In this document: piece by piece, positions 1 through 64,000 of the stretch
How positions within the stretch are numbered: position 1 is the first letter of the stretch
Layout of the letters: the number at the start of each line of letters is the position of its first letter
Source of the DNA: Phycisphaerales bacterium
GTDB taxonomy: Bacteria > Planctomycetota > Phycisphaerae > Phycisphaerales > UBA1924
DNA: 64,000 nucleotides
Assembly: GCA_020831775.1 (NCBI GenBank)
Contig: JAFIFZ010000036.1
Span: 1-64,000, forward strand
Direction of reading: 5' to 3'
The notes under the pieces: model-generated
The model's input: only the letters and a program-made list of their open reading frames with translations
Told to the model about the DNA's origin: nothing
Databases searched by the model: none
Position numbers and translations under genes: made by a program

Positions 1-124
1 GGGGGGGCCCCGGGCGGCGGCGTTTTTGCCGCGTGTGCGGGCCGGGTACAATAGGTGTGTGTTTGGGTTGTTTGGCGTGGTTTATCAGATTAGAACAACA
101 AAAGATAAACATGGGTAAGTTCGG

Positions 125-130
125 TATACT
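125..130 (+). promoter_or_regulatory. -10 box of a probable leaderless promoter for the AAA ATPase
   Basis: TATACT ends 7 nt before the ATG at 138, and no Shine-Dalgarno sequence lies between them. A -10 box at this distance puts the transcript start on or next to the start codon. A second TACAAT box at 47-52 could drive a longer transcript. No clear -35 box is seen for either. Confidence 0.5.
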
Positions 131-137
131 TCCAGCG

Positions 138-1355
138 ATGGACCCGATCCGCAACCCATACGCCCCGGGCGCGGGCACGCCGCCGCCCGAGCTCGCCGGG
201 CGGGACGATCTGCTCGGCGAGGTCGAGGTTGCGCTCGGGCGTGTGCGGCTGGGGCGTCCGGCCAAGAGCGTGCTCTTGGTCGGGCTCCGCGGGGTCGGGA
301 AGACCGTGCTGCTCGACCGCATGCGCGACGGGGCGGAGGCCGAGGGCTTGTTGACGATGCGGATCGAAGCGCCCGAGCAGCGGTCGCTGCCCTCGATCCT
401 GGCGCCGCAGCTCAGGCAGTTGCTGCTCAAGCTCTCGCGTCGCGAGCAATCGCGTGAGCTGGCAACCCGGGCGCTGCGCGGCCTCGCCGGGTTCGTGCGA
501 GTCTTCAAGGTCCGTTACGGCGACATCGAGCTGCACATGGACTTCGAGCCCGAGCCCGGCCTGGCCGACAACGGCGACCTCGAGCATGATCTCTCCGCGC
601 TGCTGGAAGCGGTCGGACTGGCGGCCAAGGACGCGGGCACGGCGATGACGATGTTCATCGACGAACTGCAGTATGTCGAGGAAGAGCAGCTCGCGGCGCT
701 CGTCACGGCGCTGCATCTGTGCGCGCAGCGGCGACTTCCCGTGGCGCTGGTCGGGGCGGGCTTGCCGCAGCTCCGTGGGCGGATGGGCCGTGCCAAGTCG
801 TACGCCGAGCGGCTGTTCAGCTTCCCGGAGATCGGCTCGCTCCCGCCCGAGGCGGCGCGGGCGGCGATCGAGAAGCCGGCTCTTGCCGAGGGCGTGCGGT
901 TCGAGGAAGCCGCGATCGGGAAGATCATCGCAGAGACCGAGGGCTATCCCTACTTTTTGCAGGAGTGGGGCAAGCATGTGTGGGACGCGGCGGAGGGTTC
1001 ACCGATCACCCTCGCGGATGTGAAGCTCGCGTCGGAGCTTGTCGTCGGTGCGCTCGACGAGGGGTTCTTCCGTGTGCGGCTGGACCGGGTCAGCGCTTCG
1101 GAGCGTCGGTATCTGCGTGCGATGGCTTCGCTGGGGCAGGGGCCGCACAGGTCGGGCGATATCGCCGACGCGATGGGGCGTAAGGTGACCTCGCTGGGCC
1201 CGGTTCGTTCCAAGCTGATCGCCAAGGGCATGGTCTGGAGCCCGCACCACGGGGAAACGGCGTTTACGGTGCCCAAGTTCGACCAGTACATGCGACGGAT
1301 CATGCCCGAGGACGGCCCGCTCGGAGAGCGGCGCACAGACGGAGCACGGGGTTGA
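138..1355 (+). CDS. Orc1-like AAA ATPase
   Basis: ATP-binding protein of 405 aa from the AAA_16/Orc1-like group; its cellular role is unknown. Walker A is GLRGVGKT at about residues 49-56 and Walker B is MFIDEL at about 171-176. The C-terminal third (from about 310) looks like a winged-helix region. The start at 138 (MDPIRNPYAPG) is preferred because a near-consensus -10 box lies just upstream; the frame stays open upstream, with another ATG at 111 and a first start at 33. The stop overlaps the TTG start of waaA, so the two are probably co-transcribed. Members of this family often sit beside unrelated genes, so the neighbour does not define its job. Confidence 0.8.
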   Translation: MDPIRNPYAPGAGTPPPELAGRDDLLGEVEVALGRVRLGRPAKSVLLVGLRGVGKTVLLDRMRDGAEAEGLLTMRIEAPEQRSLPSILAPQLRQLLLKLSRREQSRELATRALRGLAGFVRVFKVRYGDIELHMDFEPEPGLADNGDLEHDLSALLEAVGLAAKDAGTAMTMFIDELQYVEEEQLAALVTALHLCAQRRLPVALVGAGLPQLRGRMGRAKSYAERLFSFPEIGSLPPEAARAAIEKPALAEGVRFEEAAIGKIIAETEGYPYFLQEWGKHVWDAAEGSPITLADVKLASELVVGALDEGFFRVRLDRVSASERRYLRAMASLGQGPHRSGDIADAMGRKVTSLGPVRSKLIAKGMVWSPHHGETAFTVPKFDQYMRRIMPEDGPLGERRTDGARG

Positions 1356-2596
1356 AACCGATCGATCTGGCCTACATCCTGTTGGCGGGCGTGACCGCCC
1401 CGGTCTGGATGCGCAAAGCGCGCGGGGGGTGGCCCGAGCGCTTCGGCAAGGGGCCGGCCCTGCAGAGCCCGGGGGAGAAGCCGCGGGTGCTGCTGCACGC
1501 GGTCTCGGTGGGGGAGGTCAACGCGCTGCGGACGCTGGTGCCGCTGCTTGAGGACCGGGCCGAGGTCGTGATCGCCTCGTGGACAGACACCGGGATCGAG
1601 CGGGCCCGAAAGGTCTTCGGCGACCGGCACGAGATCGTGCGCTACCCGCTGGACTTCTCGTGGAGCGTTCGCCGGATGCTCGACCGGGTCAGGCCCGACG
1701 CGGTCGGGCTGGTCGAGCTGGAGCTGTGGCCGAACTTTGTGCGGGCGTGCGCGCGCCGGGGCGTGCCGGTCTGCGTGATCAACGGGAGGCTGAGCGCCAA
1801 GTCGTTCGGCGGGTACCGGCGGATCAGGCGCTTTGTCGGCCCGTCGTTCGCCTCGCTCAGCTTCGCGGCGGTGCAGGACGAGGCGTACGCCGAACGCTTC
1901 GTGCAGATGGGCGTGCGCGAGAACGACTGCCTGATCACCGGCACGATGAAGTGGGACACGGCGGTGATCGAAGACGAGGTCGCGGGGGCGGCCGAGCTGG
2001 CCGAGGCGATGGGGATCGATCGCTCGCGTCCGCTGGTGGTCGCCGGCAGCACCGCCGAGGGTGAAGAAACGCTCCTGCACAAGAGCGTGCCCGAGGGCGT
2101 GCAGCTTTTGTGCGCTCCGCGCCACCCGCCGAGGTTCGACGAGGCGGCGGCGGCCCTGCCCGGGTGCGTTCGCCGGTCGGCGGGAGGGCGGTCAGCAGGA
2201 GAGGGCGCCGACCGGTTCCTGCTCGACTCGATCGGAGAGCTCCGGGCGGCCTACAGCCTCGCGGATGCGGTGGTGGTGGGGCGGTCGTTTGTCCCCAAAC
2301 GCGGGTCGGACCCGATCGAGCCCGTCGGGCTGGGCAAGGCGACGCTGATCGGGCCCTCGTTTGAGAATTTCGATTCGGTGGTCCGGACGCTCTGTGGGGC
2401 GGGGGCGCTCAAGGTGGTCGACCGGGAGGGGTTGGCCGGGGCGATCAGGGGGCTGCTGGGCGATCCGGAGACGCGCCGGGCGATGGCCGAGGCGGGGCGG
2501 CGGACGATCCGGGAGCACCAGGGAGCGAGCGAGCGGCACGCGGAACTGCTCGTTTCGCTCGGGCGTGAGGGGATGGGTCGTCGCGGGGCGGGGTGA
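1352..2596 (+). CDS. waaA: 3-deoxy-D-manno-octulosonic acid (Kdo) transferase
   Basis: Inner-membrane glycosyltransferase that moves Kdo from CMP-Kdo onto lipid A precursor. The 414 aa are near the usual length of about 425. Family hallmarks are the N-terminal hydrophobic segment, HAVSVGEVNA near residue 50 (the acceptor-site Ser-Val-Gly-Glu), ELELWPN near 120, INGRLSAKS near 145 and TGTMKWD near 195. The TTG start overlaps the TGA of the ATPase gene by 4 nt, with GGAG about 8 nt upstream. Its presence implies an LPS-type outer membrane. Mono- or bifunctionality cannot be read from sequence. Confidence 0.92.
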   Translation: MKPIDLAYILLAGVTAPVWMRKARGGWPERFGKGPALQSPGEKPRVLLHAVSVGEVNALRTLVPLLEDRAEVVIASWTDTGIERARKVFGDRHEIVRYPLDFSWSVRRMLDRVRPDAVGLVELELWPNFVRACARRGVPVCVINGRLSAKSFGGYRRIRRFVGPSFASLSFAAVQDEAYAERFVQMGVRENDCLITGTMKWDTAVIEDEVAGAAELAEAMGIDRSRPLVVAGSTAEGEETLLHKSVPEGVQLLCAPRHPPRFDEAAAALPGCVRRSAGGRSAGEGADRFLLDSIGELRAAYSLADAVVVGRSFVPKRGSDPIEPVGLGKATLIGPSFENFDSVVRTLCGAGALKVVDREGLAGAIRGLLGDPETRRAMAEAGRRTIREHQGASERHAELLVSLGREGMGRRGAG

Positions 2597-2698
2597 GCCC
2601 ATACGATCGTGGCCTTGCGGGTGACGGTCCGTCGCCCCCGGATCCGGAGTGGGCCCGGGGCATCGGGTGTGTCCCGCGAGGCGAATATGGCGTAGCGG

Positions 2699-2771
2699 GG
2701 GGGCGTAGCTCAATTGGTAGAGCAGCGGCCTTTTAAGCCGTTGGTTCAGGGTTCGAGTCCCTGCGCCCCCA
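2699..2771 (+). tRNA. tRNA-Lys (anticodon TTT)
   Basis: Full cloverleaf of 73 nt. The acceptor arm GGGGGCG pairs with CGCCCCC, the D-stem is GCTC/GAGC, the anticodon stem GCGGC/GCCGT encloses the loop CTTTTAA, and the T-arm has TTCGAGT. The discriminator is A2771 and CCA is not encoded. It lies between waaA and the SNF2 helicase. Confidence 0.97.
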
Positions 2772-2826
2772 CTTTCCCGTTCGTGCAGAGGATTGGTCGG
2801 CCCGAAAGGGCGGAGGACGCCGCGGA

Positions 2827-5800
2827 ATGACGACGATCGCGCCGGCGGGTTTGTTTGTGTTGCACACGCAGTGGTCGGCGGGCGCGCTGCGGCTGTGGGC
2901 CGAGAGCGCCGAGGCCGCGGCTTCGGCCGGCCCGGGTCTGGCCGAGACCGAGGCCAAGCACTCGCGTCCGCACCCGTTCAGCGCCGACGCGGACGCGCTG
3001 GCGGAGGTGCTGAGGTCCAGGCTCGGGACGCTGGCGCCGCGTGACATCGGCGAGTTCGAGCTGCTGCTGCCCTCTGCCGACGGCGTGCGCCCGCTGCCGA
3101 GCGACCGGCTCGCCCGGCACACGATGGCCGGCGACGGTGAGCGGCCCGTGGCGGCGGGGCTTTCGAGGTTCCGGGTCGCCTCGGCGACCGTGCCTGCCCA
3201 TCGCGTGCTGGGGCTGCTTGATGCGCTGATCGAGGCGGAGGAGGCCGAGGGCGAGGGTCCGGAGGTGCTGTACGGCCCCGGCGTGGTCTTCTGCGCGACC
3301 GCCGGCGCGATGGTGCGCCATCTGCTGGTGCAGCAGCGTTTTGTCCCGATGCTCTCGCAGGACGCCAAGGGCGGGCTGCACGCCTCGTGGCGCCCCTGGC
3401 TGAGCGACGAGGCGACGGCGTCGCGGATGGGCCGGCTGCTCAGGGCGATGCCCCCGGCCTCGCGTGCGGCGATCGACGAGTTTTCGCACCAGCCCTGGCC
3501 GATTTTGGAAGACATGCTCTGGCGGGTGGTGGATGCCGAGTGCCGCAAGGTCATGCAGCGTGAGGCGATGCACGACACGATCGCGGGTCGCGAGGCTTCT
3601 GATCCGCATGTGGCGTGGCTGAAGGCGTTGCTGTCTGAGCGCGTGCCGGCGACGGCGCCGCCCAATGTGCGCCAGGAGATGATCAAGCGGGTCCGCAACT
3701 GGATCGGCAGGCTGGAGGAGCGTGGGGCGAGCGCCCTTTGGCGTCTCTGCCTGCGTCTGAACGAGCCGATGGACCCGGCGATCATCCCCGAGATGCAGCG
3801 CCCGCCCGAGAGTGTCGGCTGGTCGCTGAGCTTCCACCTTCAGGCGGTTGACGCTCCGGAGGTGATGATCGACGCGGCGGATATCTGGCTGCTGCCCGCC
3901 GACGGCGTCTCGATCGAGGGCCGGCGCGTGGAGCAGCCGCAGGAGCTGCTGCTGGCCGAGCTTGCGCGTGCTTCGAGGCTGTTCAAGGAGCTCGATGCGG
4001 CGCTGAACGAGGCGGAGCCGGTCGACATCCGCCTGCCGACAGAGAAGGCGTACGAGTTTCTGCGCGAGGTGCGTCCGATCTTGGTCGAGCAGGGGTTCGG
4101 CGTGCTCTCGCCGGCGTGGTGGGAGAGCTCGGGTTCGAGGCTTGGGGCGAGGCTGCGGATCGATTCGGACTCGCCGCCCGAGCCGGGCGAGCCCGGCGGC
4201 GGTGGGACAGGGGCCGCGACGCCTCAGCTGGGCCTCTCGACGCTGGTGGATTACCACTGGGAGATCGCCGTCGGCGACACGACGCTGACCTTGCGCGAGT
4301 TCGAGCAGCTCGCGGCCGGGGGCAGCCCGCTGGTGCGGATCGGTGGCAAGTGGGTCGAGATCCGCCCCGAAGATGTCAAGAACGCGGTGAAGTTCATCCG
4401 TGAGAACCCGGGCGGGCAGATGCGGATCGGCGAGGCGCTGCGCCTGGCGTTCGCCTCCGACACGCGCGAGACGGGCCTGCCGATCGTGGGGATGGAGGTC
4501 GGGGGCTGGCTCAGCGGGCTGATGGGGACGGATGTGTCGCGCGAGGGGCTGCCGGTGGTCGAGCAGCCCGCGGGGTTCAAGGGCACGCTTCGCCCCTACC
4601 AGGTTCGCGGCGTCTCGTGGATGAGCTTCCTCGAGCGGTTCGGCTTCGGTGTCTGCCTGGCCGACGACATGGGCCTGGGCAAGACGATCCAGCTCCTGGC
4701 GCTGTTGGTGCACGAGCGAGAGGACCGCGAGAAGCGTGTCGCGGCGGGCGAGAGCCTCGACCTCATCGGCCCGACCCTGCTGATCGCGCCGACCTCGGTC
4801 CTGGGCAACTGGATGTACGAGACAAGCCGCTTTGCGCCGGCGCTGGTCTCGATGATCCACCACGGCGTCGAGCGGCTGACGGGCGACGCGTTCGTCGAGA
4901 AGGCGACCGCCTCTGACATCGTCATCACGACCTACGCGCTGGCGCACCGCGACAGGGAACTGCTCGACCGCGTCCGCTGGGGGCGGATTGTGCTCGACGA
5001 GGCGCAGTATGTGAAGAACCCCACGGCCAAGCAGAGCCAGGCGGTGCGCGGGCTGATCGCCGACAAAAGGATCGCCCTCACCGGCACGCCCGTCGAGAAC
5101 CGCCTCAGCGAGCTCTGGTCGATCATGGAGTTCCTCAACCCCGGTTACTTGGGCGACCCGACGAACTTCCGGCGTCGTTTCTCGCTGCCGATCGAGCGGT
5201 ACCACGACAAGAACAAGTCCGAGCAGCTCAAGGGCCTCGTGCGTCCGTTCATCCTGCGCCGGCTCAAGACCGACCCACAGGTGGTCTCGGACTTGCCCGA
5301 AAAGCTCGAGTCCAAGGAGTACTGCCACCTGACCGGCGAGCAGGCGGAGCTCTACGAGAACTGCGTCCGCCGGATGCTGGGCGATGTGGAGCGGGCCGAG
5401 GGCATCCAGCGCCGGGGGCTGGTGCTCAGTGCGCTCATCCGCCTCAAGCAGATCTGCAACCACCCGTCGCAGTTCCTCAAGGACCACGACGCGTCGACCG
5501 GGCGTCCGCCCTCGGCGACGAGGTCGGGCAAGGCGATCAGGCTGATCGAGCAGCTCGACGAGGTGCTGGCCGAGAGCGAGCAGGCGATCGTCTTCACGCA
5601 GTTCCGCCAGATGGGGCACCTACTCCAGCAGATGCTGCGCCACGAGTTCGACCGCGATGTCCTGTTCCTCCACGGCGGCACGCCGCAGAAGCAGCGCGAA
5701 GCGCTCATCAAGGCGTTCCAGAAGGGCGACGGCTCCAGCCCGATCCTGATCCTCAGCCTGAAGGCGGGCGGCGTTGGCCTGAACCTGACGGCCGCGACGC

Positions 5801-6069
5801 ATGTGTTCCACTACGACCGCTGGTGGAACCCCGCCGTCGAGAACCAGGCGACCGACCGTGCCTACCGCATCGGCCAGACGCGGACGGTGGTGGTGCACAA
5901 GTACCTCGTGCGGGGGACGCTGGAAGAGCGCATCGACCAGATGATCGAGCAGAAGACCGAGCTTGCAGAGAACATCATCGGCTCGGGCGAGCGTTGGCTG
6001 ACGGAGCTGGACACCGAGGATCTGCGCGAGCTTCTGGCGCTGCGTTCCGACGCGGTGGGCGACGAGTAG
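2827..6069 (+). CDS. SNF2-family DEAD/DEAH-box helicase
   Basis: ATP-dependent DNA translocase of the Swi2/Snf2 type, 1080 aa. The N-terminal 430 residues are family-specific, and a SNF2-associated region follows at about 430-570. The motor has motif I DDMGLGKT near 612, the DEAQ box near 724 and the helicase C-lobe with LHGGTPQKQR near 948 and DRWWNPAVENQ with AYRIGQ near 995-1015. GGAGGA lies about 10 nt before the ATG. The next gene encodes a SWIM zinc-finger protein, a pairing seen with this helicase subtype in other bacteria. The partners may act together on DNA or nucleoprotein, but no specific function is established from sequence. Confidence 0.93.
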   Translation: MTTIAPAGLFVLHTQWSAGALRLWAESAEAAASAGPGLAETEAKHSRPHPFSADADALAEVLRSRLGTLAPRDIGEFELLLPSADGVRPLPSDRLARHTMAGDGERPVAAGLSRFRVASATVPAHRVLGLLDALIEAEEAEGEGPEVLYGPGVVFCATAGAMVRHLLVQQRFVPMLSQDAKGGLHASWRPWLSDEATASRMGRLLRAMPPASRAAIDEFSHQPWPILEDMLWRVVDAECRKVMQREAMHDTIAGREASDPHVAWLKALLSERVPATAPPNVRQEMIKRVRNWIGRLEERGASALWRLCLRLNEPMDPAIIPEMQRPPESVGWSLSFHLQAVDAPEVMIDAADIWLLPADGVSIEGRRVEQPQELLLAELARASRLFKELDAALNEAEPVDIRLPTEKAYEFLREVRPILVEQGFGVLSPAWWESSGSRLGARLRIDSDSPPEPGEPGGGGTGAATPQLGLSTLVDYHWEIAVGDTTLTLREFEQLAAGGSPLVRIGGKWVEIRPEDVKNAVKFIRENPGGQMRIGEALRLAFASDTRETGLPIVGMEVGGWLSGLMGTDVSREGLPVVEQPAGFKGTLRPYQVRGVSWMSFLERFGFGVCLADDMGLGKTIQLLALLVHEREDREKRVAAGESLDLIGPTLLIAPTSVLGNWMYETSRFAPALVSMIHHGVERLTGDAFVEKATASDIVITTYALAHRDRELLDRVRWGRIVLDEAQYVKNPTAKQSQAVRGLIADKRIALTGTPVENRLSELWSIMEFLNPGYLGDPTNFRRRFSLPIERYHDKNKSEQLKGLVRPFILRRLKTDPQVVSDLPEKLESKEYCHLTGEQAELYENCVRRMLGDVERAEGIQRRGLVLSALIRLKQICNHPSQFLKDHDASTGRPPSATRSGKAIRLIEQLDEVLAESEQAIVFTQFRQMGHLLQQMLRHEFDRDVLFLHGGTPQKQREALIKAFQKGDGSSPILILSLKAGGVGLNLTAATHVFHYDRWWNPAVENQATDRAYRIGQTRTVVVHKYLVRGTLEERIDQMIEQKTELAENIIGSGERWLTELDTEDLRELLALRSDAVGDE

Positions 6070-6268
6070 CGTTCCGTTTCGCAGGCGAACTTCATCGCCG
6101 GACCCCCGGCGAGGGCTTGCGGGCGGGTCTAGTCGTGTTGTTTGGAGTGCGGACGGCCCCTGCGGGTGGACAATCGCCCGGATCGGGCGAACCCTTGAAG
6201 CTGGCCCTTGCTCACCGACGGTGCGGCCTCCAACCCATGACGCCGCAGGACAGGCGGAGACGGATCGG

Positions 6269-7321
6269 ATGCATCCCCAACCTCCAAGGCCCCCCAAACG
6301 AGAGGCGTGGCACCCAAACCCACGCCCACGCAAGGAACTGCTGCGCCCGCGCAAGGTCCGCTCGGGCGTCAAGCTGACGATGAGCGACGAGGATCTGCGC
6401 GGCAACTGGGCGGCGGAGCGTTGGATCCGCCTGATCGAGGCCGCGGCCCCGGGCGAGCAGATGGTCGAGGGCATCGAGTACGCGAGGCTTGGGCAGACGC
6501 GTTCGCTCGAGTTCGAGCCGGCGACGGTCGAGGCGTTCGTGCAGGGGCGTTCGTACACGCCGTACCGGACGACGGTGTCGCTGCCCCGCTTCGGCGAGGA
6601 CAAGTGGGTGCAGGCGATCGCGTCGATGGCGGAGGAGGCGGTCTACGCCGCCAAGCTCCTGGTGGGGGAGCTTCCGAGCAACATCGAGGACTTGTTTGCG
6701 CCGTTGGGCGTGAAGCTGTTTCCTGCGGAGCCTTCGGAGCTGAAGGTGACCTGCAGTTGCCGCGAGGAGAACGACTGGTGCAAGCACGCGGTCTGCGTGG
6801 CGCACCTGGTCGCCCAGCAGCTCGCCAAGGACCCGTTCACGGTCTTTACGCTGCGTGGGATGCCGGGGCGTGAGCTTTTGGAGCGGCTGCGTCAGCGTCG
6901 GGCGGTGTCGGGCGTGTCGGGCGAGGTGCCGGTGTATGTGCCCCGGGTCGAGGGCGTGTCGGACATCATCGCGCCGGACCTGGACCAGCAGCTGGAGAAC
7001 TTCTGGCAGGTCGGGCCGGATCTGGCGGAGATCGACACGCCGATGGACCCGCCTGAGGTGGACAAGCCGCTCTTGCGTCGGCTGGGCCAGAGCCCGTTCA
7101 CCGAGAGCCGGTTCCCGCTTGTTGGGCTGCTGGCGACCTGCTACGACCTGATCGCCGAGGCGGCGAGGCCCGACGCCGAGGTGGACCTGCTGGATGAGGC
7201 GGAGTCTGGGACGGCGGAAGCCGAGGTTCCGGAGACCGAGGAGCCGGCCGCGCCGAGGCCGGTGATGAAGCCCAAGGTCAAGGGCGTGGTGGGCAAGGGC
7301 AGGGCGCAGAGGAAGAAGTAG
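6269..7321 (+). CDS. SWIM zinc-finger protein
   Basis: Protein of 350 aa with a SWIM motif CSCREENDWCKH near residue 162 (CxC-x6-CxH), a zinc-binding module linked to DNA or protein interaction. The C-terminal 60 residues are acidic, then basic and low in complexity. The ATG at 6269 is chosen because AGGCGGAG lies about 10 nt upstream; an in-frame GTG at 6221 would add 16 residues. It lies 200 nt downstream of the SNF2 helicase on the same strand and probably works with it. No catalytic motif is visible. Confidence 0.85.
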   Translation: MHPQPPRPPKREAWHPNPRPRKELLRPRKVRSGVKLTMSDEDLRGNWAAERWIRLIEAAAPGEQMVEGIEYARLGQTRSLEFEPATVEAFVQGRSYTPYRTTVSLPRFGEDKWVQAIASMAEEAVYAAKLLVGELPSNIEDLFAPLGVKLFPAEPSELKVTCSCREENDWCKHAVCVAHLVAQQLAKDPFTVFTLRGMPGRELLERLRQRRAVSGVSGEVPVYVPRVEGVSDIIAPDLDQQLENFWQVGPDLAEIDTPMDPPEVDKPLLRRLGQSPFTESRFPLVGLLATCYDLIAEAARPDAEVDLLDEAESGTAEAEVPETEEPAAPRPVMKPKVKGVVGKGRAQRKK

Positions 7322-7821
7322 GGGCCGCGGTGCGGCCCGGGCGCGGGGCGCTGGAGACTGGGCGCAGGGCTGCGGGGGCGATACTCCGCACGGGGGAATG
7401 GACGCCGATCCCTGAGCGAAGCGAAGGGTCGGGTTAGCGCTTGCAAGGACGATCGAGGCGAGCCCACACCCCACGCCCCACACCCTTCACCCTGCCTAAA
7501 GTTGCCCCGACAGTTTGCGGAGCCGACGGCGACGGAAGCGCACGGAGCGCTGAGGCGTCGTCAGGGGTCGCACCCATGACCGGGTTTTCCCGGTCGCGGC
7601 AGGGGTGATCCAAGCTCCAAGGCCGGTATTTGCCGGCCGAATCGTGCCGCGGTCGGGGCGTCTGGTCCGGGTTGGAACCCGGCGGGCACTCCGGGCCGCG
7701 TTTGAGCCGGTCCGTGAGAGCCTGAGCCGCTGATGCGGCTCCCAGAATCAAAGGAGGCGGTCCCGCCCCCCCGACCCAGTGAAGCGACGCGTTGACGACC
7801 CGGGTTCTCACCGGGCGAGTC
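7322..7821. other. Hairpin-rich intergenic region, candidate structured RNA
   Basis: No credible gene. Four perfect hairpins follow one another: 7578-7595 (GACCGGG, loop TTTT), 7621-7638 (GGCCGG, loop TATTTG), 7667-7682 (CCGGGTT, loop GG) and 7724-7741 (GAGCCGC, loop TGAT). A weaker GGCGG-TCC-CGCC stem follows near 7756. The left part holds two short repeats that recur near 44 kb, a CTGAGCGAAGCG-type word at 7412-7432 and a CACCCCACGCC-type word at 7463-7485. The hairpin series reads as a folded RNA leader or an independent RNA upstream of tRNA-Gln, but matches no RNA family I recognise. Confidence 0.4.
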
Positions 7822-7893
7822 GACCCGGTAGTGTAATCGGCAGCACAGCAGTTTTTGGTACTGTTAGTCCAGGTTCGAGTCCTGGCCGGGTTA
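7822..7893 (+). tRNA. tRNA-Gln (anticodon TTG)
   Basis: Cloverleaf of 72 nt. The acceptor GACCCGG pairs with CCGGGTT (first pair G-U), the D-stem is GTGT/GCAC, the anticodon stem GCAGT/ACTGT encloses TTTTGGT, and the T-stem is CCAGG/CCTGG. The discriminator is A7893 and CCA is not encoded. It ends 53 nt before the GlmU-like gene and may share its transcript. Confidence 0.95.
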
Positions 7894-7946
7894 CTTTTCA
7901 CCTCGCGTCGACGCCGGAAGACGGCGGTGGCGGGCCGCAGAGCCCC

Positions 7947-8738
7947 TTGACCAACGAATCGACACAACACGGCTCCGGCGGCCGGCAAGGCCCGAGCGCG
8001 ATCATTCTCGCCGCGGGCAAGGGCACCCGGATGCAGAGCGATCTGCCCAAGGTCTGCCACCCGATCGGCGGGCGGCCGATGGTCTGCGCCGTCGCCGACG
8101 CCTGCCTTGAGGCGGGGTGCACGCGCCTGGTGGTCGTGGTGGGGTACAAGCAGGAGCTCGTTCGCGAGGCGCTGGCCGACTACGGCGATCGCGTCGAGTA
8201 CGCGGTGCAGGAGGAGCAGCTCGGGACGGGGCACGCGGTGATGTCTGCCGCGGACGCGTTCGGCGAGCGGCCCTCGGGCGATGTGTTTGTGCTCTGCGGG
8301 GACGGGCCGCTGATCCGGGCCGAGACGCTCAGGACGGTGCTGAAGACCCATCGCGAGGCGGGGGCCGCGGCGACGCTCGCGACCAGCGTGATCGAGGACC
8401 CGGCGGGGTACGGGCGGATCGTGCGTGACGGGTCGGGGCGGTTTACGGCGATCGTCGAGCAGAAGAACGCGACGCCCGAACAATTGAAGATCCGCGAGGT
8501 CAACCCGAGCTACTACTGCTTCGATGCGGGGGCGCTCTTCGGAGCGCTCAAGAAGGTCGGGCGGAACGAGAAGACGGGCGAGTACTACATCACCGATGTG
8601 CCCACGCTGCTGCTCGAAGACGGCGGGCGGGTCGAGGTGATCGAGGCTGTGCCCCCCGAGGATGTCCTGAGCATTAACACCACGGAACAACTGGCGGAGG
8701 TCGACCGGATCTTCCGCTCGCGAACGGGGGCCCGATGA
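7947..8738 (+). CDS. GlmU-like UDP-N-acetylglucosamine pyrophosphorylase (uridylyltransferase domain only)
   Basis: Nucleotidyltransferase of about 263 aa. The signature LAAGKGTRMQSDLPKV is near the N-terminus, followed by QLGTGHAV, the metal-binding LCGDGPL and NTTEQL. It matches the N-terminal half of GlmU, which makes UDP-GlcNAc from UTP and GlcNAc-1-P. The left-handed beta-helix acetyltransferase half is absent, so another enzyme must acetylate GlcN-1-P. The frame runs open back into tRNA-Gln, so the start must lie after 7893; the TTG at 7947 (TNESTQHG) is the first plausible one, but no strong ribosome site supports it. The stop overlaps the prs start. Confidence 0.8.
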   Translation: MTNESTQHGSGGRQGPSAIILAAGKGTRMQSDLPKVCHPIGGRPMVCAVADACLEAGCTRLVVVVGYKQELVREALADYGDRVEYAVQEEQLGTGHAVMSAADAFGERPSGDVFVLCGDGPLIRAETLRTVLKTHREAGAAATLATSVIEDPAGYGRIVRDGSGRFTAIVEQKNATPEQLKIREVNPSYYCFDAGALFGALKKVGRNEKTGEYYITDVPTLLLEDGGRVEVIEAVPPEDVLSINTTEQLAEVDRIFRSRTGAR

Positions 8739-9727
8739 ACGGCGCTGTGCAGGAGATCATGGGCGAGCTGAAGGTGTTCGCCGGGCGCAACAGCGTGCAT
8801 CTGGCGGCTTCGGTGTGCGAGCACCTGGGCCGGCCCCTTGGCGACGCGAAGACCTTCGTATTCCCCGACGGGGAGCTGCTCGTCAAGCTCGACGAGGATG
8901 TGCGGGGGCGGGATTGCTTTGTGATCCTGTCGACGGCGCAGCCGGTCAACGACAACCTGGTCGAGCTCTTGATCTTCATCGACTGTCTGCGCCGTGCGTC
9001 GGCGCGGCGGGTGACGGTGGTGACGCCCTACTACGGGTACGGGCGTCAGGACCGCAAGGACGAGGGGCGCGTGCCGATCACGGCGAAGCTGGTGGCGAAC
9101 CTGATCACCGGGGCGCGGGCGGACCGCGTGCTGGCGATCGACCTTCACGCGGCGCAGATCCAGGGGTTCTTCGACATCCCGATGGACCACATCACCGCGA
9201 CGCCGATCTTCCTGGACTACTTCCGCGCGATGCGGGAGGAGCTGGGCGATCTGTGCCTTGTGAGCCCGGATGTGGGCAACATGAAGGTCGCCGAGAGGGT
9301 GGCGAACCTGCTCGACGGCGATCTGGCGATCATCAACAAGCGGCGCCTCAGCGGGTCGGAGGTGGCGACGGGCAAGCTCATCGGCACCGTCGAGGGCAAG
9401 ACCGTACTGATGTACGACGACATGATCTCGACCGCCGGTACGGTGGTCGAGGCGGCCAAGCTCGTGCGCGAGGCGGGGGCGGGGAAGGTGATCGTCGCCG
9501 CGACGCACGCGGTGCTCGCCGGGCCGGCGATCGAGCGGCTCTCGACGGCGCCGATCGACCGCATCGTCGTCTCCGACACGGTGCCCTTGGGCGACCGGGC
9601 CAAGCCCCTCAAAGACAAGCTCACGGTGCTGTCTTGCGGGAGGCTGCTTGGCGAGGCGATCAGGAACATCCACGAGAACAAGTCGGTCAGCGCGCTGTTT
9701 CGGAACAGCGCCGGGCCGAAGCGGTAA
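8735..9727 (+). CDS. prs: Ribose-phosphate pyrophosphokinase
   Basis: Makes PRPP from ribose-5-phosphate and ATP for nucleotide, histidine and tryptophan synthesis. At 330 aa it is slightly longer than the usual 310-320. Visible hallmarks are YYGYGRQDRK (ATP/ribose loop), DLHAAQIQGFF and the PRPP-binding loop MYDDMISTAGT near residue 226. The ATG overlaps the upstream stop (ATGA), implying translational coupling. An in-frame ATG at 8759 (MGELKVFAG) would give a more typical N-terminus. Confidence 0.95.
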   Translation: MNGAVQEIMGELKVFAGRNSVHLAASVCEHLGRPLGDAKTFVFPDGELLVKLDEDVRGRDCFVILSTAQPVNDNLVELLIFIDCLRRASARRVTVVTPYYGYGRQDRKDEGRVPITAKLVANLITGARADRVLAIDLHAAQIQGFFDIPMDHITATPIFLDYFRAMREELGDLCLVSPDVGNMKVAERVANLLDGDLAIINKRRLSGSEVATGKLIGTVEGKTVLMYDDMISTAGTVVEAAKLVREAGAGKVIVAATHAVLAGPAIERLSTAPIDRIVVSDTVPLGDRAKPLKDKLTVLSCGRLLGEAIRNIHENKSVSALFRNSAGPKR

Positions 9728-9783
9728 ACGGACAACCAACGAGCAAGAGAACGGGCGCAAGGCCCGCGAGAAGGAAGACAGCC

Positions 9784-10458
9784 ATGCATGAAGACGCACC
9801 GATCATCAGCGCCGAGCGGCGAGAGCGAGTGGGCACCAAGTACGCCAAGAGGCTCCGCGCCTCGGGGCGCCTCCCGGCGGTCGTGTACGGTCACAAGGAA
9901 GAGCCCGTGTCGATCTCGCTGGACCGCAAGGAGGCGGTGCGGATGCTGACCCGCGGCGAGCGGGTCTTCCGCCTCTCCCTCGACGGCGACGACAAGCAGT
10001 TTGTGCTGATCAAGGAGGTCCAGTTCGACCACCTCGGCACGGATGTGGTGCACGCGGACTTTGCGCGTGTGGACCTCGACGAGCGTGTCGAGGTTCGCGT
10101 GCCGATCAGCCTGATCGGCGAAGCGAAGGGCCTCAAGAGCGCCGGCGCGGTGCTCATGCACCCGATCACCGAGGTCGAGATCGAGTGCAGCCTGTTCAAC
10201 CTGCCCGACGAGATCGAGGTGGACATCAGTGACCTGGATGTCGGCGAGTCGATCACGGCGGGCGAGATCACGCTGCCCAAGCCGACGATGGTGCTTCTGA
10301 GCGACCCCGACACGGTGCTCGCGACGATCACCACCGTCGAGGAAGAGGCCCCCGACGAGGCGGCGACCGTCGACGCGGACGCCGAGCCGGAGGTCCTGAC
10401 TCGCAAGAAGGACACCGAAGAAGCGGGCGACAAGAAGCCCGAGAAGAAGGAAGGCTGA
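9784..10458 (+). CDS. rplY: 50S ribosomal protein L25 (CTC form)
   Basis: 5S-rRNA-binding protein of 224 aa with the long CTC architecture: an N-terminal L25 domain (GRLPAVVYG near 30) and a C-terminal beta domain to about 185. A charged tail rich in Glu, Asp and Lys follows. The ATG at 9784 has AGAAGGAAG about 6 nt upstream; the frame stays open far upstream through prs, but only this start fits the family. It lies between prs and pth, the common bacterial order. Confidence 0.95.
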   Translation: MHEDAPIISAERRERVGTKYAKRLRASGRLPAVVYGHKEEPVSISLDRKEAVRMLTRGERVFRLSLDGDDKQFVLIKEVQFDHLGTDVVHADFARVDLDERVEVRVPISLIGEAKGLKSAGAVLMHPITEVEIECSLFNLPDEIEVDISDLDVGESITAGEITLPKPTMVLLSDPDTVLATITTVEEEAPDEAATVDADAEPEVLTRKKDTEEAGDKKPEKKEG

Positions 10459-10520
10459 GCCCACGCGGCCCGGCGGGCGCACCCCGCCCGCCGGCGCTGC
10501 AAGCAAGCGGAACCTATGCG

Positions 10521-11195
10521 GTGAAGATCATCGTCGGACTGGGCAACCCCGGAAGGCAGTACGCCAACACGCGGCACAACGCCGGGTACATGGTCGTGGA
10601 CCGCCTCATCGAGCGCCACGCGCCGGGGGAGTCGGTGCGCCTCAAGCACCAGGCCGACACGGTCGAGGCCCGGATCGGCGGCGAGAAGACGCTGCTGATG
10701 AAGCCCGTCACCTACATGAACCGATCGGGCGTCAGCGTGCAGGACGCGGCCCGGTTCTACAAGATCGACCCCGCATCGGATCTGCTGATCGTGACCGACG
10801 ACCTCTCGCTCCCGGTCGGGACGATCCGCGTGCGGGCCTCGGGTTCCGACGGGGGGCACAACGGGCTGAAGGACATCACACGGGCCTTGGGGGGTGACGG
10901 CTACCCCAGGCTGCGCGTGGGGATCGACGCCAAGCCCCCGTTCATGGACCAGGCGGACTGGGTCCTCAGCCGCTTTGCCGACGAGGACGGGGCCAAGGTC
11001 GAGTCGGCGATCGCGCAGGCGGCCGACGCGGCCGAGTGCTTCATCGCCGAGGGCGCCGTCGGCGCCATGAACAAGTTCAATCGCAAGGTAAAAGAAAAGC
11101 CCGAGTCGGCCAAGGACTCCAAGGCGGACGCACGGGCGGATCGGGAGCCCGAGACAGAGCCCGGGGTCGACCCCGGCTGGCTCGGTGGGAACTGA
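10521..11195 (+). CDS. pth: Peptidyl-tRNA hydrolase
   Basis: Releases tRNA from stalled peptidyl-tRNA. The protein has 224 aa, with an extra charged tail beyond the usual length of about 190. Conserved are VGLGNPG (Asn9), NTRHNAGY with catalytic His19, KPVTYMN and SDGGHNGLK. The GTG at 10521 gives the standard N-terminus (MKIIVGLGNPG). No strong ribosome site precedes it, so coupling to rplY is possible. The tail from about residue 188 is low-complexity. Confidence 0.95.
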   Translation: MKIIVGLGNPGRQYANTRHNAGYMVVDRLIERHAPGESVRLKHQADTVEARIGGEKTLLMKPVTYMNRSGVSVQDAARFYKIDPASDLLIVTDDLSLPVGTIRVRASGSDGGHNGLKDITRALGGDGYPRLRVGIDAKPPFMDQADWVLSRFADEDGAKVESAIAQAADAAECFIAEGAVGAMNKFNRKVKEKPESAKDSKADARADREPETEPGVDPGWLGGN

Positions 11196-11252
11196 AACAG
11201 CAAGCAAAGCAGAGCAGCAAGCGGCGGCGCGAGCCGTCGGGAAGGAACGCAG

Positions 11253-11810
11253 ATGGCAGAATCAAGGATCAGCGCGTACGAGGCGATGTTCGTCGCCAGC
11301 CAGGCGGAGGCGGCGGACTTCTCCGGCCTCATCGACCACATCAACACACTGCTGGAGCGTGCGGGCGCCGAGCTCGTGGCGATGCAGAAGTGGGACGAGC
11401 GTCGTCTCGCCTTCGAGATCGACAAGCAGCGTCGGGCTGTGTTCATCCTGACCTACTTCCGCTCCCCCACCGAGAGCATCGCCCGCCTGGAGCGGGATGT
11501 GCGGATCTCCGAGCGTCTGCTCCGGGCCTTGATTGTCCGGGCCGACCACCTCACCGAGGAAGAGATGCTCGCCTTCGACGCCCGCGAGGAGCTCAAGACC
11601 GAGGCCAAGCTGCGCGCCGAGCGTGCGGCCAAGGAGGCCGAGGCCGAGCAGTCGAAGGTCCAGGTGCTCAGCGCCGAGGAGGCCGCCAAGGCCAAGGCCG
11701 AGCAGGAGGCCGCAGAGCAGGCCGAGCAGCCTGAGCAGGCCGAGCGGGCCGATGAGCAGAGCGATCAGGACGGGTCGGAAGAGGTCCAGGCGTCGGCAGA
11801 GAAGGCCTGA
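11253..11810 (+). CDS. rpsF: 30S ribosomal protein S6 with long acidic tail
   Basis: S6 fold in the first 105 residues (YEAMFVAS, KWDERRLAFEI, ERLLRALIVR), where it would pair with S18 on the platform. About 80 further residues rich in Ala, Glu, Gln and Lys form a probable coiled-coil or disordered tail, making 185 aa against roughly 100-135 in most bacteria. GGAAGG lies about 11 nt before the ATG. It heads rpsF-ssb-rplI; the usual rpsR partner is not in this run. Confidence 0.95.
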   Translation: MAESRISAYEAMFVASQAEAADFSGLIDHINTLLERAGAELVAMQKWDERRLAFEIDKQRRAVFILTYFRSPTESIARLERDVRISERLLRALIVRADHLTEEEMLAFDAREELKTEAKLRAERAAKEAEAEQSKVQVLSAEEAAKAKAEQEAAEQAEQPEQAERADEQSDQDGSEEVQASAEKA

Positions 11811-11846
11811 GGCCCTCGCAGCCCCTGACAACCGATAGGAGGTCGC

Positions 11847-12311
11847 ATGGCCGGGAACTACAACAAAGTGTTCCTGATGGGCAATCTGACGCGCGATGTC
11901 GAGCTGCGCCACACTTCGGGCAACCAGCCCGTGGCCAACCTGAGCATCGCGGTCAACCGCAGGTTCAAAACACAGTCGGGCGAGCAGCGCGACGAGACCA
12001 CATTCGTCGACTGCGAGGCGTGGGGTCGGACCGCCGAAGTAATGAGCCAGTACCTGTCCAAGGGCAGGCCTGTCTTTGTCGAGGGGCGACTGCGCCTCGA
12101 CCAGTGGCAGGACCAGCAGGGGCAGAACCGCTCGAAGCTGAAGGTGGTGATCGAGTCGTTCCAGTTCGTCGACAGCCGCGCCGAGTCCGGCGGGGGCTCG
12201 GGGGGCGGCTCAGGGGGGGCTGCGCCCTCGCGCCAGGGCGGCGGGCAGGACTACGGGGGCGGCTCGTACGAGTCCGGGCCTCAGGGGCCCGACGACGACA
12301 TCCCGTTCTGA
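11847..12311 (+). CDS. ssb: Single-stranded DNA-binding protein
   Basis: SSB of 154 aa with an OB fold over residues 1-108 (KVFLMGNLTRDVEL, VDCEAWG). A Gly/Ser/Gln-rich linker follows, and the acidic tip DDDIPF is the docking peptide for replication and repair partners. TAGGAGG lies 4-5 nt before the ATG, the clearest ribosome site in the operon. Placement right after rpsF fits shared transcription. Confidence 0.96.
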   Translation: MAGNYNKVFLMGNLTRDVELRHTSGNQPVANLSIAVNRRFKTQSGEQRDETTFVDCEAWGRTAEVMSQYLSKGRPVFVEGRLRLDQWQDQQGQNRSKLKVVIESFQFVDSRAESGGGSGGGSGGAAPSRQGGGQDYGGGSYESGPQGPDDDIPF

Positions 12312-12335
12312 CCGAGAGTGCTCCATGTGAGCCCT

Positions 12336-12358
12336 GCGGGAACGCCTAGAGTTCCCGC
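12336..12358 (+). promoter_or_regulatory. Hairpin in the ssb-rplI spacer
   Basis: Perfect 8-bp stem GCGGGAAC/GTTCCCGC with a 7-nt loop, 24 nt after the ssb stop. There is no T-run, so it is not a simple intrinsic terminator. It may protect the ssb mRNA end or tune read-through into rplI. Confidence 0.4.
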
Positions 12359-12433
12359 TCGCCGTGGTCCCGCGTGGGGCCTCGGCACAGCCGTTGGGGC
12401 GTCGGGCTTCTGTGCCCGCCGCTCCTGAACTTC

Positions 12434-12450
12434 GCCGGGATTTGCCCGGC
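12434..12450 (+). promoter_or_regulatory. Hairpin just upstream of the rplI ribosome site
   Basis: GCCGGG-ATTTG-CCCGGC ends 23 nt before the rplI ATG and about 10 nt before the AAAGGAAAG ribosome site. Its position would suit translational control, but no known ribosomal-protein leader is recognised. Confidence 0.35.
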
Positions 12451-12473
12451 AAGGACAGCGAAAGGAAAGCGAA

Positions 12474-13043
12474 ATGTCCAGATCCGTCCAACTGCTGCTC
12501 ACCGAGAATGTCGACAACCTCGGCATCGTGGGCGATGTCGTCAATGTGCGTTCGGGCTACGCCCGCAACTTCCTCCTCCCGCGCGGGCTCGCGACCGTCC
12601 CCAGCGACGATGTGATCGAGGCGCTGAAGGAGAAGCGGGCCAAGGCCGAGCGCGAGCTTGCCGCCCTGCGCTCCGAGCGCGAGAAGATGATCAAGAAGAT
12701 GGAGGGCGTCGAGGTCACCCTCAAGCGATCCTGCAACGACCAGGGCATCCTCTACGGCTCGGTCACCCAGCAGGACATCGCCGAGGCGATGACCGGCGCC
12801 GGCTACACAGTCAAACCCCGCGATGTTCGTCTGCCGCACACCATCAAGCGGGTCGACACCTACGAGGTCCACATCAAGCTCGACCAGGATCTCGAGACCG
12901 ACATCCGGCTGCATGTCGAGGCCGACCGTGTCATCGACGAGGACCGCGGCGAGGAAATGGATTTCGACAACGAGGGCAACCTGATCGAGAAGCCCCGTCG
13001 CAAGGCCCGCGAGGCGGCCGAGGGCGAGAAGTCCGGGGCCTGA
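12474..13043 (+). CDS. rplI: 50S ribosomal protein L9
   Basis: 23S-rRNA-binding protein of the L1-stalk base. The N-terminal domain has VQLLLTENVDNLGIVGD and GYARNFLLPRGLA; a long helix rich in Lys and Glu (about 50-80) leads to the C-terminal domain. At 189 aa it exceeds the usual 150 by a charged C-terminal extension. AAAGGAAAG precedes the ATG. It ends the rpsF-ssb-rplI run and is followed by a strong terminator. Confidence 0.95.
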   Translation: MSRSVQLLLTENVDNLGIVGDVVNVRSGYARNFLLPRGLATVPSDDVIEALKEKRAKAERELAALRSEREKMIKKMEGVEVTLKRSCNDQGILYGSVTQQDIAEAMTGAGYTVKPRDVRLPHTIKRVDTYEVHIKLDQDLETDIRLHVEADRVIDEDRGEEMDFDNEGNLIEKPRRKAREAAEGEKSGA

Positions 13044-13071
13044 AGCCCGCGGCTCGAATCTCACGCAATGA

Positions 13072-13106
13072 AAAAGGGCGGCCCGTTCGGGGCCGCCCTT
13101 TTCTTG
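13072..13106. terminator. Bidirectional intrinsic terminator
   Basis: Perfect 13-bp stem (arms 13072-13084 and 13090-13102) with a 5-nt loop. The arms begin with AAAA and end with TTTT, so each strand carries a T-run. It separates the plus-strand ribosomal operon from the convergent minus-strand CvpA-like gene and can stop both. Confidence 0.9.
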
Positions 13107-13130
13107 TGCGTTGTGCTCAGGCGGACGGGT

Positions 13131-14960
13131 TTACCAGCGGACACGGGCCTCGAAGCCGGGGTTGAACCGCAGGACCAATTTGTCGCCGATCGCCATCCCG
13201 ACAATGCGGGCGTTGACCGGGACCTCGAAAGCCAGGAAGGCCGCCTGCTGCGGCTGGTTCCGCGAGAGCTGGCCGACATCGGCCATGCCCGAGATCGGCC
13301 GGTCCTTGGTGAAGCGGAGGCGAACGGCGTTGCGTTCCTCCATGATGAAGCCGATGCAGTCGTAGGCGAAGCCGTTCTCGTCGACGAGGTAGATCGGCTG
13401 GTCGCGGGGGGCTTCCTCGATCTCGCGGAGGTCGTAGCGTGCGGTGAGGTTCTCGTTGTTGGTGCCCTGCTTGAGGGTGATCCAGACGAGCTGCGCGCCG
13501 GTGCTGACGCGGAACTGGTTGACCTGCAGGCTCCGCTCGGTGATCCGCTGCTTGATGCTGTCGGGATCGAAGAGCTGCTCGCCTCCGATGATGCGGCGGT
13601 CTTCGTCGGTGCGGATGCCGGAGGTGCGGCCGTCCATGAGCATGTAGCCCATGGGCAGGCGGTCGGCGATCAGGATGCCCGTGTCTCGGAGGGTCTCCTG
13701 GCGGACATCGCGGGTGACGGCCTGCGAATCGTCGAACTCGATGCGCCCGCCCTCGAAGATCGCGCCGGAGTTGATCGCCCGCTGGCGGTCCTCGGAGCTG
13801 CCGAAGCGGGACGGCTCGGATCGCCGGTCGACCGCCAGGCGGAGATTGCGGACGAACAGGCCCTGGGGGGTGTAGCCGGAGGGGATGATGAACTCGAAGC
13901 CCATCGCGGGGGGCGTGCCGGGGATGGAGGCGAAGACCTCGTCGCCGGCGAGGTAGCGGACGGCCTCGCGCGAGCCGGTGACATCGCCCATCTCGCCGGG
14001 CTCGCGGGTTTCGACCTCGGTGATGATGGCGACGGGGAAGAGCTCGAGCGAGTTCTCGCCGCGCGTGGCGACGAGGCGGACCTGCTCGGGCCGGATGGCG
14101 ACCTGTGTGCTGTTGCGCTCGTAGGCGCCGGCCTCGAAGCGGACGACGAAGCCGGCGACGAACGCGTCGGGGCGGAGGAGGCTCTCGCCGGTGCGGTCGG
14201 TGTACTGGCGGTCTGCGCGGTTGAACCGGTCCTTGAGCAGGTCGGCGGTGCGTGCGCCCTCGATGCGCCGTCCCTCGGGGTCGAGCCCGACGGTGTACCA
14301 GCTCAGCAGGCGGACATCGCCCGGGCGCATGGTGATGCGGCCGTCGCCGGTGTTGGCCGAGGTGCGCATCGTCGAGCCGACATCGGGCAGGTTGGGGTAC
14401 AGGCGGGCGAGCGAGCGGGACGGGTTCGGCTGGAGCACGGTCGTGCTCAGGCGCCCATAGAACCCGGCGACGATGTCGTCGACGGGGACCCAGAGCTTCG
14501 AATCGCTCTCGAGCGAGCGGGTCGCCTGGTTCCAGTTGACGCGCTTGTAGCCGAACATCGACTCGCCCATCCAGAGCGTGTTGGCGCCGATGACCAGCAG
14601 CCCGGCGGTGATCACGCCCGAGAGCGCCCCGCAGACCAGACCGCCGACGAAGTCGGAGGTCTTGTCGAGGATGATGTTCGCGGGCGCGATCTTGTCCATG
14701 CCGGTGCGGAGCAGCGCGAGGCTGATGCCGAAGACCAGCAGCAGCGAGAGGGCCCAGCCGGCGCTCTCGATCGGGGCGAGGAAGCCCGACCGGGGCGAGT
14801 TCTTCATGATGAGGTGTGCGACGGGCTCCCAGAAGGCCAGCGCGATCGCGCCGGCGACGACGACGCAGATCAGGTGCAGCAGCCCGCTGAAGAAGCCGCG
14901 CGTGCCCCATGTGTAGGCGAGGCCCGCGACGACGCCGATGGCGATGAGGTTCATGATCAT
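13131..14960 (-). CDS. CvpA-family membrane protein with large extracytoplasmic domain
   Basis: Protein of 609 aa. The first 130 residues carry about four membrane spans in the CvpA (colicin V production) pattern. The remaining 480 residues are a soluble region with many beta-rich segments and no recognised domain. CvpA proteins are linked to envelope homeostasis, but the large C-terminal part may define a different role. It is the last gene of a minus-strand set that runs PilT, GspE-like, CvpA-like, 22 nt after the GspE-like gene. A second ATG 2 codons later is equally possible. Confidence 0.75.
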   Translation of the reverse strand: MIMNLIAIGVVAGLAYTWGTRGFFSGLLHLICVVVAGAIALAFWEPVAHLIMKNSPRSGFLAPIESAGWALSLLLVFGISLALLRTGMDKIAPANIILDKTSDFVGGLVCGALSGVITAGLLVIGANTLWMGESMFGYKRVNWNQATRSLESDSKLWVPVDDIVAGFYGRLSTTVLQPNPSRSLARLYPNLPDVGSTMRTSANTGDGRITMRPGDVRLLSWYTVGLDPEGRRIEGARTADLLKDRFNRADRQYTDRTGESLLRPDAFVAGFVVRFEAGAYERNSTQVAIRPEQVRLVATRGENSLELFPVAIITEVETREPGEMGDVTGSREAVRYLAGDEVFASIPGTPPAMGFEFIIPSGYTPQGLFVRNLRLAVDRRSEPSRFGSSEDRQRAINSGAIFEGGRIEFDDSQAVTRDVRQETLRDTGILIADRLPMGYMLMDGRTSGIRTDEDRRIIGGEQLFDPDSIKQRITERSLQVNQFRVSTGAQLVWITLKQGTNNENLTARYDLREIEEAPRDQPIYLVDENGFAYDCIGFIMEERNAVRLRFTKDRPISGMADVGQLSRNQPQQAAFLAFEVPVNARIVGMAIGDKLVLRFNPGFEARVRW

Positions 14961-14982
14961 GGTGCGTTTCCTCGTCGGGGCG

Positions 14983-16740
14983 TTAGGAGACTTCGGCGGG
15001 CTTGGCCTGCTGACCGCCCTGGCGCGGGGGCTTGGCCGGCGTGTCGCTGGTGACGCGCACGACCTCCTCGATGCTGGTGATGCCGTCGACGGCCTTCCTG
15101 AGCGCCGCGGCCTGGAGAGTCGGGAGTTCCTGCTTGCGGAGCGCCGCGCGGAGGGCCTGGGCGTTGCCGGACTTGATCGCTTCGCGCTCGTCGTCGCCGA
15201 TGAGATAGACCTCGAAGACGCCCTCTTGGCCGATGTAGCCCGTGCCCCCGCAGGCGGGGCAGACTTCCGGCTTGTTCTTGATGAGCACCTGCCCGCCCTT
15301 GCGGTAGAGCTGCTGCACGCTCTCGGGCTTGAGCCCGAGCTTCTTGAGCATGTCGGGCGAGGGCTTGTAGGCCTGGCGGCAGTTCTCGCACAGGCGACGC
15401 ACGAGGCGTTGGGCGATCACGCCCTTCAGGCCGTCGGAGGCGAGTTCCGGATCGCCCACGGCCTTGACCCAGAGCTGAAGCGCCGTCAGCGCCCCGCCCG
15501 TCTTCAGCGAGACATAGCAGCGGGTGCGTTCGTGGTCGGCGCGGGCCATCATCTTGGCCGCCTCGGCGTCGATCTCCGCGAAGCCGACCACATCGGGGTC
15601 GCGTCGGAGGATCGAGCGGGCGGCGGTGGCGAAGTCCGGGCCGTCGGCGGTGGGGGAGAAGAGCGACTGCTTGACGCCCTCGATCGGGTCGTCGATCTCA
15701 AGCTCGAGCGTCTGGACATTGGATGTGTACGCGTCGTGCATGCGGAGCAAGGAGTACATCGTGGTGGTCCGCCCCGCGTCGGGCGGCGCCGCCAGCAGCA
15801 CCACGCCCTGGTTGACCGATACCAGATCCTTGACGACTTCGAGCTGAGGCTCGAGCAGGCCCAGCCGCTCCGCCGAGCGGCGGACCGCCTCGCGCGGGTT
15901 GAAGATCATGCTCAGGGTCATGCCCGCCTGGCCGCCCTGGGTCCGTGCGCGGGCGACGAAGTTGTCCTCTCCGTGCTCGATCTTGATGTCGCCGGTCTGA
16001 CGCTTGCGCCGGTCCTGGACATCCATGCCGCCCGCGGTCTTCCAGAAGTCGATGATGCGGACGGCGTCCTGCGCGGGGATCTGCTCGCCCCCCTCGCGCA
16101 CGCCGTCGATGAGCATCGAGAGGACATAGGGCTTGTCCTTGCCGCCGGGCATCAGGTCGATCTGCTGGGCTCTGGCCTCGCGGGCCTTGATGACCAACTG
16201 CTCTGCGGCGATGCGGACCGCCAGCTCGGGCGTTTCGGCGGCGGGGACGCCGACGCGGGACTTGTCGGGCTTGTAGATCCCCAGCTCGGCCTTTCCGGCG
16301 TTCTTATCCTTGCCGTCGTCCTTCTTCTCGAAGAGCTTCTTGAGGTCCAGACGGAGGCGGTGGGCCTCGGGGATGCGGGGGTCCTTGTTGGTCACCAGCG
16401 GGAAGACCGCGACATCGACCGCGAGCACCGCGAGGATGACCGCGAAGGAGATCAGGAACCCGCCGATCCCCCCGATCCCCGCTATCGCGGGGATCGCCAG
16501 CCCGAGGATCAGGGCGGCCAGCCCGATGCACAGGTGGCTGAAGTTCCATACCTCGCGCTTGAGGTGGAAGCGGGCCGCGTGCTTGTCGTAAACGCTGGAG
16601 ACCAGCCTCGCCCACCCGTAGAAGGGCAGGGCGAGGATCAGGGCCTTCCACCACGAGACAAGCACAGCGGCGTCCGCGGCGAGTACGAGCGCCTGGGCCA
16701 GCCCCGGCGTGCCGGCTGCGAACGATGCGGTTGTTTCCAC
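14983..16740 (-). CDS. Membrane-anchored GspE/PilB-type ATPase homologue with degenerate active site
   Basis: Protein of 585 aa related to type II secretion/type IV pilus extension ATPases. Residues 25-135 hold about four hydrophobic spans, unusual for this soluble family. The ATPase core has PPDAGRTTT where GPTGSGKTT is expected, so the P-loop Lys is Arg. Walker B reads DPDVVGFAEI, and the His-box region reads RCYVSLKTGG instead of GHLVLSTLHTN. The zinc motif (CENC, CPACGGTGY) near 465-515 is intact. GAGGAAGA precedes the GTG start. With pilT next door it probably belongs to a pilus or secretion machine, perhaps as a scaffold or regulator; this is inference. Confidence 0.8.
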   Translation of the reverse strand: METTASFAAGTPGLAQALVLAADAAVLVSWWKALILALPFYGWARLVSSVYDKHAARFHLKREVWNFSHLCIGLAALILGLAIPAIAGIGGIGGFLISFAVILAVLAVDVAVFPLVTNKDPRIPEAHRLRLDLKKLFEKKDDGKDKNAGKAELGIYKPDKSRVGVPAAETPELAVRIAAEQLVIKAREARAQQIDLMPGGKDKPYVLSMLIDGVREGGEQIPAQDAVRIIDFWKTAGGMDVQDRRKRQTGDIKIEHGEDNFVARARTQGGQAGMTLSMIFNPREAVRRSAERLGLLEPQLEVVKDLVSVNQGVVLLAAPPDAGRTTTMYSLLRMHDAYTSNVQTLELEIDDPIEGVKQSLFSPTADGPDFATAARSILRRDPDVVGFAEIDAEAAKMMARADHERTRCYVSLKTGGALTALQLWVKAVGDPELASDGLKGVIAQRLVRRLCENCRQAYKPSPDMLKKLGLKPESVQQLYRKGGQVLIKNKPEVCPACGGTGYIGQEGVFEVYLIGDDEREAIKSGNAQALRAALRKQELPTLQAAALRKAVDGITSIEEVVRVTSDTPAKPPRQGGQQAKPAEVS

Positions 16741-16812
16741 GGGACGGTCTTCCTCGGGGAGTGGGCGATGTCCTCTCGACGGACCGGACGGCGCGGACGC
16801 GCCGGACCGGGA

Positions 16813-17967
16813 TCAGCCGAGCTTCTTCAGCTTCATCTGCAGTTCGTCGACATTCGGGCTGGCCTCAAGCGCCGTCCGCATGTGAATGTATTCCTTCTCG
16901 ACCAGCTCCACAAGCGAGTCGTTGAAGTCGGTCATGCCCACCTGGCGGGCCTCGACAGCCTTGAGGTACTCGCGGAGCTCGGCCTCGCGACCCTCCATGA
17001 TGTGCTTCTGCACGACCGTGTTGTTGATCAGGATCTCGATCGCGGGGATGCGGTGGATGTTCTCGTGCAGCGTGGGCAAGAGCTTCTGGTACACGAACGC
17101 CCGCATCTGGTACGCGAGGATCTTCCGCACGCCCTCGATATCCTCGGCCGGGAACAGGCCGTAGATACGGCTGAAAGTCTGCGTCGTGCTCGATGCGTGG
17201 ATCGTCCCGTACACAAGGTGGCCCGTCTCGGAGGCCATCAGGGCGGCCTCGAAGGTCTCGGCGTCTCGCATCTCGCCGATCAGCACGATGTCGGGGTTTT
17301 CACGAACCAGGGCACGCAGCGCGATCTTGAAGTCCAGGCAGTCGATGCCGATCTCGCGCTGGTTCACCGTCGCGACTTTGTCCTCGAAGATGTACTCGAT
17401 CGGGTCCTCGATCGTCACGATGTGCACCGGCTTGCGGGCGTTGACATAGTCGAGCATCGACGCGATGGTCGTCGACTTGCCCGAGCCCGTCACGCCGCAG
17501 AGCAGCACCAGCCCTTGGGGCTGGAGGGCGATCTTGGACATGATCGCGGGCAGGTGCAGCCCCTCGAAGGGCAGGATGTTGCTGGTGATGTTTCTGGCGG
17601 CGATCGCCAGCTTGCCGCGGGCCTGGAACAGGTTCACGCGGAAGCGGTGCTTCTCGTCGTAGTCGTAGGCGAAGTCGACCGACCCGAACTTCCGCAGGTC
17701 CACGAACTGCTCTTCGCTCAGCACATGCTTGGCGATCTGCATGAAGTCGTCGTGGGTGACGGGGTCGGTGTTCAGCGGCTTGAGCGCGCCGCGGACACGC
17801 AGCTTGGGGGGCTGGCCGGTCTTGATGATGAGATCGGACGCCTCGTGGTCGATACACGACTTGAGGAACTTGCCAAGGCGTGTCTTGTTCGGGTCGTGCT
17901 TCGCATCGGGGTCCAGGGTCACATGGCCCACTGGGACCGGGGGGGTGGCTGGGTATTCGATCGACAT
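16813..17967 (-). CDS. pilT: Type IV pilus retraction ATPase PilT-like
   Basis: Cytoplasmic hexameric motor that pulls back type IV pili. The 384 aa include a canonical Walker A GVTGSGKSTT near 147, Asp box TIEDPIEYIF near 175, Walker B DIVLIGEMRD near 210 and His box TGHLVYGTIHA near 230. The ATG at 17967 is preferred over the TTG at 17973 because AGGAG lies 9 nt upstream. No pilin genes lie in this window. PilU or a twitching-unrelated PilT homologue cannot be excluded. Confidence 0.9.
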   Translation of the reverse strand: MSIEYPATPPVPVGHVTLDPDAKHDPNKTRLGKFLKSCIDHEASDLIIKTGQPPKLRVRGALKPLNTDPVTHDDFMQIAKHVLSEEQFVDLRKFGSVDFAYDYDEKHRFRVNLFQARGKLAIAARNITSNILPFEGLHLPAIMSKIALQPQGLVLLCGVTGSGKSTTIASMLDYVNARKPVHIVTIEDPIEYIFEDKVATVNQREIGIDCLDFKIALRALVRENPDIVLIGEMRDAETFEAALMASETGHLVYGTIHASSTTQTFSRIYGLFPAEDIEGVRKILAYQMRAFVYQKLLPTLHENIHRIPAIEILINNTVVQKHIMEGREAELREYLKAVEARQVGMTDFNDSLVELVEKEYIHMRTALEASPNVDELQMKLKKLG

Positions 17968-18073
17968 GAACAAAAGCTCCTCGCGAGGGCCGAACGCGGC
18001 GCTCTGGCGTCGGCGAAACAGTAGACGCAGGCAGCCCCGCGAGCGTCCGGCGCCGGGCGCGCGTGGGGGTGAC

Positions 18074-18103
18074 AGACTACACCATATCAGGTTCGATCAT
18101 CAA
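18074..18103 (-). promoter_or_regulatory. Possible promoter of pilT
   Basis: Read on the minus strand, TTGATG (18098-18103) and TAGTCT (18074-18079) are 18 nt apart, about 105 nt before the pilT start. The match to sigma-70 boxes is moderate. A TATGGT box lies inside the spacer. Confidence 0.3.
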
Positions 18104-18257
18104 CACCGCGGGGTTCCCGATACTCCGCCGCGCCTGCGTCGAGCGTCGAAGCCTCTGGTTCTGAGTGACGCAGACCGCGCACGGTCCGGATAATTCCGCG
18201 CCCGCTCGGAGCCGCTCTCGCCGGACGAGGGTGCCCCCGCAAAGGCCCAAGGCGGCG

Positions 18258-18288
18258 GCAAGAAAACAGCCCGGCTCGGGCCGGGCTG
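18258..18288 (-). terminator. Intrinsic terminator of the sigma-factor gene
   Basis: Minus-strand hairpin CAGCCCGG/CCGGGCTG (18267-18288, 6-nt loop) followed by TTTTCTT. It lies 41 nt after the sigma-factor stop. Confidence 0.85.
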
Positions 18289-18328
18289 CGGTTGGTGCTC
18301 AAAGTGTCGGGGGGCTCGGAGGGGCGCC

Positions 18329-19438
18329 TCAGCGCTGGGCCTGGACGGCTTCCTCGTCAGACTCCGCCTCGTCTTCCTTCTTGGTCCCCAGGAAGTTGGC
18401 CTCCAGCTGGGCCCGGATCTTCTCCATGGCCTTGTTCTGGATCTGGCGGACGCGTTCCTTCGTGACACCGATGATCTGCCCGACCTGCTCCAGAGTCATC
18501 GGCTTCTCGGTCTCGGGCTGGGCCTCCCCCGCGGGGCGGAGGTTGAACCGGTGCTCGATGACCGTCCGCTCGACATCCGTCAGATCGGCCCGGTTCTCCA
18601 GGACGATCCTCTTGACCTCGTCGGCGGCGTCCTTCTCGAAATCGCCCCGCTTGGTCTCGAGGTAGTTGCTCTTCTCGAGCTTGGGGTCGAAGTCGGTCGG
18701 GAACCGCTGGCGGTACTTGCTCAGCTTCATGCCCTGGCGGCTGAAGGCCTTGAGGATGGCGCGGCAGGCGTAGGTCGAGAACTTGTACCCGCGACCGGCG
18801 TCGAACTTGTCGACCGCCCGGAGCAGGGCCATGTTCCCTTCGCTGACCAGGTCGGCGAAGTCGACTTCCGACATCCGTGTCCTCTTGGCCATCGCCAAGA
18901 CCAGCGCGAGGTTGGTCTCGGCGATCTGCTCGCGGATCACATCGGCCAGCCGGTACCAGCGGAGCATCTCCTCGGCCTGCTCGGGCGCGGGCTGCTTGCT
19001 GGGGCTCGACCAGACCTCGTGCTGGAGCTTCCAGACGCGGTGGCGGGCGTAGTTGAACTGGTGGAAGAGCACCTTCTCCTCGGCCCCGGTCAGGATGACC
19101 TGCTGGGTCGACTTGACGGTCCTGGATCCCCGCGTGGCCGAGAGGTCGTCCATCACCGGGTGGTACCAGGTGGTGTCGGGCTTCTGGATGTCGGGGGCTT
19201 CCTCGTAGATCTTGCGCTCGGCGTCCTCCTCGTAGAAAGCCTCCGAGTCGATGTAGTCCATCTCGTGGCTGAGCAGGTGGTCCAGCAGTCGCTGGTCCTC
19301 TGAGCTGAGCCGGCGCATGACCGACCGGCGGCCCTCGCCCTTGGCGGACGAGGCCGAAGAGGACCCTCGGCGCCGGCCGCGGAGGCGGTCCTGCTCGAGC
19401 GGCATCGGCTTTTTCTTTGGCGAATTGACCATCACCAT
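18329..19438 (-). CDS. Sigma-70 family RNA polymerase sigma factor
   Basis: Sigma factor of about 369 aa. Region 2 is DLVSEGNMALLRAVDKFD and YKFSTYACRAI near 190-235; region 4 is LTDVERTVIEHRFNL and LEQVGQIIGVTKERVRQIQNKA near 290-345. About 130 N-terminal residues lack a standard region 1 signature, and region 3 is poorly conserved, so it may be a specialised group rather than the housekeeping factor. The start is taken at 19438, with an ATG one codon upstream and ATGs close downstream; AAGGACGAGG precedes them. The frame stays open to 19603. Confidence 0.85.
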   Translation of the reverse strand: MVMVNSPKKKPMPLEQDRLRGRRRGSSSASSAKGEGRRSVMRRLSSEDQRLLDHLLSHEMDYIDSEAFYEEDAERKIYEEAPDIQKPDTTWYHPVMDDLSATRGSRTVKSTQQVILTGAEEKVLFHQFNYARHRVWKLQHEVWSSPSKQPAPEQAEEMLRWYRLADVIREQIAETNLALVLAMAKRTRMSEVDFADLVSEGNMALLRAVDKFDAGRGYKFSTYACRAILKAFSRQGMKLSKYRQRFPTDFDPKLEKSNYLETKRGDFEKDAADEVKRIVLENRADLTDVERTVIEHRFNLRPAGEAQPETEKPMTLEQVGQIIGVTKERVRQIQNKAMEKIRAQLEANFLGTKKEDEAESDEEAVQAQR

Positions 19439-20189
19439 CATCAACCTCGTCCTTGGTGCTCCGCACCCTTTGGACTCTTTTCCTTCCAACACTCGGGGGA
19501 AGGATTTGATTCGTTTGTCACCGGCAAGCGGTTGCGTCAGCGACGCGCCCGCGTGCCACTTCCGTCCGGACCCCGTGCTTTCGCGAGGTCCGATCAAACC
19601 CACGCGGGCGTGTTCCCTGCCTCCCGCCTCGGTGGGCGGGTCTTTGGGGGACAGACCCGTTCTTCTTCGCCCTCTCTCGGGGCGTCGTACTCAGGGATGC
19701 GTCGGCTCGGATCTTGTGAGGAACGCTCTCGCGGCGATTTCATTCCTTACGCCGCGCGTCCGATCGTGGTTCGAGCCTCTCAAACGACGCTTCCGGTCTC
19801 GGGCGGCGGACCTGCTCCGCCACTCGATTGGGAGTCGTTCGGTCAGAATTCCGGTGACTGTCTCGCGGCGGTGGTGATGGGCTTGCCGTCTTGTCGCTGG
19901 GCCACCCGTACAGGTGTTGACCCGGGCCGACGGTCCTATATCATCGCCAAGACAGAACCGGGGGCGACCGACCGCTCCCGAGCCGATCAGTGTAGCAGAA
20001 ACCGTCGCGCATGCAAGCGCTGCGGGGTTGGTGACATACAGTCCACATTTTCCGGCTGATACCCGCCACAACCAGCTCTGCAGCCCCATTCGTGGGAATC
20101 GTTAAGAATTTGATCGGATACTGTTCTGTCCCCGGGCGATCGCGCAAGCCGCGCGACATCCACCCGGGAATCCACGAGAGGAGCATCCG
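19439..20189. other. Intergenic region between divergent sigma-factor and SOD genes
   Basis: No supportable gene in 750 nt. A plus-strand TTGACC (19917-19922) with TATCAT (19939-19944) at 16-nt spacing could be a sigma-70 promoter, and a GATACT box (20117-20122) lies closer to the SOD gene. Codon patterns in the open frames here look random. Confidence 0.4.
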
Positions 20190-20834
20190 ATGGCCTACGA
20201 GCTTCCCCCCCTGCCTTACTCCAAAGACGCCCTTGAGCCGCACATCGACGCCAAGACGATGGAGATCCATCACGGCAAGCACCACAAGGCGTATGTCGAC
20301 AAGGCCAACGCGGCCTTGGAAGGCACCGACTGGGCGGGGAAATCCGTCGAGCAGGTGATCTCATCGCTCGAGCGACTGCCGCACGAGATCCAGGGCCCGG
20401 TCCGCAACAACGCGGGCGGGCACGCCAACCACTCGCTCTTCTGGCAGATCCTCGCGCCCGCGGGCAAGGGCGGCGGGGGCCGGCCGGAAGGGGCGCTCGG
20501 CGACGCGATCAAAGAGACTTACGGGTCCTTTGACGAGTTCAAGGAGAAATTCGCCGACGCCGCGGCCACCCGCTTCGGCTCCGGCTGGGCCTGGCTGTGC
20601 GTCTCGCCCGAGGGCAAGCTGCATGTCTATTCGACGGCGAACCAGGACAATCCGAAGATGCCCGAGGAGTTCGGCGGCAAGGGCCCCGGGCACACGCCGA
20701 TCCTCGGTCTGGATGTCTGGGAGCACGCGTACTACCTGAACTACCAGAACCGCCGCCCGGACTACATCAAGGCCTTCTGGAATGTGGTGAACTGGAAGAA
20801 GGTGGGCGAGCTGTTCAGCGAGGCGAAGGCCTGA
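20190..20834 (+). CDS. sodA: Superoxide dismutase, probably Mn-type
   Basis: Converts superoxide to oxygen and hydrogen peroxide. The 214 aa carry the metal ligands His27 (MEIHHGKHH), His81 ([10 protein letters not shown]), and Asp and His of LDVWEHAYY near 170. The GGHANHS and STANQDNP segments are those of manganese rather than iron enzymes. No signal peptide, so it is cytoplasmic. GAGAGGAG lies 6 nt before the ATG. Confidence 0.95.
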
Positions 20835-20997
20835 CTCTCAGGTCAGCAGCCAGATCCGGGTCTCAGGCGAGGCCCCGGTCCTCAAACAGAAGCCAGAATC
20901 GGTGCACCGGGCGGTATCATCCCTGCGAAAGCGGGAGTGAGGCCGCCCGGTGTTTGCCGTGCGCCGGCCTCCGCCCCCTGCCCGACGGAGCTGCCCG

Positions 20998-22554
20998 ATG
21001 CGCAAGCGGATTCTTCTGACGATCTGGCTGAGCCTGCCGTTCATCGCGATCTCGATCCTGCTGCTGTCGATCGGGCACAACCTGCGCATGGGCCCTGCGA
21101 TGGAGAACCCGCGCGTCGGCGTCGGTGCCGGGGACACGGGCGGGGCCAACGCGATCGGCGAGTGGTTCTTCGGCAGCCGCATCGACCAGACCTCCGAGAT
21201 CGAGGACGCCCAGCGGGGGCCGACGGCGATCCTCGGCGGGGAAGCCGAGCCCGACACCGAACCGATCGCGGGAGACGAGGCGTCGGAAGCCGACGCCTCG
21301 GAACTCGCGGCGAACACGTCCGACGCGCAGCCGGAGATGGTCGCGCCCGAATCGCTGCCCCAGGGCTTCGTGATCGTCGTCGACGACCGCTCCGACGTCG
21401 CCGACGACGACGCGCCGATCCATCTCGCGAGCAACCACAACGGCTGGAACCCTGGCGACGCGAACCAGCGCCTTGTCCGTCGCAGTGACATGCGCTGGCA
21501 GATCGTGCTGCCGCAGCCGACCAACCCCGACCGCATGCAGTTCAAGTTCGCGCTGGGGTCGTGGGAGCGTGTCGAGCTCTCTGCCGAGGGCGAGGACAAT
21601 GTGCCCAACCGGACGCTGCCCTTGGTGGATCGCGAGCGGTACGCCGACGGGACGCGGCCGGTTTTCGAGTTCGTGGTGCAGCAGTTCCGCGAGGGTCGCG
21701 CGCCGACGGACATCGTGCGTCTGGACCGCTACCGCGAGCTGGATGTGACCGGGACGGTGCGACGGCTGGAGGTCACGGGCGGTGCGGGGGGCGCCGTGGG
21801 TGCGCAGCGCGACCTGTTGGTCTGGCTGCCCCCGGGCTACGACGAGCCGGAGAACGCCGAGCGTCGCTACCCCGTGCTGTACCTGATGGACGGGCAGAAC
21901 ATCTTCGAGCAACTGCCGGGCGTCTACGGCGAGTGGCAGGCGGACGAAACGGCGCAGCGTCTGGTCGAGCTGGGGCTGATCGAGCCGGTGGTGATCGTGG
22001 GCGTGCCGCACGCGGGGCGGTACAGGGCCGAGGAGTACCTGCCGATGCGAGCGCTCGACAACGCCGATCCTCACGGCGAGGCGTTCGTCTCGTGGCTTCG
22101 TCACGAGGTCTTCCCTCGCGTCGAGCGTGCGTTCCGAGTGAGCGACGATCCGGCGGACCGCGGGATCGGGGGCGCGAGCTTCGGGGCGGTGATCAGCGCG
22201 TACGCCGCGGCCGAGCATCCCGGCGCGTTCGGCTTCCTGCTGCTCGAAAGCATGCCGACGCTCGCGGGTGCGGAGGGTCGCTGGAAGCGGTACCTGGAGT
22301 CTGTCGATCGCTGGCCCGAGCGGGTGTACATCGGGATGGGCGGGCGCGAGGTCTCCAACGACGAGGCCGACCGCGAGCTGAATGAGCGGTTTGTGAGCTG
22401 GGCGCGCGAGCTTGAGGGGATCTTCGCGAGGGCGGGCGTGGAGTCCGACCGTCGTCTCTTGGTCATCACGCCCGAGGCGAACCACAACGAGGACGCGTGG
22501 GCGGAGCGCTTCCCCGATGCGCTGCAGTTTCTGTTGCCGCCGCGGGGGGATTGA
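20998..22554 (+). CDS. Membrane-anchored or secreted esterase (enterochelin esterase-like)
   Basis: Alpha/beta-hydrolase of 518 aa. One N-terminal hydrophobic segment (residues 5-24) is a signal anchor or signal peptide. A Glu/Asp-rich linker follows, then a starch-binding-like beta domain near 130-235 (HLASNHNGWNPG, QFKFALGSWE), then a PF00756-type esterase core with YLMDGQN near 295 and nucleophile elbow GGASFGAV near 390. The substrate is unknown, perhaps a polysaccharide ester or siderophore. GGAG precedes the ATG at 20998 by 7 nt; an in-frame upstream start at 20950 is less likely. Confidence 0.8.
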   Translation: MRKRILLTIWLSLPFIAISILLLSIGHNLRMGPAMENPRVGVGAGDTGGANAIGEWFFGSRIDQTSEIEDAQRGPTAILGGEAEPDTEPIAGDEASEADASELAANTSDAQPEMVAPESLPQGFVIVVDDRSDVADDDAPIHLASNHNGWNPGDANQRLVRRSDMRWQIVLPQPTNPDRMQFKFALGSWERVELSAEGEDNVPNRTLPLVDRERYADGTRPVFEFVVQQFREGRAPTDIVRLDRYRELDVTGTVRRLEVTGGAGGAVGAQRDLLVWLPPGYDEPENAERRYPVLYLMDGQNIFEQLPGVYGEWQADETAQRLVELGLIEPVVIVGVPHAGRYRAEEYLPMRALDNADPHGEAFVSWLRHEVFPRVERAFRVSDDPADRGIGGASFGAVISAYAAAEHPGAFGFLLLESMPTLAGAEGRWKRYLESVDRWPERVYIGMGGREVSNDEADRELNERFVSWARELEGIFARAGVESDRRLLVITPEANHNEDAWAERFPDALQFLLPPRGD

Positions 22555-22556
22555 GC

Positions 22557-22627
22557 GTGCGATTCGGGCTTGCCGCGCGGATGACAGCCGTGGGGCGGCG
22601 AATCTCTCCGCGTCGGACGGGGGTTGA
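22557..22627 (+). pseudogene. Internally deleted remnant of a zinc-ribbon membrane protein gene
   Basis: Three nt after the esterase stop, GTGCGATTCGGG and the following 40 nt resemble the start of the paralogue at 24024. The end (AANLSASDGG plus stop at 22625-22627) resembles the C-termini AANLAAPEEG and AANLSASET of the paralogues. The middle, including the zinc ribbon and membrane spans, is missing, and the two parts are in different frames. This is a deletion derivative at the head of the tandem array. Confidence 0.6.
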
Positions 22628-22629
22628 GC

Positions 22630-23091
22630 ATGTGGCACCGCAGCTATGTCAAGCGGATGCCGGCCTTGCGGAGTCTTGAGCCGCGGCATCTCGAAGCGGC
22701 GATCCGGCGTGCAAAGCGTGGTACCGCGTCAAGGCGACTCGGGGCGCCCGTGGTCGCCAATCTGGTGTTATTCTGCCTGCTGATTCTGCTGCTGTGGGCG
22801 TTCGTCTTTCGGCTCACGGTGGTCGCCGTGCCCTGGCTGCGTTCGGTCGATGCACCGAAACCGGTCCAGTGGCTTGTTTTCGCGGCGATGGCGTCGGTCG
22901 TTCCGCTGGGTTGCCTTTTCGGCGGCTGGGCGTGGTCTCGGATGGGGTCGGGCATGGCGTTGCGCGAGCTCGCTCGGCGTGTGCGGGAGCGGGAGTGCGT
23001 GGTTTGCGGGTACAACCTGCTCGGGCTCGATGCCCGCGAGCCGTGCCCGGAGTGCAATGCGGCGAACCTCGCCGCCCCGGAGGAGGGCTGA
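22630..23091 (+). CDS. Small membrane protein with C-terminal zinc ribbon, copy 1
   Basis: Protein of 153 aa with no assigned function. A basic N-terminal 40 residues precede two membrane spans (about 45-70 and 80-105). A basic amphipathic stretch then leads to a CVVCGYN-x11-CPEC ribbon that should bind one zinc. The ATG at 22630 aligns with the GTG of copy 2; a TTG two codons upstream is possible. The DNA of copies 1 and 2 is strikingly similar over the first 90 codons. The conserved C-terminal codons (PEEG) of this gene also provide GGAGGAGG for the next gene. Confidence 0.85.
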   Translation: MWHRSYVKRMPALRSLEPRHLEAAIRRAKRGTASRRLGAPVVANLVLFCLLILLLWAFVFRLTVVAVPWLRSVDAPKPVQWLVFAAMASVVPLGCLFGGWAWSRMGSGMALRELARRVRERECVVCGYNLLGLDAREPCPECNAANLAAPEEG

Positions 23092-23093
23092 GC

Positions 23094-23555
23094 GTGCGGC
23101 ACCGCAGATACATCAAGCGGACGCCGGAGCTGCGGAGTCTTGAGTCGCGGCACCTCGACGCAGCGATCCGGCGCGCCAAGCGTGGCACCGCGTCGAGGCG
23201 ACTCGGAACGCCTTTGGTCGTGAACCTGGTGTTGTTCTGCCTGCTGATTGTGCCGCTCTGGGTGCTCGTTTATCAGCTTGCGGTGGTCGCCGTGCCCTGG
23301 CTGCGCTCGGCCGGCACACCGAGACCGTTCCAATGGCTTTTTATCGCGGCGATGGTGTCGGTCGTTCCGCTCGGCTGTTGGCTGGGCGGATGGTTGTGGT
23401 CGCGGATGGGATCAGACATGGCGTCGCGCGAGCTCGCTCGGCGTGTGCGGGAGCGGCGGGAGTGCGTGGCGTGCGGGTACAACCTCGCGGGGATCGACGA
23501 CAGCGAGCGATGCCCCGAGTGCGGTGCCGCGAACCTCTCTGCGAGCGAGACCTGA
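23094..23555 (+). CDS. Small membrane protein with C-terminal zinc ribbon, copy 2
   Basis: Protein of 153 aa, closest to copy 1: same basic N-terminus, same two spans and ribbon CVACGYN-x11-CPEC. The GTG at 23094 begins 2 nt after the previous stop and uses the GGAGGAGG encoded at the end of copy 1. Function unknown; the architecture suggests a membrane protein with a cytoplasmic or periplasmic zinc module. Confidence 0.85.
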   Translation: MRHRRYIKRTPELRSLESRHLDAAIRRAKRGTASRRLGTPLVVNLVLFCLLIVPLWVLVYQLAVVAVPWLRSAGTPRPFQWLFIAAMVSVVPLGCWLGGWLWSRMGSDMASRELARRVRERRECVACGYNLAGIDDSERCPECGAANLSASET

Positions 23556-23556
23556 G

Positions 23557-24021
23557 ATGCACGGGGGCTGGGCGATCAGGCGGATGGCGGTGCTCGGGCG
23601 TCTGGGGCGGAAGGACCTCGGGCGGACGCTGCGCCGGGCTAGGCTGGCGAGCATCGGGGCCTCGCTGTGGCTGCGTCTGGTCGTGTTTGTCTCTTGCTGG
23701 GCCGTTGTGACGATCTCGTTTGTTGCGATCGGGATCGGTCTGTTGCCGGTCTTCTTCGTGATCCCCGAGGTGTGGTGGGAGGTTCCCGGCTTTCGCGGCG
23801 TGGTCGTCTCTTCGATCGCGGTGGTGTACCTGTTTGTCGCGGTATGGATGCCGTTGTGGACGGCGATGCAGATGGGGCACGCCGCGATGCTGCGGCGGAT
23901 CTCGCGCTGGATCCGCGAGGGCTCGTGCGTCGCGTGCGGGTACGACATCGGCTCGATCGGGCAACGTGAGCCGTGCCCCGAGTGCGGGGCGGCGAACCTT
24001 GCCGCCCCGGAGGAGGGTTGA
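23557..24021 (+). CDS. Small membrane protein with C-terminal zinc ribbon, copy 3
   Basis: Protein of 154 aa. Its membrane part (two long spans, about 45-75 and 85-110) differs from copies 1 and 2, but the ribbon CVACGYD-x11-CPEC and C-terminal AANLAAPEEG are the same. The ATG follows the previous stop by one nt. Its last 35 codons are almost identical at DNA level to those of copy 4, suggesting gene conversion or recent duplication. Confidence 0.82.
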   Translation: MHGGWAIRRMAVLGRLGRKDLGRTLRRARLASIGASLWLRLVVFVSCWAVVTISFVAIGIGLLPVFFVIPEVWWEVPGFRGVVVSSIAVVYLFVAVWMPLWTAMQMGHAAMLRRISRWIREGSCVACGYDIGSIGQREPCPECGAANLAAPEEG

Positions 24022-24023
24022 GC

Positions 24024-24527
24024 GTGCAGTTCGGTGTGCTCGTGAGGCGGATGCCGGTGCTGGGGCGGCTCGGCCCAGATCACCGGGGGATCGTGGTCCG
24101 GCGAGCCGGTCGCGGGGCGGCGTTGCCGGCGCTGAGCTGCGGGGTGGGGTTTGCGATTCTGGCGCTGGCGAATGTGTGCGTCGCGTTGTTCATGCTCGCG
24201 AGCATGTGGGGCGCCGGGGGAGCGGGGGCCGGCTGGTTTGTCACGGTCGGGTACGGCATGGCTTGGTTGCTCGGCGGGTTGGTGCTGGCGCCGATGGTGG
24301 CTGGGAGGGTGTACGCCTCGATCGCGCTGCGGCACATTTCGCGCTGGATCCGCGAGGGTTCGTGCGTCGCGTGCGGGTACGACATCGGTTCGATCGGGCA
24401 GCGGGAGCCGTGCCCGGAGTGCGGTGCGGCGAACCTGATGCACGCGGGCGTGCAGGACGACGAGGCCTTCGCCGACGCGATGCTTGGGGGGAACGGGGAG
24501 TCGTGTTCGGGCGAAGAGAAGGGGTAG
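24024..24527 (+). CDS. Small membrane protein with C-terminal zinc ribbon, copy 4
   Basis: Protein of 167 aa with two spans (about 35-62 and 70-95), then SRWIREGS and ribbon CVACGYD-x11-CPEC shared with copy 3. An acidic 25-residue tail follows the ribbon, unlike the other copies. The GTG at 24024 uses GGAGGAGG encoded at the end of copy 3. Confidence 0.82.
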   Translation: MQFGVLVRRMPVLGRLGPDHRGIVVRRAGRGAALPALSCGVGFAILALANVCVALFMLASMWGAGGAGAGWFVTVGYGMAWLLGGLVLAPMVAGRVYASIALRHISRWIREGSCVACGYDIGSIGQREPCPECGAANLMHAGVQDDEAFADAMLGGNGESCSGEEKG

Positions 24528-24528
24528 G

Positions 24529-24551
24529 GGCACGGCTCGGCGAGCCGTGCC
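24529..24551. repeat. Perfect hairpin repeat
   Basis: GGCACGGCTC-GGC-GAGCCGTGCC, directly after the copy 4 stop. No T-run follows. It belongs with the GGCAC-flanked hairpins at 46612, 47306, 47382 and 59225. Confidence 0.6.
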
Positions 24552-24559
24552 TCTCGGCG

Positions 24560-24616
24560 CGGCGGCCCGATTCGGGTACGCTGGTGTGCCCCGAGTGCGG
24601 TCGGGTGTCTTTTTGA
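24560..24616 (+). pseudogene. Orphan zinc-ribbon tail
   Basis: An open stretch ending TLVCPECGRVSF and a stop carries the second half of a zinc ribbon, like the KLACPECG of copy 5, but the first Cys pair and the membrane part are gone. It lies between copies 4 and 5 and is best read as the end of a deleted paralogue. Confidence 0.4.
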
Positions 24617-24628
24617 GGGCGGGCCGGA

Positions 24629-25132
24629 ATGTCGCGAGCGGTCGATGAGGCGGTGCTGGAGGGATTGACCGACGGGGAGCGTCGGGCGGTGATCGCCGCG
24701 GCCGGACGGTTCGCCAGGCCCGAGGTCGTGCTGAGCAACCTGGCGATCGTCGGTGTCGGCGGGTTCGCGGTGGCGATGCTGTCGGTGTTCGCGGTGCTGC
24801 CGTTCCTTCGTTCGCAGTGGCTCTCGGAGTTCCTGTTCGAGTCGGCGCCAGCGGTGATGGCGGTGGTGATCGGGTCGGTGTGGCTGGTGCTGGTCGTGAT
24901 CGCGGCGGTCGTCGCGTCCAAGAGCATCCGCCGGCGAGCGGTCATGCGTGCGGTCGGATCGCACGCGAGGCGCGCGGTCTGCATCGGCTGCGGCTACAGC
25001 CTGCTGGGGCTGGCGGGCCGAAAAGATTCGGCGGGCGGCGGGCGGTCTGCGGACGAAGGCGATCGCTGGACGAAACTCGCGTGCCCCGAGTGCGGGATGG
25101 TCTGCCCGATGGTGCGGATCGGGGCGCGATGA
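24629..25132 (+). CDS. Small membrane protein with C-terminal zinc ribbon, copy 5
   Basis: Divergent member of 167 aa. Two membrane spans (about 37-58 and 72-95) precede CIGCGYS and, after a 20-residue insertion rich in Gly, Ser and Asp, CPEC. The insertion separates the two Cys pairs more than in the other copies. The stop overlaps the start of copy 6 by 4 nt. Confidence 0.8.
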   Translation: MSRAVDEAVLEGLTDGERRAVIAAAGRFARPEVVLSNLAIVGVGGFAVAMLSVFAVLPFLRSQWLSEFLFESAPAVMAVVIGSVWLVLVVIAAVVASKSIRRRAVMRAVGSHARRAVCIGCGYSLLGLAGRKDSAGGGRSADEGDRWTKLACPECGMVCPMVRIGAR

Positions 25133-25734
25133 ACAAGCGAGCGTCAACTCCGCGGTCGGGGCGCGTGGTGGTCCGCCGCGGGCGCGTGCGGCATTGGGTC
25201 GAGCGACGCGTCCCGGAACTCCGGGCGTTGGAGCTGCGGGAGGTCAAGCGTGCCGTGAAGGAGGCGAAGCGTGAGGCGAAGTCCGGGCTCTTTGCCGCGG
25301 TCGTCACGGCGATTTCACTCTCAGTTCTTCTGTTGCTCGTGTACGCGTTTGTGGCGATCTACATCCTCGCGACCTTCTTCTACTCGACCGGGTCGCACAC
25401 GCCGATGAATGTGGCGTACTTCGCCGGGATCATCGGGATGCCCGCGATCGCTGTGTTCGCCTGCCGGGGCATCTACCAGCGTGCGATCGCCGCGAGCATC
25501 ATCGGTCGGTTGTGCGGGGGGCGCTGCGTGGTCTGCGGGTACGACATCGGAGCCGCGGGCACGCGTGAGCTTTGCCCGGAGTGCGGCGCACCAAAGATCG
25601 AGCTCGAGCCGAGTCGCTTGCATCAAGCGCACGATGGTGAAAGCTCCGGGATCAAGCCGCAGCTTCGGATCGATCAGCAGACGGGCGAGCTTGTTCGTGA
25701 GCGGCGGGACGCGGAGGGGCGGGTGCTGCCGTAG
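25129..25734 (+). CDS. Small membrane protein with C-terminal zinc ribbon, copy 6
   Basis: Protein of 201 aa. A basic N-terminus with ELRALELREVKRAVKEAKR echoes copies 1 and 2 (LRSLE and AIRRAKR). Two spans follow, then CVVCGYD-x11-CPECGA and a 40-residue polar tail. The ATG overlaps the copy 5 stop (ATGA). It is the last gene of the array and converges on the PIN/TRAM gene, with 12 nt between stops. Confidence 0.83.
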   Translation: MNKRASTPRSGRVVVRRGRVRHWVERRVPELRALELREVKRAVKEAKREAKSGLFAAVVTAISLSVLLLLVYAFVAIYILATFFYSTGSHTPMNVAYFAGIIGMPAIAVFACRGIYQRAIAASIIGRLCGGRCVVCGYDIGAAGTRELCPECGAPKIELEPSRLHQAHDGESSGIKPQLRIDQQTGELVRERRDAEGRVLP

Positions 25735-25746
25735 CAGACCGCGCGA

Positions 25747-27129
25747 TCACCGCCTCGGATTGCGCCCGCGCAGCGGCTTTTTCGGCTTCACGGGCGGGCG
25801 GGGGCCGGCGGGGCGGTGGGGCTCTGGCGTTTCGGCGGCGCTGGCGGGGGTGTCTGATGCCTCCGGATCGGGCTCGGCGGTTTCGATCGCGGCTTCGGCG
25901 TCGGGCGGAGCGGAACTGTCCTTGGCGGCTTCGGTTCCAGTTGTGCTCTCGGCGCGATTTTCGGCGTTGTCTTCGTTGGGGCCGGGCAGGGCCGGGCGTT
26001 CGCCGGGGAGGGCGTGTCCGCCGTCTGGGATGCGTGCAAAGAGCAGGCGCCCGCCGGCGGTCTGGAGCGTGCTGGTCACATGGAGCTGGACCTCTTCGCC
26101 GATGGCGTCCTCGCCGTTCTCGGCGACGACCATCGTCCCGTCGTCGAGGTAGCCGACCGCCTGGCCCGGCTGCTCGCCCGGCTTGAGGAGGCGGACGGTC
26201 AACGCCTCGCCGGGGATCACGCTCGGCTTCATCGCGTTGGCGACATCGTTGAGGTTGAGCACTTTGACGCCCTGGATCTGCGCCACGCGGCTGAGGCCGA
26301 GGTCGGTGGTGACCAGGATCGCCGGCAGGGCCTTGGTGAACTCGACGAGCATCTGGTCGACCGCCTTGCCGGGCACGGGCGTCTCGTCGATCGTGACATC
26401 GAGGCTGCCCGAGCGCTGCAGCTTGCCGATGATGTCCAGCCCGCGCCGGCCTCGCGCGCGTTTGAGCTTGTCGTGCGAGTCGGCCATGCGCTGCAGCTCG
26501 CCGACGACGAACTGCGGGATGACCAGCGGCGTCTGCACCATGCCCGTCGCGGCGACATCGACGATGCGAGCGTCGATCAGCGCCGAGCTGTCGAGCACCA
26601 TCGGGCGGGGCCCGCGGATCTGCTTGGCGAACTCGACATACGGGATCACCAGGCGGAAGTCGTCCTGGGTCATCAGCACCGTCACGACGCCGAAGTAGGC
26701 CAGCGCGATGCCGACAATCACTTTCACGGTGCCGACGAACGCGTCGTGCAGTTCGTACAGATCGGCGAGCAGGTCGATCACATGCCCGATCGCCAGCGTC
26801 GCGAGCATCGCCAGAATGATGCCGAAGAACAGGGCCGAGAGCGTCGAGATCCGCTTGCGCTTGGGGAGCAGGATGTCGAACAGGACGACCAGCGCCCCCA
26901 GCGCCAGGCCCACGCCGAGCTTGAGGTGCCAGTCGCTGGCGAGGTAGGTGTAGCTGACGGTCCCCGCCGGCCCGGGGCGGGGCGAGCGGTCCGGCCCGAT
27001 GATCGAGAGCAGCAGCACCGAGAAAAAGAGCGCCGCAAAGGCGGCACGCATGATGTTCACCAGCGTCATCCGCTGGCGGGTGTCGTTCTCGCGTGGGTGC
27101 AGGTCGAGGGTTGGCTGCTGCTGGTTCAT
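25747..27129 (-). CDS. Membrane-anchored PIN/TRAM domain protein
   Basis: Protein of 460 aa resembling YacL-type proteins. Four membrane spans occupy residues 25-160, then a PIN nuclease fold starts with the acidic motif MVLDSSALID near 176 and includes ILVTTD near 270. A TRAM-like beta domain follows near 305-370, then a 90-residue disordered tail ending in basic residues. PIN domains cut RNA; the TRAM domain probably binds it. A TTACACT box 12 nt before the ATG suggests a very short leader. Confidence 0.88.
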   Translation of the reverse strand: MNQQQPTLDLHPRENDTRQRMTLVNIMRAAFAALFFSVLLLSIIGPDRSPRPGPAGTVSYTYLASDWHLKLGVGLALGALVVLFDILLPKRKRISTLSALFFGIILAMLATLAIGHVIDLLADLYELHDAFVGTVKVIVGIALAYFGVVTVLMTQDDFRLVIPYVEFAKQIRGPRPMVLDSSALIDARIVDVAATGMVQTPLVIPQFVVGELQRMADSHDKLKRARGRRGLDIIGKLQRSGSLDVTIDETPVPGKAVDQMLVEFTKALPAILVTTDLGLSRVAQIQGVKVLNLNDVANAMKPSVIPGEALTVRLLKPGEQPGQAVGYLDDGTMVVAENGEDAIGEEVQLHVTSTLQTAGGRLLFARIPDGGHALPGERPALPGPNEDNAENRAESTTGTEAAKDSSAPPDAEAAIETAEPDPEASDTPASAAETPEPHRPAGPRPPVKPKKPLRGRNPRR

Positions 27130-27240
27130 GGGGTCTGGAGAGTGTAAGGAAGATCGGGCCGGTGCGATGGCGAGCGGGGCCCGGGGCCCGGGGAGCCTGT
27201 CCGGACGCGGGCCGCGTGGGGTTGCATCGGCCTAGCATCG

Positions 27241-27400
27241 CTCTGGCCCCGTCCCCCCGGGCGGCGGCCCGGGCCCGGGGCCCGGGGGGCCCGGTCACCC
27301 GGGCCGGGCGTGCCCCGCCGCCCCCAACCGCGGCGGCCGGCGGGGGCCGCCGGATCCCGGCCCCCCCCCCGGCGGGGACCGGGCTGTTTTTCTGCGCCCG
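27241..27400. other. GC-only palindromic island
   Basis: An intergenic stretch of almost pure G and C with nested CCCGGG and GGGCCC palindromes and a run of ten C at about 27361-27370. It separates two minus-strand genes. It contains no open frame worth calling. Such DNA can block polymerases and is prone to sequencing or assembly errors. Confidence 0.6.
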
Positions 27401-27423
27401 CCCGCCCGTTGTGGGGCCCCGCC

Positions 27424-28659
27424 TCAGCGCCGGTTGGTCAGGCGCAGCTCGATGGTCTGGTTCAGCTCGGGCTGCTCGATGCGGAGGCTGTCGAGGGCGC
27501 CCGTCTCCAGGTTGAAGTAGTTGGTGATCCGTGAGCGTCCGGTCGTCTCGAGCGTGAGCACGCCGTGGGCGCCCGAGCGCTGGTAGCGGGTGATGGTGCC
27601 TGTGTGCGGGTCGCGGTCGATCACGCCCTGGTTCATCTGCCGCAGCGCCTGCGGGCTCATCCAGTACCCAGCGAGCATGCCGCGGGCCATGCCGGTTTCG
27701 GCTCGCGAGGTGTTCTCGGGCATGCCCTGGATGTCGACGCGCATCTCGGTCGAGCCCTTGGCCCAGCCCTCGCCCCGCTCGGAGATGCGGAGGGTCGATC
27801 GGGCGGGGTAGGCCTGCGTGAAGCCCGCCGCCGAATAGATCATCTGCCCCTCGTAACGCATCTCGCGCACCGTATCGGCCCACGCCGGCCACGCGGCCTC
27901 CGTCCACGGGCCCTCAACCATCCGCAGGCCCATGAACTGGCTCGACTCGCGCGACTGACGGTTGAACTCGTTGTGCTGCTCGCCCCGACGGAGCGGGCCG
28001 CTGGCGCTCTGGCTCATCAGCAGCAGGCCGGATTCCGCGTCGTAAGTCCTTCGGCTGACGGCGTCCTGGGTCCGCACCGTCACCGTGACCGCCTGCACCG
28101 TCTGGTTGTTGAACTCCATCGGCCCGCGCTGCACCTCGATTCCGCTGCCCGACTGCAGCTCCTTGAGCACTTCTGGCGGGGTGAAGAAGGCGTCGCCGCC
28201 GAGCGTGCTCATCGCGGTGATGAACTGCGTTCCCCCGCCGGCGTACATGAGCTGCTCCCCCATGCCGATGCGGGCGAGCGACGCCGCGCTCGTCATGACG
28301 AAGCGGTCGGTGACCGCCAGCACATCGACGACCGTCGGCCCCATCCCCGCCGAACCCGCGGCGCCCGGCTCGCCCGGCCTCGCGTTGGCGGGGCCCTCGA
28401 TCGACGAGGTGGCAAAGTACACCACCCGCAGCCCGGGCTTGACCCACTCAGGGGTGTTGAGCTTCTCGCCGGGCGTCTGAGGCTGCGCGTCCTGCCGGCC
28501 GTCTTGTTGCCCTTCCTGCTGGCCCGGCTGCCCGAGGTTCTGCAGCCGATCGAGCACGCCCTGCCCGAGGGCGACGGGTGTGAAGACCAGCGGGGCGGCC
28601 ATCGCCGCGGCACGCAAACTCGCGCCGAAACGGCGCCGCGGACTGCTCTTCCCGTTCAT
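27424..28659 (-). CDS. Secreted protein of unknown function
   Basis: Protein of 411 aa with a Sec-type signal peptide (basic n-region, hydrophobic core about 14-31, VALGQG near the cleavage site). A Gln/Gly-rich linker then leads to a soluble domain that I do not recognise. Only the signal peptide and the linker are clear from sequence. GGAGAGGAA precedes the ATG by about 6 nt. It probably acts in the periplasm. Confidence 0.72.
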   Translation of the reverse strand: MNGKSSPRRRFGASLRAAAMAAPLVFTPVALGQGVLDRLQNLGQPGQQEGQQDGRQDAQPQTPGEKLNTPEWVKPGLRVVYFATSSIEGPANARPGEPGAAGSAGMGPTVVDVLAVTDRFVMTSAASLARIGMGEQLMYAGGGTQFITAMSTLGGDAFFTPPEVLKELQSGSGIEVQRGPMEFNNQTVQAVTVTVRTQDAVSRRTYDAESGLLLMSQSASGPLRRGEQHNEFNRQSRESSQFMGLRMVEGPWTEAAWPAWADTVREMRYEGQMIYSAAGFTQAYPARSTLRISERGEGWAKGSTEMRVDIQGMPENTSRAETGMARGMLAGYWMSPQALRQMNQGVIDRDPHTGTITRYQRSGAHGVLTLETTGRSRITNYFNLETGALDSLRIEQPELNQTIELRLTNRR

Positions 28660-29132
28660 GCCGGTTCCTCTCCGTTCATGCGGCGCGACCGCCGCGGCGA
28701 TCCATGCGTTCCGGACCCGCCGAGGGGGCCCGGCCCGAGTCTACCAGATCGGAGCCGGCCGACGAACGCACCACAGAAAGACCCGCCAGCAAAGACTTAT
28801 CAGACACCGCGAGCCCGGATCGGCCTCGTCGAAACAGCCGGAAGGGCGATGGAGCCGGAGGATCTCGGCAGCCCAGCCAGACCGTCAACGGCACAAACAG
28901 CATCCAAAGCACCGCGCCGCAGGCCGCCGGAACACGAGCGAGGTCGCTCAAGGATTCGACTCTTCCAGCAGGCGGGAAAGGTCCCGGTGGGTCCTACTTT
29001 AAGAGGCTGTTACACTCAGGAAACTGTTGCCGGGCCAGATCTCGGCGCTCGAAGCAAAACACGAAGGGAAGTCAGTCCGCCTCTTCTCTCCCGTTCTTCT
29101 CGCAGGCGGACGCATCAAGCTGGAGAATTCTC
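28660..29132. other. Intergenic region, no clear gene
   Basis: A 470-nt gap between divergent genes. Open frames on both strands show no domain, and their composition looks like shadow coding. A TACACT box at 29011-29016 could be a -10 element for the plus-strand gene at 29133. Confidence 0.35.
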
Positions 29133-29561
29133 GTGACTCGAGCAGGTGACGAACTCGCGGCAGGAGAACGGGACGATCCCACATCGCCGCAATACTCGGC
29201 TTGGCGGTCGCTCGTTGGCCACTTCGTGGTGAGTTGGTCGCCTGGCGGGGACATGGCGTTGTTCGAGGTCGTCGATGCGATCATCAACCAAGAGAAGGTA
29301 ATGCTGAAGGTCCAACGCTGGCCGGACGGGGGCAGGATGTGGGTCGGGGGAGTCAGGTCCGACATGGAAATGTACTCGATGAGCCGCAGGCCCGAAGGCG
29401 GGTTTGAGGTCGCCGGGGATCAGTTCGTGCTGGTCGGCTCGTCCAGCATGCCCGGGGCCACTGTGATCGAGAAAGTCGCACCCAAGTCCGATGCCCGTGC
29501 AGTCCGCGAGTTGACGGCGTTACTCAACAAGCCGCGTGGCGAAGTGCTGAACGAGTGGTGA
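29133..29561 (+). CDS. Small hypothetical protein
   Basis: A soluble protein of 142 aa without signal peptide or membrane span. I recognise no domain. The GTG at 29133 is chosen because TGGAG lies 7 nt upstream; the same frame is open for a further 430 nt upstream, but that part reads as non-coding. It is an isolated plus-strand gene between minus-strand genes. Confidence 0.55.
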   Translation: MTRAGDELAAGERDDPTSPQYSAWRSLVGHFVVSWSPGGDMALFEVVDAIINQEKVMLKVQRWPDGGRMWVGGVRSDMEMYSMSRRPEGGFEVAGDQFVLVGSSSMPGATVIEKVAPKSDARAVRELTALLNKPRGEVLNEW

Positions 29562-29695
29562 GCACGCCCGGTTGACTTCCCGAGTCAACGCGTGATCGAC
29601 GCCCGTCTTGCAGACCCTTGCGAAGAAGGCGACACCGCCCGGTGCGTCGCGCAGCCGCAGAGCGCTGCAAGCGACAGCAGCGCCAAACCCACACG

Positions 29696-30169
29696 CTAAC
29701 CGGGCGTCGCGCTCTCGGCCGGCCGCGGCGGGTCGGCGTGCACCACCATCCACTCCAGATACCCGCGCAGCGTTTCGGGCATCACCTCGTCCTTCAGCCC
29801 GCGGTCCTCACAGACCTCCCGGAAGCACCACCAGAACTCCTCGCACGCGTCGCCCATGTTGTTGTCCAGCGGCGACCCCAGTTCGACATAGAGCCGATCG
29901 TCCAGCCGCATCCACGCCGGGTCGATGCGGAGAAACTCGGCGGCCTCGTTCCAGAACCGCTCCGCCTCGTCGACATGGTTGGTCAGGAGACCCCCGTCGG
30001 CTTCGAGCTGCGCTCGGACGGGCACGCGCCCGCGGGCCGAGAGCCGCTCGACCTTCCGCCGGTGTTGCGTAATGATCCTCCAATTCGCGTAGGCGATCAG
30101 GCAGACGACCGTCACGCCGAGAACGGTGACGGCCACGAACTTCGCGGTGCGCAGCGGATCCTCAAACAT
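29696..30169 (-). CDS. Small membrane-anchored protein, function unknown
   Basis: Protein of 157 aa. One span near residues 10-30, then a soluble domain rich in Trp and acidic residues (NEAAEFLRID, CEEFWWCFREVCED). No known family is recognised. Its ATG follows the upstream stop directly, so it is coupled to the gene at 30170. Confidence 0.65.
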   Translation of the reverse strand: MFEDPLRTAKFVAVTVLGVTVVCLIAYANWRIITQHRRKVERLSARGRVPVRAQLEADGGLLTNHVDEAERFWNEAAEFLRIDPAWMRLDDRLYVELGSPLDNNMGDACEEFWWCFREVCEDRGLKDEVMPETLRGYLEWMVVHADPPRPAESATPG

Positions 30170-30472
30170 TCAACGCCTCGTTTGTCTCGTGCGCCTCTCG
30201 GCTCGCTCCTGCAGCAGCATATTCACGAAAAGCGCCGCCATGAACGCCATCCCCGCCCCGAGGATCAAGAGCTCAGCCGCACGCTCAACCCCGAGGCCCT
30301 CGGTCCGCTGCTCCACCGCGGCATGCACCAGCATCGGCGGCGCGATGATCGCAAAGCCGATCGGGATGATCCTCCGCAGAGGTGTTCGACGCAGTTTGGG
30401 TTCGCTGTGACGACCGAACAGCAGGATCGCGAGCAGCACGATGCAGACGGCGCCGGCGGGCACAAGGCTCAT
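30170..30472 (-). CDS. Small membrane protein, function unknown
   Basis: Protein of 100 aa with about three hydrophobic segments (near 1-19, 33-50 and 63-83) and a basic C-terminus. The ATG at 30472 is preceded by GGGGGAG; the frame stays open upstream but loses hydrophobic patterning. It sits between two unknown genes in a minus-strand operon (30499, 30170, 29696). Confidence 0.6.
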   Translation of the reverse strand: MSLVPAGAVCIVLLAILLFGRHSEPKLRRTPLRRIIPIGFAIIAPPMLVHAAVEQRTEGLGVERAAELLILGAGMAFMAALFVNMLLQERAERRTRQTRR

Positions 30473-30498
30473 GCCGCTCCCCCTTGTGAAGCCTCGCC

Positions 30499-31647
30499 TT
30501 ACTTCGGATGCTCGTAAACCGTCACGATGATCCGGGCGTCGCCCCGCAGATCGATGAGCGAGATCACGCGGCAAAACCCGCGGAGCTCTTCGGTCTCGTA
30601 ATGAAAGCCGAACCCAACGAGATCGTCGCCACGCCGACTGGTTGACGGGAGGGTGCGCTCGGCGCCCGCCGCGTCGAGCTCCTCCTTGATCGCACCGCGC
30701 AGGTCCTCCATCACCCGGGCGCCCGCGTGCATCCCTCCGTGCATGACCGCTTCGAGGAACTGGCGTCCGTGCTGCGGCGTTGCGCCGCTGGTGCCGCTCT
30801 CGACCAGCAGGTGCTGGCCCTGCCTCCTGCCGAGGCGCTCCATCGTTGTTGTCAGCCAGTCGCCGGTGACGAGGCGTGTGGCGTCGAAGCCCGTTTCGAG
30901 CGGCCTCCGGTCGGCCGGATCGATGAAAAGCTCATCGAAAACGGCGTGAGCAGAGTCCGCCGCGCTCGCCGCAGTGATGTTCTTGCTACGCGTGACGATC
31001 GAGTCGAACTGGTAGAAGTAGCTCTCAAGCAGCTTCACACTCGGCGATTCGGCCGGCGGCGCCAGCTTGTGGGCGTCCGGATCGCGGGCCAGCAGAGCAT
31101 CGATCCATGCCTCGTTGGCTTCGCTCGAGGCGAACCAGTCGATCCCTTCGGCGAACACGCCATGCGCGAAGTGCACGCTCCGGACAGGTCCGTCCTCGGA
31201 AGCGAGCTCGCCCCGATGCCGGGCGTGCTGCCGGACGAGTTCGGGCAGAGCAGCGAAGGGCAAGCCCTCGTCGCTGACCCACTCTTGCACAATCATGAGG
31301 TCGTCCCCGCCTTCGAGAAGCTCGTAGTCCCGGATCCGCAGCGATCCATCGTCGAGCAGCACCCGATCGCGGATGTACGCCCGCGCATACTGACCCCTTG
31401 GGTTGTGCGGCGTCTGCATCGAGACCACACGCCGCTCCGCCCCAAACTCGCCGAGATCGATCGCCCGGTCGATCGCGGCACGCTGCTTGCCGAACACCAG
31501 CCCGCCGTCGCGGACCTGTGTGTCGTAGAGCGCCGTGAATGTCTGAGGCACCGCCCTCGCGCCGGCGCCGATCAGCACGACGCCGCAGACCGCGGCGAGC
31601 AAGCCGGAACTGAAACGAGCCCCAAGACGCCGAGCAAACCATCCCAT
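30499..31647 (-). CDS. Exported or membrane-anchored protein, function unknown
   Basis: Protein of 382 aa. A basic start (MGWFARRLG) and hydrophobic core over 14-30 form a signal peptide or anchor ending near GARAVP. The rest is soluble, with no recognised catalytic motif. It is the first gene of a three-gene minus-strand set, with a 26-nt gap to the next. The frame is open upstream to 31962 but that part overlaps another gene and lacks a plausible start. Confidence 0.68.
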   Translation of the reverse strand: MGWFARRLGARFSSGLLAAVCGVVLIGAGARAVPQTFTALYDTQVRDGGLVFGKQRAAIDRAIDLGEFGAERRVVSMQTPHNPRGQYARAYIRDRVLLDDGSLRIRDYELLEGGDDLMIVQEWVSDEGLPFAALPELVRQHARHRGELASEDGPVRSVHFAHGVFAEGIDWFASSEANEAWIDALLARDPDAHKLAPPAESPSVKLLESYFYQFDSIVTRSKNITAASAADSAHAVFDELFIDPADRRPLETGFDATRLVTGDWLTTTMERLGRRQGQHLLVESGTSGATPQHGRQFLEAVMHGGMHAGARVMEDLRGAIKEELDAAGAERTLPSTSRRGDDLVGFGFHYETEELRGFCRVISLIDLRGDARIIVTVYEHPK

Positions 31648-31823
31648 CGCATCACCCCTGTGCAATCCGCCGTGCCGCAGAACTGCGGTCGCGACCCCGT
31701 GTCGGCACGAGCACAACGCCCGCGCGTCCCTGTGACTCGGTACGCGCGTCGAGTCTACCGGATATTGGGATCCAGCGGAAACGGATTGCGTGCCGTTTTT
31801 GTGACCGCAACTATGGCCATCAG

Positions 31824-32243
31824 TCAACCGATCCGCCTCCCGCCCAGCAGCGGCACGAGCTTCCATCGGTAACGGCAGTCGAAGTGGTGGTAGCGTTCGC
31901 CGCACTCGGGGCAGTCTCCTTCTTCGGCCATTTGCGAGAGGTCGTAGGTGCAGTGCGTGCACAGTCGCCAGTCCGCGGCTTCGAGCCTGGCGCGGAGCCG
32001 CCCCTCCAGGAGGTAGAGAAACCCCAGCGCCGCCGCGAGCACACCGACGAAGACGCCGATCTCGCCGATGAAGCCCATCCCGAGCCTGTCGGCGAACGAG
32101 CCCGCGACGAGCGACAGCGCGAACGCCGCGATGACGAAGACCAGCCGCTTGCGGGCGATCGCGGGCGGGGTGGAGGTTTCGGGGTTCGCCCGCTCGGCTT
32201 GCTGCGGCGGGGTCTGGTCGCGTTGGTCGCTGGGCGGGGCCAT
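31824..32243 (-). CDS. Small membrane protein with C-terminal zinc ribbon (solo copy)
   Basis: Protein of 139 aa. A Pro/Gln-rich N-terminus, two spans (about 33-55 and 60-80), then CTHCTYDLSQ and CPECGERYHH. The ribbon spacing is close to that of the array at 22.6-25.7 kb, but the tail adds His and Cys residues that could extend metal binding. It is divergent from dnaX, with only 65 nt between the two start codons. Confidence 0.8.
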   Translation of the reverse strand: MAPPSDQRDQTPPQQAERANPETSTPPAIARKRLVFVIAAFALSLVAGSFADRLGMGFIGEIGVFVGVLAAALGFLYLLEGRLRARLEAADWRLCTHCTYDLSQMAEEGDCPECGERYHHFDCRYRWKLVPLLGGRRIG

Positions 32244-32249
32244 CGGGGC

Positions 32250-32255
32250 AGATTA
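32250..32255 (-). promoter_or_regulatory. -10 box of a probable leaderless promoter (zinc-ribbon gene)
   Basis: Minus-strand TAATCT followed by 6 nt (GCCCCG) and the ATG at 32243. No ribosome site fits between them. Confidence 0.5.
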
Positions 32256-32296
32256 CACAATCCGGAGGGCCGGCCCCGGCCCCTCCGCTCCCCGCT

Positions 32297-32302
32297 TACA
32301 CT
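32297..32302 (+). promoter_or_regulatory. -10 box of a probable leaderless promoter (dnaX)
   Basis: TACACT followed by CGCCCC and the dnaX ATG. The 6-nt gap leaves no room for an untranslated leader. Confidence 0.55.
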
Positions 32303-32308
32303 CGCCCC

Positions 32309-33457
32309 ATGGCCTACACCGCACTGGCACGCCGGTACCGCAGCCGCGATTTCGACGAGGTCGTCGGGCAGGAGCCCATCGCGCGGACACTCCGCAACGC
32401 CATCGACTCGGGGCGGGTCTCGCACGCCTACCTCTTCACGGGCACCCGCGGTGTCGGCAAGACCTCCATGGCCCGCATCTTCGCCAAGGCCCTGAACTCG
32501 TCGGGCGAGGCCGGGCCGGTTTCTGACGAGGTCGCCCAGGCGATCATGTCCGGGCAGGATTCCGATGTGATCGAGATCGACGCCGCCAGCAACCGGCGCG
32601 TCGAGGAGACGCGCGAGCTCATCGCCAACTGCATCTACCGGCCGATGCGCGGGCCCTACAAGGTCTACATCATCGACGAGGTCCACATGCTCACGCGGGA
32701 GGCGTTCAACACGCTCCTGAAGACCATGGAGGAGCCGCCCGAGCATGTGAAGTTCATCCTCTGCACGACCGAGGCGGACAAGGTCCCCCCGACGATCCGC
32801 AGCCGCTGCCAGCGGTTCGACTTCCGCAACATCCCCACGCGCGAGATCGCCCGCCACCTCGCCGAGATCGTCGAGAAGGAGGGGCTCAAGGCCGACCCCG
32901 ACCTCGTCCACCAGGTCGCCCGCCTCGGCGACGGGTCGATGCGCGACGCCCTCTCGCTGATGGACCGCCTGATGGCCGCGGGCGAGAAAACCCTGACGCT
33001 CGTCCTGCTCGAACGACTGCTCGGCCTGCCCGCCCGCGACACCGTCTCCGCCCTGATCGACGCCGTCGCGGCGGGCGATCCCAAGGCGGCGCTGGAGGCG
33101 ACCGACAACCTGCTCTCCCGCGGCAACTCGCCCGAGCAGATCACCGAAACCCTCGCCTCACGATTCAGAGACCTGATGGTCATCGCCGCGTGCGGGCCCG
33201 AGACCGACCTTGTTGATCTCGCGGGCGATTCGCGTGCAGAGGAGGTCGAGCGGGCGACGCGTTTCGACGCCGCGGGACTGATGCATCTGGTCGCCCTCTG
33301 CGAGAGCGTGCAGCGTCACATCAAGTCGAGCGCCTCGCCCCGCGCCCTGCTCGATGCGGCGGTCGTCCGCCTGGCGATGAGCGAGCGGATCGCAGACATC
33401 GCGGCGATCGCGGCCGGGCACACGCCCCAGCCGGCTGGAGCGCCGCCAAAAAAATGA
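32309..33457 (+). CDS. dnaX: DNA polymerase III subunit gamma (short DnaX product)
   Basis: Clamp-loader ATPase of the replisome; the unshifted reading gives 382 aa. Walker A is GTRGVGKT near 45-52, Walker B IIDEVHML near 120, sensor 1 CTTEAD near 152 and the Arg-finger region TIRSRCQRFDFR near 165. The Cys4 zinc module normally found between Walker A and Walker B is missing: KALNSSGEAG carries no Cys. The frame ends in CCA AAA AAA TGA, a frameshift site that leads into the tau extension. Confidence 0.95.
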   Translation: MAYTALARRYRSRDFDEVVGQEPIARTLRNAIDSGRVSHAYLFTGTRGVGKTSMARIFAKALNSSGEAGPVSDEVAQAIMSGQDSDVIEIDAASNRRVEETRELIANCIYRPMRGPYKVYIIDEVHMLTREAFNTLLKTMEEPPEHVKFILCTTEADKVPPTIRSRCQRFDFRNIPTREIARHLAEIVEKEGLKADPDLVHQVARLGDGSMRDALSLMDRLMAAGEKTLTLVLLERLLGLPARDTVSALIDAVAAGDPKAALEATDNLLSRGNSPEQITETLASRFRDLMVIAACGPETDLVDLAGDSRAEEVERATRFDAAGLMHLVALCESVQRHIKSSASPRALLDAAVVRLAMSERIADIAAIAAGHTPQPAGAPPKK

Positions 33458-33485
33458 CCGAGGCGTCGGCCCAAAGGCCGGCGCC
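33437..33485 (+). promoter_or_regulatory. dnaX programmed -1 ribosomal frameshift signal
   Basis: Three elements in canonical geometry. GGAG at 33437-33440 is an upstream SD-like stimulator. The slippery A-AAA-AAA is at 33448-33454 in the zero-frame phase CCA AAA AAA TGA. After a 7-nt spacer, a 10-bp stem (33462-33471 with 33476-33485, one G-U pair, CAAA loop) follows. After a -1 slip the next codon is ATG at 33454, continuing for 182 residues. Transcriptional slippage on the A7 run could give the same product. Confidence 0.85.
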
Positions 33486-34002
33486 GCCGCCCCCCATCCA
33501 AGCGCAGCGGGCTCAGGAGCCCACGGGTGCGCCCGCAGCGCCGACACCGCCCCCCGCGTCGGCCGAGCCCAAGCCCGCTCGCCCGCCCCAGAGCGCCGGC
33601 GAGCTGTTGCAGTCCGCGATCGGCGCCGCGCCGTCGATGCGGATGCGGATGATGCTCGAAAAGCTCGCCCCGATCGGGCTCGACGACGGCGTGCTCAAGG
33701 CCGGAGTCGCCCCGGATGTGCGCAACCTCGTCGAGATGAGCCGCGGCACCATCGAGGGCCTGCTCGCTCAGGCGGCTGGCCAGCCGATCCGGATCGAACT
33801 GCAAGCCTCCGAGGCGGAGTCGCCGCAGGCCGGCTCTGGCTCCGAGCCCGCGTCCGAGAACTCCCGGCGGCAGGTCGCGGGCGCAGGCGAGACCGGATCT
33901 GCCGCGGCCGATCACCCCCTCGTCAAGCGGGCCCGCGAGCTGTTCGACGCGGGGATCGTCAATGTCCGACCCAAGCAGTCTGGCCCCCGGGCCGACCGCT
34001 GA
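33454..34002 (+). CDS. dnaX: Tau-specific C-terminal region of DnaX (reached by -1 frameshift)
   Basis: Encodes the 182 residues that extend gamma to tau, for a total near 564 aa. It begins with a Pro/Ala-rich linker (about 60 residues), then a folded part (residues 60-110) that fits DnaX domain V-like regions contacting polymerase and helicase. A final charged segment ends at 34002. The ATG overlaps the gamma stop as ATGA, so separate translation is an alternative, but the slippery run and stem favour a fusion. ybaB follows, the usual gene order. Confidence 0.8.
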   Translation: MTEASAQRPAPPPPIQAQRAQEPTGAPAAPTPPPASAEPKPARPPQSAGELLQSAIGAAPSMRMRMMLEKLAPIGLDDGVLKAGVAPDVRNLVEMSRGTIEGLLAQAAGQPIRIELQASEAESPQAGSGSEPASENSRRQVAGAGETGSAAADHPLVKRARELFDAGIVNVRPKQSGPRADR

Positions 34003-34026
34003 CGCTGGTCCAAAGCGGAGCTGAAA

Positions 34027-34386
34027 GTGTTCGATTTCAAGACCATGGGGGCGATCGCCTCGCTGCTGAAAGATCCAAGCAGGCTGCGCGAGACCCGAGA
34101 GCGCATCCGATCGCGCGTCGAGGAGGTCCGCGCCGCCGCGGAGGCCGGGGGCGGCGCCGTCCGCGTCTGGGTCAGCGGCACGCTCAAGGTCGAGTCGATC
34201 GAGCTGAGCCCCGCGATCACCTCCGCCGGCCCCGAGGGCGGCCAGATGGCGGGCGCGCTGATCGCCGAGGCGGTCAACACCGCGACCGATATCGCCAAGG
34301 ACCGCGTCCGTGTCATTCTCGAAGAAGAGGCCTCGGCGCTGGGCTTCACCAAGATCCCTGACGAGATCACGGGACTCTTGCGGTGA
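34027..34386 (+). CDS. ybaB: YbaB/EbfC family nucleoid-associated protein
   Basis: Dimeric DNA-binding protein of 119 aa. The N-terminal helix with basic residues is followed by the strand-rich core (VRVWVSGTLKVESIELSP) and a C-terminal helix. GCGGAG precedes the GTG at 34027. It follows dnaX with a 24-nt gap, matching the widespread dnaX-ybaB pairing; recR, the usual third gene, is not next. Confidence 0.9.
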   Translation: MFDFKTMGAIASLLKDPSRLRETRERIRSRVEEVRAAAEAGGGAVRVWVSGTLKVESIELSPAITSAGPEGGQMAGALIAEAVNTATDIAKDRVRVILEEEASALGFTKIPDEITGLLR

Positions 34387-35120
34387 AACGCCCCGTCTGC
34401 GGCGAGCCCGCCAAGGATGGGCGCTCGATCGCGTGGCCCGTCTGCGATCCCGACGGACTCGAACTCGTCCACACGCCCTACCCCGACCCACCCCCGTGGG
34501 CGCGAGCCGAGCCGGAGATCCGCGCGGCGTGGGAGCGGATGTGCGCACAGAACCCGAGGCTCTTTGCCGGCCCGGTCGTCAGCGTGCGCGCGTTCGAGCC
34601 GGCATCCGGCCGCTTCGAACTCGCCGAGGCGACCTATCGGGAGCTGGTGGTGCAGCCCGGAATTCCCACCGGGGTGCACCAGCTCGCCGTGATCGCGATG
34701 GTTGTTGACGACGAAGGGCGCGTGCTAGCGGGCAAACGCGGGAAGTCGGTGCACCGGTATCCGGGCCTGTGGGAGATCGGCCCCGCCGGCGGCGTCGACC
34801 CGCCCGCTCACGGGCCACCGACAATGGCGCACATCCTCGGCGAGCTCGGACGCGAGTGCGAGGAAGAGATGGGGCTCTCGGTCGATGTCTCGATGGCCGA
34901 AGCCGCGGCGGTCGTCCTCGACAAGGACGCCTTCAGCTTCGACATCGTTTTCCGGGTGCCGATGACGGCGATGCGCGCTCGGGAGGGGTCGGTCTGGGAG
35001 TACCAGCGGGTCGGCTGGCTGACGCCCGAGCGGTGCCTGCGGCTGGGCTCGGCGGAGGGTCGCGGGATGATCGGCGCGAGCCTGGCGACGCTCCGTTGCC
35101 TCGGTTGGCTGCCCGGGTGA
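34383..35120 (+). CDS. NUDIX hydrolase
   Basis: Protein of 245 aa. The NUDIX box is recognisable as GELGRECEEEMGL near 157-169 with a Pro/His-rich insertion between GG and the helix; the preceding GLWEIGPAGG is typical. The N-terminal 90 residues are not part of the NUDIX fold. Substrates of the family are nucleoside diphosphates linked to another group; this one is not predictable. The GTG overlaps the ybaB stop, so it is translationally coupled. Confidence 0.85.
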   Translation: MKRPVCGEPAKDGRSIAWPVCDPDGLELVHTPYPDPPPWARAEPEIRAAWERMCAQNPRLFAGPVVSVRAFEPASGRFELAEATYRELVVQPGIPTGVHQLAVIAMVVDDEGRVLAGKRGKSVHRYPGLWEIGPAGGVDPPAHGPPTMAHILGELGRECEEEMGLSVDVSMAEAAAVVLDKDAFSFDIVFRVPMTAMRAREGSVWEYQRVGWLTPERCLRLGSAEGRGMIGASLATLRCLGWLPG

Positions 35121-35195
35121 GCCGTCCGGAGCCCGAATCAGGGGGCTCTGGAGGGCTCCATTGGGAAAAACCTTGACTTCGTGCTTCAGACAATC

Positions 35196-35224
35196 TTGAC
35201 AATCGACGGATTGGAGGCGACACT
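35196..35224 (+). promoter_or_regulatory. Probable sigma-70 promoter of a small RNA
   Basis: Perfect -35 TTGACA (35196-35201), 17-nt spacer, and GACACT (35219-35224), which keeps the key A2 and T6 of a -10 box. The predicted transcript start is near 35231. Confidence 0.5.
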
Positions 35225-35230
35225 AAGTGC

Positions 35231-35365
35231 GTCCGGCTGAGAGGCCGGGCCGAAAGAACAACAAGCCGGGAGCACGGGCAGCAGCCCGCCTCGGCACGGA
35301 CAAGACTGCCCCGATTTCGCCGCCTCCCCCTCGTCCCGGGCGCGGATCGGGGCAGTCGTTTTTTT
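35231..35365 (+). ncRNA. Candidate small structured RNA with intrinsic terminator
   Basis: The 5' end GTCCG (35231-35235) pairs with CGGAC (35297-35301), GAGGC (35241-35245) with GCCTC (35288-35292), and CGGGC-AGCA-GCCCG (35275-35288) forms an inner hairpin. A 12-bp terminator stem (35304-35315 with 35346-35357) and seven T follow. Alternatively a frame from GTG 35227 to 35367 encodes 46 basic residues after GGAGG, but its last third would lie in the terminator. No known RNA family fits. Confidence 0.45.
35304..35365 (+). terminator. Intrinsic terminator
   Basis: Perfect 12-bp stem GACTGCCCCGAT/ATCGGGGCAGTC with a 30-nt loop, one G, then TTTTTTT. It ends the candidate RNA and also any transcript reading on from the NUDIX gene. 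Confidence 0.85.
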
Positions 35366-35537
35366 GACGGTGTTTTGTCGGCGTGGGCCGCAAGCGGTCG
35401 GGCGTGGTTCCCATGAATCCGGCCCGGGCCGGATTCGATGGCTCTGGGGTGTCGCGAGCGTTGCGACCTAACATCACCGAGACCCCCCGCCCGGAACCGG
35501 CTCCGCCGCGATCAACCCCTGAACCCCGACTGACCCG

Positions 35538-36917
35538 ATGAGCCGCGCCGTACTGCTGAAGAGGTTTTCGCTGCTCGTCCGCACGCTCGCCGGCGTGCTG
35601 GTGCTGTTGCTGGCTGTGGGTGTGTTCGGGTTTCTGAGGTCGACCAGGCCGCTCCCGGCCCAGACCGAGCTCGCGGCGGAGATCCCGCGCGTGCCGGTGA
35701 TGGTGACGACGCTGGAACCGGTTTCCCGCGTCTGGCCGGGGTACGGGACGGTGCGGGCGATGGACGCGGCGAATGTCCCGACGCAGGTCTCCGCCCGCGT
35801 GCTCCGCCGGCCCGAGGGTGTCGAGGACGGCGCCCGCATCTTGGCTGGGGAATCGCTGCTCGAACTCGACCCGGCGGACTTCGACCGGCGCATCGACGCG
35901 ATCAACGAACGGATCGAGGGCATCAACGCGAGGCTGTCGAGCCTGGAGACCGAGGAGGGGCGGCTGCGCGAGCGGGTCGAATTGACCGAGGAGCAGGCGG
36001 ACATCCGGCGGGCGGAGCTGGAGCGGGTGCGGCGTGCCGTCGAACGCGGCGCCGCGACCGACGCGGATGTCGACCTGCGCCGGGCGCAGTACCTGGTGGC
36101 GAGGCAGGAGCTCAGCGGCATCCGTCTGCAGCTCGACCAGATCGAGTCGCGTCGTCGGGACCTGCAGTCGCAGGAGCGTGCCGAGCAAGCGGAGCTGGCG
36201 GTGGCCACGCTGCAGCGCGACCGGACGGAGATCACCAGCCCGATCGACGGGTACATCCAGGAGATCCTGTTCAAGACCGACGAGTGGGCGTCCGCGGGTT
36301 CGACCGTTGCGCGTGTCGTCGGGCTCGGGCGTCTGGAGATCCCGCTGCTTGCGCCGATCTCGGCGGCCGGGCGCCTGCGCGTGGGCGACACGGTCGAGGT
36401 CCGGGTCGAGGGTGAGGGCGGGAGTTCGTTCACCGGCGAGGTCTCCCGCTTGGCGCCCGAGTCGCGCGAGGGCTCGCGGAGCGTGACGGTCTTTGTCGAG
36501 GTGCGTCAGGAAGAACCAGAGACGCTGACGGCCGGGGGCGACGGGCGGACGGTGCTGCGCCCGGGCCAGTTCGTGACGGCGCAGCTCCGCTCGGGCGATC
36601 CCGCCCAGCGCGTGATCGTGCCCAGGCGGGCGATCCGACGCGACGCGGTGATGGTCGTGCTGACCGAGACGGGGAGCAACGGCGATGTCTCGCGCGTGAT
36701 CGAGCGTCCGGTGATCGTCTCGCACCACATCGAGGGCGAGCGCCCGGAGCTGGCGCGTGGCGAGACGCAGTGGGCGGTGATCCAGAGCGGGCTGGAGGCG
36801 GGCGAGACGGTCGTGATCGGGGGGCTGGACACGCTGCGCGAGGGGCTGCGGGTCGAGCCTGTCCCGGCGGGCGTGTCGTCGGCCTCCGAGAGCGCCGAAG
36901 GGGCGGGTGACTCGTGA
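35538..36917 (+). CDS. RND efflux periplasmic adaptor (membrane fusion protein)
   Basis: HlyD/AcrA-type adaptor of 459 aa. The signal anchor is at 14-32; then come the barrel-sandwich halves (VSARVLRRPEG and ITSPIDGYIQEI), with a long alpha hairpin between them (about 115-235) rich in Glu, Arg and Leu, and the beta-barrel and membrane-proximal domains. Its stop overlaps the GTG of the transporter gene by 4 nt, so both form one tripartite pump; no TolC-like outer-membrane gene is nearby. Confidence 0.92.
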   Translation: MSRAVLLKRFSLLVRTLAGVLVLLLAVGVFGFLRSTRPLPAQTELAAEIPRVPVMVTTLEPVSRVWPGYGTVRAMDAANVPTQVSARVLRRPEGVEDGARILAGESLLELDPADFDRRIDAINERIEGINARLSSLETEEGRLRERVELTEEQADIRRAELERVRRAVERGAATDADVDLRRAQYLVARQELSGIRLQLDQIESRRRDLQSQERAEQAELAVATLQRDRTEITSPIDGYIQEILFKTDEWASAGSTVARVVGLGRLEIPLLAPISAAGRLRVGDTVEVRVEGEGGSSFTGEVSRLAPESREGSRSVTVFVEVRQEEPETLTAGGDGRTVLRPGQFVTAQLRSGDPAQRVIVPRRAIRRDAVMVVLTETGSNGDVSRVIERPVIVSHHIEGERPELARGETQWAVIQSGLEAGETVVIGGLDTLREGLRVEPVPAGVSSASESAEGAGDS

Positions 36918-39900
36918 GCCTGCCCCGCTTCGGTGTGCGGAACCCGGTGGTCGCGAACCTGATGATGTTCGCGATCCTTGGGGCGGGGCTGATCTTCGGC
37001 GCGAGCCTGACGCGGGAGTTCTTCCCCGAGACCCGACCGAACCAGGTCGTGGTGGCGGCGCCCTACCCCGGCGCTGCGCCCGACGAGGTCGAGAGCGCCC
37101 TTGCGATCAAGATCGAGGACGCGCTGGCGGAGATCGACCGCGTCAAGGAGATGCGGACTGTCGTCACCGAGGGCTCGGCGAGCGTGACGGTCGAGTTCCA
37201 GCCGGGCGTGGACATCGAGTTCGCGGTGGCCGAGGTGCAGAGGCAGGTCGACGCCCTGCAGGACCTGCCCGAGGACGCAGAGCGCATCGTCGTCAGGAAG
37301 CTGGAGCCGAACATCCCCGCGATCGTGCTGTCGCTCTACGGCGACGCCGACGAGCGGGAGATGAAGCGGGCGATCCGGCGGATCTACGACGACCTGGACC
37401 TGCTGGAAGGGATGGGCGACCTCGTGATCGGGGGCGTGCGGGCCGACGAGGTGACCGTCGAGGTCCGCCCCGAGGCGCTGATCGAGCACGGGCTGAGCAT
37501 GCCCGAGGTCAGCCGCCTGATCGGCGACGCGATGCGCGAGCTGCCCGGCGGGACGGTGCGGAGCGATGTGCAGAATGTCGGCGTGCGCACAGTCGCGGCG
37601 GGGAGGCGTGCGGCGGAGGTATCGAGGATCCCCGTCAAGAGCGAGCCGGGCGGGCGGCTGGTCCGCCTCGGCGACATCGCCGAGGTCCGCGAGGGGTTTG
37701 TGGACATCGACCGGCGGGCGAGGCTCAACGGCAAGCCCGCGGTCTCGATCACGGTCTTCAAGGTCGGCGACGACGACGCGGTGAACATCGCCGAGCTCGT
37801 CAAGGCGTATGTCGCCGGGCTCAGGGGCGAGGAGCTGTCGCTGAACTTCCGCGAGAAGCTCGCGTCGCTGACCCGCCGACCGGGCGACGAACGGCCGTTG
37901 AGCGAGCGGGTGCAGGCCTACGAGATGGGGCTCGCCCGTGCGGCGACGACGCCCCTCCCCGGCGAGGTGATGTTCACCACAGACCTCGCCCGCTTCATCG
38001 TCGACCGGCTGGACCTCCTCCTGCGCAACGCGTTCTACGGCGGGTGTCTGGTCTTCCTGACGCTGCTGGTCTTGCTCAGTTGGCGGACGAGCTTCTGGGT
38101 AGCGCTGGGGCTGATTGTTTCGATGGCCGGGACGCTGGCGACGATGTACTTCGTCGGGGTCACGCTGAACCTGCTGACGATGTTCGGGCTGATCGTCGTG
38201 ATCGGGCTGCTGGTCGACGACGCGATCGTCGTCGCCGAGAACATCACCGCCAGGCACGAAAAAGGCGAGAGTGCCGAGGTCGCGGCGATCCGCGGGACGG
38301 GGCAGGTGCTCTGGCCCGTCGTCGCGACGGTGCTCACAACGATCTGCGCGTTCCTGCCGCTGGCGTTGATCCAGGGGCGGCTGGGGGACCTGCTCGAGTC
38401 GCTGCCGTATGTCGTGGCGATCGCGCTGCTTGTCTCGCTGATCGAGGGGTTGTTCATCCTGCCCAGCCACATGGCCCACAGCCTGCGGGGGACGGACCGT
38501 CGTCGCGAGCGCGGGGCCGAAAGCCGGCTGGAGAAGGCCGAGCACTGGTTCGACCAGAAGCGCGACGCGATCCTGATGGGCAAGGTCGTGCCCTGGTATG
38601 TCCGCGTGCTCAAGCGGCTGCTCAGGCACCGCTACCTGACGCTCGCCAGCGCAATCGCGGTGATGATCGCCTGCGCGGGGATCGTCGCGGGCGGGCGGCT
38701 GGAGTTCATCTTCTTTGAAGACAGCGACGCCGAGACGGTCAACGGCTCGCTGGTGATGCCCGTCGGCACGCCGGCGGAGCGGACCGACGCGATCCTGAAG
38801 CGCCTTGAGGCGGCGACGATGGCGCAGCCCGAGGTGCAGAGCGTTTACGCGGTCGTCGGCTCGCAGGGGGATCTTGAGGGCGAGAGCGTCAGCATCAACC
38901 AGCCCAATGTCGGGCAGCTCATCATCGAGCTGGTGCCGGTGGAGCGGCGCGATCGCACCAGCCCCGAAATCCGCGAGTCGATCATCGCCGAAGCCGGCGA
39001 GCTCACCGGCGTCAAGAGCTTCAGGCTGCAAGAGGTCGGGGGCGGGCCCGGCGGACCGGCGTTGAACTTCGCCATCACGGGAACCGACGAACGCCAGATC
39101 GCAAGGGCCGTCGAGCGCGTCAAAGCCGAGCTCCGGCGGTTCGACGGGGTCTACGGCATCGCTGACGACGCCGACGCGGGCGCGCCCGAGCTGCGCGTAG
39201 AACGCCTCAGGGCGGCGGGCGAGGCGCTCGGGCTCACGCGGGTCTTTGTCGGCCAGCAGGTCCGGGCGATGGTGCTCGGGCTGGAGGCGTTCACCTTCGC
39301 CGGCGACCGCGAGGATGTGAAGGTCCGCGTGATCGCACCCGAGCGGGTTCGCCGGAGCCTCTCGGAGATCGAGCGGTCGTACATCTTCACGCCCGCGGGC
39401 GAGCCGGTGGCGTTGGCAGAGGTCGCCGAGATCACCGAGGGCGAGTCGTACGCCTCGGTTCGGAGGCTCAACAGACGGCGCGCGGTGACGGTGACGGCGG
39501 ATGTGGCGCGGACGATCGCCAACGCCGACGAGATCGCCGCGGCCCTGGAGCCGGTGTTCAGGTCGATCGAGCGGGACGAGCCGGGGATCACGATCCTCAA
39601 GCGCGGACGCCAGGAGGATGTCGCCGACAGCTTCCGGACGCTGCCGCTCGGCATGGCGGTGGCGTGCGGACTGATCTACATCATCCTCGCTTGGCTTTTC
39701 GGGAGCTTTGTGCAGCCCCTGATCGTGATGGCGGCGATCCCGTTCGCGACGATCGGGATGATCCTCGGGCACCTGCTCATGGGCTTCCCGCTGACCTTCC
39801 TGTCGCTGATCGGGTTCGTGGCGCTGACGGGCGTCGTGGTGAACGACTCACTGATCCTGATGGAGTTTTTCAATGAGAAGCGTCGCGAGGGGCACAGCGT

Positions 39901-40279
39901 CTACGACGCGTGCGTCGAGGCGGGTCGGGCGAGGTTCAGGGCGATCCTGCTGACAACGGTGACGACGGTGCTCGGGCTCTCGCCCCTGATGCTCGAGCAG
40001 AGCTTCCAGGCGAGGTTCCTGATCCCGATGGCGATCACAATCGCGTTCGGGCTGCTCAGCGCGACGGTGATCATCCTGGTGGTGCTGCCCTGCATGCTGA
40101 TGATCTTCCAGGACTTCCGGCGAGCGACCTCGTCGGTGTGGCATGGGCAGTGGCCCCCGCCGATCGACCGGCGCGAGGCCGAGCGTCTGGCGATGCTGCG
40201 CGAGCTGGCGGGGATGGACGAGGAGGACCGGGCGGCCGCCGCTCTCGGCAGGCGGGTGCGCGATCCGGACGAGCCCTGA
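36914..40279 (+). CDS. RND family efflux transporter permease
   Basis: Inner-membrane proton antiporter of 1121 aa, hydrophobe/amphiphile efflux type. The fold is 12 spans with two large periplasmic loops: span 1 near 14-32, a first membrane block near 370-540 with GLLVDDAIVVAENI (proton-relay Asp pair) near 435, and a second block near 910-1085 with TGVVVNDSLILMEF. The GTG at 36914 is coupled to the adaptor. The C-terminus carries about 50 charged residues beyond the last span. Substrate unknown. Confidence 0.94.
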   Translation: MSLPRFGVRNPVVANLMMFAILGAGLIFGASLTREFFPETRPNQVVVAAPYPGAAPDEVESALAIKIEDALAEIDRVKEMRTVVTEGSASVTVEFQPGVDIEFAVAEVQRQVDALQDLPEDAERIVVRKLEPNIPAIVLSLYGDADEREMKRAIRRIYDDLDLLEGMGDLVIGGVRADEVTVEVRPEALIEHGLSMPEVSRLIGDAMRELPGGTVRSDVQNVGVRTVAAGRRAAEVSRIPVKSEPGGRLVRLGDIAEVREGFVDIDRRARLNGKPAVSITVFKVGDDDAVNIAELVKAYVAGLRGEELSLNFREKLASLTRRPGDERPLSERVQAYEMGLARAATTPLPGEVMFTTDLARFIVDRLDLLLRNAFYGGCLVFLTLLVLLSWRTSFWVALGLIVSMAGTLATMYFVGVTLNLLTMFGLIVVIGLLVDDAIVVAENITARHEKGESAEVAAIRGTGQVLWPVVATVLTTICAFLPLALIQGRLGDLLESLPYVVAIALLVSLIEGLFILPSHMAHSLRGTDRRRERGAESRLEKAEHWFDQKRDAILMGKVVPWYVRVLKRLLRHRYLTLASAIAVMIACAGIVAGGRLEFIFFEDSDAETVNGSLVMPVGTPAERTDAILKRLEAATMAQPEVQSVYAVVGSQGDLEGESVSINQPNVGQLIIELVPVERRDRTSPEIRESIIAEAGELTGVKSFRLQEVGGGPGGPALNFAITGTDERQIARAVERVKAELRRFDGVYGIADDADAGAPELRVERLRAAGEALGLTRVFVGQQVRAMVLGLEAFTFAGDREDVKVRVIAPERVRRSLSEIERSYIFTPAGEPVALAEVAEITEGESYASVRRLNRRRAVTVTADVARTIANADEIAAALEPVFRSIERDEPGITILKRGRQEDVADSFRTLPLGMAVACGLIYIILAWLFGSFVQPLIVMAAIPFATIGMILGHLLMGFPLTFLSLIGFVALTGVVVNDSLILMEFFNEKRREGHSVYDACVEAGRARFRAILLTTVTTVLGLSPLMLEQSFQARFLIPMAITIAFGLLSATVIILVVLPCMLMIFQDFRRATSSVWHGQWPPPIDRREAERLAMLRELAGMDEEDRAAAALGRRVRDPDEP

Positions 40280-40303
40280 GGCCGGTGTCCTTGCACGGTC
40301 GAC

Positions 40304-40330
40304 CCGACCCTTGGCTGCGCTCCGGGTCGG
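40304..40330. repeat. Inverted repeat between RND and glnS genes
   Basis: CCGACCC (40304-40310) and GGGTCGG (40324-40330) with a 13-nt loop. No T-run. Similar CCGACCC/GGGTCGG words occur at 7426 and 43932. Confidence 0.4.
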
Positions 40331-40365
40331 GGGCCGTGCCCCCCTCGCGAGCGGCTGGCTGGCGC

Positions 40366-40371
40366 TAGCCT
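40366..40371 (+). promoter_or_regulatory. -10 box of a probable leaderless promoter (glnS)
   Basis: TAGCCT followed by 7 nt (TCGCCCT) and the glnS ATG at 40379. No ribosome site is seen. Confidence 0.45.
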
Positions 40372-40378
40372 TCGCCCT

Positions 40379-42160
40379 ATGAGCGAGAGCGCCAATCAGG
40401 ACCATTTTCTCAAGCGGACCATCGAGGAGGACATCGCCAAGGGGCGGTGGGGGGCGCCGGGCGACCGGAGCGTCGTCAGGACGAGGTTTCCCCCCGAGCC
40501 CAACGGCTTCCTCCACATCGGGCACGCCAAGAGCATCTGCCTGAACTTCGGCCTCGCCGAGCAGTTCGGCGGCTCGTGCAACCTCCGCTTCGACGACACC
40601 AACCCCGTCAAGGAGGACAAGCTCTTCGTCGAGTCGATCGTCCGCGATGTCCGCTGGCTGGGCTTCCGCTGGCCGGGGGCCTCTGAAAGCGACCCGATGG
40701 AGGGCGTCCGCTTCGCCTCGGACTATTTCCAGCTCATGCACGACTGCGCCGTGGACCTGATCAAGAAGGGCCTGGCGTATGTCGACGACCAGACGCCCGA
40801 GCAGATCCGCGAGGGGCGGGGCGCCCCCGGCGTGCCCGGGACCAACAGCCCCTTCCGCGACCGCCCGATCGAGGAGAGCCTGACGCTCTTTGAGAAGATG
40901 GTCGCGGGCGAGTTCCCCGAGGGCTCGCGGGTGCTTCGGGCGAAGATCGACATGGCCTCGCCCAACTTCAACATGCGCGACCCGGTGATGTACCGGATCG
41001 TGAAGATGGCGCACCACCGCACGGGGGACGCCTGGCGCGTCTACCCGATGTACGACTGGGCGCACGGGCTGGAGGACTCGGTCGAAGGGATCACGCACTC
41101 GATCTGCACGCTGGAGTTCGAGGACCACCGCCCGCTGTACGACTGGTTCATCGATTCGATCAACGAGGGTCGCGCCGAGCCTTTGCACCACCCGCAGCAG
41201 ATCGAGTTCGCGCGCCTGAACCTCGGCTACACGGTGATGAGCAAGCGGAAGCTCAAGCAGCTCGTCGACGAGAAGCGTGTCGAGGGGTGGGACGACCCGC
41301 GGATGCCGACGATCGCGGGCTATCGCAGGCGCGGGTACACGCCCGAGTCGGTGAGGAACTTCTGCCGCGACATCGGCGTGAGCAGGTTCAACAGCCTGAT
41401 CGATCCGGGGCGTCTGGAGAACGCGTGCCGCGAGCATCTCAACGCGGTCGCGCCGCGCCGGATGGCGGTGCTCAAGCCGCTGAAGATCGTCATCGAGAAC
41501 TTCCCCGAGGGCGAGACGCGCCACATCGAGGCGGTGAACAACCCCGAGGACGAGGCCGCGGGCGTGCGCAAGGTCCCTTTCACGCGCGAGCTGTACATCG
41601 AGCGTGACGATTTCATGGAAGACCCGCCCAAGAAGTTTTTCAGGCTGGGCCCCGGGCGAGAGGTGCGGCTGCGGTACGCCTGCCTGCTGACCTGCGTCGA
41701 GGCGGTCAAGGACGCGTCGGGCGAGGTCGTCGAGCTGCGCTGCACCTACGACCCGGAGACTTGGGGGGGCAAGAACCCGCCCGACGGGCGCAAGGTCAAG
41801 GGCACGCTGCACTGGGTCAGCGCCGAGCACGGCATCAAGGCCGAGGTCCGCAACTACGACCGCCTCTTCTCGATCGAAGACCCCAACCACACGCCCAAGG
41901 GCGCCCCCGAGAGCTGGAGCTTCCTCGACGCGATCAACCCCGACTCGCTGGAAGTGATCTCGGGCGCCGTCCTCGAACCCGCCCTGGCGGACGATCCGGC
42001 ATTGAGCAACGAGCCCGCGTGGCCGGACGGGATCCGTCGCGTGCAGTTCGAGCGCCACGGGTACTACTGCATCGACAGCGCCTCGACCCCGGACCGTCCG
42101 GTCTGGAACCGGACGGTCTCCTTGAAGGACAGTTGGGCGAAGATCGCCCAGAAGGGCTGA
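40379..42160 (+). CDS. glnS: Glutaminyl-tRNA synthetase
   Basis: Class I synthetase of 593 aa that charges tRNA-Gln with glutamine. The HIGH motif is GFLHIGHAKS near 42-51, the KMSKS equivalent VMSKRKL near 285, and FDDTNP is near 73. The C-terminal beta-barrel anticodon-binding domain spans about 350-585. There is no YqeY tail. A cognate tRNA-Gln(TTG) is encoded at 7822. Having GlnRS suggests direct charging rather than only the GatCAB route. Confidence 0.96.
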   Translation: MSESANQDHFLKRTIEEDIAKGRWGAPGDRSVVRTRFPPEPNGFLHIGHAKSICLNFGLAEQFGGSCNLRFDDTNPVKEDKLFVESIVRDVRWLGFRWPGASESDPMEGVRFASDYFQLMHDCAVDLIKKGLAYVDDQTPEQIREGRGAPGVPGTNSPFRDRPIEESLTLFEKMVAGEFPEGSRVLRAKIDMASPNFNMRDPVMYRIVKMAHHRTGDAWRVYPMYDWAHGLEDSVEGITHSICTLEFEDHRPLYDWFIDSINEGRAEPLHHPQQIEFARLNLGYTVMSKRKLKQLVDEKRVEGWDDPRMPTIAGYRRRGYTPESVRNFCRDIGVSRFNSLIDPGRLENACREHLNAVAPRRMAVLKPLKIVIENFPEGETRHIEAVNNPEDEAAGVRKVPFTRELYIERDDFMEDPPKKFFRLGPGREVRLRYACLLTCVEAVKDASGEVVELRCTYDPETWGGKNPPDGRKVKGTLHWVSAEHGIKAEVRNYDRLFSIEDPNHTPKGAPESWSFLDAINPDSLEVISGAVLEPALADDPALSNEPAWPDGIRRVQFERHGYYCIDSASTPDRPVWNRTVSLKDSWAKIAQKG

Positions 42161-42246
42161 GGTCGGTTCCGCCCGCCTTGGCCGCTATGCTCTCTGTCCG
42201 GTCCGGGTTTTCCGGCCTTGGGTTGTATTGAATGAGAACAGAAGCC

Positions 42247-42273
42247 GCACGCCCCGAGGGGGAGGGGGCGTGC
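42247..42273 (+). promoter_or_regulatory. Hairpin in the leader of the PfkB-type kinase gene
   Basis: Perfect 9-bp stem GCACGCCCC/GGGGCGTGC with a 9-nt loop, ending 25 nt before the kinase ATG. No T-run; a transcript-stability or translation role is possible. Confidence 0.35.
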
Positions 42274-42298
42274 CCGGACCCGCAGCGGAGGTCACTTC

Positions 42299-43228
42299 AT
42301 GGCGTTGGCAGTCACAGGCACAGTCGGCATCGACACGGTCTACACCCCAGACGGGGACCATCGCGAACATGTGCTGGGCGGCTCGTGCACCTACTTCGCC
42401 GCGGCGGCGAACTTCTACGGGCCCGTCCGCATCGTCGGGGCCGTGGGCGACGACTTCCCCGACGACCTCCGCTCGACCTTCGACCGCTTTGCCAACATCG
42501 ACACCGAGGGTCTGGAAACGCGCAAGGGGAGCAAGACCTTCCGCTGGGGCGGCAAGTACCAGGAGAACATGGACCACCGCGACACGCTCTTCACTGAGCT
42601 CAATGTGCTCGCCGAGGCCCCGCCACCCGTCCCCGAGTCTTACCGCGACTCGACGATGGTCTTTCTGGCCAACACGCACCCGGCGGTGCAGCTGGACATG
42701 CTCTCGAAGTTCCCAGACCGCAAGCTCGCCGTCGCCGACACGATGGACCTCTGGATCAACACCGAGCGCGAGACGCTGACGGAGCTCGTCAAGCAGATCG
42801 ACGGGCTCGTGCTCAACTACGACGAGGCCGAGCAGCTCACGGGCAAGAAGAACACGGTCGCCGCGGCCCGCGAGCTGGTCTCGTGGGGACCCGCCTTCGT
42901 CGTGGTCAAGAAGGGCGAGCACGGGTGCATCTTCGCCCACCGCGACGGGATCGCGGCCCTGCCCGCCTTCCCCGCCGAACAGGTCATCGACCCGACCGGC
43001 GCCGGCGACACCTTCGCGGGCGGGATGTTCGGCCACCTCTGCCGCGCCACCGAGGCGGGGAGCCTGAAGGACCTGACCGACTTCGATGTGCTGCGTCGCG
43101 CCCTGGCGCACGGCACCGTGATGGCGAGCTTCACGATCGAGGACTTCAGCCTCGACCGCCTCGCCAAGCTCACGCAGGAAGACATCGACCGGCGCTACGA
43201 CGAGTTCGCCCGGATGATGCACCTGTGA
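42299..43228 (+). CDS. PfkB-family carbohydrate/nucleoside kinase
   Basis: Ribokinase-fold kinase of 309 aa. The GG motif is at GGSCTYFAAAA near 27 and the catalytic anion-hole motif DPTGAGDTFAGG is near 233-244 with the base Asp. GGAGG lies about 8 nt before the ATG. Substrate is not determined; residues around it (HANTHPA, DTMDLW) differ from classical fructokinases and adenosine kinases. The next gene is a methyltransferase 32 nt downstream. Confidence 0.88.
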   Translation: MALAVTGTVGIDTVYTPDGDHREHVLGGSCTYFAAAANFYGPVRIVGAVGDDFPDDLRSTFDRFANIDTEGLETRKGSKTFRWGGKYQENMDHRDTLFTELNVLAEAPPPVPESYRDSTMVFLANTHPAVQLDMLSKFPDRKLAVADTMDLWINTERETLTELVKQIDGLVLNYDEAEQLTGKKNTVAAARELVSWGPAFVVVKKGEHGCIFAHRDGIAALPAFPAEQVIDPTGAGDTFAGGMFGHLCRATEAGSLKDLTDFDVLRRALAHGTVMASFTIEDFSLDRLAKLTQEDIDRRYDEFARMMHL

Positions 43229-43260
43229 CGGGCGCCGGAGCAACGGAGGAGACCACGCCC

Positions 43261-43890
43261 GTGAGCAGCTATCTGGAGCCATACCGGCGGGCGGTCGAAC
43301 GCCTCGGCCCCCGTTTCGAGGCGCTCCTCTGGAACAGCCCCGCGACCCAGGCCGCACGCTTCGCCGCCCTCGCCGACTCGATCGAGCTGCTCGGGCGCGT
43401 CATCGCCGACCTCGGCTGCGGCAGGGCCGACCTGCTGAGCTGGCTGCACACCGAGGGCATCCAGTACGGGCGATACATCGGGGTCGACGCGATCCCCGAG
43501 CTGCTGGAGGCCTCGCGGGCCAAGGCGGCCGACGAGATGCTGCCCGAGGCGGTCTTCGTCAACGCCGACTTCGTCTCCGAGCCTGACATCTTCAAGCGGC
43601 TCACCGTTGAGCAGCAGGCCGATGTCCTGCTGTTCAGCGGGTCGCTGAACACGCTGGAGGAGGACCTGGCTTTGGAGGTGCTCGGGCGGGCGTGGGAGGC
43701 GGTGTCGAGGGTGCAGGGGGGCGTGCTGGCGTTCAACTTTCTGAGCAGTTGCCGCGACACGCTGGAGGGGCCGGCGAAGCGGTTCGATGTGCACCGAGTC
43801 TTCCGCTGGGCGCTGGAGCGGACGCCGCTGGTGGTCTTCCGCCAGGACTACCTCGGCGACCACGACGCGACGGTGGTCATGCGAGCCTGA
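43261..43890 (+). CDS. Class I SAM-dependent methyltransferase
   Basis: Protein of 209 aa. Motif I is VIADLGCGRADLL near 43-55, then IGVDAIPELLEASR near 76 (SAM ribose Asp), LLFSGSLNTLEEDL near 120 and LAFNFLSS near 152. GGAGGAG lies 8 nt before the GTG at 43261; an in-frame GTG at 43225 overlaps the kinase stop and would add 12 residues. The target of methylation is not predictable. Confidence 0.83.
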   Translation: MSSYLEPYRRAVERLGPRFEALLWNSPATQAARFAALADSIELLGRVIADLGCGRADLLSWLHTEGIQYGRYIGVDAIPELLEASRAKAADEMLPEAVFVNADFVSEPDIFKRLTVEQQADVLLFSGSLNTLEEDLALEVLGRAWEAVSRVQGGVLAFNFLSSCRDTLEGPAKRFDVHRVFRWALERTPLVVFRQDYLGDHDATVVMRA

Positions 43891-43932
43891 CAGAGACTGG
43901 AGCAGGTGAGCAGGCGATCAGGTGGGGGATGG

Positions 43933-44025
43933 ACCCGACTCTTCGCTTCGCTCAGAGGTCGGCGTCAAGGTTGCGGGCATCGTCGGGCTCTTCGCCTCTC
44001 GACCCTCACCCCACACCCCACGCCC
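43933..44025. repeat. Composite short repeat, second copy
   Basis: A word at 43933-43954 is the near-exact inverse of 7412-7432 (TTCGCTTCGCTCAG core). It is followed about 50 nt later by a CACCCCACACCCC-type word, also present at 7463-7485 and inverted at 59192-59221. The shared pairing of two words at both loci suggests a dispersed element. Confidence 0.4.
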
Positions 44026-44031
44026 TACCAT
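44026..44031 (+). promoter_or_regulatory. -10 box of a probable leaderless promoter (amidotransferase gene)
   Basis: TACCAT, then CGCCCCC and the ATG at 44039. Confidence 0.45.
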
Positions 44032-44038
44032 CGCCCCC

Positions 44039-44776
44039 ATGGCCACAATCCTCGTTCTCCAGCACAGCAGCGCCAACAAGCCCGGGCGGCTCGGCGTCAC
44101 CCTCCGCGACCACGGTTTCAAGCTCGACATCCGCAGGGTCGACCTCGAACCGGACCAAGGCGGCAAGCCCGTGCCCGATGAGCTCGACAACATCCACGGC
44201 GTCGTCAGCCTCGGGGGCCCCCAGGACCCTGACGAGAACCACGACTGGATGAAGCGGGAGATCGAGATTCTCAAGGCCGCCCACGAGGCGGAGCTGCCCG
44301 TCGTCGGGATCTGCCTGGGGGCCCAGCTGCTGGCGGTCGCCCTGGGCGGCGAGGTCCGCGAGATGGACCGGCCCGAGGTCGGCTTCTTCCCGGTCAACAT
44401 GCAGACCCCCGGCCAGACCGACACCCTCATGGCCGGCATCCCCTGGGCGGCCAAGATGTTCTGCCACCACGGCTACGAGGTGACCGAACTGCCCGAGGGC
44501 GCCACGCTCATGGCTTCGAGCGAGCGTTGCAAAAACCACACCTTCCGCGTCGGCCTGCGGACCATCGGCTTCCAGGCCCACATCGAGGCGGACCACCCGG
44601 TGATGGAAGCGATCATCGAGCAGGGCGCCGACCTGAACCGGGCCGCGCGGGTGAACACAGAGCAGCTCCACGAGCAAGCGGGCGAGCACTACGGCCGTTT
44701 CGCGGTCGTCGCCGATCGGCTCTGCCTCAACCTCGCCAGCTTCGAGTTCCCCTACGCCTCGCTGATGGGCGTGTGA
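44039..44776 (+). CDS. Type 1 glutamine amidotransferase (class I GATase)
   Basis: Protein of 245 aa. The nucleophile elbow is GICLGAQLLA near 92-101 with the catalytic Cys, and the His-Glu pair is in FQAHIE near 182-187. It resembles the stand-alone GATases that act on small substrates or serve as a subunit for another enzyme; no synthase domain is attached. SD-less; the ATG at 44039 follows a -10 box by 7 nt. Confidence 0.85.
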   Translation: MATILVLQHSSANKPGRLGVTLRDHGFKLDIRRVDLEPDQGGKPVPDELDNIHGVVSLGGPQDPDENHDWMKREIEILKAAHEAELPVVGICLGAQLLAVALGGEVREMDRPEVGFFPVNMQTPGQTDTLMAGIPWAAKMFCHHGYEVTELPEGATLMASSERCKNHTFRVGLRTIGFQAHIEADHPVMEAIIEQGADLNRAARVNTEQLHEQAGEHYGRFAVVADRLCLNLASFEFPYASLMGV

Positions 44777-44802
44777 GGGCTTCCGCCTTCTGCGCATAAA
44801 GA

Positions 44803-44828
44803 GAGCGGGCGGATTTCGCCGCCCGCTC
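44803..44828. terminator. Hairpin between convergent genes
   Basis: GAGCGGGCGG/CCGCCCGCTC with a 6-nt loop, 26 nt after the amidotransferase stop. On the minus strand it is followed by CTCTTTATG, a weak T-run, so it may end the CBS-gene transcript. It lacks T residues on the plus side. Confidence 0.5.
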
Positions 44829-44916
44829 GGACTCAATCAATCAATCGATCGAGATCCCGGCCCGGTGGCCCGTGCCCTCTCAGGGCGTCGACCCGCGGGC
44901 GGTTGGGACCGCAGGG

Positions 44917-45363
44917 TCAGGCCCTGGCCGTCTGCCGGCTGGGCTGGGAGATGTCGCTGAGGAGCTCGCCCGCTTTCATGCCGGGCAGGGCCCTGGCGAC
45001 ATCGGCCTGCGAGACGATGCCGCAGCAGTCGCCGTTGTTGTCGACGACCGGCATGCGCCGGACTTTGTGCTCACGCATCGAGGCGCAGCAGTCGTCGACC
45101 GAGGCGTCGGACTTGACCGAGAAGACCGTGTCGCTCATCGCGTCGCGGACGCTCGCGCCGTTGATGTCGCCGCCCTTTGCGACGAGGCGGCATGTGATGT
45201 CGCGGTCAGTGATCATGCCGAGCAATCGCTTCTTGTCCTTGCTCTCGACGATCGGCATCGAACCGATGCCGCGATCGGCCATGATGCGAGCAGCGTCGGT
45301 GATCTTGTCGTCCGGCGTGCAGCAGGCGGGATCTTTCGTCATAATCTGGGCGAGTGTTTTCAT
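44917..45363 (-). CDS. Stand-alone CBS-pair protein
   Basis: Protein of 148 aa made of two CBS domains (about 8-65 and 72-128), each with the D-R-D or D-V-A ligand-loop signature (ITDRDIT, VSQADVA). CBS pairs bind adenosyl ligands such as AMP or SAM. The protein has seven Cys, six as three CC pairs (DPACCTP, DDCCASM, GDCCGIV), an unusual content that suggests redox or metal sensing. It has no output domain. Confidence 0.85.
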   Translation of the reverse strand: MKTLAQIMTKDPACCTPDDKITDAARIMADRGIGSMPIVESKDKKRLLGMITDRDITCRLVAKGGDINGASVRDAMSDTVFSVKSDASVDDCCASMREHKVRRMPVVDNNGDCCGIVSQADVARALPGMKAGELLSDISQPSRQTARA

Positions 45364-45592
45364 GGCTGAATCCTTCCGATTCTGCCCCCCCCGTCCCCCC
45401 GGTGTCGGGCGCGTCGTTGATGACGGCCCTATGTCACGCTACGGGCACGCCCGCTCGTGTTCCACCGGTGCGCCGATGCAGACCCCCCCAGCGATCCCTG
45501 GTACGCTTCGGGCGAGAATAAATCTGTTCTGATAGGCCCCTTTCGCAGCTTTGCATCCGGCGCGCCCGACCGGCGCGAGCGAGGAACAACGC

Positions 45593-46588
45593 GTGACCAC
45601 AGGAAGCTCGCTCCGACTGGCCTGCCCGGCCGACTACCTGCTCTCGCGGGACTTCTGCTCCTACGGCTATTTCCTCCTCGCGCCAAACCGCTGGGACACC
45701 GAATCGCAGCGGTTCTCGACGGTGCTCACACTGCCCGATGGCGTGGTGACGGTCACCGTCTCGCAGGGGGCAAGCAGAGTCGCCGGGGGGCGATCGGCGC
45801 CGCGCCGGCGTTCGGGGCCGCCGGGCGTGCCGGGGGCGCCGCTGCGTGTGGTGTGCGATCGCACGCTCGACCGCGCAGAACAGGCGGCCGTGAAAGCCCA
45901 GCTCGTGCGGATGCTCAGGCTCGACGAGGACGCGAAGACGGTCCGGGGATTTCACAAGGTCGACCCGCGATGGAAGAAGTTCGGTCGCGGCCGCCTGATG
46001 CGTTCGACCTCGCTCTTTCAGGATGTTGTCCGCACCGTCACGAGCTGCAATGTCACATGGCCCAGCACGGTGCACATGAACGAGCGGCTGTGCGCCGTCG
46101 TGGGGGGCGGGGCGTTCCCGACGGCGAAGAAGCTCAAGCGGACCAGGGCCTCGACGCTGCGGGCCCGCTGCCGCGTGGGCTACCGAGACAAGCGGCTGGT
46201 GCAACTCGCCGACCTGTTCGCCTCCGGCGCGATCGACGAGGATCGCTGGACTTCGCCAGAGACGAGCGACGACGAGGTGTTCAAGGCGTTGGTCGAGCTG
46301 CCGGGCATCGGCCCGTACGCCGCGGCGAACATCATGCAGCTCCTCGGGCGCTACGGACACCTGCCCCTGGACACAGAGTCGGTGCGCCACGGGCGGGTGG
46401 TCCTGGGGATGGAAGGAACGCACGCGGAAGTGATGCGCCGCGTCGGCGAACACTTCGCCCCCTTCGGCGAGCACGCCTTCAGAAGCTACTGGTTCGAGCT
46501 TTGGGACTTCTACGAGTCCCGGCGCGGCCCCTCGTGGCTCTGGGACCCCGAGACCACCGGCAAGAGCTTCACGGCCAACCAGCTCTGA
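45593..46588 (+). CDS. HhH-GPD family DNA glycosylase (AlkA/Ogg-like)
   Basis: Base-excision repair enzyme of 331 aa. The helix-hairpin-helix is LPGIGPYAAANIM near 237-249, followed by the GPD Asp in LPLDTES near 258-264. The N-terminal 100 residues match the AlkA-like N-domain loosely, and a Cys pair near LACPADY may not be a cluster. GAGGA lies 7 nt before the GTG at 45593. No [4Fe-4S] Cys set is present, so it is not EndoIII/MutY. Confidence 0.85.
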   Translation: MTTGSSLRLACPADYLLSRDFCSYGYFLLAPNRWDTESQRFSTVLTLPDGVVTVTVSQGASRVAGGRSAPRRRSGPPGVPGAPLRVVCDRTLDRAEQAAVKAQLVRMLRLDEDAKTVRGFHKVDPRWKKFGRGRLMRSTSLFQDVVRTVTSCNVTWPSTVHMNERLCAVVGGGAFPTAKKLKRTRASTLRARCRVGYRDKRLVQLADLFASGAIDEDRWTSPETSDDEVFKALVELPGIGPYAAANIMQLLGRYGHLPLDTESVRHGRVVLGMEGTHAEVMRRVGEHFAPFGEHAFRSYWFELWDFYESRRGPSWLWDPETTGKSFTANQL

Positions 46589-46611
46589 AGCAAAGGGAAA
46601 CAGACCTGTGG

Positions 46612-46634
46612 CACTGGCGGCTCGCCCGCCAGTG
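46612..46634. repeat. Dispersed hairpin repeat
   Basis: CACTGGCGG-CTCGC-CCGCCAGTG with GG before and TGCC after, just after the glycosylase stop. It shares the GGCAC start and TGCC end of the other hairpin copies. Confidence 0.55.
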
Positions 46635-46682
46635 TGCCGCCGCTCCCGCAAAATCGCCTTGCTCCCCGGGCGTCGCCCGAGG

Positions 46683-46688
46683 TAACCT
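46683..46688 (+). promoter_or_regulatory. -10 box of a probable leaderless promoter (DUF1801 gene)
   Basis: TAACCT, then 6 nt (GCCACG) and the ATG at 46695. Confidence 0.45.
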
Positions 46689-46694
46689 GCCACG

Positions 46695-47294
46695 ATGCAA
46701 TCCAAAGCCGCGACCGTCGAGGCGTACCTGGCCTCCCTCCCCGAAGACCGACGCGCCGCCATCGGGGCGGTCCGCGAGGTCTTCCTGGCCAACCTCGGGC
46801 CGGAGTTCCGGGAGGGGATGCAGTACGGGATGGTCGGCTACTTCCTGCCGCACGAGGTCTACCCGCCCGGCTACCACTGCGACCCGAAGCAGCCGCTGCC
46901 CTTCGCCGGTCTGGCGTCGCAGAAGAACCACATGGGGATGTACCTGTTCTGCCTCTACGCCGGGGGCGAGGAAGAGCAACGCTTCCGGGCCGCGTGGGAG
47001 AAGACGGGCAAGAAGCTCGACATGGGCAAGGCGTGCATCCGCTTCAAGAAGATCGAGGATGTGCCGTTGGAGGTGGTGGGGGCGACGGTGCGACGGATGA
47101 CGGCCAAGAAATTCATCGCCCACTACGAGGGCGCGATCAAGGGCGCTGGGTCCGCGAAGAAGGCATCGACGAAATCTTCATCGAAGAAAGTCGCGAAGAA
47201 GACCTCATCAAAAGCGGCCGGCGCGAAGAAGACCGCCAAGAAAACAGCGAAGAAGAGTTCAAAGAAGTCCGCGACGAAGCGAGCCGCGAAGTAG
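46695..47294 (+). CDS. DUF1801 protein with histone-H1-like tail
   Basis: Protein of 199 aa. The first 150 residues fit DUF1801 (YdhG-like; YGMVGYFLP, MGMYLFCLY, KACIRFKKIED). The last 45 are repeats of Lys, Ala, Ser and Thr such as KKASTKSS and KKTAKKTAKK, like bacterial histone-H1-like tails that bind DNA non-specifically. The tail DNA has lower GC and unusual codons for this window. Role unknown; DNA compaction or targeting of the DUF1801 domain to DNA is inference. Confidence 0.85.
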   Translation: MQSKAATVEAYLASLPEDRRAAIGAVREVFLANLGPEFREGMQYGMVGYFLPHEVYPPGYHCDPKQPLPFAGLASQKNHMGMYLFCLYAGGEEEQRFRAAWEKTGKKLDMGKACIRFKKIEDVPLEVVGATVRRMTAKKFIAHYEGAIKGAGSAKKASTKSSSKKVAKKTSSKAAGAKKTAKKTAKKSSKKSATKRAAK

Positions 47295-47305
47295 CTCCGG
47301 CGTGC

Positions 47306-47330
47306 CACCGACCTCCAACGGAGGTCGGTG
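47306..47330. repeat. Dispersed hairpin repeat (CACCGACCTC stem), first of a pair
   Basis: CACCGACCTC-CAACG-GAGGTCGGTG, 12 nt after the DUF1801 stop. The second copy is at 47382. The hairpins lie between convergent genes and may end both transcripts, though no T-run is present. Confidence 0.6.
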
Positions 47331-47381
47331 CGTTGGGTCAGAGTCACCTCGATCGTTCATTGCGGAGCGGATGTCACCGGG

Positions 47382-47409
47382 CACCGACCTCGCAAGGCCG
47401 AGGTCGGTG
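47382..47409. repeat. Dispersed hairpin repeat (CACCGACCTC stem), second of a pair
   Basis: CACCGACCTCG-CAAGGC-CGAGGTCGGTG, ending 15 nt before the pfkA stop and sharing the stem core of the 47306 copy. The 50 nt between the two copies contains no gene. Confidence 0.6.
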
Positions 47410-47424
47410 GCACATGGGTCAAGT

Positions 47425-48522
47425 TCACGCCCCGAAATCAGTCCCCACACTCTTCGCAGCGGCGATCAGGTGGTGGCCTTCGGGGATCGTCCGCTGTCTC
47501 CCGGCGCTCTCCATCAGCGGGACATCCGTCAGCCCACCGTCCTGCCAGGCGACCAGCCGATTGAACTTGCCGTTCTTGAGCAGTTCCATCGCGTGGTCGC
47601 CGAAGATTGTCGCGAGGATGCGGTCGGCCGCGACGGGCGTCCCTCCGCGCTGCACATGGCCGAGCACGACATAGCGCGACTCGATGCCGGTCTGCTTCTC
47701 GATCTCGTCGGCGACGAGCTTGCTGATCCCGCCGTAGCGGATCGGGTCGGGGCTGGTCGGGTCGGTGCGTTCGATGACCTGCTTGCCGCCCTTGGGCTTT
47801 GCGCCTTCGCTGCAGCAGACGATGGTAAACCGTTTGCCCTTGCGTCCGCGGTCCTCGCAGACTTTGCAGACGCGGTCGATGTCGAACTCGATCTCGGGCA
47901 CAAGGATGACATCCGAGCCCGAGGCGACGCCCGCGTGCAGGGCGATCCACCCCGCGTTGCGCCCCATCACCTCGACGACCATCGCGCGATGGTGGCTGGC
48001 GGCGGTTGTGTGGACGCGGTCCAGCGCATCGGTGGCGATCTGCACCGCCGTCTGGAAGCCGAAGGTCAGGTCCGTGCCCACCAGGTCGTTGTCGATGGTC
48101 TTGGGGACGCCGATGCAGTTGACGCCCCGCTCGACGAACTCGGCCGCGGCGGACATCGTGCCGTCGCCCCCGATCACGACCAGGGCGTCGAGCTTGTGCT
48201 CCTTGTAGTGCTCCATGCAGCGGTCTGTGACATCCTCGAAGCGGGGCTCGCCGTTCTCGTCCTTGCCGACATAGAAGCGTTTGGCGTTGGCCTTGTTGGA
48301 CGAGCCGAGGATGGTGCCGCCCTGGGTGAGGATGTTGGAGACATCGTCCCAGTCGAGCTTCCTGATGCGGTTTCGGATCAGGCCGAGGAAGCCGTCCTCG
48401 ATGCCCATGACCTCGATCCCGTGGAAGATCGCGTCTTTGACGACCGCGCGGATGACGGCGTTCAGGCCGGGGCAGTCGCCACCGCCCGTCAGCACGCCGA
48501 TGCGTTTGATGGGTTGTGCCAT
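47425..48522 (-). CDS. pfkA: 6-phosphofructokinase
   Basis: Glycolytic enzyme of 365 aa. GVLTGGGDCPGLNAV at the N-terminus, GGDGT near 118, and PKTIDNDL near 138 are diagnostic; MGRNAGWIAL follows near 180. After GGD comes Gly, as in ATP enzymes, but the PKTIDND Lys is the residue found in pyrophosphate-dependent ones, so donor specificity is uncertain. The start is ATG 48522 after a leaderless-type -10 box. Confidence 0.93.
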   Translation of the reverse strand: MAQPIKRIGVLTGGGDCPGLNAVIRAVVKDAIFHGIEVMGIEDGFLGLIRNRIRKLDWDDVSNILTQGGTILGSSNKANAKRFYVGKDENGEPRFEDVTDRCMEHYKEHKLDALVVIGGDGTMSAAAEFVERGVNCIGVPKTIDNDLVGTDLTFGFQTAVQIATDALDRVHTTAASHHRAMVVEVMGRNAGWIALHAGVASGSDVILVPEIEFDIDRVCKVCEDRGRKGKRFTIVCCSEGAKPKGGKQVIERTDPTSPDPIRYGGISKLVADEIEKQTGIESRYVVLGHVQRGGTPVAADRILATIFGDHAMELLKNGKFNRLVAWQDGGLTDVPLMESAGRQRTIPEGHHLIAAAKSVGTDFGA

Positions 48523-48528
48523 AGGGTG

Positions 48529-48534
48529 ATGCTA
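48529..48534 (-). promoter_or_regulatory. -10 box of a probable leaderless promoter (pfkA)
   Basis: Minus-strand TAGCAT, then 6 nt (CACCCT) and the pfkA ATG. Confidence 0.5.
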
Positions 48535-49614
48535 CCGGGGAGAGACCGAGCGAACCGCCTCGGGGTGCGGCAGCGGCCGCTGGTTCGGCGGCGGGGGTGA
48601 TGAGGACTCATCGGCCGTGCGGATGCGCATCGGATCGCCTTCCGCCTGCGGGTGATCCGGCGAGCGGAAGAACGCCAGCGTGACCCAGACGCAGATCGCC
48701 AGGAAGAGCGTCCACAGCCCGAACCAGCCGACCGTGTCGCGCACGATCTTCGGGCGGTTCTTCAGGGGTGTCGAGGCGAGGTCCGCGAGCGTGCGCGCGC
48801 CCGCTTCGGCCTTCTTCGCCGTCGCCAGCATCACGGCCACCACCGGGTGCGGACCGTCGGACGAACGGCCGGCAGGCTTCGAAGCCGCCGGGCGAGCGAC
48901 CTCGCGCTGGGTAGCGGGACTGGCCGGGGCAGTCGCTGGTGCTTCGGCGCCGTCGTCTTCTGTCTGCTCGGCCGGCGCCTGGACAGTGTCTTCGGGCTCG
49001 GCCGATTCGTCGTCCAAGGCCGGGCCCGATGGCTTCGCCTTCGCAGCCGGTGTTGCGGGCTGCGGCTCGGCTTCGGGCTCCGGTGCTCGCTCGTCAGCAG
49101 CGGGCGCGGCCGAAGTGCCGACCGCTTCGCCATCGGCGTCAACGAAATCGCCGTCGAGCAGCTCGTCGGTCAGTGCGGCGATCTGCTGGTCGAGGTCTTC
49201 CAGATCCTCCGCCGCTGGTGCAGCCGCCGCCTCGGGCTTTTCGGCCCGGGCTTTCGGCGTGGGCGCTGCGGCTTCAGCTTCGGCGTCTTGTTCAGCGCCG
49301 GCGTCGATCAGGTCTTCGAGCTGCTGCTCCAGCTCGTCGATCGCCTGTTCGGCCGGGTGGGGCTCGGGGGCGTCGGGGCCGGCCGCCGCTTCTGCCGTCT
49401 CGTCGGCTTCGGCCTCACTTGGGTCGGGAGCCTCGGCTTCTTCTGCAGGCGTCTCGGCCCGATCTTCGGGCTCGGCGGCGTCTTCCTCCGGCTCATCGTC
49501 GGAGAGACGCTTGGAGACCTGCTGGCAGGCTTCAGAGAGCTCGCTCACGAGCTCCTCCACCTGCGCGGCCAGATCATCCAAATCCTGGATGTTGTTCTGT
49601 TGGACTTGGGTCAT
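48532..49614 (-). CDS. Acidic low-complexity membrane protein
   Basis: Protein of 360 aa, function unknown. An N-terminal helical segment (about 8-45) may be a coiled coil. More than 200 residues rich in Glu, Ala, Asp and Pro are probably disordered, and one membrane span lies near 295-320, followed by a short Pro-rich tail. The opposite strand also carries a long open frame, but only this one shows a hydrophobic span and coiled-coil pattern. It could tether a complex to the membrane. The start is 202 nt from the divergent rsmE. Confidence 0.7.
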   Translation of the reverse strand: MTQVQQNNIQDLDDLAAQVEELVSELSEACQQVSKRLSDDEPEEDAAEPEDRAETPAEEAEAPDPSEAEADETAEAAAGPDAPEPHPAEQAIDELEQQLEDLIDAGAEQDAEAEAAAPTPKARAEKPEAAAAPAAEDLEDLDQQIAALTDELLDGDFVDADGEAVGTSAAPAADERAPEPEAEPQPATPAAKAKPSGPALDDESAEPEDTVQAPAEQTEDDGAEAPATAPASPATQREVARPAASKPAGRSSDGPHPVVAVMLATAKKAEAGARTLADLASTPLKNRPKIVRDTVGWFGLWTLFLAICVWVTLAFFRSPDHPQAEGDPMRIRTADESSSPPPPNQRPLPHPEAVRSVSPR

Positions 49615-49803
49615 CCGTGATCGCCAGCGGAGATCATCGGCGGTGGGGGCTCAAGACTCAAGGGCTTGGCGCTAACGGGGTCCGGCGCCCGGCGGCCGCG
49701 CCCCCCGGATCCGGCGTCGTTGGCAGGACCGGTACTCCCGAGCAGACAGTGCTTGTTTCAACTCAAAGTTATCCGTCTGGGGGATTCGCCCGCCCGGGCG
49801 GGG

Positions 49804-49809
49804 TATACA
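49804..49809 (+). promoter_or_regulatory. -10 box of a probable leaderless promoter (rsmE)
   Basis: TATACA, then TCGCCCG and the ATG at 49817. Confidence 0.5.
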
Positions 49810-49816
49810 TCGCCCG

Positions 49817-50557
49817 ATGCCCGCCCACCGATTCTCGCTGCCAGGCTGGACCGGCCCCGATCCGGCCGACCCGATCGTCGCCATCGAGGGGGAGGAGGCG
49901 CGGCACGCCGCCCGGGTCAAACGCCTCGAACCGGGGGAGCCCGTCGAGGTCCTCTCGGGCGAGGGGCTGGTCGGCGTCGGCGAGGTCGCGGGCATCGAGC
50001 GGGTCGCCAAGGGGGCGTGGCGGCTGCTCGTCCGGGTCGAGCGGGCCGAGGCCCACGAGCCGGTCCGGCCCATGATCGAGGTCTGCTGCGCCACGCCCAA
50101 GGGGGCAAGATTCGAGGAGATGGTCGACCAGCTCTCGCAGGTCGGGGCGGCCTCGTGGCGGGCGCTCGACTGCACCCGGGCGGGCGAAAAGCCGCCCTGG
50201 GAGGGCAAGCTCGACCGGGCCCGACGCGTCGCGACGGAGGCGGCCAAGCAGTGTGGGCGGGCCTGGACGCTCCGGATCGATGAGCCGCTGCGATGGCGGG
50301 AGGCTCTGGCGGGGGAGGATGGGCTGAGGATTGTTGCCGCGGACGCTTCGGGCGGGGATGTGCGCACGCTGGAGGGGCTGCGGGGGGCCGAGCGGGTGCG
50401 GCTGCTTGTCGGGCCGGAAGGCGGGTGGACACCCGGTGAGCTCGACGAGATCCGTGCGACAGACGCCGGCGTGGTCCGTTTCGGGCCCCACATCATGCGG
50501 ATCGAGACGGCGGCGGTGGTGGGGTGCAGCGGCATCCTTTCGGTGTTTGGCCCATAG
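49817..50557 (+). CDS. rsmE: 16S rRNA (uracil-1498-N3)-methyltransferase
   Basis: SPOUT-class RNA methyltransferase of 246 aa. The N-terminal PUA-like barrel holds EEARHAARVKRL near 25, and the C-terminal SPOUT knot has LLVGPEGGWTPGEL near 195 and IETAAVV near 230. GMPLQ-like variants are absent. It is SD-less and the next gene starts 8 nt later. Confidence 0.92.
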   Translation: MPAHRFSLPGWTGPDPADPIVAIEGEEARHAARVKRLEPGEPVEVLSGEGLVGVGEVAGIERVAKGAWRLLVRVERAEAHEPVRPMIEVCCATPKGARFEEMVDQLSQVGAASWRALDCTRAGEKPPWEGKLDRARRVATEAAKQCGRAWTLRIDEPLRWREALAGEDGLRIVAADASGGDVRTLEGLRGAERVRLLVGPEGGWTPGELDEIRATDAGVVRFGPHIMRIETAAVVGCSGILSVFGP

Positions 50558-50560
50558 GAT
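50555..50560 (+). promoter_or_regulatory. -10 box of a probable leaderless promoter (prenyltransferase-repeat gene)
   Basis: TAGGAT at the rsmE stop, then 5 nt (CCACC) and the ATG at 50566. Confidence 0.45.
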
Positions 50561-50565
50561 CCACC

Positions 50566-51930
50566 ATGTCCCTGAAGACAATTGTGATGGCGTCGTTCCT
50601 GTTCTGCGCTCCCGTCGGGGTCGCGGGCGTGACGCCCGAGGCGCAAGACGACGCGGAGGCTGCGCAAGAGGCCGAGCGTCTCGCCGAGATCGAGCGGGCC
50701 AGTGTGCAGGCCGAGGCGATGGCCCAGCGGGCGATCGCGTATCTCCGCGAGCGCCAGGACGAGTCCAGCGGCGGGTGGAACCACCGCGAGCAAGGTCCCA
50801 ATCTGCCCGCGATCACCGGGCTGGTGGTCAACGGCATGCTGCTGGACCCCGAGATCAACGGGCGCGACCCCGTCGTGCGGCGAGGCGTCGATTACATCCT
50901 GCGCTTCAGCCAGGCCGACGGCGGGATCTACGACCGCATCCTGCCCAGCTACAACACCGCGATCTGCGTCTCCGCCCTTGCGCACCTCGAGCCGGACGAT
51001 CCGAACTACGCGATCGTTCGCGAGGTGATCGATGCGGCGGTCCGCCTGCTCAAAGGCCTCCAGTTCTCTGAAGAGGCCCAGGCCCCCGCCGGCGAGGCGG
51101 GCGTCACCACGCAGCGCGTCGACCGCGACCACCCGTTCTACGGCGGCATCGGTTACGGCACCAGCGGTCGCCCCGACAACAGCAACCTGACCTTCATGCT
51201 CCAGGCGCTGCACGACGCGGGCGTTCCGGGCGATGACCCGGCCTTCCAGCGGGCGCTGGTCTTTCTTGCGCGCACGCAGATGCTCGACGAGGTGAACGAC
51301 ATGGACTACGCCGAGGGCTCGGCCCAGGGCGGGTTCATCTACGCGACCAGCCCCGACGGCGAGCAGATCGGCGTCGGCGAGAGCAAGGCGGGCGAGATCG
51401 AGGAGGTCACGCCCGACGGCAGGCGCGTCAGCCGCCTGCGCAGCTACGGCTCGATGACCTACGCGGGCTTCAAGAGCCTGGTGTACGCCGATCTGACGCC
51501 CGACGACCCCCGCGTGCGCGCAGCGATGGACTGGATCCGGCGCAACTACACCTTGCGCGAGAACCCGGGCATCGGCAACGACGGGCTGTACTACTACTAC
51601 CTGACTTTCGCGCGGGCGCTGGACACCCTCGGCTCGCCGACGCTGGAGGTGTTCGAGGACGAGGACAGATTGCGCGAGGCGCTCTGGCCGGTCGATTTGA
51701 TCGACCAGCTCGCCGAGATGCAGCAGGAGGACGGCTCCTTCCGCAGCGTGGACACGCGCTGGATGGAGGGCGACCCCGTACTGATCACCGCGTACAGCCT
51801 GATCGCTCTGCAGCACGCCCGGCGTCACCTCCGCGCCGAGGCGGAGGAAGCGGACGAAACAGAGACCATCGAAGAGGATCCGACGAGGATCACCATCCCG
51901 GGCGACGGCGCCCGCCGAGGAGACCGCTGA
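50566..51930 (+). CDS. Secreted protein with prenyltransferase/squalene-cyclase-type repeats
   Basis: Protein of 454 aa with an N-terminal signal peptide (hydrophobic 4-20, cleavage near VAG-VTP). Repeated barrel-like segments carry the SGGW, DGGIYDR and DGSFRS patterns of alpha-alpha toroids near residues 65, 115 and 385. The catalytic DXDD motif of squalene-hopene cyclases is absent, so enzymatic activity is doubtful. A Glu-rich tail ends it. The stop overlaps the M32 peptidase start (TGATG). Confidence 0.75.
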   Translation: MSLKTIVMASFLFCAPVGVAGVTPEAQDDAEAAQEAERLAEIERASVQAEAMAQRAIAYLRERQDESSGGWNHREQGPNLPAITGLVVNGMLLDPEINGRDPVVRRGVDYILRFSQADGGIYDRILPSYNTAICVSALAHLEPDDPNYAIVREVIDAAVRLLKGLQFSEEAQAPAGEAGVTTQRVDRDHPFYGGIGYGTSGRPDNSNLTFMLQALHDAGVPGDDPAFQRALVFLARTQMLDEVNDMDYAEGSAQGGFIYATSPDGEQIGVGESKAGEIEEVTPDGRRVSRLRSYGSMTYAGFKSLVYADLTPDDPRVRAAMDWIRRNYTLRENPGIGNDGLYYYYLTFARALDTLGSPTLEVFEDEDRLREALWPVDLIDQLAEMQQEDGSFRSVDTRWMEGDPVLITAYSLIALQHARRHLRAEAEEADETETIEEDPTRITIPGDGARRGDR

Positions 51931-53450
51931 TGCCCGAGAGCTACGACAAACTGGCCGCCTACACCCGCAAAGTCGCGACGCTCGGCTCCGTGTCAGCGCT
52001 GTCGAGCTGGGACCAGGAGACCTATATGCCGCGCAAGGCGGCCGAGGCGAGGTCGGAGCAGTCCGCCCTGCTCGCCGGCATGCTGCACGAGCGCATCACC
52101 AGCACCGAGCTGGGCGATCTGATCTCGGCGGCCGAGGCGGACAAGGAGGTCATGGGCGACGACGAACTGGCCGCCAGCGTCCGCGAGTTCCGGCGCGACT
52201 ACGACAAGGCGACCAAGATCCCCGGCGAGTTGGTGGCCGATCTGGCCCGCACCGGCAGCCGTGCGCAGGAGGCGTGGAAGGACGCCCGCGAGCGGTCGGA
52301 CTTCGACGGCTTTGCGCCCTGGCTGGAGAAGGTGATCGGGCTCTCGCGGCGCAAGGCCGAGTGCCTGGGCATCCCCGAGTCGGCCGGCAATGACGGCGAG
52401 CTGTACGACGCGATGCTGGACGACTATGAGCCCGCCACCAGCGCCAAGGACATCGAGGCCGTCTTCACCCCGCTCGCCAAGGAGCTGGCCGACCTGCTGC
52501 AGGAGCTGCGGGGCGGTAAGCACCCCGGCGCGAGCATCCTCGACACGCACGTCCCCGCCGACCGCCAGCACAAGTTCGGCCTGTTCATCATCGAGAAGCT
52601 CGGCTTCGACATGGAAGCGGGGCGGCTGGATGTCACCACCCACCCCTTCTGCTCCGGCTTCGGCCCCGGTGACACCCGCCTGACCACACGCTACCGCGAC
52701 GAGCGGTTCACCGACGCGCTCTACGGCACCATGCACGAGTGCGGGCACGGGCTCTACGAGCAGGGCCTGCCCAAGCACGAGCGGTTCGGCGAGCCTCTCG
52801 CAGATTCGGTTTCGCTGGGCATCCACGAGAGCCAGTCGCGCCTGTGGGAGAACCTGGTCGGGCGGAGCCTGGCCTTCTGGGAATGGGCGCTCCCCCACGC
52901 CAAGGAGATGCTCGGGGGCGACCTGCGCGGCGCGACGCCCGAGACGATGTTCAAGGCGGTCAACACCGCAGAGCCGAGCTTCATCCGCGTCGAGGCCGAC
53001 GAGGCGACCTACAACGCGCATGTCTTCGTCCGCTTCGAGATCGAGCGGGCGGTCTTCTCGGGCGACCTGAAGGTGCGCGACATCCCCGGCGTCTGGAACG
53101 AGAAGTACAAGCAATACCTCGGCATCACCCCGCCCGACCACAGGCGGGGCTGCCTGCAGGATGTGCACTGGTCGTTCGGCCTGCTGGGCTACTTCCCGAC
53201 CTACACGCTGGGCAACCTCTACGCCTGCCAGCTCTGGGACAAGATCAACGAGGACATCCCGACCCTCGACAACCAGATGCGCAAGGGCGAGTTCGGCGAG
53301 CTGCTCGCGTGGCTGACAGACAACATTCACCAGCACGGGCGGCGGTATCCCGCGCCGGAGCTGGCCGAGCGGGCGACGGGCAAGAAGCTGAGCGCCGAAC
53401 CCCTGCTCCGCCACCTCAAGGGGAGGCTCAAGCCGGTGTACGGGGTCTGA
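51930..53450 (+). CDS. Carboxypeptidase Taq (M32 family)
   Basis: Zinc carboxypeptidase of 506 aa, the usual length. The HEXXH zinc site is HECGH near 269-273 in MHECGHGLYEQ, with the third ligand Glu in the downstream GIHESQS near 297. No signal peptide, so it is cytoplasmic. The ATG overlaps the previous stop. It removes C-terminal residues from peptides with broad specificity. Confidence 0.94.
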   Translation: MPESYDKLAAYTRKVATLGSVSALSSWDQETYMPRKAAEARSEQSALLAGMLHERITSTELGDLISAAEADKEVMGDDELAASVREFRRDYDKATKIPGELVADLARTGSRAQEAWKDARERSDFDGFAPWLEKVIGLSRRKAECLGIPESAGNDGELYDAMLDDYEPATSAKDIEAVFTPLAKELADLLQELRGGKHPGASILDTHVPADRQHKFGLFIIEKLGFDMEAGRLDVTTHPFCSGFGPGDTRLTTRYRDERFTDALYGTMHECGHGLYEQGLPKHERFGEPLADSVSLGIHESQSRLWENLVGRSLAFWEWALPHAKEMLGGDLRGATPETMFKAVNTAEPSFIRVEADEATYNAHVFVRFEIERAVFSGDLKVRDIPGVWNEKYKQYLGITPPDHRRGCLQDVHWSFGLLGYFPTYTLGNLYACQLWDKINEDIPTLDNQMRKGEFGELLAWLTDNIHQHGRRYPAPELAERATGKKLSAEPLLRHLKGRLKPVYGV

Positions 53451-53574
53451 TTTCGAATCGTTTTTCTCAGCGCGGGTCGTGCAATCAATCGGTGTCGATG
53501 CGGGTTACCCTGTTGCAGAACCCGCGCCGGCGCTTGTGCGCACGGCTCGGGCCGCACCAGAGGAGCCGACCCCC

Positions 53575-54006
53575 ATGGCATACGCCAAGCCCGCCTTGTT
53601 GATCGTTCTTGGCGTCTTGCTGGCGAGCCTCGGCGCCTGCGCCACGGGGGAACGCAGCGGCCCGCCGAACCTCGCCGCGGGCTCGTGGCGGATGAATGAG
53701 TTGCCCGGCTTCACGCTCTCGCCCGACGCGAGCCCGACCATGACCGTCCACGCCGACGGACGGGTCGACGGCTCTGGCGGGGTCAACCGGTACAACACGC
53801 GGCTGGGCGGGCCCGAGGAGCGGCCGACCGCGATGTTCCACCATGTTGCCGCGACCAAGATGGCCGGCGACCCGGACCGCATGGCGGTCGAGCAGGCGTT
53901 CTTCGAGGCGCTCTCGCGGGCGGACGACGCGGTGGTCCGCAACGGGACGCTGGAGCTGAAGTCCGAGGGGCGCACGATCGCGACCTTCCGCCAGAGCCGT
54001 GAGTGA
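53575..54006 (+). CDS. META-domain lipoprotein, copy 1
   Basis: Protein of 143 aa. The lipobox SLGACA gives a predicted acylated Cys near residue 22. The META-domain core, also called HslJ-like, is SWRMNELPG, MTVHADGRVDGSGGVNRYNT and a C-terminal strand. AGGAG lies about 10 nt before the ATG at 53575. HslJ proteins are linked to heat and antibiotic stress; the role here is unknown. It is followed by a second, divergent copy. Confidence 0.8.
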   Translation: MAYAKPALLIVLGVLLASLGACATGERSGPPNLAAGSWRMNELPGFTLSPDASPTMTVHADGRVDGSGGVNRYNTRLGGPEERPTAMFHHVAATKMAGDPDRMAVEQAFFEALSRADDAVVRNGTLELKSEGRTIATFRQSRE

Positions 54007-54049
54007 GACCGGCTGCCCGGGCCCGGTCCATCCGGCGCATGGGGTGTGG

Positions 54050-54055
54050 TATGCT
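54050..54055 (+). promoter_or_regulatory. Possible extended -10 promoter of the second META gene
   Basis: TATGCT preceded by TG one base upstream (TGG-TATGCT), 74 nt before the ATG at 54130. No clear -35. Confidence 0.3.
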
Positions 54056-54129
54056 CGCGCTTGCCGCGGGCTCTGAGCCCGGGATGATCCCCGGAAGCGA
54101 ACCCCCGGGAATGAACCCAGGAGCGACAC

Positions 54130-54648
54130 ATGGCACGCCCCCTCGCCTTTTCGATGCTTTCCCTGACCACGGCGGCGCTGGTCGCCGGGTGCGCCTGCAG
54201 CCGCTGCGAAAGCGAGACCGGCGCGGCCGCCGCCACCACGGAACGCTCGCTTCATGCGGCGCCCGAGCACACACCCATGGCCGAATCACGCGGAGCGTTG
54301 CGAGCAGGCTCGTGGACGATCAGCTCGCTGCCCGGCGCGGACCTGACGCGCGCCACGAACCTGCCGACGCTCGTGATCGATGAAGAAGGTGAAGCCAGCG
54401 GCACCAGCGGCGTGAACACTTTCAACGCGACGATCGAGACCGACGCCTCGGGCGCGATCCGCTTCGCCGAGCTGATCTACACCGAGATGGCGGGTTCCCA
54501 AGAGGCGATGGCTATCGAGAGCGTGTTTTTCAGGGCGCTCGCGTCGGCCGACGGCGCGTCTCGCCGCGACGGTCGCCTCGAACTGACTTCGGGGGGCGAA
54601 GTGGTCGCGGTGTTCGAGGAGCAAGGCGGCTCGAACGCACGGGAGTGA
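54130..54648 (+). CDS. META-domain lipoprotein, copy 2
   Basis: Protein of 172 aa. The lipobox ALVAGC places Cys at residue 21, followed by another two Cys (ACSRC). The META region has SWTISSLPG, EASGTSGVNTFNA and a conserved ELIYTEMAGS helix. It is a diverged paralogue of the gene 120 nt upstream. AGGAG lies about 7 nt before the ATG. Confidence 0.78.
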   Translation: MARPLAFSMLSLTTAALVAGCACSRCESETGAAAATTERSLHAAPEHTPMAESRGALRAGSWTISSLPGADLTRATNLPTLVIDEEGEASGTSGVNTFNATIETDASGAIRFAELIYTEMAGSQEAMAIESVFFRALASADGASRRDGRLELTSGGEVVAVFEEQGGSNARE

Positions 54649-54654
54649 TTCGGG

Positions 54655-55506
54655 GTGCCATTTCGGGACGAGAACATCAGGGAGCGGTCGCGGTTCCGAT
54701 CGCTGGCTCAAGCGGCGAGCGCGGATCCGGAAGCGTGGCGTGGTGATGCACTGAGGAAGATCGACCCCGCCCTGCAAGCGATCCCGTTCCCGCTCGACGG
54801 CGAGCGATTGGAGGAGCGGCTCGACGGGCTCGTCCTGCAAGCAGGACCGAACTTGGCGTGCGGGCCGAGCTCGCGATACGAGGGGTACTGGCCGCTCGGC
54901 TCTACGCCGCGGAGTCTGTCCCCCCGTTGGAAACGCCGCAAACAGAACAACGATCTCTACTTTGTGCTGCCGCAGCGTCAGTTTGTCGCTGTGTCGGTCT
55001 GCATCGTTTTCGGCATGATGCTGGCGGCGTTTCTGATCGACTATCTCGCCGGGCCGATCCGTATGGAGACCGGTCGGGATGACGGGCCGGCTCTGTTCGC
55101 GTTCGCGTTCTTGGGCTTCGGCGCGTTGTGTTTGGGATCGTGCTGGTACTACTTCGCCGCGAGGGTGAAGTATGTCTGCTCGTCGTCGGGCTTGGCTCGT
55201 GTTGCGTGCAAACTGCCGCTGCGTCGGGAGCGGTTGTACGAGATCCTGCCGCAGGACGCCGCGTTTGTCTTTGCGCCGGTTTGCCTTGTTCGTCGGAGGC
55301 AGGCGAGTGGTCAAGAGCGGTTCTACTACCGGATCGGGTTGTTCGTGGTCGCGGACGGCAGACCGATCATGCCGATCGCCGTGCACGCCTCGGCTTGGCG
55401 CGTGGTAGAAGCGGCGCGTTCGATGCCAGAGAGCGTGGGCGGTCCCGCCAACTTCTACCTCACTTATCAGTTGCTTGTGCCGGAGACCTCGTTGGCTCGG
55501 CGGTGA
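54655..55506 (+). CDS. Membrane protein of unknown function
   Basis: Protein of 283 aa. The N-terminal 110 residues are soluble with helix-forming repeats, then two spans (about 121-140 and 150-172), then a soluble C-terminal domain with Cys and aromatic residues. Begins 6 nt after the second META gene with GTG, suggesting coupling. Its last 47 nt overlap the convergent DoxX-like gene. Confidence 0.65.
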   Translation: MPFRDENIRERSRFRSLAQAASADPEAWRGDALRKIDPALQAIPFPLDGERLEERLDGLVLQAGPNLACGPSSRYEGYWPLGSTPRSLSPRWKRRKQNNDLYFVLPQRQFVAVSVCIVFGMMLAAFLIDYLAGPIRMETGRDDGPALFAFAFLGFGALCLGSCWYYFAARVKYVCSSSGLARVACKLPLRRERLYEILPQDAAFVFAPVCLVRRRQASGQERFYYRIGLFVVADGRPIMPIAVHASAWRVVEAARSMPESVGGPANFYLTYQLLVPETSLARR

Positions 55507-55984
55507 GTTGCCCGCCCCGCACCGTCGCGCCGATGACGATTCCCGCGGCGATCACCACCGCGTTCTTGGCGATGTACTGCCCCTCCATTGTCAAGGCAAC
55601 GGGGAAGACGCGCCAGACCTCATCGGGGAAGAGCACCACCGGCGTCAGCGTCCCGAGCATCTGGAAGGCGAGCAGCAGCAGGACGGCTCTGAGCCAGACG
55701 CCCGTCAGCAGCCCCAGGCCGATGAGGGTCTCCAGTGTCGCGATGCCGGGGCGAGAGAGCCCGGGCCCGACAAGGTCGAAGGTCATCGCGGCGACCGTCC
55801 TCGTCGCCAACTCGTCGGCGGGGCTGAGGCCCGGCACAAACTTGATCGCCCCGAACCAGAGGAAGACGACGCCGACACTGATCCGCAGGATCGTCAAGCC
55901 GTGGCGGGCCATCCACGAGGTGATCCGCCGGTCGATCCGGTCGAAGCGTTCGCTGAAATTGGGCGGGAGAGGGAGCTGGGCCAT
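55460..55984 (-). CDS. DoxX/DUF417-family membrane protein
   Basis: Protein of 174 aa with about four membrane spans (near 28-46, 65-85, 90-112 and 130-150). Motifs such as FLWFGAIKFVPG and ETLIGLGLLTG match the DoxX/DUF417 (YkgB-like) group, linked to quinone or thiol-specific redox stress. Its promoter region carries a double palindrome at 55995-56019, suggesting a stress-responsive repressor. The 3' end overlaps the convergent plus-strand gene. Confidence 0.82.
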   Translation of the reverse strand: MAQLPLPPNFSERFDRIDRRITSWMARHGLTILRISVGVVFLWFGAIKFVPGLSPADELATRTVAAMTFDLVGPGLSRPGIATLETLIGLGLLTGVWLRAVLLLLAFQMLGTLTPVVLFPDEVWRVFPVALTMEGQYIAKNAVVIAAGIVIGATVRGGQLTAEPTRSPAQATDK

Positions 55985-55994
55985 TGCTGCAACA

Positions 55995-56019
55995 CAGTAA
56001 TCTGTACTGCGAAACAGTA
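55995..56019 (-). promoter_or_regulatory. Palindromic operator upstream of the DoxX-like gene
   Basis: Three half-sites at 10-bp period: CAGTA (55995-55999), TACTG (56005-56009) and CAGTA (56015-56019). On the gene strand this gives TACT-N7-AGTA, the operator of the HxlR/DUF24 repressor YodB, which in Bacillus represses a DoxX-family gene. The 3' half-sites flank a TACTGT box about 9 nt before the ATG. Confidence 0.6.
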
Positions 56020-56064
56020 TGGAGCCCGCGCCCGGTTTTCAAGCGTTCGGCGACCGGCGAGCGT

Positions 56065-57462
56065 TCAGCGTCGGAGCATGACCTGCCCGCGTCGGCCGTC
56101 GCGGATGAGGTGCAGGAGGACGCCTTCGGCGGGGTCGGCGCGGTTGGCGCGTTCGACGAAGTCGGCCTCGTCGGCGATGATCTCGCGGTCGATGGCGTAG
56201 ACGATGTCGCCGCGCCGGAGGCCGGCGCTGGCGGCTGGGCTGTTGCGCAGGACCTCGCGGACGACGACGCCCTCGACGCCGAGGTCCGGGTCGTAGCCCA
56301 GCGTCGAGAGGATCTCGCGCGAGAGGGTTTCAACGACGAGCCCGAGCTCCTGCGAGGCGGTGACGCCGAAGCGTTCGGCGAGCCAGCGGTCGGCGTCGGC
56401 GACCTCGGCGATGAGGGTGAGGTGTTCGTTGTCGCGGTAGAGCTCGATCTCGGCCTCTGCGCCCGGCCCGGCCATGCGGATGAGGCCGAGCAAGCCGCGC
56501 GCGTTGCGGACGGGGCGTCCGTCGAAGCGGACGACGATGTCTCCGGCCTGGAGGCCCGCTTCGTCTGCGGGGGAGCCTTCGCGGACGGCGCGGAGCAGGG
56601 CGCCGCCGGTTTCTCGCAGGCGCAGGCGCTGGATCAGTTGGTCGGGGACGTTGTCGGTCTCGACGCCGAGCCAGCCTCGCCTGATGCGTCCGTGGTCGAT
56701 GAGCGTGCGCATGACGCTGCGCGAGAGGTCCGCGGGGATGGCGAAGCCGAGGCCGGCGGAGTCGCCCGATCGGGTGAAGATGGCGGTGTTGATGCCGACG
56801 ACCTCGCCATCGAGGTTGACGAGGGGGCCGCCGGAGTTGCCGGGGTTGATCGCCGCGTCGGTCTGGATGAAGTCTTCGTAGCTGTCGTCGCTGACGCCGA
56901 CGATGCCGGTGCGTTCGACGGCCGAGACGATGCCGGCGGTGACGGTCTGGGCGAGGCCGAAGGGGGAGCCGACGGCGAGCACCCACTCGCCGACCTCGGG
57001 CCTGTCCGACGAGGCGAAGCGTGCGGGGATGAGGTCGCCTTCGAAGTGTGCGGGGTCGATGGTGAGGACGGCGATGTCTGTGCCCCGGTCGTGGCCGATG
57101 ACTTCGGCGGGGATCTCCTGCCCGTCCTTGAAGCGAACGAGCAGGCGGTCGGCGTCGGCGATGACATGGGCGTTGGTGAGGATGTGGCCCTCGGCCGAGA
57201 CGACGACGCCCGAGCCGAGGTTGCGGTGGGTGCGCCGGAAGGCGCGTCCGAAGATGTCGCGCACGACGCGGTCCTGCTCGGTGGTGATGTGGACGACCGA
57301 GGGGCTGATGCGTTCGGCGGCGTTTCTGAAGGCGGCCGAGAGCGAGCGAGCGAAGGCGCGGGACTCTTCGGCGGCTGTTGGCTGGGCTGTGTTGTCCTGG
57401 GCGGTCGCGGGGTTGGCGAGGAGCAGGCCTCCCAGGACGAGGCTCGTCAGGGTTCGGTGCAT
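56065..57462 (-). CDS. HtrA/DegP-type serine protease
   Basis: Periplasmic protease and chaperone of 465 aa. The signal peptide is residues 1-21 (MHRTLTSLVLGG, cleavage near ATAQ). The trypsin-like domain has catalytic His in TNAHVI, Asp in GTDIAVLTI and Ser in NPGNSGGPLV. Two PDZ domains follow near 260-350 and 370-455. The ATG at 57462 is chosen because it gives the signal peptide; an upstream start would add unrelated residues. It lies 26 nt after queD on the same strand. Confidence 0.93.
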   Translation of the reverse strand: MHRTLTSLVLGGLLLANPATAQDNTAQPTAAEESRAFARSLSAAFRNAAERISPSVVHITTEQDRVVRDIFGRAFRRTHRNLGSGVVVSAEGHILTNAHVIADADRLLVRFKDGQEIPAEVIGHDRGTDIAVLTIDPAHFEGDLIPARFASSDRPEVGEWVLAVGSPFGLAQTVTAGIVSAVERTGIVGVSDDSYEDFIQTDAAINPGNSGGPLVNLDGEVVGINTAIFTRSGDSAGLGFAIPADLSRSVMRTLIDHGRIRRGWLGVETDNVPDQLIQRLRLRETGGALLRAVREGSPADEAGLQAGDIVVRFDGRPVRNARGLLGLIRMAGPGAEAEIELYRDNEHLTLIAEVADADRWLAERFGVTASQELGLVVETLSREILSTLGYDPDLGVEGVVVREVLRNSPAASAGLRRGDIVYAIDREIIADEADFVERANRADPAEGVLLHLIRDGRRGQVMLRR

Positions 57463-57488
57463 GGGTCGGCTCCGGAGGGGAAGCGGGT

Positions 57489-57953
57489 TCAGTCGATGCC
57501 GTACTCGGCCCAGCTCGACGAGGTCTCGCCGACGCGGACGCGTTCGACTGTGACATGCGTCGGGAGCGTGTAGCGGTGCCCGTCTTCGGCGAGGTACGAG
57601 GCGCCCGAGGCGATCTGTTCGCGGAGGAACTCGAAGATCCTGCGGGCCATGGCCTCGGTGGTGGGGTCCTCGTTCTCGAAGGCGATCACGCGGTCGCCCT
57701 GCTCGAGGAGGCTGGGGAGGAAGGGGTCGTTGCTGTTGACGACCATGGCGTGGTCGAAGCGGTCGAGGAAGGGGGCGAGGGCGAGCTTGAGGGCCTTGAA
57801 GTCGCAGACCATGTCGCGCTCGTCGAGGCGGTCGGCCGAGAGCACGACCTCGATCCTGCGGCTGTGCCCGTGGGGGAAACGACACCGCCCGGGATGCTTT
57901 GAGAGCATGTGCCCGGACTCGACCTCGAAGACTTTGCAGACCCTGTATCGCAC
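57489..57953 (-). CDS. queD: 6-carboxy-5,6,7,8-tetrahydropterin synthase
   Basis: Pteridine enzyme of 154 aa that turns dihydroneopterin triphosphate into 6-carboxytetrahydropterin in queuosine synthesis. Zinc-binding His residues are in ESGHML, FPHGHS and the catalytic set includes CRFPHGH (Cys24 and His) and Glu near 135 (VERVRVGET). Starts with GTG after a TACCAT box 6 nt upstream. queE and queC lie on the same strand nearby. Confidence 0.92.
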   Translation of the reverse strand: MRYRVCKVFEVESGHMLSKHPGRCRFPHGHSRRIEVVLSADRLDERDMVCDFKALKLALAPFLDRFDHAMVVNSNDPFLPSLLEQGDRVIAFENEDPTTEAMARRIFEFLREQIASGASYLAEDGHRYTLPTHVTVERVRVGETSSSWAEYGID

Positions 57954-57959
57954 GCGGGG

Positions 57960-57965
57960 ATGGTA
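57960..57965 (-). promoter_or_regulatory. -10 box of a probable leaderless promoter (queD)
   Basis: Minus-strand TACCAT, then 6 nt (CCCCGC) and the queD GTG. Confidence 0.45.
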
Positions 57966-58051
57966 GGAACCGGGGCGTGCGGTTTAAAACGCCCGAGAAC
58001 TGGGCGTTGCCGGGCGCGGGGGGCGCGGTGGGGGGCGGCGGGCGAAGGGGG

Positions 58052-58768
58052 TCAGGTGCCCCGGGTGTCGCCGAAGAGCTGGGCGTGCAGGCGCCAGCAG
58101 AGCCGCCAGCCCCGGGCGAGGCAGAGGTCGACGACCCAGCGGATCGACTCGGGGTCGGGCGTCGTCGCTCCCTCGGGCATCAGCATGATGTCGGCGGGGT
58201 CGAGGCGGACAGACTTTTCGATTTCGGCGAGGAGGGCGTCGATCTCGGCGAGGTCGGCTTCGGAGGTGACGACGAACTTGAGCTGGTGGTTGGGGTAACG
58301 GATGAGGATCTTGGGGAGATCGCAGAGGTTCAGACGCCGGCGTTCGTGGCATTTGGCCCACCCGCCGTCGGGGTCGCGGGGGTCGTTGTGCGGCGTCGAG
58401 TTGCTGAGCTTTGGGCTGATCGACATCAGGTGGCAGAATGGCGTTCTGAAGACGGTGCCGGCGGTCTCGATGGTGATGTGCATGCCCGCGTCGTTGAGCT
58501 GTTGGCAGAGTGGATAGAGCCTCTTGAAGATCATCGGCTCGCCCCCGGTGACGACGGCGTGTCGTGCGCCGGAGTAGACGGCGGCGCGGACGATGTCGGC
58601 GATCGACTGCTTGTCGCCCTCTGGGTTCCAGCTCGCGTAGGGGGTGTCGCACCACGAGCATCGGAGGTTGCACCCGCTGAGGCGGATGAACCAGCTCGGC
58701 ACGCCGGTGAGCTTGCCCTCGCCCTGGAGGGAGAGGAAGGCCTCGGAGATGGGGAGTGTGTCAGCCAT
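58052..58768 (-). CDS. queE: 7-carboxy-7-deazaguanine synthase
   Basis: Radical-SAM enzyme of 238 aa. The [4Fe-4S] site is CNLRCSWC near 33-40 (CxxxCxxC), with the substrate loop GEG near 16-18 and the SAM motif TGGEPM near 73-78. Its start overlaps queC by 8 nt, so the two are translationally coupled. It makes the 7-deazaguanine core used in queuosine and related modified bases. Confidence 0.94.
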
Positions 58769-59543
58769 TGGCGGCCCGATTGTCGGCGTAGGGCGTGGGG
58801 TCGGTGACGCTGGCCTCGGCGAAGCCGCGGCGGCGGAGGATGCACGAATCGCAGTGCCCGCAGGCTCGGGCTTCGGCATCCGGGTCGTAGCAGGAGCGGG
58901 TGAGGGCGTAGTCGACGCCGAGGCGGACGCCCTCGCGGATGATCTCGGCTTTGGTCATTTCGATGATCGGTGTGCGCACACGGACGGGCGATCCTTCGAC
59001 GCCAGCGCGGGTCGCGAGGTTGGCGGCTTTGGTGAACGCCTCGATGAACTTGGGGCGGCAGTCGGGGTAGCCCGAGAAATCGACCGCGTTGACCCCGATG
59101 AAAAGATCGCGGGCCCCGAGCACTTCCGCCAGGCCGACGCCAAGGGAGAGGAAGACGAGGTTGCGGGCGGGGACGTAGGTGATTGGGATGGGTGTGGGGT
59201 GTGGGGCGTGGGGTGTGGGGGGTGGCACAGGTCTCCGACCTGTGCGTTCGTGCTCCTGAGCTTCCAGTGTTTCGATGCGGTCTTTGGGCACATCGATGTC
59301 GGCGGTGAGGGCGGAGCCGCCGAAGGCTCGGAGGTCGAGGGGGACGACGCGGTGGGAGGCGACGCCGATGGCCTTGGCGACGAGCTCTGCCGCGGCGATT
59401 TCTGTTCGGTGGCGCTGGCCGTAGTCGAAGGCGAGTGTGTGGCACTCGAACCCCTCGGCGCGTGCGATGGCGAGGACGGTCGCCGAATCGAGCCCGCCGG
59501 AGAGGAGGACGACGGCCTTTGGCTGCAATGGGGTGTCGCTCAC
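58761..59543 (-). CDS. queC: 7-cyano-7-deazaguanine synthase
   Basis: ATP-dependent nitrile-forming enzyme of 260 aa. The pyrophosphatase motif is [13 protein letters not shown] near 13, and the zinc site is the Cys set in [17 protein letters not shown] near 223. A low-complexity insertion of about 25 residues near 103-118 ([15 protein letters not shown]) lies just before ITYVPARN and is encoded by a GC-rich repeat. The active-site residues remain intact, so the enzyme may still work. The GTG at 59543 has a leaderless-type box upstream. Confidence 0.9.
59192..59245. repeat. Dispersed repeat and hairpin inside queC
   Basis: A GTGTGGGG-type word (59192-59221) is followed by the perfect hairpin GCACAGGTC-TCC-GACCTGTGC (59225-59245). 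The first word recurs at 7463 and 44006 in the other orientation, and the hairpin belongs to the GGCAC family. The element lies in frame within queC. Confidence 0.7.
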
Positions 59544-59548
59544 GCCCA

Positions 59549-59554
59549 ATCGTA
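59549..59554 (-). promoter_or_regulatory. -10 box of a probable leaderless promoter (queC)
   Basis: Minus-strand TACGAT, then 5 nt (TGGGC) and the queC GTG at 59543. Confidence 0.45.
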
Positions 59555-59622
59555 AGGTATCTTCATGGTCCGGCCCGGCGTGCGGGCCCGACGGTTTCAG
59601 ATGGTCTGCGGGAGGGGTTGTT

Positions 59623-60360
59623 GTGGCCAAGGGTCGCGAACTCGGCTGGACGGTGGTCGCCTGTGCGGTTTGCCGTGGGGTGGAGCGGGCTCGGGTGCGG
59701 GAGTGGCGGGAGCTCACCGGGCCGCTCGGCCAATTTGGGTGGGGGCCGAAGATCTGTCTGCTGCGATGTGAGTCCTGCGGCGTCGAGATGCGCCGGGGTG
59801 AGCCGCCGCGGACGCATCCCGAGCCATCGATCAGCATCGAGCGGATGCTGGAGGCGGAGGAGCCGGACGAGGCGGAGCGGATCGTTGCGGCGGCGGATTT
59901 GTACCGGCGGATCGGTGAGGGCGCGGTCGGGTCGGATGAACGGCTCGACGCGATCGCGCTGGTGATGGGCGAGCTCGCCGACAGCGGCTCGACGGAAGCG
60001 GAACGGATGTTCTCCGTATTGATGAAGCTCGGCGCATTGATCTCACTCTTGTTTCTTAGCGTTGCGACAGGGGCGTTTTTTCTCTCGGGCGCGGTGGCTG
60101 TCGGGCTGCTTGGCCTGCTTGTGCTTGTGTCGCTCATTGTGTCGCTTATCGGGTTGGTCACGCTATGGCGAGCGATCTTCGCTCGTGGCCGCGCGGTCGA
60201 GGAGCAACCCACGGCCCGGGCGCTGGCGCCGCTGGAACCGACGGACGAGGAACTGGCCGAGGCGATGCGGATTGTCTGGCCTGGGATGGCTTCGTTGGCC
60301 CTGCGGCTGGGCGTCGGGATGCTGCGGCGGGACATCGCGAAGGTTGGGCGGGCGGCGTGA
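59623..60360 (+). CDS. Membrane protein with N-terminal zinc ribbon, copy A
   Basis: Protein of 245 aa. A ribbon with CAVC near 14 and CESCGVE near 49 opens the protein ([11 protein letters not shown]). A helical stretch rich in Glu (about 70-110) leads to two spans (near 130-152 and 155-180), then a basic C-terminal domain ending in LRRDIAKV. The GTG at 59623 is 7 nt after GGAGG. Function unknown. The following two genes share this architecture. Confidence 0.8.
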
Positions 60361-60432
60361 CAGTCTTCGGCGTGCGGGGTTATGCTCGGGTCGTGGTCGG
60401 CCGAAGCGGCGGGACTGGTAAGGGGCTGGACG

Positions 60433-61167
60433 ATGGAGAAGCAACTCGGCTGGACGGTGATCGCGTGCCCGGTCTGCCGGGGGGTGGAGCGGGCGCCGGT
60501 GCTTGAAGATCACGAGCTCGGGATGCTGATGGGTTTGCTGCCCAAGCGAGGGCGGGCGATCAATGTGCTTCGGTGCGAGGGTTGCGGCGTCGAGATGGTC
60601 CCGCGTTCGATCGAATGTGTGCATACCGCCCGGAACCTTTCGGCGGAGGACATGCTCGCGATGGAGGCGCCGGACGAAGCCGAGCGGATCGTCGCGGCGG
60701 CCGACCTCTTCGAGAGGGCGGCCGCGGGCGAGGTCGATACGGACGAGCGGTCGGACGCGATCGCGCTTGCCTGCGATGCGTTAGCCCATGAGTCGTGGAT
60801 CGTGAACAGAGATGTGACGATCCGGATGACCTGTTACGGATCCTTCGTCGGTGTGGTGATGCTGATCGTCGGTTTAGCACCGCGCACCGGTGGACAGATC
60901 GACAGACTGGTGATTATGCTCACCTTTGTTGCAGCGGTTGTGATCTGGGGAGCGTTGTTCTGGTGGATGTCGGAGATTCGCCACGCCAGGCGGCGCAAGC
61001 GTTTGCCCGGTGTGCTGCGTCCGCTCGATCCGTCCGTTGAGGAACTCAGGGCCGCGCTCGAACTGGCAGACCGGGGAGGGAGTCTGCGGATCCGGCCTCG
61101 CAGATACGCCCGACAACTCCACGAGGACATTCAGCGGGTGAAGTCGAAGCCGAATTCCGGCGGATGA
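60433..61167 (+). CDS. Membrane protein with N-terminal zinc ribbon, copy B
   Basis: Protein of 244 aa with the same layout: CPVCRGVE near 15, CEGCGVEM near 50, helical Glu-rich region with the shared [12 protein letters not shown], two spans near 130-185, and a basic C-terminal domain. The ATG at 60433 aligns with the start of copy A. The stop overlaps an in-frame start of the next gene (ATGA), suggesting translation coupling. Confidence 0.8.
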
Positions 61168-61280
61168 CTCGTGTTGCTCAGCCCACCCATGCCGATGGGA
61201 GCGCAAGTGGGGTTTACGATCGTCTTCTACTCGGTTTGCCCCGTATCGAGTGTGTCGCTCTGGAGGGAGGTCGCGGGCGC

Positions 61281-62051
61281 GTGATCATTCAGAAGACCAA
61301 GAAGTGGAGCGGGGCGCAGGGGCGGACGGTGATCGCGTGCCCGGTCTGCTGGGACATCACCGAGGCGGCGGTCGAGAAGGTCAACGAGGATCGCACGCTG
61401 GTCGTCCCGGTCATCGGGGCGGCGGTGTACGCGGGGACGAAGTTCACGCACGAGTCGGTCTGCGTGGGCTGCGGCGTGCGCGTGCGCGAGGATGACCCGC
61501 CGCCGCTGCTCGACGATAGAGACACGGACCCGGGGGAGGCGGCCGAGCGTCTGCGCCCGGATCTGTACGATCGCTTCATCGCCCGAGCGCAAGAGGAACA
61601 GCGCGTTCTGGACGGGATGGCTGGTCCGGTGGTCAGGCAGCGCGTGCTGGCGGTTCGGCTTGGTGAGCTTGAGCATTCGCTGGCTTGGTATCAGCATATT
61701 GGTTCGGATAAGGTCGCGATGCTGCCGATCTTCTTCGTCGCGTTCTTTGTGGGTGTCGCGGGGTTTCTGGCTTACATGTGGACAGGGGCGCTCTGGCTCA
61801 TGATTTTGATGATGGTGTCGATCATCGGCGCCGGGGTCGGCGTCATTCGATACAGAGTGCATCAGATCCAGCGCAAGCACGAGCACCTCGACCCGCACAG
61901 GCTCGCGGCGAGGTCGCTGGCGCCGTTTAGTCCTGAGCAGTACGAGTTGCACAAGGCTTGCCGTCAGGCGAAGCGGGAGGGGGCGGAGCTTGCGGGGCTG
62001 AAGCCTCGGAAGATCGCCGAGCATCTTGGGGCGCTGTACCGGACGATGTAG
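61281..62051 (+). CDS. Membrane protein with N-terminal zinc ribbon, copy C
   Basis: Protein of 256 aa. The ribbon is CPVCWD near 17 and CVGCGVRV near 65, with a longer spacer than in A and B. Two spans (about 145-185) precede a basic, His-containing C-terminal domain. GTG at 61281 is chosen by alignment with A and B and GGAGG about 10 nt upstream; an ATG at 61164 overlapping the previous stop would add 39 residues without a match. Confidence 0.78.
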   Translation: MIIQKTKKWSGAQGRTVIACPVCWDITEAAVEKVNEDRTLVVPVIGAAVYAGTKFTHESVCVGCGVRVREDDPPPLLDDRDTDPGEAAERLRPDLYDRFIARAQEEQRVLDGMAGPVVRQRVLAVRLGELEHSLAWYQHIGSDKVAMLPIFFVAFFVGVAGFLAYMWTGALWLMILMMVSIIGAGVGVIRYRVHQIQRKHEHLDPHRLAARSLAPFSPEQYELHKACRQAKREGAELAGLKPRKIAEHLGALYRTM

Positions 62052-62150
62052 AGAGAGTGTTTGGGGGCGCTCCGGTGTGCCGGAACACGCTTCGGAGGAG
62101 CGGAGGAATCGTTCGATATGTGTTCCGCATTGCGGATCAAAGTCTTCCTT

Positions 62151-62265
62151 CGCCCCTTCAGGGCGAAACTATGATTTGTGCCGCTTTCCACGGGTTGCGC
62201 TTGTCCGACGCTTTGCGTCGGCCTGCGCTCCACCCGTGGCTACAACCCATCGTCCCTTCGGGACG
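62151..62265. repeat. Cluster of nested palindromes
   Basis: Three inverted repeats in 115 nt: CGCCC-CTTCA-GGGCG (62151-62165); a nested cruciform with outer CCACGGGT/ACCCGTGG (62188-62195 and 62232-62239) enclosing CCGACGC-TTT-GCGTCGG (62205-62221); and CGTCCC-TTC-GGGACG (62251-62265). It lies between convergent genes and may end transcripts. The region reads as an intergenic repeat element. Confidence 0.55.
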
Positions 62266-62317
62266 ACGATTTCTAGAGCGAGCCAAACGGACTGAAATGG
62301 ACCGAAGCCGCTCTCGT

Positions 62318-63661
<1,344 letters not shown>

Positions 63662-63677
63662 CGCGTGCGTGCCCGGG

Positions 63678-64000
63678 TCAGGAGGGGCGGACGAGCATGA
63701 GCTTCTGCCCGAACTCGACGGCTTCGCCGTTCTTGACGAGGATTCGTTCGACGGTGCCGGAGACCTCGGCCTTGATCTCGTTGAAGACCTTCATGGCTTC
63801 GATGAGGCAGACGGTGGTGTTTGGGCTGACGTTGCCGCCCTCGGTGATGAAGGGCTCTGCGTCGGGGTTGGGCGTGGCGTAGTAGGTGCCGACCATGGGC
63901 GACTCGATGGCGACGAGTCCGGCGTCGGATGCGGGCGGGGCGGCGGGTGCGTCGGCCTGCGCGGGCTGCTGCTGGGCGGCGGGGGCGCCGTTGAGGACGA
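63678..64000 (-). CDS. accB: Biotin carboxyl carrier protein of acetyl-CoA carboxylase (partial)
   Basis: The C-terminal part of BCCP, about 106 codons, cut at the window end (the N-terminus lies beyond 64000). The biotinylation motif is IEAMKVFNEI, with the Lys in EAMK. An Ala/Pro/Gln-rich linker occupies the part nearest the window edge. It lies directly upstream of accC. Confidence 0.93.
   Translation of the reverse strand, partial: VLNGAPAAQQQPAQADAPAAPPASDAGLVAIESPMVGTYYATPNPDAEPFITEGGNVSPNTTVCLIEAMKVFNEIKAEVSGTVERILVKNGEAVEFGQKLMLVRPS

Follow-up and report, generated by a model that had tools for sequence, protein, structure and literature searches.

The window analysed here, a stretch of 64,000 nucleotides from a Phycisphaerales bacterium (contig JAFIFZ010000036.1), contains a dnaX gene whose initial reading frame stops at a run of seven A, where a second frame continues one base back. 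If ribosomes slip at this run, then a short (gamma) and a long (tau) product would both be made from the gene; without a shift, there would be no tau. An earlier note on this DNA had described the junction as a canonical -1 frameshift cassette of the Escherichia coli type. The locus raises the question of how the second frame is expressed, and the junction was compared with those of relatives.

A frameshift cassette at the end of the gamma frame

The frame-0 ORF (32309–33457, plus strand) encodes a product of gamma length (382 aa) comprising an AAA+ ATPase, a lid, and domain III. Its identification as dnaX was borne out by a profile search (TIGR02397, E = 1.7e-115), by the Pfam domains DNA_pol3_delta2, DNAX_ATPase_lid, and DNA_pol3_gamma3, and by a PDB search in which the product matched E. 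coli gamma/tau (2.5e-69). The last codons of the ORF are CCA AAA AAA TGA: the slippery heptamer A_AAA_AAA (33448–33454, plus strand) lies in frame-0 phase and is directly followed by the TGA (33455–33457, plus strand) that ends gamma. A GGAG (33437–33440, plus strand) resembling an internal Shine-Dalgarno (SD) stimulator precedes the heptamer by a gap of 7 nt, rather than the 8 nt previously given, and the 16S rRNA 3' end of the same genome has CACCTCCTTT. After a spacer of 7 nt (33455–33461), folding energy points to a 10-bp GC hairpin with a CAAA loop (33462–33485, plus strand). The hairpin alone has -20.9 kcal/mol (z -4.83; none of 200 shuffles is as stable); folded with 71 nt of context, the region has an unexceptional total energy (z -1.16; 30 of 200 shuffles are as stable). 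The in-phase A7, adjacent stop, spacer, and stem-loop are as the earlier note had them, and the locus has each part of a -1 frameshift cassette: an in-phase X_XXY_YYZ, an upstream SD-like element, and a hairpin 5–9 nt downstream.

The -1 frame ORF (33454–34002, plus strand) encodes a tau-specific tail of 182 aa, which matches the end of the dnaX model PRK14965 (E = 1.8e-8) and in which no Pfam domain was found. The product sizes are 382 aa in frame 0 and 564 aa with a -1 shift, in agreement with those proposed before. The ATG at the start of the -1 ORF, which overlaps the frame-0 stop, is probably incidental. Automatic annotation would be likely to record DnaX as truncated and the tail as a hypothetical protein of its own.

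What goes beyond chance is the place and phase of the A7, not the A7 as such. Within the window, AAAAAAA occurs twice against 0.46 expected, and at least two copies are present in 12 of 100 shuffles; the 3.55-Mb genome has 67 + 35 overlapping matches on its two strands. Apart from the dnaX run, the window has one A7, at 35359–35365 on the minus strand. Among the 135 family ORFs described below, an in-phase X_XXA_AAN is found at 11 of 49,919 codon positions in the upstream part and directly before the stop in 135 of 135. Phase counts over the last 40 nt (140 in the shift phase, 105 and 8 in the other phases) are non-discriminating, because an A7 run matches again one base later. An assembly error at the A7 is unlikely, because a second genome of the window's genus (L083) has an identical A7.

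Proposed route to gamma and tau

Ribosomes in frame 0 would read A_AAA_AAA, halt at the TGA, and release gamma (382 aa). A fraction of them would be held at the site by pairing of GGAG with the anti-SD behind and by the GC hairpin ahead, both Lys tRNAs would re-pair one base back, and reading in the -1 frame would give tau (564 aa). The efficiency of the shift would set the gamma/tau ratio, and tau would presumably be needed. The tail of E. coli tau connects clamp loader and polymerase, and a tail with this presumed role would arise here solely by frameshifting. Taken with the comparisons that follow, the sequence makes it very probable that the window's dnaX undergoes programmed -1 ribosomal frameshifting with the polarity reversed.

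Conservation of the slip site

One dnaX locus per genome was compared in 268 genomes: 143 from the family (of 153 genomes with a match, the others having partial genes or contig ends), 24 of 24 from the order outside the family, 56 of 82 from the class outside the order, and 45 of 69 from the rest of the phylum. For class and phylum, genomes with short ORFs were taken by preference, which inflates the share of short ORFs there. Loci were called short from the length of the frame-0 ORF, not from the motif, and some of the genes counted as long are truncated at the edge of a contig (L312, L262, L266, L363).

A short frame-0 ORF is present in 135 of the 143 family loci, from 64 genera, and every one of these has an in-phase X_XXA_AAA heptamer: 109 are A7 and 8 are A8 (117 A-runs), 16 are G_GGA_AAA, and 2 are C_CCA_AAA. 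The stop lies 0 or 3 nt 3' of the heptamer in 131 of the 135. The named relatives with 63–68% identity (L003–L009, Phycisphaerales or Planctomycetota metagenome genomes) all have a short frame-0 ORF with a same-phase run, which is A7 in six and A8 in one. The site is likewise occupied by a run or heptamer in all eight long family loci (A9 in five, A8, A7, and A6 followed by C in one each). The locus with the A6 run (L146 of genome G137, on a single contig) has a frame-0 ORF of 704 aa and a match to the tail HMM described below in the +1 frame; this may reflect a sequencing or homopolymer indel, or else a real change or a broken gene.

Outside the family, the order has 16 fused genes, and each shows a run or heptamer at the corresponding position; the same is true of all 24 loci from the rest of the order (19 A9–A10, four A7, one G_GGA_AAA). 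In the rest of the class, where short ORFs are overrepresented, A9–A10 is found in 48 of 56 loci (38 long, 10 short) and A8 in one. No run or heptamer was found in 36 of the 45 loci from the rest of the phylum.

Stimulators alongside the heptamer

Tau could also be made without a ribosomal shift if, as in Thermus dnaX, transcriptional slippage at the A7 added one A to the mRNA or removed two. This possibility is favoured by the class and order relatives examined, of which 48 of 56 and 19 of 24, respectively, carry A9–A10 runs at this site, and both slippage and ribosomal frameshifting are already known for dnaX (PMC1088944, PMC3711429). The same relatives provide a natural control for ribosomal stimulators, and the 67 order and class loci with A9–A10 runs were used as the control set. 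An SD-like core at a gap of 6–12 nt is present in 119 of 135 short family loci and in 11 of 67 controls, compared with 15–18 of 135 and 6–8 of 67 when three other gap ranges were counted. Mean anti-SD pairing energy in A7 loci has a peak of about -6 kcal/mol at a gap of 6–7, and in controls it is about -1 to -3 kcal/mol throughout. Similarly, a hairpin of -16 kcal/mol or better was found in 106 of 132 family loci (shuffles 27%; three of the 135 were dropped because their downstream DNA is too short) versus 7 of 67 controls (shuffles 7%). The family hairpins mostly start 6–7 nt past the heptamer, and downstream folding z is -1.63 in 107 A7 loci versus -0.21 in the 67 controls. When hairpin arms were swapped among 59 genera, an arm with its own partner reached -21.8 versus -15.1 with that of another genus (shuffled null -13.2 versus -9.9), a mean advantage of 6.7 kcal/mol compared with 3.0–3.5 in the shuffled null; exceptions were g73, in the opposite direction, and g7, which was neutral.

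Some loci count against the frameshift reading: 16 of 135 have no SD-like core at a gap of 6–12, and 14 of 132 have no hairpin of -12 or better, a value that shuffles of this GC-rich DNA reach in 51%. Among the 67 A9–A10 relatives, neither SD-like core nor strong hairpin was found above background. Judged from these sequences, heptamer, SD, and hairpin co-occur and are not general traits of dnaX in the class. The enrichment of both stimulators only alongside the heptamer speaks against transcriptional slippage, as does the lack of any homopolymer longer than four at the site in 18 of 135 family loci, where G_GGA_AAA and C_CCA_AAA retain tandem re-pairing but not a homopolymer. Known slippage motifs, as characterized in PMC3711429, are often eight or longer or combine two shorter runs. 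Transcriptional slippage is thus an improbable source of tau in the window. A check named in the earlier note, for loss of the A-run or stem in relatives that keep both frames, came out in favour of its reading: the same 18 loci have no A-run, yet they have another slippery heptamer in its place. The note's proposal that gamma and tau arise through a programmed -1 shift gains support from the heptamer in 135 of 135 loci and from the co-occurring stimulators.

The -1 frame and the tau tail

Of 102 fused DnaX tails, 84 are matched by an HMM built from the -1 tails of 60 genera (order 16 of 16, long family loci 7 of 8, class 34 of 43, phylum 27 of 35), and none of the 135 loci gives a match in either of the other two frames of the same DNA. 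These matches indicate that the -1 frame encodes the DnaX tail that relatives carry fused and that the other two frames do not. The 126 closed tails are 61 to 252 aa long, nine family tails being left out as cut by the end of the available stretch or shorter than 60 aa, and 120 of the 126 keep a C-terminal proline-hydrophobic-V/I/L/A motif. Between the window and L083 the tail has 22 substitutions, distributed 10/2/10 over the codon positions, a pattern that lends selection in the -1 frame little weight. Only the C-terminal end of the tail aligns in L003–L006, the folded part being absent; the tau tail of these several genera is reduced to a proline-rich linker and a C-terminal motif like DPLVKSVLDVFEGEIKRVHPK. 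The short C-terminal end may be the part of the tail kept by selection.

The tail could instead be a separate protein of 182 aa, if ribosomes stopped at the TGA and restarted at the overlapping ATG. The window has an ATGA overlap that would suit such reinitiation, but an ATG, GTG, or TTG lies within 5 nt of the stop in only 25 of 135 family loci, and none lies within 30 nt on either side in 89 of 135. In the window, GGAG is 13 nt from the ATG, which is a long SD-to-start distance for initiation. Reinitiation also leaves the invariant in-phase heptamer unexplained, and it is very improbable. That a mutation split the gene, leaving only the short product and a decaying remnant, is hardly credible: although some relatives' tails are short (minimum 61 aa among the 126 closed), the tail is open across the family and homologous to fused DnaX tails, with its C-terminal motif kept in 120 of 126 and the slip site in 135 of 135.

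Comparison with known recoding systems

In E. coli dnaX, frame 0 encodes tau and a -1 shift truncates the product to gamma, according to PMC3711429. The window's locus resembles it in the gene itself, the place after domain III, the in-phase heptamer, the SD-like element, the hairpin, and the adjacent stop, and the earlier comparison with E. coli holds for this anatomy. It does not hold for the product logic, and 'canonical' is the wrong term there: frame 0 stops at 33457 and yields gamma, 382 aa long, and tau depends on the shift. A further difference from E. coli (A_AAA_AAG) is the final heptamer base, which is A in all 135 family loci and G in none.

A gamma stop in frame 0 at the site and a tau tail in the -1 frame, as found here, are characteristic of two-ORF dnaX genes, where tau likewise needs a -1 shift (PMC3711429, PMC5009743). 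Antonov et al. (2013, PMC3711429) give 17 such genes from 12 genera, nine with A10; the A10 genes are ascribed to transcriptional slippage, and the table includes two planctomycete genomes. For dnaX of Chlorobium phaeobacteroides, PMC5009743 states seven As and E. coli-like stimulators, as unpublished data. Unlike the 17 published genes, the loci described here include non-homopolymer heptamers, come from 64 genera of one family, and show returns of polarity within that family. The slip site is at the same place as in Thermus thermophilus dnaX (A9 slippage), but here A7 or G_GGA_AAA / C_CCA_AAA is combined with ribosomal stimulators, and the window's site, an A7, falls short of a Thermus-type run of at least nine. 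In insertion-sequence -1 cassettes, too, the longer fusion product needs the shift (PMC4066793), and those with A_AAA_AAA share the SD and hairpin; unlike their transposase genes, dnaX is a chromosomal replication gene.

A search of the open-licence literature by title found no dnaX recoding in this group except in PMC3711429, and a search of that literature for Phycisphaer with ribosomal frameshift found no report. Reverse-polarity -1 frameshifting in dnaX is a known kind, and the sequences make it well supported here. What is new is the family-wide conservation, the non-homopolymer heptamers, the matching gain of stimulators, the returns of polarity, and the link to the tRNA set.

History of the site

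In a quick tree of 155 DnaX N-termini (SH-aLRT support only, 58 of 152 inner branches below 80, L146 omitted), on which gain and loss are readable only with an outgroup root, the window's family is one clade (SH-aLRT 99). The first family branch consists of three genera with E. coli polarity (support 89 and 84 at two forks). All other family genera are reversed except g61 + g83 and g72, which return to E. coli polarity together with A9. On the tree, polarity has to change 3 times within the family and 14 times elsewhere in the order and class, and the first letter of the heptamer 8 times.

On a simple reading, A9–A10 slippage, as read from Thermus, would be ancestral in the class and the ribosomal heptamer would have come later; direction would hardly matter for A9–A10 slippage. 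The tree thus suggests that in the window's lineage an A9–A10 run of Thermus type was replaced by a ribosomal heptamer. The chances are about even for a fuller scenario, in which dnaX of one class would have given up transcriptional slippage (A9–A10 without stimulators) for ribosomal frameshifting at X_XXA_AAA, aided by SD and hairpin, with the site kept. The family's tau would have been left slip-dependent, with later returns of polarity, and tRNA-Lys CUU would have made an AAG-ending heptamer unusable, so that only AAA-ending ones were kept and the tRNA set dictated the slippery code. If so, one recoding mechanism would have given way to another in dated steps, in many genera and at one site of an essential replication gene.

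Lysine tRNAs and the last heptamer base

All 135 family heptamers end in AAA, whereas 1635 of the 1994 lysine codons further upstream in the same ORFs are AAG; in the 18 non-homopolymer heptamers, no run forces the final A. In E. coli, AAG is the ending of the best heptamers (PMC4066793), and a single lysine tRNA reads both AAA and AAG (PMC5009743). The window carries a tRNA-Lys (UUU) at 2699–2772 (plus strand, ARAGORN), the tRNA expected to slip on AAA, and its genome also has a tRNA-Lys CUU (L415). A CUU-type tRNA-Lys pattern is present in 55 of 61 family genomes, and ARAGORN confirmed tRNA-Lys(CUU) in 26 of the 30 family loci fetched. AAG would block slippage, because a CUU anticodon could not re-pair with AAA. 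The presence of tRNA-Lys CUU besides UUU is therefore a possible reason for the final A, which would tie heptamer choice to the tRNA-Lys set, a testable connection. Two reports on E. coli count against the frameshift reading: A_AAA_AAA is less shift-prone than A_AAA_AAG (PMC5009743), and G_GG.A_AA.A was inefficient in earlier work cited in PMC4066793, which elsewhere places it among the more efficient motifs of insertion sequences.

Other features of dnaX loci

A phage search gave only matches below 60% identity. Directly downstream of the tau tail, a 119-aa ORF (34027–34386) is YbaB/EbfC-like (TIGR00103, E = 1.9e-7, below the model cut-off), and such a gene is the usual neighbour of dnaX. In the dnaX genes of two loci from another family of the phylum (L271 and L272, genomes G253 and G232), a second A9 run lies four codons from the first, and either run has a -1 stop 2 nt past its in-phase heptamer. 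Additionally, residues ~60–95 of the window's DnaX (32309–33457) are without the four zinc-binding cysteines usual in DnaX. By a pattern count, which matched all but 23 of the 143 family loci, this segment has 0 or 1 cysteine in 120 family loci and in all 24 loci from the rest of the order, compared with 4–6 in 54 of 56 loci from the class and 42 of 45 from the phylum. The zinc module of DnaX thus seems to have been lost in the order.
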